From contig JAGWZD010000032.1 of NCBI GenBank assembly GCA_018968995.1, positions 1-11,887 on the forward strand: a DNA stretch of 11,887 nucleotides. Direction: 5' to 3'. This document shows, piece after piece, positions 1 to 11,887 of this stretch; position 1 is the stretch's first letter, and every line of letters begins with the position of its first letter. The notes beneath the pieces are model-generated. The model was not told the origin of the DNA. It worked only from the letters and a program-made list of their open reading frames with translations, and ran no database searches. The position numbers were made by a program, and so were the translations under genes. Source of the DNA: Bdellovibrionales bacterium (GTDB lineage Bacteria; Bdellovibrionota; UBA1018).

Positions 1-94
1 GATGAAAGCCAGGATCGAAGAAAGGCTTCAACTCTTCTTCAAAACCCTCCGAGACGAGCAACGACAGAGCGAAGCACTCAAGCTTGCGGCGTGA
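1..94 (+). CDS. 3' end of an unidentified gene (partial)
   Basis: An open frame enters at the left edge and stops at the TGA at 92-94, giving about 30 residues rich in Arg, Glu, Gln and Leu (for example ERLQLFFKTLRDEQ), which would form one charged amphipathic helix. The ATG at base 2 could be a start, but the frame more likely continues from outside the window. I do not recognise a family. The following 75 bases hold no convincing gene on this strand. A 13-base direct repeat, TGAGTCCAGTTCA, occurs at 92-104 and 201-213, so the stop codon lies within its first copy. Confidence 0.35.
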   Translation, partial: MKARIEERLQLFFKTLRDEQRQSEALKLAA

Positions 95-169
95 GTCCAG
101 TTCATTCAGCTTCGGTACGATTCATTTTTGAGGCAATACGTAGCGGTGGGCTAAGGCAGAACCTTGATG

Positions 170-257
170 TCATCCCGGACTTGGCCGCGAGTATTCTGTC
201 TGAGTCCAGTTCAAAAGCTTGGTCAGACTCTTTCCGAGACTTTGCGGAAGACGTCTT
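170..257 (-). pseudogene. decayed fragment of a CopG/BrnA-like antitoxin gene
   Basis: Read on the minus strand from 257, this stretch gives KTSSAKSRKESDQAFELDSD then RILAAKSG. It matches the start of the small antitoxin gene at 10776-10931 (KTSSAKSQKQYDQAFEMDLD then RILAAKQG). The DNA aligns without gaps at an offset of 10671; by eye there are about 10 mismatches over 78 bases (180-257). Similarity fades beyond position 180, just where the intact copy continues into GIPYQVLIR, so the ribbon-helix-helix core is lost. No start codon is kept. The fragment overlaps the last 30 or so codons of the exported-protein gene in another frame. It is a remnant, not a working gene. Confidence 0.7.
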
Positions 258-745
258 TGGGTGGCGTCGCAGGAGGAGTGCCGAGCGCCAATAACGAGCC
301 TCATTCCATCACTACGAGTCAGAGTCAGGAGTGATTGTACGGTTGCTGTGGTTGGGTCACGGGAATCCTGCAAAATGCTTTGAATGCCTGCAAACTTGGT
401 ATCTGCAGTGCCGTAAGTCGAGCGCATCGAATAGTACTCAGTCTGATGTTGGCGTCCCAGTTCAAGAGCTGTAAAGCCCGAACTGGAGGGGACTCCCCCA
501 ACCAGCATGTCGATTCGCTTCACGCTGGTGGCTGCGGGGAGGTTGTTAAAGTATTGGCCCGCCAAAGTGTAGAGATCTTGGTAGCGATTGATGCAGGCCT
601 GAGTATTGGTTCGAATCGTTGTGTCGGGAAGAGGGTCCGAAAACGCCGCGTTCTCAATATCATCGTCCAGAAAGCTCGCGAGCGCAGTACCAGTACCGGA
701 AAGCGAAAGGGCAACCAACAGGGGGAGTGCACGAGATTTTCTCAT
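170..745 (-). CDS. exported protein of unknown function, probably with a replaced C-terminus
   Basis: The 191-residue product starts with a clear Sec signal peptide (MRKSRALPLLVALSLSGTGT, cleavage probably after ALA at residues 21-23), so the mature protein is periplasmic or secreted. The body carries two Cys (51 and 159) and resembles no family I know. Residues from about 161 onward (265 downward) are translated from DNA that is homologous, in another frame, to an antitoxin gene at the other end of the window. The present C-terminus (LPQSLGKSLTKLLNW and on) is therefore probably not ancestral: the original 3' end seems to have been lost and replaced by the fragment, with translation running on to the first stop. 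It may be a truncated, non-functional gene. A candidate promoter lies at 790-817. Overlapping + strand frames are shadows. Confidence 0.65.
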   Translation of the reverse strand: MRKSRALPLLVALSLSGTGTALASFLDDDIENAAFSDPLPDTTIRTNTQACINRYQDLYTLAGQYFNNLPAATSVKRIDMLVGGVPSSSGFTALELGRQHQTEYYSMRSTYGTADTKFAGIQSILQDSRDPTTATVQSLLTLTRSDGMRLVIGARHSSCDATQRRLPQSLGKSLTKLLNWTQTEYSRPSPG

Positions 746-789
746 CGTGTTCGTCTCGGCAAGGTTCAGCTTGGCCGGAGATTCTTAAC

Positions 790-817
790 AATATAAGGCT
801 AGGCCATCAGAGACACA
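790..817 (-). promoter_or_regulatory. candidate promoter of the exported-protein gene
   Basis: Read on the minus strand, a TATATT -10 box (790-795) is preceded, 16 bases away, by TGTGTC (812-817), a poor -35 box. The start site would fall near 783, giving a leader of about 38 bases. The leader has no strong Shine-Dalgarno motif. The call rests mainly on the good -10 box and its placement. Confidence 0.3.
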
Positions 818-926
818 GTCTCAAAATCAAGCTCGCCGGAGCGGTAGAGTCCTTCGGCATCAATCGAAACCCTCTATCGCAAGGAAAAGGGCGGCGCGCC
901 GGTCTCGTCAATTTCGCCCTATCGGT

Positions 927-2093
927 TCAGCTTCCCATCTCTTCCAGAAACTCTTGATAGGGCATGACCTCGACGTCGTCTCGAATCTGGCGATGCTTTC
1001 CGCGATAGACTAGGATCGAGCGGACCTTCTTTTTCGCAATTCCAGCGAATGCCGTGAGTCCTCCGAGATCACGCGGATCGAATTTAGTCGAATACTTGAT
1101 CTCGACCGCCCAGAGTTCGCTGCCGCGGTCGATGATCAGGTCGACCTCACGCTTGAGATCATCTCGGAACGAGTAGAGCTTCCAGGAGTGCTGGCCATAG
1201 CTGTTTGCCGCGAAGACCTGGTTCACGAGCCACTGTTCAAAAAATTCACCCAATTGCCTCTCGGTGAAGACATTCTTTTGTTGGCCGAGGATGGCGTTTC
1301 TCACGCCCAAGTCGAAGAAGATGATCTTCTCGCGCTGGAGTGCCTTTCTGCTGCCCTTGATTGCCGTGAACCCGGGCAACCGATGCACGAGCAAGGTGTC
1401 TTCGAGGATATCGTAATACCTGCGCAGGGTTTCCTTGGGGATTTCTGAGTCGGATGCTAACTGAGAGTAATTGATCCACTGCCCCGAAATCTCTGCGGCA
1501 AGATCGAGAAAGCGCGCGAAACTCTGCACGTTTCGAGTCAACGCTTCGGCCTGAATCTCTTCGCGCAGGTAGCTGTCAACGTAGTTGGCCAAGAGCTCCG
1601 GACCGTAGTCGTTGAGATAAACTTCCGGGAGACTTCCGATCGTCAGGGCCTTTTGCAGATCCCAGCGATGAGCCAGCTCCCCGTAAGTCATCGGAAAAAG
1701 GTCGAATCGAAAAATTCGTCCCGGTAGGAGATTCACCTGGCCGCGCTTCAGCTTGCGAGCGGATGAACCGGTGAGCAGAAATCGGATTTTCGGGTGCGAG
1801 TCGATCAGCGCTTGGATGGTGTTCAGCATGGAAGGGATGCGCTGCACTTCGTCCACAAGAACGCGCGCCCCTTTCGGGCCGACTTTGAGGCCGAGCACGA
1901 GCGACTCGAGAAGGGCCGGATCCTTCAGGTGGGCCCGATAGGTGCTCTCATTGGCGAGATTAATCTCAATCGTGACGCCCAGTTTTCTCAGAAGGGTGCT
2001 CTTTCCGGTCTGTCTGGGGCCGACGATCAGGATACTTTTGGGTGTTCCCTTGAGCTTTCCTTCGAGTACCGCCGAGAGGGTTCGTGCTTCCAT
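927..2093 (-). CDS. AAA ATPase with C-terminal DUF4143 (COG1373 family)
   Basis: The 388-residue protein is full length for the predicted AAA+ family of COG1373 (AAA_14 followed by DUF4143). Walker A is GPRQTGKS at residues 25-32, Walker B is VLVDE at 78-82, and a sensor-like LLTGSSARKL follows near 106-115. The C-terminal part has the family's FFDLGVRNAILG stretch and ends in a PD-(D/E)XK-like signature, EVDLIID (316-322) then WAVEIKYS (about 328-335). That signature is typical of this family, although nuclease activity is generally unproven. Such genes are common in accessory DNA and near toxin-antitoxin loci; their cellular role is not established. The ATG at 2093 is the natural start. The gene stands alone on the minus strand, and only 93 bases separate its start from the repeat block beginning at 2187, the same placement as the toxin-antitoxin operon next to the third repeat. 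Confidence 0.9.
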   Translation of the reverse strand: MEARTLSAVLEGKLKGTPKSILIVGPRQTGKSTLLRKLGVTIEINLANESTYRAHLKDPALLESLVLGLKVGPKGARVLVDEVQRIPSMLNTIQALIDSHPKIRFLLTGSSARKLKRGQVNLLPGRIFRFDLFPMTYGELAHRWDLQKALTIGSLPEVYLNDYGPELLANYVDSYLREEIQAEALTRNVQSFARFLDLAAEISGQWINYSQLASDSEIPKETLRRYYDILEDTLLVHRLPGFTAIKGSRKALQREKIIFFDLGVRNAILGQQKNVFTERQLGEFFEQWLVNQVFAANSYGQHSWKLYSFRDDLKREVDLIIDRGSELWAVEIKYSTKFDPRDLGGLTAFAGIAKKKVRSILVYRGKHRQIRDDVEVMPYQEFLEEMGS

Positions 2094-2186
2094 GACTCTA
2101 GCCTAAACAGGGCAAGGATATATGGCAATGATTTTGACCTACGAAGTGGTTTAAAAATGACAATAATGACCCACCTGATGGGACGT

Positions 2187-2324
2187 TGTGAACACAAAGT
2201 GAACACGACCGACCAAAAACAGGCAAAAACCATCAAAGCCGGTCGCAATAAAAACGCCGCTAACTCTCGGTTATTGTTGCTAAGTTTCGGTTTTCACAAA
2301 ACTTCCCAGGAACACCGAAAATTC
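2187..2324 (+). repeat. left arm of the long dispersed repeat, copy 1
   Basis: This arm matches 11696-11833 without a single gap at an offset of 9509. I count seven substitutions, all before 2268; from there the two copies are identical into the tRNA tail. It contains a direct repeat of GTGAACAC (2188-2195 and 2199-2206), an inverted repeat CGACCG (2206-2211) / CGGTCG (2240-2245), and an AAGTTT / AAACTT pair further right. An open + strand frame crosses it, but five of the seven differences change the amino acid, so selection on a protein is unlikely. The short direct and inverted repeats next to a tRNA-derived core would suit recombinase arm sites, which is inference. The middle tRNA tail (4105) lacks this arm. 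Confidence 0.8.
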
Positions 2325-2402
2325 CTCGAAAGCGTGTAGGTCGGAAACGATCTCGAGGGTTCGTTCGCGAAGCGGCCGCAGGCCATCCCTCCCTCTCCGC
2401 CA
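2325..2402 (+). repeat. tRNA-Ser(CGA) 3'-half repeat with T-loop insertion, copy 1
   Basis: The block reads as the 3' half of a tRNA-Ser: anticodon loop CTCGAAA (2325-2331, anticodon CGA), 3' anticodon stem GCGTG (2332-2336), a 5-bp variable arm GGTCG/CGATC with GAAA loop (2339-2352), T-stem GAGGG (2355-2359) and CCCTC (2387-2391), acceptor strand CCTCTCC (2392-2398), discriminator G and encoded CCA (2400-2402). Bases upstream of the loop do not pair with the anticodon stem, and no 5' half exists, so it cannot be a tRNA. The T loop is enlarged by about 20 bases (2364-2384), containing TTCGCGAA, GCGGCCGC and a GGCC-GCA-GGCC hairpin. Other copies lie at 4105 and 11834. It is most likely an att-type remnant of tRNA-Ser integration that has become a repeat. 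Confidence 0.75.
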
Positions 2403-2471
2403 TTTCATGGCGTCGCCTGTCCACTGGACAGGTCGGGCGCTCGGACCCTCCTGGCCATCACGTCTCCGCCA
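2403..2471 (+). repeat. GC-rich spacer with a hairpin and a degenerate tRNA-tail-like end
   Basis: The stretch follows directly after copy 1 of the tRNA tail. It has a perfect 7-bp hairpin CCTGTCC-ACT-GGACAGG (2416-2432). It ends in GGCCATCACGTCTCCGCCA (2453-2471), which resembles the end of the full repeat (GGCCATC, then CTCTCCGCCA) and stops at a CCA like it. Its length, 69 bases, is close to the 72-base core. It could be a diverged tandem copy of the tail, but similarity is visible only at the 3' end. The lipoprotein leader block begins three bases later. Confidence 0.35.
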
Positions 2472-2473
2472 GC

Positions 2474-2595
2474 AAAGACTGGCAAAAAAATAAAAAAAAA
2501 TAACCTACCAGCCATGCAACTTTTCAAAATTAATTCGTGGGTGGGTTTAGTCTTGGGTCTAGCGCTTTCGAGTGTTCTCGTGGGGTGCGGGGGGA
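2474..2595 (+). repeat. duplicated promoter plus signal-peptide block, copy 1
   Basis: This block and 3399-3522 are identical except for a poly-A run of 9 versus 11 A. It covers the promoter, the short pre-start region and the codons for the first 27 residues of each lipoprotein, through the lipobox Cys. Similarity stops abruptly after the GGGGGGA at 2595; the mature coding parts are unrelated. Such a sharp edge just after the signal sequence points to recent duplication or conversion of a leader module. Confidence 0.9.
2479..2506 (+). promoter_or_regulatory. candidate promoter of lipoprotein gene 1 with A-rich spacer
   Basis: CTGGCA (2479-2484) and TAACCT (2501-2506) stand 16 bases apart, and the spacer is almost pure A (A6, T, A9). 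Only seven bases, ACCAGCC, lie between the -10 box and the ATG at 2514, so transcription would begin at or beside the ATG. No Shine-Dalgarno motif is present, which agrees with a leaderless message. The same arrangement at 3404-3433 has an 18-base spacer. Confidence 0.45.
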
Positions 2596-3347
2596 GCGAG
2601 CCGACCTCGAGCTCTAGTTTAAGCGCCGGAGGCCTTCCGATCACTCGTTATGAATCTTCAAGCACTGCTGGAAAAAACACCGTTTTCTCAGTCAGTTGCG
2701 GTGCTAATGAGAAACTTCTCGCTGGTGGGTGTTCGTGCGCTAATGGCGATGGCATCACCTCAAGCCTGCGCACCTCGGGGGAAGGGTGGGGCTGTACTTG
2801 CGATGACGCTCCGTCTTCAGGTGCTCACAAAGTTGTGGCTCTCTGTACCAGTAAATCGGGAGTAACGCGGACTGAGTCCTCCTCTAGCACGACTCAGGCA
2901 GGTTGTGGTGATGAACCTATACTTCGGCTAGGTTCAGGGGTTCTCTGCGGAGCCAGTGTCGCTGCTGCTACAAAGATTAGACGAATCGGCGAGTCTTCAG
3001 CCTCCTCGGCTAGAGGTGAGTGTCAAGATGGAACCAGCTTGATCACCGTGACTGCTCAGTGTGTGACGGGTGGGCCGACTGTTAGAAGCCCAGCTGGAGA
3101 GTGGGGCTATGTGTATGAATCAAAAGACACCACGATGACTGTGCCTAGCCAACCTTCTACGGCCACTCTTTCGTGTCCTTCAGGCAAGTTACTCGTAGGT
3201 GGTTCCTGTGATTGTCCGACCGGCGATTATCTTTACGAGTATTATCCTTCCTCAGACTTCCGCACCTTGCAGTGCAAGTGTTCCAATAATCTGTCTGTTC
3301 CCGGTGCGGCAACCTACATTCGCTCGCGAGTGCTTTGTGCAGACTGA
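2514..3347 (+). CDS. cysteine-rich lipoprotein with duplicated six-Cys modules
   Basis: The 277-residue product has a lipoprotein signal, MQLFKINSWVGLVLGLALSS then VLVGC, with lipobox LVGC at 22-25; Cys25 would be lipidated and the mature protein anchored in a membrane. The rest has 16 Cys. A module at about 60-111 (C62, C73, C75, C94, C96, C111; LLAGGCSCANGD) is repeated at about 219-275 (C221, C232, C234, C254, C256, C275; LLVGGSCDCPTGD), with nearly the same spacing. A four-Cys segment (131-183) between them may be a decayed third module. The even number of Cys and their pairing suggest disulfide-bonded extracytoplasmic repeats. I recognise no family. Serine/threonine-rich linkers (31-60, 112-128) join the parts. 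The ATG is fixed by the signal peptide. Confidence 0.85.
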   Translation: MQLFKINSWVGLVLGLALSSVLVGCGGSEPTSSSSLSAGGLPITRYESSSTAGKNTVFSVSCGANEKLLAGGCSCANGDGITSSLRTSGEGWGCTCDDAPSSGAHKVVALCTSKSGVTRTESSSSTTQAGCGDEPILRLGSGVLCGASVAAATKIRRIGESSASSARGECQDGTSLITVTAQCVTGGPTVRSPAGEWGYVYESKDTTMTVPSQPSTATLSCPSGKLLVGGSCDCPTGDYLYEYYPSSDFRTLQCKCSNNLSVPGAATYIRSRVLCAD

Positions 3348-3398
3348 GAAGTCTAAAGCTATCGGGAATGCCCAACCCTAATAAGGCCTTCAAAGTTA

Positions 3399-3522
3399 AA
3401 AGACTGGCAAAAAAATAAAAAAAAAAATAACCTACCAGCCATGCAACTTTTCAAAATTAATTCGTGGGTGGGTTTAGTCTTGGGTCTAGCGCTTTCGAGT
3501 GTTCTCGTGGGGTGCGGGGGGA
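3399..3522 (+). repeat. duplicated promoter plus signal-peptide block, copy 2
   Basis: This is the second copy of the block at 2474-2595, longer by two A residues in the promoter spacer and otherwise identical. It begins 51 bases after the stop of lipoprotein gene 1, with no clear terminator between. The hairpin GCCAG-CAAAGA-CTGGC that overlaps the left edge of copy 1 is not kept here. Confidence 0.9.
3404..3433 (+). promoter_or_regulatory. candidate promoter of lipoprotein gene 2 with longer A-rich spacer
   Basis: CTGGCA (3404-3409) and TAACCT (3428-3433) are separated by 18 bases (A6, T, A11), and seven bases follow before the ATG at 3441. Relative to copy 1 the A run is longer by two. Spacers of 16 and 18 lie on either side of the usual 17, so a slip of one A in either copy could change promoter strength. 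Confidence 0.45.
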
Positions 3523-3938
3523 ACCAGTTTGCTACTTATGCAGTGACCAAGATCACTTGTAATGGGGTGGATTTGCAGGACCCCCAACCAGCCCCTTCTG
3601 ATTTAGAGATCAAGCTTGAGGAAAAGAGTGGTTATCTCATGTATCGGAACTGGGGTGCACAGACCGGTTGTACGGCCATTTTTTCGCAGTCTTACAGCTG
3701 GACAAGTGACACCTCTGTCACAGGAACCTTCTCTAGCTGCTCTACGACAGGAACTTGTTCGCTGGATCCTTGCACCGCCTGGGCGAGTCACGACCTAGGT
3801 CCAATCACGATCGAAGACCAAGACGGAAAGATTTCAGTCCTTCAGTCTGTAAGCCTTAAGCCAAATCAATTCGGCGAAGAATGCACCGACAGTGGTGAAG
3901 GCGGCCTTCCTGCGAAGCTCAATCTTCAGCGGTTGTAG
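3441..3938 (+). CDS. lipoprotein of unknown function, same leader as the preceding gene
   Basis: The 165-residue product carries the same 27-residue lipoprotein leader (lipobox LVGC, Cys25) as the upstream gene, then diverges completely. The mature part has six further Cys (40, 77, 100, 106, 111, 148) and alternates polar and hydrophobic residues in a way that suggests a beta-rich extracytoplasmic domain (for example GYLMYRNWGAQTGCTAIF and SVTGTFSSCSTTGTC). No family is recognised, and the six-Cys module of its neighbour is absent. Both genes have their own promoter and the same orientation. Their only common part is the leader, so the pair looks like one secretion and expression module attached to two different cargo domains. 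Confidence 0.8.
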   Translation: MQLFKINSWVGLVLGLALSSVLVGCGGNQFATYAVTKITCNGVDLQDPQPAPSDLEIKLEEKSGYLMYRNWGAQTGCTAIFSQSYSWTSDTSVTGTFSSCSTTGTCSLDPCTAWASHDLGPITIEDQDGKISVLQSVSLKPNQFGEECTDSGEGGLPAKLNLQRL

Positions 3939-4104
3939 AGTGGGATGGCGCTCGGGAGTCTTTCTCAGAGCTTTTCATGAAGGTTTCTTAGTGGAGCTGA
4001 GAATTCCTAAAAAGCGAAAGATTCTTCATCATTTGAGCAGCGCCGCATGACTCTGACCCCCATTGTGGATCAATGCTGAATCTAATGGCCTTCGCTGTGC
4101 GAAC

Positions 4105-4176
4105 AGCGTGTAGGTCGGAAACGATCTCGAGGGTTCGTTCGCGAAGCGGCCGCAGGCCATCCCTCCCTCTCCGCCA
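4105..4176 (+). repeat. tRNA-Ser 3'-half repeat with T-loop insertion, copy 2
   Basis: From AGCGTG to CCGCCA it is identical to 2331-2402, including the enlarged T loop (4138-4158), variable arm, acceptor strand and CCA. The bases upstream are not the 2187-type arm: CGCTGT-GCGA-ACAGCG, a 6-bp hairpin, ends inside the repeat, and only the CGAA element of the anticodon loop is recognisable. The shared part thus begins at the anticodon loop in every copy. Immediately downstream is CTAATAAAAAAATC, then the transporter region. Confidence 0.75.
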
Positions 4177-4207
4177 CTAATAAAAAAATCTTCCCGAGCA
4201 TCTTCTT

Positions 4208-4300
4208 CTATTGTGCGGAATCGTCTGGTCCCGACGCGTAGGCCTCTAGGTACTGAGTGATCTGCTCATTGTTCAACTTTCCTGCTAGTCGGGCACTCTC
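4208..4300 (-). other. protein-like alternate frame at the end of the transporter gene (possible frameshift)
   Basis: On the minus strand, the frame shifted relative to the transporter reads LTNFVSQLESARLAGKLNNE then QITQYLEAYASGPDDSAQ and stops at the TAG at 4208-4210. It looks like a natural hydrophilic C-terminal tail, whereas the transporter's own frame ends in a low-complexity LQTSSASSRVPD. A one-base indel around 4310-4320 would join transporter and tail. The alternative is chance, since the frame also stays open further upstream, where the transporter frame is clearly genuine. Confidence 0.3.
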
Positions 4301-5490
4301 GAGCTGGCTGACGAAGTTTGTAAGTCCCGCAAGCCCACCCAAAACCGAAGTAAAAGAGAGGAAATCACCGCGCACGCAGCAGAAAATCCGAACGCCATCG
4401 ATGGTGAAACGGACTGATACAGCCAGCCAAAGAGAACTGAGGCCGGGAGCAAAAAAATCCCTGAGATAAGATTAAACCACCCGAAGGCCGTTCCACGGCG
4501 CGCTTCGGGCGCAAGATCTGCAACCAGTGCGCGCTCTACCCCCTCAGTGGCTGCAACGAAAATTCCATACAGTGGAAAAATCCAGAAGACCATTCGAGGC
4601 GTCGTCTGCACCGTGCCCAGAGCAAAATAGTAAGCGCCAAAGGCCAGATATCCAAAGAGCAGTAGTCTGCCTCGGCCGATCCGATCGGACCAGGCCGCAA
4701 GCGGTGTCGAGAAGAGCGTAGCGACCGCCGATACCATCGCCCAAATTAGGGGGACCTGCTCCTTAGGAACTCCTAACTCGGAGGCGCGCAGAAGCAGGAA
4801 CATGTTTGAGGAATTTCCGAGAGAAAAAAGACCAATCACCACCAGATACCTTTTGAATGCCACTGGCATTCCGTCGAGACTCCAGCGGATTTTTCCTGAA
4901 ATGGGAGGCGCCGAGGGCGATGGTTCATGAAGAGACAGGGTCAAGATGAGGCAGAGAGATGCGGGAATAATCGACCAGAGGAAGAAGGAGCGAAGCGGAA
5001 CTTGAGCCGACAGCATCAGATACGCCACCACAGGTCCGATCACTGCGCCGGCATTATCCATGGCGCGGTGAAATCCGAACACGAGCCCTCTTTGATCTGC
5101 CGGTACGCTGGATGCGAGTAGGGTATCGCGAGGTGCTGAGCGCAGGCCCTTTCCGATGCGATCGGCGAATCGAATCAACAACAGCATAGGCCAGCTTCCA
5201 ATGAATGCGATGAGTGGCCGGCCTAGGCCCGCGATGCCATATCCGAAGACCATCCAGGGCTTAGATCGACGCGTTCGATCCATGATCACCCCGGAAAAAA
5301 GCTTTAATAAACTAGCCGTGGACTCGGCGACTCCCTCGATCCAGCCGATGGCCTTGGGGCCTGCCATCAAGACCGAAGAAAGATAGAGCGGCAGGATAGG
5401 ATAGATCATCTCACTGGCACTATCGTTGACTAGGCTGATGAATCCGATCAGCCAGACGGTTTTTGGGAGTGCCTTTAGTGTCTTTCTCAT
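4285..5490 (-). CDS. major facilitator superfamily transporter
   Basis: The protein of about 401 residues is a typical 12-helix MFS carrier of the inner membrane. With numbering from the GTG at 5496, the loop 2-3 motif is SGVIMDRTRRSKP (68-80). A second conserved stretch is ADRIGKGLRSAPRDTLLASS (111-130), followed by DQRGLVFGFHRAMDNAGAVI (134-153). That pattern marks an MFS subgroup common in Proteobacteria whose substrate I cannot assign. The second half repeats the fold, with a loop 8-9 counterpart AWSDRIGRGRLLLFGYLAFG. The start could be the ATG at 5490 or a GTG two codons upstream (5496); neither has a good ribosome site. The last residues may be affected by a frameshift. It is transcribed alone, away from the + strand gene at 5900. 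Confidence 0.88.
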   Translation of the reverse strand: MRKTLKALPKTVWLIGFISLVNDSASEMIYPILPLYLSSVLMAGPKAIGWIEGVAESTASLLKLFSGVIMDRTRRSKPWMVFGYGIAGLGRPLIAFIGSWPMLLLIRFADRIGKGLRSAPRDTLLASSVPADQRGLVFGFHRAMDNAGAVIGPVVAYLMLSAQVPLRSFFLWSIIPASLCLILTLSLHEPSPSAPPISGKIRWSLDGMPVAFKRYLVVIGLFSLGNSSNMFLLLRASELGVPKEQVPLIWAMVSAVATLFSTPLAAWSDRIGRGRLLLFGYLAFGAYYFALGTVQTTPRMVFWIFPLYGIFVAATEGVERALVADLAPEARRGTAFGWFNLISGIFLLPASVLFGWLYQSVSPSMAFGFSAACAVISSLLLRFWVGLRDLQTSSASSRVPD

Positions 5491-5496
5491 GAACAC

Positions 5497-5899
5497 GAAA
5501 TTACCGCATGACGCGGCCTGATGCTTCGCTTGTTTTCATGAGTTATTGAGACCATGAACACTGAGAGCTCATCGGAAATGCGTGGGTCGGACGCTTGGGG
5601 CTTCTTGTTACTCCTGTCTCCTCATGGAAGAGACAGGATTTCTGATTTTGGTAAAGCTCGCTATATTCACTGGGAGGAAGACACGACTTCGTTCGCTTCA
5701 TGAGATGAATGGGTGGACGACTCTTCGGCCTCGCCGTTAGGCCCACGCAGGCTTCGAGCAGTGCAGCGATCGCCTGACCGATAGGTCCAAAAACCTCAAT
5801 ATTTCATGCATCTAGGATTGAGGAACGGTGCTATTGACGACTTGCGTTATTGGCCTGTATCCAGTCGCCAACAGCAATCTCTAGGGAGAGTGAAGTTCA
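5497..5899. other. 403-base intergenic region with a strong hairpin
   Basis: The region separates two divergent genes. It contains a perfect 9-bp hairpin, TCCTGTCTC (5612-5620) and GAGACAGGA (5630-5638) with a 9-base loop, followed by TTTCTGATTTT, so it resembles a weak Rho-independent terminator for + strand transcription, although no + strand gene upstream needs one. A 49-codon frame at 5554-5703 spans the hairpin but lacks a ribosome site. The likely promoter of the gene at 5900 occupies 5834-5863. Nothing else is evident. Confidence 0.5.
5834..5863 (+). promoter_or_regulatory. candidate promoter and ribosome site of the exported-protein gene
   Basis: TTGACG (5834-5839) is a near-consensus -35 box. 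TATCCA (5858-5863), 18 bases on, is a weaker -10 box. The transcript would start near 5870. AGGGAG at 5883-5888, 11 bases before the ATG at 5900, can serve as Shine-Dalgarno. The tandem repeat TGAAGTTCAA (5891-5900, 5901-5910) straddles the start codon. Confidence 0.45.
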
Positions 5900-6406
5900 A
5901 TGAAGTTCAAAAGTGCGGCGCTGGTGGCGGGCTTAGTTTTACAGTCTGTTTTCGTGAGCGGGGCTCAAGCCGCTGAAGTATCGGACAGTCGGGGAATGAC
6001 TCCTGTGTTCGTGAGCCGAAGCTTTCGATTCACTTTGGATGAGTGCTTGGCACAATTGAACACCCAGGCAGCGGCAGTCACCTACAGCTGCACTGTAGCG
6101 ATGCCTGTTCCGCCGCGGATCGCGTTTCCGTATCAGACCGGTGCCTTGTACGATAACCCACCTTTTTCAACCGTGTCGGCTTCACTGCCCACGACTGTTT
6201 CAGGCGTGAGTGGCGTTGCTAACGTGAAAATCTATCCAACCACCGAGAGCATGGTTCTTGTTTTTCAATCCGCGACTCGAAACCCGGCGACTGGTGGATT
6301 TTACCAGCTACGTCGCGCCGACGTTGTGAATGAGATCACTCGTATCTGGAACGAAAACTCGCTCAGTACTCGTACTTGGCGAATCATGATCTGGTTGATG
6401 TCTTAA
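5900..6406 (+). CDS. exported protein of unknown function
   Basis: The 168-residue product begins with a Sec signal peptide (MKFKSAALVAGLVLQSVFVS then GAQA, cleavage probably after residue 24). The mature protein of about 144 residues has two Cys (49 and 64) that could form a disulfide. A central proline/serine-rich part (71-110) is followed by a hydrophobic strand region VKIYPTTESMVLVFQS. The C-terminus is tryptophan-rich (IWNENSLSTRTWRIMIWLMS). I recognise no family. It is a single gene with its own promoter, convergent with the antiporter gene that ends at 6566. Confidence 0.75.
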   Translation: MKFKSAALVAGLVLQSVFVSGAQAAEVSDSRGMTPVFVSRSFRFTLDECLAQLNTQAAAVTYSCTVAMPVPPRIAFPYQTGALYDNPPFSTVSASLPTTVSGVSGVANVKIYPTTESMVLVFQSATRNPATGGFYQLRRADVVNEITRIWNENSLSTRTWRIMIWLMS

Positions 6407-6440
6407 AGAGCGCTAGACTCAGTGAGTTTGAGTATTCCTA

Positions 6441-6472
6441 GCAAAAGAGTGCCCCTTCGATTCGTAGGGCAC
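6441..6472 (-). terminator. Rho-independent terminator of the antiporter gene
   Basis: On the minus strand, GTGCCC (6472-6467) and GGGCAC (6454-6449) form a 6-bp stem with a 12-base loop, followed by TCTTTTGC (6448-6441). It lies about 95 bases beyond the antiporter stop. On the + strand the stem is not followed by T residues, so it would serve the exported-protein gene less well. Confidence 0.55.
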
Positions 6473-6565
6473 GGATCTCTAAATCGGCTTGGTGCGACTG
6501 TAGCTCGTGACGAGGTGGTTTCTCTGCACGTGGAAATTCAGAATGCCTTGATCTCGATGCGCAAC

Positions 6566-8404
6566 TTAAGGTGGGGATGAAGCGATTCGTGCAACGGCTT
6601 CTCGCGAACCAAGCGGACAGACCACCCAAATAATATCGCCGTGCTTGAGTTCGGTATTGGATTCTGGGTTTGTGATTCTAATTCCGCCGCGTTCGATCCC
6701 GACTACTAGCCCTCCCAAGGTCTCGCGTACACTGGCGTCACGGATGGTTCGACCATCCAAGTACGACCCTTCGCGAATTAGGGCAGCTTCCAGGACATAT
6801 TCTGGATTAGAGACAGTGTCTTGCGCACTTGTCATGGGAGACTCAGCCAGCAGGCGTAGAGCCTGAGTTTGTTGATCACTTCCGAGAGCCACAAGTTGAT
6901 CGGAGGGGAGAAGAATTCGGTCAGGATCTGGCGCAATAATCGAGCTGCCAGTTCGGTTGATGACAAGAACATTTGCTCCAGTTAGTCCTCGGACGTTTAC
7001 TTCGCGGAGAGTTTTTCCTGAAAGAGTCGATCCAGGCTCAATGCTAAATGCATCTAAATGAGCGTTCCAGGGCGCTAGCTCTCGAAAGGGCAGGGGCTCG
7101 GCCCTTAAAGCCCGGTAAACTAAATCTTTAAGTTCAGAGAGTCGCGCACGGAGTCCACTTTTTTGGGGCGAAACTCGCACGCGCTGAAGAGCGAGCTCAT
7201 AGCGACTCAGGAGCTCCTGTAGACTCAGCGGTGTCACTCCTTTCAATGCTCTTGCGGCGCCCGTAGAGCCGCGAATCATGTAGGGTGTGGTGAAGCTGGT
7301 CACTACTGCTACCGAGACCGCCAGAGGATAGAGAAACTCGCTCGTAACCCCAAGGCTGGCGCCCAGGCTCGCAATGATAAATGAAAACTCACCCACTTGG
7401 GCCATGCTAAAGCCCACTTGAACAGATTCTTCAGAGCTCCTGCCAGCGATGAGCGCGCCAAGACCAGTAGCAATAGTTTTTCCAATAATAGTCACCAGAG
7501 TCACGATAAGAACGACCCAATAATTGTCTGCCAACACGGAAAGATTGAAGAGCATTCCGACAGAGACGAAAAATATCGCCCCGAAAAGATTTCTAACGGG
7601 TTCTATTAAGTGCTCAATCTTCTTACCTTCGGGGGATTCTGCGAGGATTGCCCCCGCGAGGAAAGCGCCCAGAGCGGCGGAATAACCTAACCAATCACTG
7701 AGTAAAACAAGCCCAAGACAAATGCCTAAGGAGAAAATCAGAAGCGCCTCGGCATCAAGCCAGCGTCTCGACATCTTTAAAATCCTGGGAATGAAATAGA
7801 TGCCCGAGACGATCACGACAGGCAGAATGAGGGTGAGCTTGCCGAGGGCTGCAAGTAGCGTGAATCCTTGAATCTCGCGAGTAATCGCAATGGTCGATAA
7901 TGCAGCCAAGATCAGAATCGCAACGAGGTCTTCAACAATTAGTACTCCAAAGACCGTTTGAGCAAACCGTTGAGACTTCAGCTTTAATTCATCAAACGCT
8001 TTGATGATCATGGTCGTTGAGGAAATTGCGAGAATACCGCCAAGGAAAACGCTATCCATGGTCGACCAGCCCAGCGCCTTGCCGCAAAAGATGCCGATCA
8101 TACCCATGATGGCAACTTCAATTAGTGCGATGGTCGCCGAGGCAAAACCAGTCTGAAGTAACCTGGGGAAGCTAAACTCCAATCCCAGAGAAAAGAGCAA
8201 AAAAACAATTCCAAGCTCAGCGAGAATCTGAATATTTGGAGTATCGGTGACTGTTGGAATCCAAGGAACGTGAGGTCCAGCAAGAATCCCAACTAAGATA
8301 TAACCCAGGACAACGGGTTGCCCCAGGCGTCGGAAGACAAGGCTTATGACGCCAGCCAAACCGAGGATGATTGCGAGATCCTTAAGGAGTAAGGGCAGGT
8401 GCAT
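6566..8404 (-). CDS. CPA2-family cation/proton antiporter (Kef/Rosb-like) with two RCK-C domains
   Basis: The 612-residue protein has an N-terminal Na+/H+ exchanger domain (about 1-380, around 12 helices) with CPA2 hallmarks: LGYILVGILAGP (33-44), ISSTTM (127-132), VEDLVAI (157-163) and AQVGEFSFI (335-343). Two TrkA-C (RCK-C) domains follow at about 451-520 (FSIEPGSTLSGKTLREVNV) and 537-608 (ALIREGSYLDGRTIRDASV). The nucleotide-binding RCK-N/TrkA-N Rossmann domain of KefB/KefC is absent. Family knowledge points to potassium or sodium exchange against protons across the inner membrane, gated by a small ligand bound to RCK-C; the exact ion and ligand cannot be read here. It lies 46 bases downstream of the exported-protein gene on the same strand and may be co-transcribed with it. 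A terminator follows. Confidence 0.92.
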   Translation of the reverse strand: MHLPLLLKDLAIILGLAGVISLVFRRLGQPVVLGYILVGILAGPHVPWIPTVTDTPNIQILAELGIVFLLFSLGLEFSFPRLLQTGFASATIALIEVAIMGMIGIFCGKALGWSTMDSVFLGGILAISSTTMIIKAFDELKLKSQRFAQTVFGVLIVEDLVAILILAALSTIAITREIQGFTLLAALGKLTLILPVVIVSGIYFIPRILKMSRRWLDAEALLIFSLGICLGLVLLSDWLGYSAALGAFLAGAILAESPEGKKIEHLIEPVRNLFGAIFFVSVGMLFNLSVLADNYWVVLIVTLVTIIGKTIATGLGALIAGRSSEESVQVGFSMAQVGEFSFIIASLGASLGVTSEFLYPLAVSVAVVTSFTTPYMIRGSTGAARALKGVTPLSLQELLSRYELALQRVRVSPQKSGLRARLSELKDLVYRALRAEPLPFRELAPWNAHLDAFSIEPGSTLSGKTLREVNVRGLTGANVLVINRTGSSIIAPDPDRILLPSDQLVALGSDQQTQALRLLAESPMTSAQDTVSNPEYVLEAALIREGSYLDGRTIRDASVRETLGGLVVGIERGGIRITNPESNTELKHGDIIWVVCPLGSREAVARIASSPP

Positions 8405-8450
8405 AGTCCTAGGTCATCCTATCACGACATCCGGGACAAGGCTTTTTCGT

Positions 8451-9548
8451 CTACGGATTACACTTCGACCCAGCCGGCGAGCCCGTCTTTCCAATATTTT
8501 GGAGGCTTTGAATGAGCTTATTGAGCTTGTTGCTCACGGGCTGGTCAGGAAGTTCCTTCTCGGGAGGAATCAAATAGTCTTTGACGGTATCCAGCATTCC
8601 GGCAGCGCTAAGAATATTCACCAGCATGACAATGTTCGCTGGAGCTAGGGGAGCAATAAATAAACTGAGGGCTGCCGAGGTGCCGATGGCCGAAACCACC
8701 GCGCACACCACCTCAACCTTTTTGCCAAAAGGTAGATCTCTGAAGGCGCCTTTGGCTCCTCTTAAGGTTTTCGAAAGACTAAACCCCTTAATGACACCGC
8801 TCAGGTCCTTCACTCTTTTGACGATTCGATTCCACGCCTCGGCGGGTTTTCTAACGGCGAAAGCGACACCCTCGATAAATCGAACAGTAGTCTTTACGAT
8901 CCCCACGACAGGAACTACTGTGGCGGCCAAAACCCCCTTTCCAAGACCAACCCCGCAAGATGCCGTAGCGGCCAGAATGTCGCGATGAGATCCTTTGCTG
9001 CTTGGGTCTCTCTTTGGCTTCCGAGAGTTCGTTAGAATCTCATTCTTGCCAGCGTAAGCACTAGGAATGAAGAAATCCAAAACCTGAAAAGAAGCGGTCT
9101 TTCCAATAGAGTTCAGAGAGTCGGCAAACTTCTTCACGCCTTCTTTGTCGATACCTGTAAAATAAATCGCGTAGGGCAGTTTGCTTGGGGTTTGTCCGTG
9201 AAACAGGTACCCCTCTTCGGTGGCAATCACGTTCTGTGTAAAATCAGAACTCTTGGGCTTCAGGCAAAGCTTCAAAAAAGCCATGGGCCCGAGTTCGGCC
9301 GGGGTGAAGACTTCGTCCACTCCGTGAAAGTCTTTACCTGAGCCGAATTCCGGATTTGCCCCGCCAAGGCCCGCGCTCTCAAAAATCTCCCGGATCGATT
9401 CGAGCTCGGATCGAACCTCGCTCTGATTCAGCAAAGCAGCATCGCACTCGGTGCTTTCGTATTGAAGATCTTCAGCTTGTGGCGAAGCGTGTGCCAAGGG
9501 AATGACGCCCAGCATGGCGCTCCAGACAAGGATCAAGGCAGAAGACAT
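8451..9548 (-). CDS. exported protein with C-terminal hydrophobic helices, function unknown
   Basis: From the ATG at 9548 the product has 365 residues, starting with a Sec signal peptide (MSSALILVWSAMLGVIPLAH then A). A GTG at 9566 would add six residues, but it coincides with the predicted transcription start, and AGAG lies just before the ATG, so I prefer 9548. The first 190 or so residues are soluble and extracytoplasmic. A glycine/valine-rich hydrophobic segment follows (about 198-226 in the longer numbering), then a basic linker (240-285), and a long hydrophobic stretch (about 285-326) that could be one or two membrane helices. The tail is polar, ending near a single Cys. I recognise no family. 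The membrane-protein gene lies upstream (51 bases to its stop) and the antiporter downstream, all on the same strand. Confidence 0.78.
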   Translation of the reverse strand: MSSALILVWSAMLGVIPLAHASPQAEDLQYESTECDAALLNQSEVRSELESIREIFESAGLGGANPEFGSGKDFHGVDEVFTPAELGPMAFLKLCLKPKSSDFTQNVIATEEGYLFHGQTPSKLPYAIYFTGIDKEGVKKFADSLNSIGKTASFQVLDFFIPSAYAGKNEILTNSRKPKRDPSSKGSHRDILAATASCGVGLGKGVLAATVVPVVGIVKTTVRFIEGVAFAVRKPAEAWNRIVKRVKDLSGVIKGFSLSKTLRGAKGAFRDLPFGKKVEVVCAVVSAIGTSAALSLFIAPLAPANIVMLVNILSAAGMLDTVKDYLIPPEKELPDQPVSNKLNKLIQSLQNIGKTGSPAGSKCNP

Positions 9549-9572
9549 TTCTCTAAACACACGCACAAATCT

Positions 9573-9601
9573 ATTATCCGAGAATTCAGGAATCGAGTTA
9601 A
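9573..9601 (-). promoter_or_regulatory. promoter of the 8451-9548 gene
   Basis: On the minus strand TTAACT (9601-9596) and GATAAT (9578-9573) are 17 bases apart, a good sigma-70 match (four of six and five of six). The start site would be near 9566, giving an 18-base leader ending in TTTAGAGAA before the ATG at 9548. The gene can therefore be expressed separately from the membrane-protein gene upstream, and the antiporter may be read from here too. Confidence 0.55.
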
Positions 9602-9618
9602 TACCCCGGCCTCCCTAG

Positions 9619-10296
9619 TTATCTTTTTCTCTCCGACATCGCTGAAGCGTTTACTTTTTTAAAGTGCCCATCAAGTTGCGACTGGAGATCGATCTGCGCG
9701 CCCGATTGAGCGGCAAATGGAATAATCTGAGACTCCTGTAACTCCCTGGGGCTGTTTCGTGTGGCCGATGAAAGAACCATCAAACTGAACATTAAGAAAC
9801 CCAGAACCGTTGCGACAACTCTCCTGACCATGGAGATCACGGTGGTTGGGAGGGCCCTCTTTGCAAACCAAAACGCCCAGTAAAATCCGACTACACAATG
9901 CAGCACCACCACAACAAGCGATGCCAGCCAGCGCGGCCGGAAGTAAAAGTAGAAAATAGGAGATAGGTCGTTCACCAAAAAAAAGCCTATCGTGCCGAAA
10001 CTCGCGGCGATGAACGTGGCAGTCAGTCGAAAAGTCTGAGTTTGTAGTCGAAGAAAAGCCGAAGAAGCAGATGCAGCCAACCAGACCCAAAAGGTGGTAA
10101 CCACGGACGTAGCTAAAATGCCCATGAATTCCACTTGAATCGGAGTGAGGAGGCTTTTGACTCCAAAATAGAGCGACCAGAGGCCAAAAAAGGCAGCGAC
10201 AACTGCCCAGTGCACTCTGTATTCGGCGCGGGTGACGGGAGCGGGAGCAAGCTTCCCAGCAATGTATTTCGACATGTCGACTTCTATGATCCGCAT
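9619..10296 (-). CDS. inner-membrane protein with five predicted helices
   Basis: The 225-residue protein has hydrophobic segments at about 30-50, 56-76, 91-110, 121-146 and 158-177. A polar N-terminus of about 28 residues precedes them and a 48-residue polar C-terminal tail, rich in Gln, Ser and Lys, follows. There is no signal peptide beyond the first helix and no family motif that I recognise. The start may be the ATG at 10296 or one seven codons in (10275, MSKYIAGK). The first choice makes its start codon share bases with the divergent gene at 10295, so 10275 or a different start for the other gene may be right. No terminator is visible in the 51 bases before the next gene on the strand. 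Another long minus-strand frame (9671-10345) is a shadow. Confidence 0.72.
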   Translation of the reverse strand: MRIIEVDMSKYIAGKLAPAPVTRAEYRVHWAVVAAFFGLWSLYFGVKSLLTPIQVEFMGILATSVVTTFWVWLAASASSAFLRLQTQTFRLTATFIAASFGTIGFFLVNDLSPIFYFYFRPRWLASLVVVVLHCVVGFYWAFWFAKRALPTTVISMVRRVVATVLGFLMFSLMVLSSATRNSPRELQESQIIPFAAQSGAQIDLQSQLDGHFKKVNASAMSERKR

Positions 10297-10654
10297 GTCT
10301 TATTCTAGTTCCGAGAAGATGGTTCTCCAGCAAGCGCTTTCCCAATTGGAGGTCAAGCTGAGTCAGGCCACGTTCGAGGACGGCTCTAAAAAAATGCGCC
10401 TTTATCGAGGCTGGAGAGGTGAAGGAGATGGTCCGGCTATTTGTTTCTTGCCGACGTACAAGCTAGCTTATCAGAATGGGAGCCTTGTGGTTGAAGGATC
10501 CGATACGGTGAACTCAACCTTCTCGAGCAACCATTCCGCATGCAATTCCGTGGTGAATCGCACCGTGGGGCGAGATTTTTCTACCCAACCTGATACGTTC
10601 ACTTCCGATAAAGTTCATCCTTCGAAAATTCTGATTTCGGGACTTTGTAAGTAA
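10295..10654 (+). CDS. small protein of unknown function, possibly a 5'-truncated gene
   Basis: From the ATG at 10295 the product has 119 residues, MSYSSSEKMVLQQALSQLEV onward, with three Cys and a polar, protein-like composition (for example GWRGEGDGPAICFLPTYKLA). An upstream ATG at 10232 would place 21 more codons antisense to the membrane-protein gene, which is unlikely. No signal peptide and no ribosome site are seen, and the promoter would have to lie within the divergent gene. This suggests that the 5' part has been lost and that the remaining frame is a remnant. No family is recognised. The 121 bases after its stop hold short inverted repeats (GTGGT-AGCG-ACCAC at 10761-10774) but no gene or clear terminator. 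Confidence 0.45.
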   Translation: MSYSSSEKMVLQQALSQLEVKLSQATFEDGSKKMRLYRGWRGEGDGPAICFLPTYKLAYQNGSLVVEGSDTVNSTFSSNHSACNSVVNRTVGRDFSTQPDTFTSDKVHPSKILISGLCK

Positions 10655-10775
10655 GCATGACGTTAGCCCCGCACTCCGAGCAATCAGAACACAAGGCTCG
10701 CCGTGTTATCCGGCAGCGCTCTTGATTGGAATTTGGGGCCGTTCTCCGATCAGCGTCGTAGTGGTAGCGACCACC

Positions 10776-10931
10776 TCACGCCGCCTTCTTCATCCGATTC
10801 AGTGCATCCAGGATGAAGACTCGAATCAGCACCTGGTAAGGAATGCCCTGCTTGGCGGCGAGTATCCTGTCTAAGTCCATTTCAAAAGCCTGATCATACT
10901 GTTTCTGAGATTTTGCGGAAGACGTCTTCAT
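10776..10931 (-). CDS. small CopG/BrnA-like antitoxin
   Basis: The 51-residue product, MKTSSAKSQKQYDQAFEMDL then DRILAAKQGIPYQVLIRVFI, ends in the pattern (A-A-K-Q-G-I-P-Y-Q-V-L-I) typical of ribbon-helix-helix antitoxins of the CopG/BrnA type, which bind DNA and usually pair with a BrnT-like toxin. No BrnT gene is present. I chose the ATG at 10931; a TTG at 10970, whose T overlaps the TGA of the upstream antitoxin, would add 13 residues and allow translational coupling. It is the third gene of the toxin-antitoxin operon. The N-terminal region looks short for the family. A decayed relative lies at 170-257. Confidence 0.6.
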   Translation of the reverse strand: MKTSSAKSQKQYDQAFEMDLDRILAAKQGIPYQVLIRVFILDALNRMKKAA

Positions 10932-10966
10932 AGAGCTCGCGGCACACCGCTGCGCTTTTTGGGTCT

Positions 10967-11287
10967 TCAAGATACTTTTCGCTTGGGTTCGACGGAAAGC
11001 CGAAGTCCGAGCGCGTCGACGATCTTGAAAAATGTATCCAGCCGTGGATTTCCGCCGTCGGACAGAACCCGGTAGAGATTCTCTCGATTCAGCTCCGCAG
11101 ACTCAGCGAAGCTTTTGAACCCACGGGCTGCGGCAACCGAGCGAATTGCAGAGAGGATCGCAGCAGGCTCGTCGCCGTTGTCCTCAAAGCTTGCCCGGAT
11201 GAGCTCGATCTGGGCTTCTTCGTCGCCGCGAAGTGACTCCACCAGGTCATCTTGGTAAGAAACAGCGGCCTTGTTGATTTTAGCCAT
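10967..11287 (-). CDS. HigA-like XRE-family antitoxin (COG3636)
   Basis: The 106-residue protein matches the probable addiction-module antidote family. An N-terminal polar segment ends in RGDEEAQIELIRASFEDNGD (about 20-39). A helix-turn-helix follows at about 44-95, including SFAESAELNRENLYRVLSDG and the typical DTFFKIVDALGLRLSVEP end. It would bind and neutralise the upstream toxin and repress the operon through the palindrome at 11629-11648. The ATG overlaps the toxin's original stop by eight bases (ATGGCTAA). A strong Shine-Dalgarno GGAGGA (11299-11294) lies six bases before it, inside the toxin's 3' end, so it can be translated even though the toxin frame is interrupted. The gene itself appears intact. 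Confidence 0.88.
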   Translation of the reverse strand: MAKINKAAVSYQDDLVESLRGDEEAQIELIRASFEDNGDEPAAILSAIRSVAAARGFKSFAESAELNRENLYRVLSDGGNPRLDTFFKIVDALGLRLSVEPKRKVS

Positions 11288-11621
11288 TTTTCGTCCTCCG
11301 CAAATAATCGGTCCAAAATGCCTTTGCCTTCAGAATGTCCTGCTCCTGACTGGACTTGTCGCCACCAGTCAGCAGGATCACGAGCTGAATGCCGTCTATG
11401 CCGAATTAAATCCGGTATCCGCTTCCGAAGGTGAGCCGAAGCTCCATCACCCCTTCACCTACCGCCTTCGCGTCTCCGAAATTGCCTGCCTCGATACGGG
11501 CAATCCGGGCATTGATTCGAGCGACAGTGGTTTTATCTCGCAACGAATCGAGCCATTTTTTAAATGGCCGCTGGCCTTCCTCGGTTTCATAGATGGCAAT
11601 CAGCTTGGGCTCCGCAGCCAT
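11280..11621 (-). pseudogene. HigB/RelE-type toxin (COG3657, Gp49-like) with an internal stop
   Basis: The full frame of 113 sense-plus-stop codons reads as a complete family member: ETEEGQRPFKKWLDSLRDKT near the start, ARINARIARIEAGNFGDAKA, VGEGVMELRLTFGSGYRI, then a TAA at 11408-11406 (codon 72), then FGIDGIQLVILLTGGDKSSQ and EQDILKAKAFWTDYL to the natural stop at 11280. Family members have Tyr after Y-R-(I/V), so TAT or TAC has become TAA by one base change. Everything after the stop is still in frame and well conserved, so the mutation is recent. The 71-residue product would lack the final beta strands and the C-terminal helix, including part of the mRNA-cleaving surface. It is expected to be inactive unless the stop is suppressed or is a sequencing error. 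Confidence 0.85.
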
Positions 11622-11627
11622 ATTTCA

Positions 11628-11656
11628 TGTGTAGCTTATTAGCTACACTTTTGCAA
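11628..11656 (-). promoter_or_regulatory. promoter and palindromic operator of the toxin-antitoxin operon
   Basis: GTGTAGCT (11629-11636) and AGCTACAC (11641-11648) form a perfect 8-bp inverted repeat around TATT. On the minus strand, TTGCAA (11656-11651) and TACACA (11633-11628) lie 17 bases apart, so the palindrome covers the spacer and the -10 box. Binding of the XRE antitoxin here would block transcription, the usual autoregulation of HigBA operons. The start site would fall at or next to the toxin ATG (11621), and no Shine-Dalgarno is seen before that ATG, so a leaderless message is likely. Confidence 0.65.
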
Positions 11657-11695
11657 GCTGAACTTTCGGGCTATCCAGCATCGCCTGCGCCTCAA

Positions 11696-11833
11696 TGTGA
11701 ACAGAAAGTGAACACGACCGGCAAAAAACAGGCAAAAACCATCAAAGTCGGTCGCAATAAAAACGCCGCCAACTATCGGTTATTGTTGCTAAGTTTCGGT
11801 TTTCACAAAACTTCCCAGGAACACCGAAAATTC
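11696..11833 (+). repeat. left arm of the long dispersed repeat, copy 2
   Basis: This is the counterpart of 2187-2324, ungapped, with seven substitutions in its first 80 bases. The inverted repeat CGACCG/CGGTCG and the internal AAGTTT/AAACTT pair are kept; the second half of the GTGAACA direct repeat is intact while the first reads GTGAACAG. It begins 75 bases upstream of the toxin-antitoxin operon's start codon, mirroring the 93 bases between copy 1 and the ATPase gene. Confidence 0.8.
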
Positions 11834-11887
11834 CTCGAAAGCGTGTAGGTCGGAAACGATCTCGAGGGTTCGTTCGCGAAGCGGCCG
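11834..11887 (+). repeat. tRNA-Ser 3'-half repeat with T-loop insertion, copy 3 (cut by window end)
   Basis: CTCGAAA at 11834-11840, the GCGTG stem half, the variable arm and GAGGG TTCG are identical to copy 1, and the T-loop insertion starts at 11873. The window ends inside the insertion at GCGGCCG, so the acceptor strand and CCA lie beyond the edge. Orientation is the same as the other two copies. Confidence 0.75.

Follow-up and report, generated by a model that had tools for sequence, protein, structure and literature searches.

Why does the 3′ half of one tRNA gene recur, always in the same orientation, between unrelated accessory genes on a short stretch of bacterial DNA? The DNA analysed here (the window, 11,887 nucleotides) is the whole of contig C452 in a Bdellovibrionales draft genome, G000 (2.41 Mb in 453 contigs, 4.45% contamination). 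It contains three 3′ halves of tRNA-Ser(CGA), extending from the anticodon loop to CCA, at positions 2325–2402, 4105–4176 and 11834–11887, in the locations and the shared orientation given in the original prediction. The copies had also been called identical where they overlap, and this proved correct. Cores 1 and 2 match at 72 of 72 bases (2331–2402 and 4105–4176), and copies 1 and 3 at 186 of 192 (97%; 2187–2378 and 11696–11887), with all six mismatches upstream of the tRNA tail and none inside it. A search of the G000 genome with the 216-base module detected exactly these three places. The motif TCCGCCA occurs three times in the window, each time on the plus strand at the end of a tail. No tRNA was detected in the window by ARAGORN, or by Rfam at E ≤ 1.

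The T loop of these tails consists of TTCG, 21 bases and AT, whereas that of the intact tRNA-Ser(CGA) gene in a second species of the genus (G001) consists of TTCG, A and AT. The insert (2364–2384, plus strand) thus replaces one base by 21, a net gain of 20 that agrees with the roughly 20 extra bases first noticed, and it has no counterpart in the six intact tRNA-Ser(CGA) genes compared. It had been described as rich in palindromes. Two 8-mer palindromes are indeed present, but they are statistically weak, being reached by 220 of 20000 shuffles, and the stretch that was scored (2359–2390) was picked after the fact.

The repeated modules are longer than the tails, since about 140 bases upstream, unnoticed at first, are common to copies 1 and 3. 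This arm begins with TGTGAACA, contains the pair GTGAACANAAAGTGAACAC and extends to the anticodon loop. In module 1 (arm at 2187–2325, core at 2325–2402, plus strand) the direct pair GTGAACACAAAGTGAACAC lies at 2188–2206 and is followed by A-rich DNA and inverted repeats. Module 3 (11696–11887, plus strand) has both arm and core, and is interrupted by the end of the contig within the T-loop insert. Core 2 (4105–4176, plus strand) is a tail alone. It has neither the arm nor anticodon-loop sequence and starts just after the loop, and the bases before the tail differ within the anticodon loop itself (left flank TGCGAAC versus CTCGAA). In core 1 and in the G001 copy the tail spans the full extent from anticodon loop to tRNA 3′ end, and core 3 agrees up to its truncation. 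Core 1 is followed by a spacer of 69 bases (2403–2471, plus strand), common with G001, which includes the 17-base palindrome CCTGTCCACTGGACAGG at 2416–2432 and ends in a fourth, degenerate tail (2453–2471, GGCCATC...TCTCCGCCA) that had also gone unnoticed. The local score of this tail against the end of core 1 is 11, a value reached by none of 11423 other plus-strand windows of the contig. The match takes in the last bases of the T-loop insert, and the remnant was therefore probably derived from an insert-type tail. The original observation is confirmed, and was understated.

The genes separated by the tails are varied. To the left of module 1, on the minus strand (927–2093), stands a gene for an AAA_14 and DUF4143 ATPase, assigned by PADLOC to the candidate defence family PDC-S01; among the matches listed, its relatives include one from a Bdellovibrionota bacterium at 61%. 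Between cores 1 and 2 are two lipoprotein-like genes on the plus strand, at 2514–3347 (no Pfam match) and 3441–3938. Both start with the same leader and signal peptide, encoded in a 117-base repeat (2484–2600 and 3411–3527, 97% identical), and their mature parts differ. No further copy of the leader was found in G000, and it is absent from G001 and G002. From core 2 to module 3 (4285–10654) the cargo comprises an MFS transporter, unknown genes and an Na/H exchanger with a TrkA_C domain. For the exchanger the match in G001 reaches just 43%, G002 (a 78% complete genome) has none, and the best, in G003, is 53%, so it, at least, is not closely shared within the genus. Adjoining module 3 is an addiction-module antidote-like gene (PF21716; 10967–11287, minus strand). 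Re-use of the tail as a boundary between unrelated accessory genes, as the original prediction had proposed, is supported by this anatomy alone. Pfam scans of 14 distinct window proteins (from 46 mechanical open reading frames of at least 60 amino acids) revealed no genes for integration or transfer.

Some smaller features were seen beside the cargo. A short reading frame upstream of the antidote-like gene (11406–11621) has no Pfam match and looks by eye like the first part of a toxin–antitoxin partner, ending early. A 78-base repeat (180–257 and 10851–10928, 87%) has its second copy in a small reading frame beside the antidote-like gene, and its copy at 180–257 resembles a remnant.

ATPase genes of the DUF4143 type are strongly multiplied in the family. 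At E ≤ 1e-20, G001 has 17 matches, G007 at least 30 (33 of 82 candidates scored) and G012 at least 28 (33 of 98 scored); none was found in viral contigs. Several of these genes have short inverted repeats just 5′ of their start, seen by eye, as if they were self-regulated. None of 30 DUF4143 loci, including the window's own, has a tRNA gene. One (L104) matched a loose normal-tail pattern but is unlike a tail; that pattern is blind to the enlarged-loop tail, which two loci (L075 and L077) carry. The multiplication of DUF4143 genes and the tRNA tails are treated here as separate matters. Upstream of the DUF4143 start (2094–2186 in the window, and the corresponding stretch of G001), two CCAC-N3-GTGG boxes can be seen by eye in G001, and weaker ones in G000, which may constitute an operator. 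G001 also has an 80-base repeat with a GC-rich palindrome (85%; L014 1389–1467 on contig C120 and L157 2476–2555 on C77), one copy near an ISL3-type transposase and the other upstream of another DUF4143 gene.

Contig C120 of G001 carries the DUF4143 gene, arm, tail and spacer in identical order, and breaks off inside the ATPase gene. Window base 2471, at the CCA of the degenerate tail, is precisely where the alignment between the two species stops; beyond it the G000 sequence continues into the lipoprotein leader and that of G001 into the end of a helix-turn-helix gene. The DUF4143 segment is identical at 604 of 619 bases (97.6%; 98% at the protein level over 206 residues). Arm (126/139) and promoter (82/93) diverge more than the gene, and the spacer matches at 63/69. 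Within the core the variable arm agrees at only 7/17 positions, the T-loop insert at 20/21 and the tail to CCA at 18/18. Beside the anticodon loop, a perfect inverted repeat of 10 bases, its halves separated by 7, lies in the G001 arm; 2 of 2000 mononucleotide shuffles reached it, and it is not kept in the G000 arm (best 6 bases). LigA of the two species has 81% protein identity, and the gene preceding tRNA-Ser(CGA) 58%. Identity of the ATPase block is far above both values, which indicates that module 1 and the DUF4143 block have moved recently between the species; the background comparisons are few, these two genes, but the gap is wide.

The variable arm connects the module with its host. 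The intact tRNA-Ser(CGA) gene of G001 (C84:2315–2404) shares with the G001 module an exact run of 40 bases, from one base before the anticodon loop to TTCG, and also, beyond the insert, the final 18 bases. In the module the variable arm of 18 bases (TTTGCCTTAACGGGTAAC) is exactly that of G001's own gene, and is absent from the five other CGA genes compared (G002, G007, G010, G029 and G045), the nearest being that of G002 at 14 of 18. The module thus met the host tRNA gene, or the reverse, either after transfer or in the G001 lineage. The intact tRNA-Ser(CGA) with a matching half, to which the original prediction had looked, exists in G001 (the insert excepted), but none was found in the G000 assembly. 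Contig C438 of G000 breaks off within the final codons of the gene preceding tRNA-Ser(CGA) in G001, and no link between C438 and C452 was found. Because G000's own tRNA-Ser(CGA) is not assembled, the position of the array downstream of that gene in G000 is unproven. G000 does have a tRNA-Ser(TGA), which should also read UCG by wobble, so that a cell might do without the CGA gene. Were a tail with 21 bases for one in its T loop exchanged into the gene, no normal tRNA could be rebuilt.

These comparisons bear on two ways in which the repeats might have arisen independently of repeated integration. The first is homologous recombination or gene conversion, spreading copies of a single old displaced tail, site-specific recombinases having played no part since then. 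Identities of 72 and 192 bases are long enough in principle for RecA-type exchange, and no Phage_integrase (PF00589) place lies on the contig. However, the identity breaks off at the anticodon loop or beside it and at CCA, and the 18 bases of variable arm were swapped between identical flanks of about 13 and 10 bases, which is short for such a process. We consider this account unlikely. The second is that the contig is chimeric, or was binned from another species near G001. The 453-contig draft with its measurable contamination, the break of the contig inside the repeat, and an ATPase gene much closer to G001 than LigA is, would all fit an artefact. They have to be set against the 6 differences in 192 bases between copies 1 and 3, the different flanks of copy 2, the poor match of the contig's exchanger in G001 and the differing variable arms; moreover G001, a separate genome, shows copy 1 with the same flanks up to base 2471. 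An assembly or binning artefact is very improbable, and assembly duplication as the source of the copies was rejected.

Phage_integrase is found at seven places in G000, none of them on this contig, and the tyrosine recombinase for which the original prediction had suggested looking at one end of the array was not found there. Around 14 such places in G000, G001 and G002 (about 1.5 kb on each side where the contig allows) neither the arm nor an insert-type core was present in any fetched locus; a single match, at locus L051, covered 21 bases at the end of an ordinary tRNA-Ser(TGA). An integrase in G001 adjoins tRNA-Ser(TGA). Comparable scars occur elsewhere in the G000 genome: on contig C96 an integrase is followed by a tRNA-Ala(TGC)-like half, seen by eye, which extends from anticodon loop to CCA, has a normal T loop and gave only a weak tmRNA match in Rfam. 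The GTGAACA pair suggests itself as a common integrase arm site. A relaxed version of the arm pair, searched in viral contigs, yielded 37 loci, none within 1 kb of an integrase as detected by a home-made profile and most, by eye, in repetitive stretches; this idea was dropped as unsupported. As no integrase was found on the contig and the module is absent near the 14 integrase places, we class the locus as a remnant attachment site and not an intact island.

The repeats are probably attachment-site scars of integrative elements. In the explanation that we favour, a tyrosine recombinase would recognise the tRNA-Ser(CGA) gene and cross over in the anticodon loop, so that a full unit would comprise one element arm and the displaced 3′ half of the tRNA. 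Successive integrations may then have lined up such ends in head-to-tail order with unrelated cargo in between, separating the candidate defence ATPase, the lipoproteins, the transporters and the addiction-module antidote. With the integrases lost or elsewhere, the segments could at most be mobilised in trans or by recombination between repeats. An origin of the tails from att sites, as first proposed, is supported by their limits at the anticodon loop and CCA, the host-matched variable arm in G001 and the end of the shared block at CCA, and further by the different neighbours in the two species and the high identity of the gene that moved. The integrases beside a tRNA-Ala-like half in G000 and beside tRNA-Ser(TGA) in G001, and the published parallels described below, also speak for the explanation. 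Counting against the explanation are the contig without a Phage_integrase match, the G000 tRNA gene that was not found, core 2 without loop and arm, the inability of the insert-type tail to restore a tRNA, and the location of arm pairs away from viral integrases. The original interpretation is, overall, partly supported.

The T-loop insert would, on the reading that we prefer, be damage that arose a single time, in a displaced tail, and has been copied with it ever since. Alternatively the insert could be functional, having turned a tRNA attachment site into a specialised cassette site. Such a site would recombine with others of its type but no longer to any use with the tRNA gene, and a small cassette array would result, independent of the gene that founded it. 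All tails seen in the two species carry the insert; a second insert-type tail (GGCCATC...CCGCCA) marks the end of the shared block; and the same-orientation copies have unrelated cargo between them. Yet at 20/21 its conservation, compared with 126/139 in the arm and 63/69 in the spacer, gives no clear sign of extra constraint, the folding of the T arm is near shuffle level (z −1.33 and −1.25), the site is known from two genomes only and no recombinase was found, and the variable arm of G001 shows contact with a tRNA gene. A functional insert is unlikely in our estimation. With the tail taken as a dedicated cassette boundary, the insert would disqualify it as part of a tRNA and leave tail-to-tail exchange only. 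An integron-like cassette array of this kind, born of a tRNA scar and shuttling a candidate defence gene between species, must be rated a long shot, and plain copied damage is preferred.

The original prediction had gone further, comparing the added hairpin with the folded single-stranded site of integron attC. Two small hairpins are predicted in the insert in both species, and folding somewhat better than that of shuffled sequence is seen for the arm alone (z −1.68, equalled by 10 of 200 shuffles) and for the palindrome spacer (z −1.88, 6 of 200). The DNA fold of the T arm itself has the z values of −1.33 in G000 and −1.25 in G001 already cited, and that of the whole half 0.09, and no attC core site (RYYYAAC or GTTRRRY) occurs on either strand of the module in either genome. 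That the tail and arm form a folded RNA or single-strand site is hardly credible. Folding of the attC type was rejected, since the consensus is missing and the tail folds like shuffled sequence, and so was a functional RNA, Rfam giving no match at the repeat at E ≤ 1.

The module has a narrow distribution. Among 192 genomes including G000, the 216-base query matched eight, and the module itself is present only in G000 and G001. Five of the other six matches are ordinary tRNA-Ser genes, and the sixth (L010) is a 24-base match apparently in a coding stretch. The enlarged-T-loop tail was found in 2 of 58 genomes of the class, and both the palindrome CCTGTCCACTGGACAGG and the arm pair GTGAACACAAAGTGAACAC in 2 of 368 genomes of the phylum, in each case G000 and G001. 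Distant blastn searches gave no match for the 216-base module in plasmids or for 401 bases around it in phage records, and the tail, enlarged-T-loop and arm patterns were not found in viral contigs. Matches of the 21-base insert in contigs of three other organisms cover 21–22 bases only and were taken as chance. A degenerate tRNA-Ser tail in G002 (L021; C72 2041–2070) has neither the insert nor a tRNA gene, and is perhaps an old scar at the same target.

How does this array compare with known systems? In integrons, a repeated site (attC) lies between small gene segments, and the window likewise has a repeated site between small gene segments; it differs in that its module has neither attC core sites nor a clear folded-site signal. 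No report of T-loop inserts in displaced tRNA fragments was found in the literature searched, in which most subscription papers are not covered. Both species retain the insert although a tail that bears it cannot restore a normal tRNA, and this is the unusual feature of the locus. The variable arm records the host tRNA gene last touched, and the insert identifies the lineage to which the site belongs; should the insert prove important, it would represent a route from a tRNA attachment site to a cassette site.

The nearest parallels are among genomic islands. In the portion of the Islander report drawn on here (PMC4383910), anticodon-type sites account for 2083 of 3919 islands and displaced tDNA fragments are described. 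Tandems are known there too (125 with at least two and 4 with at least three), as are 148 islands with damage, the type described in that portion being a small deletion 3 bp upstream of the discriminator. The window resembles the anticodon-type fragments in having a 3′ half, from anticodon loop to CCA, at one end of a mobile segment, and differs from those described in the 20-base T-loop insert, the failure to find an integrase in the segments and the unassembled intact gene of G000. The ssrA islands of Dehalococcoides, as far as the part of the account used here goes (PMC3146451), have in-line repeats of tails of the same gene, and 15 of them are without an integration module. The window has the same arrangement of several in-line tails of one gene with differing cargo between them, although in Dehalococcoides the gene is that for tmRNA, the repeat is 20 bp and the recombinase is a serine recombinase. 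Cis-mobilizable elements (CIMEs) and site-specific accretion are reviewed in PMC5704250; like CIMEs as treated in the relevant part of that review, the segments of the window are flanked by att sites, in tandem, and without integration or transfer genes, and unlike them they have no related integrative element that was found and only a putative excision. We conclude that the array is real, mobile and tRNA-derived, without detectable integrases, and that it shows a tRNA scar array moving accessory genes in a little-studied bacterial lineage; arrays of this kind are known, and it is the T-loop insert, together with a clear record of transfer, that makes this one unusual.
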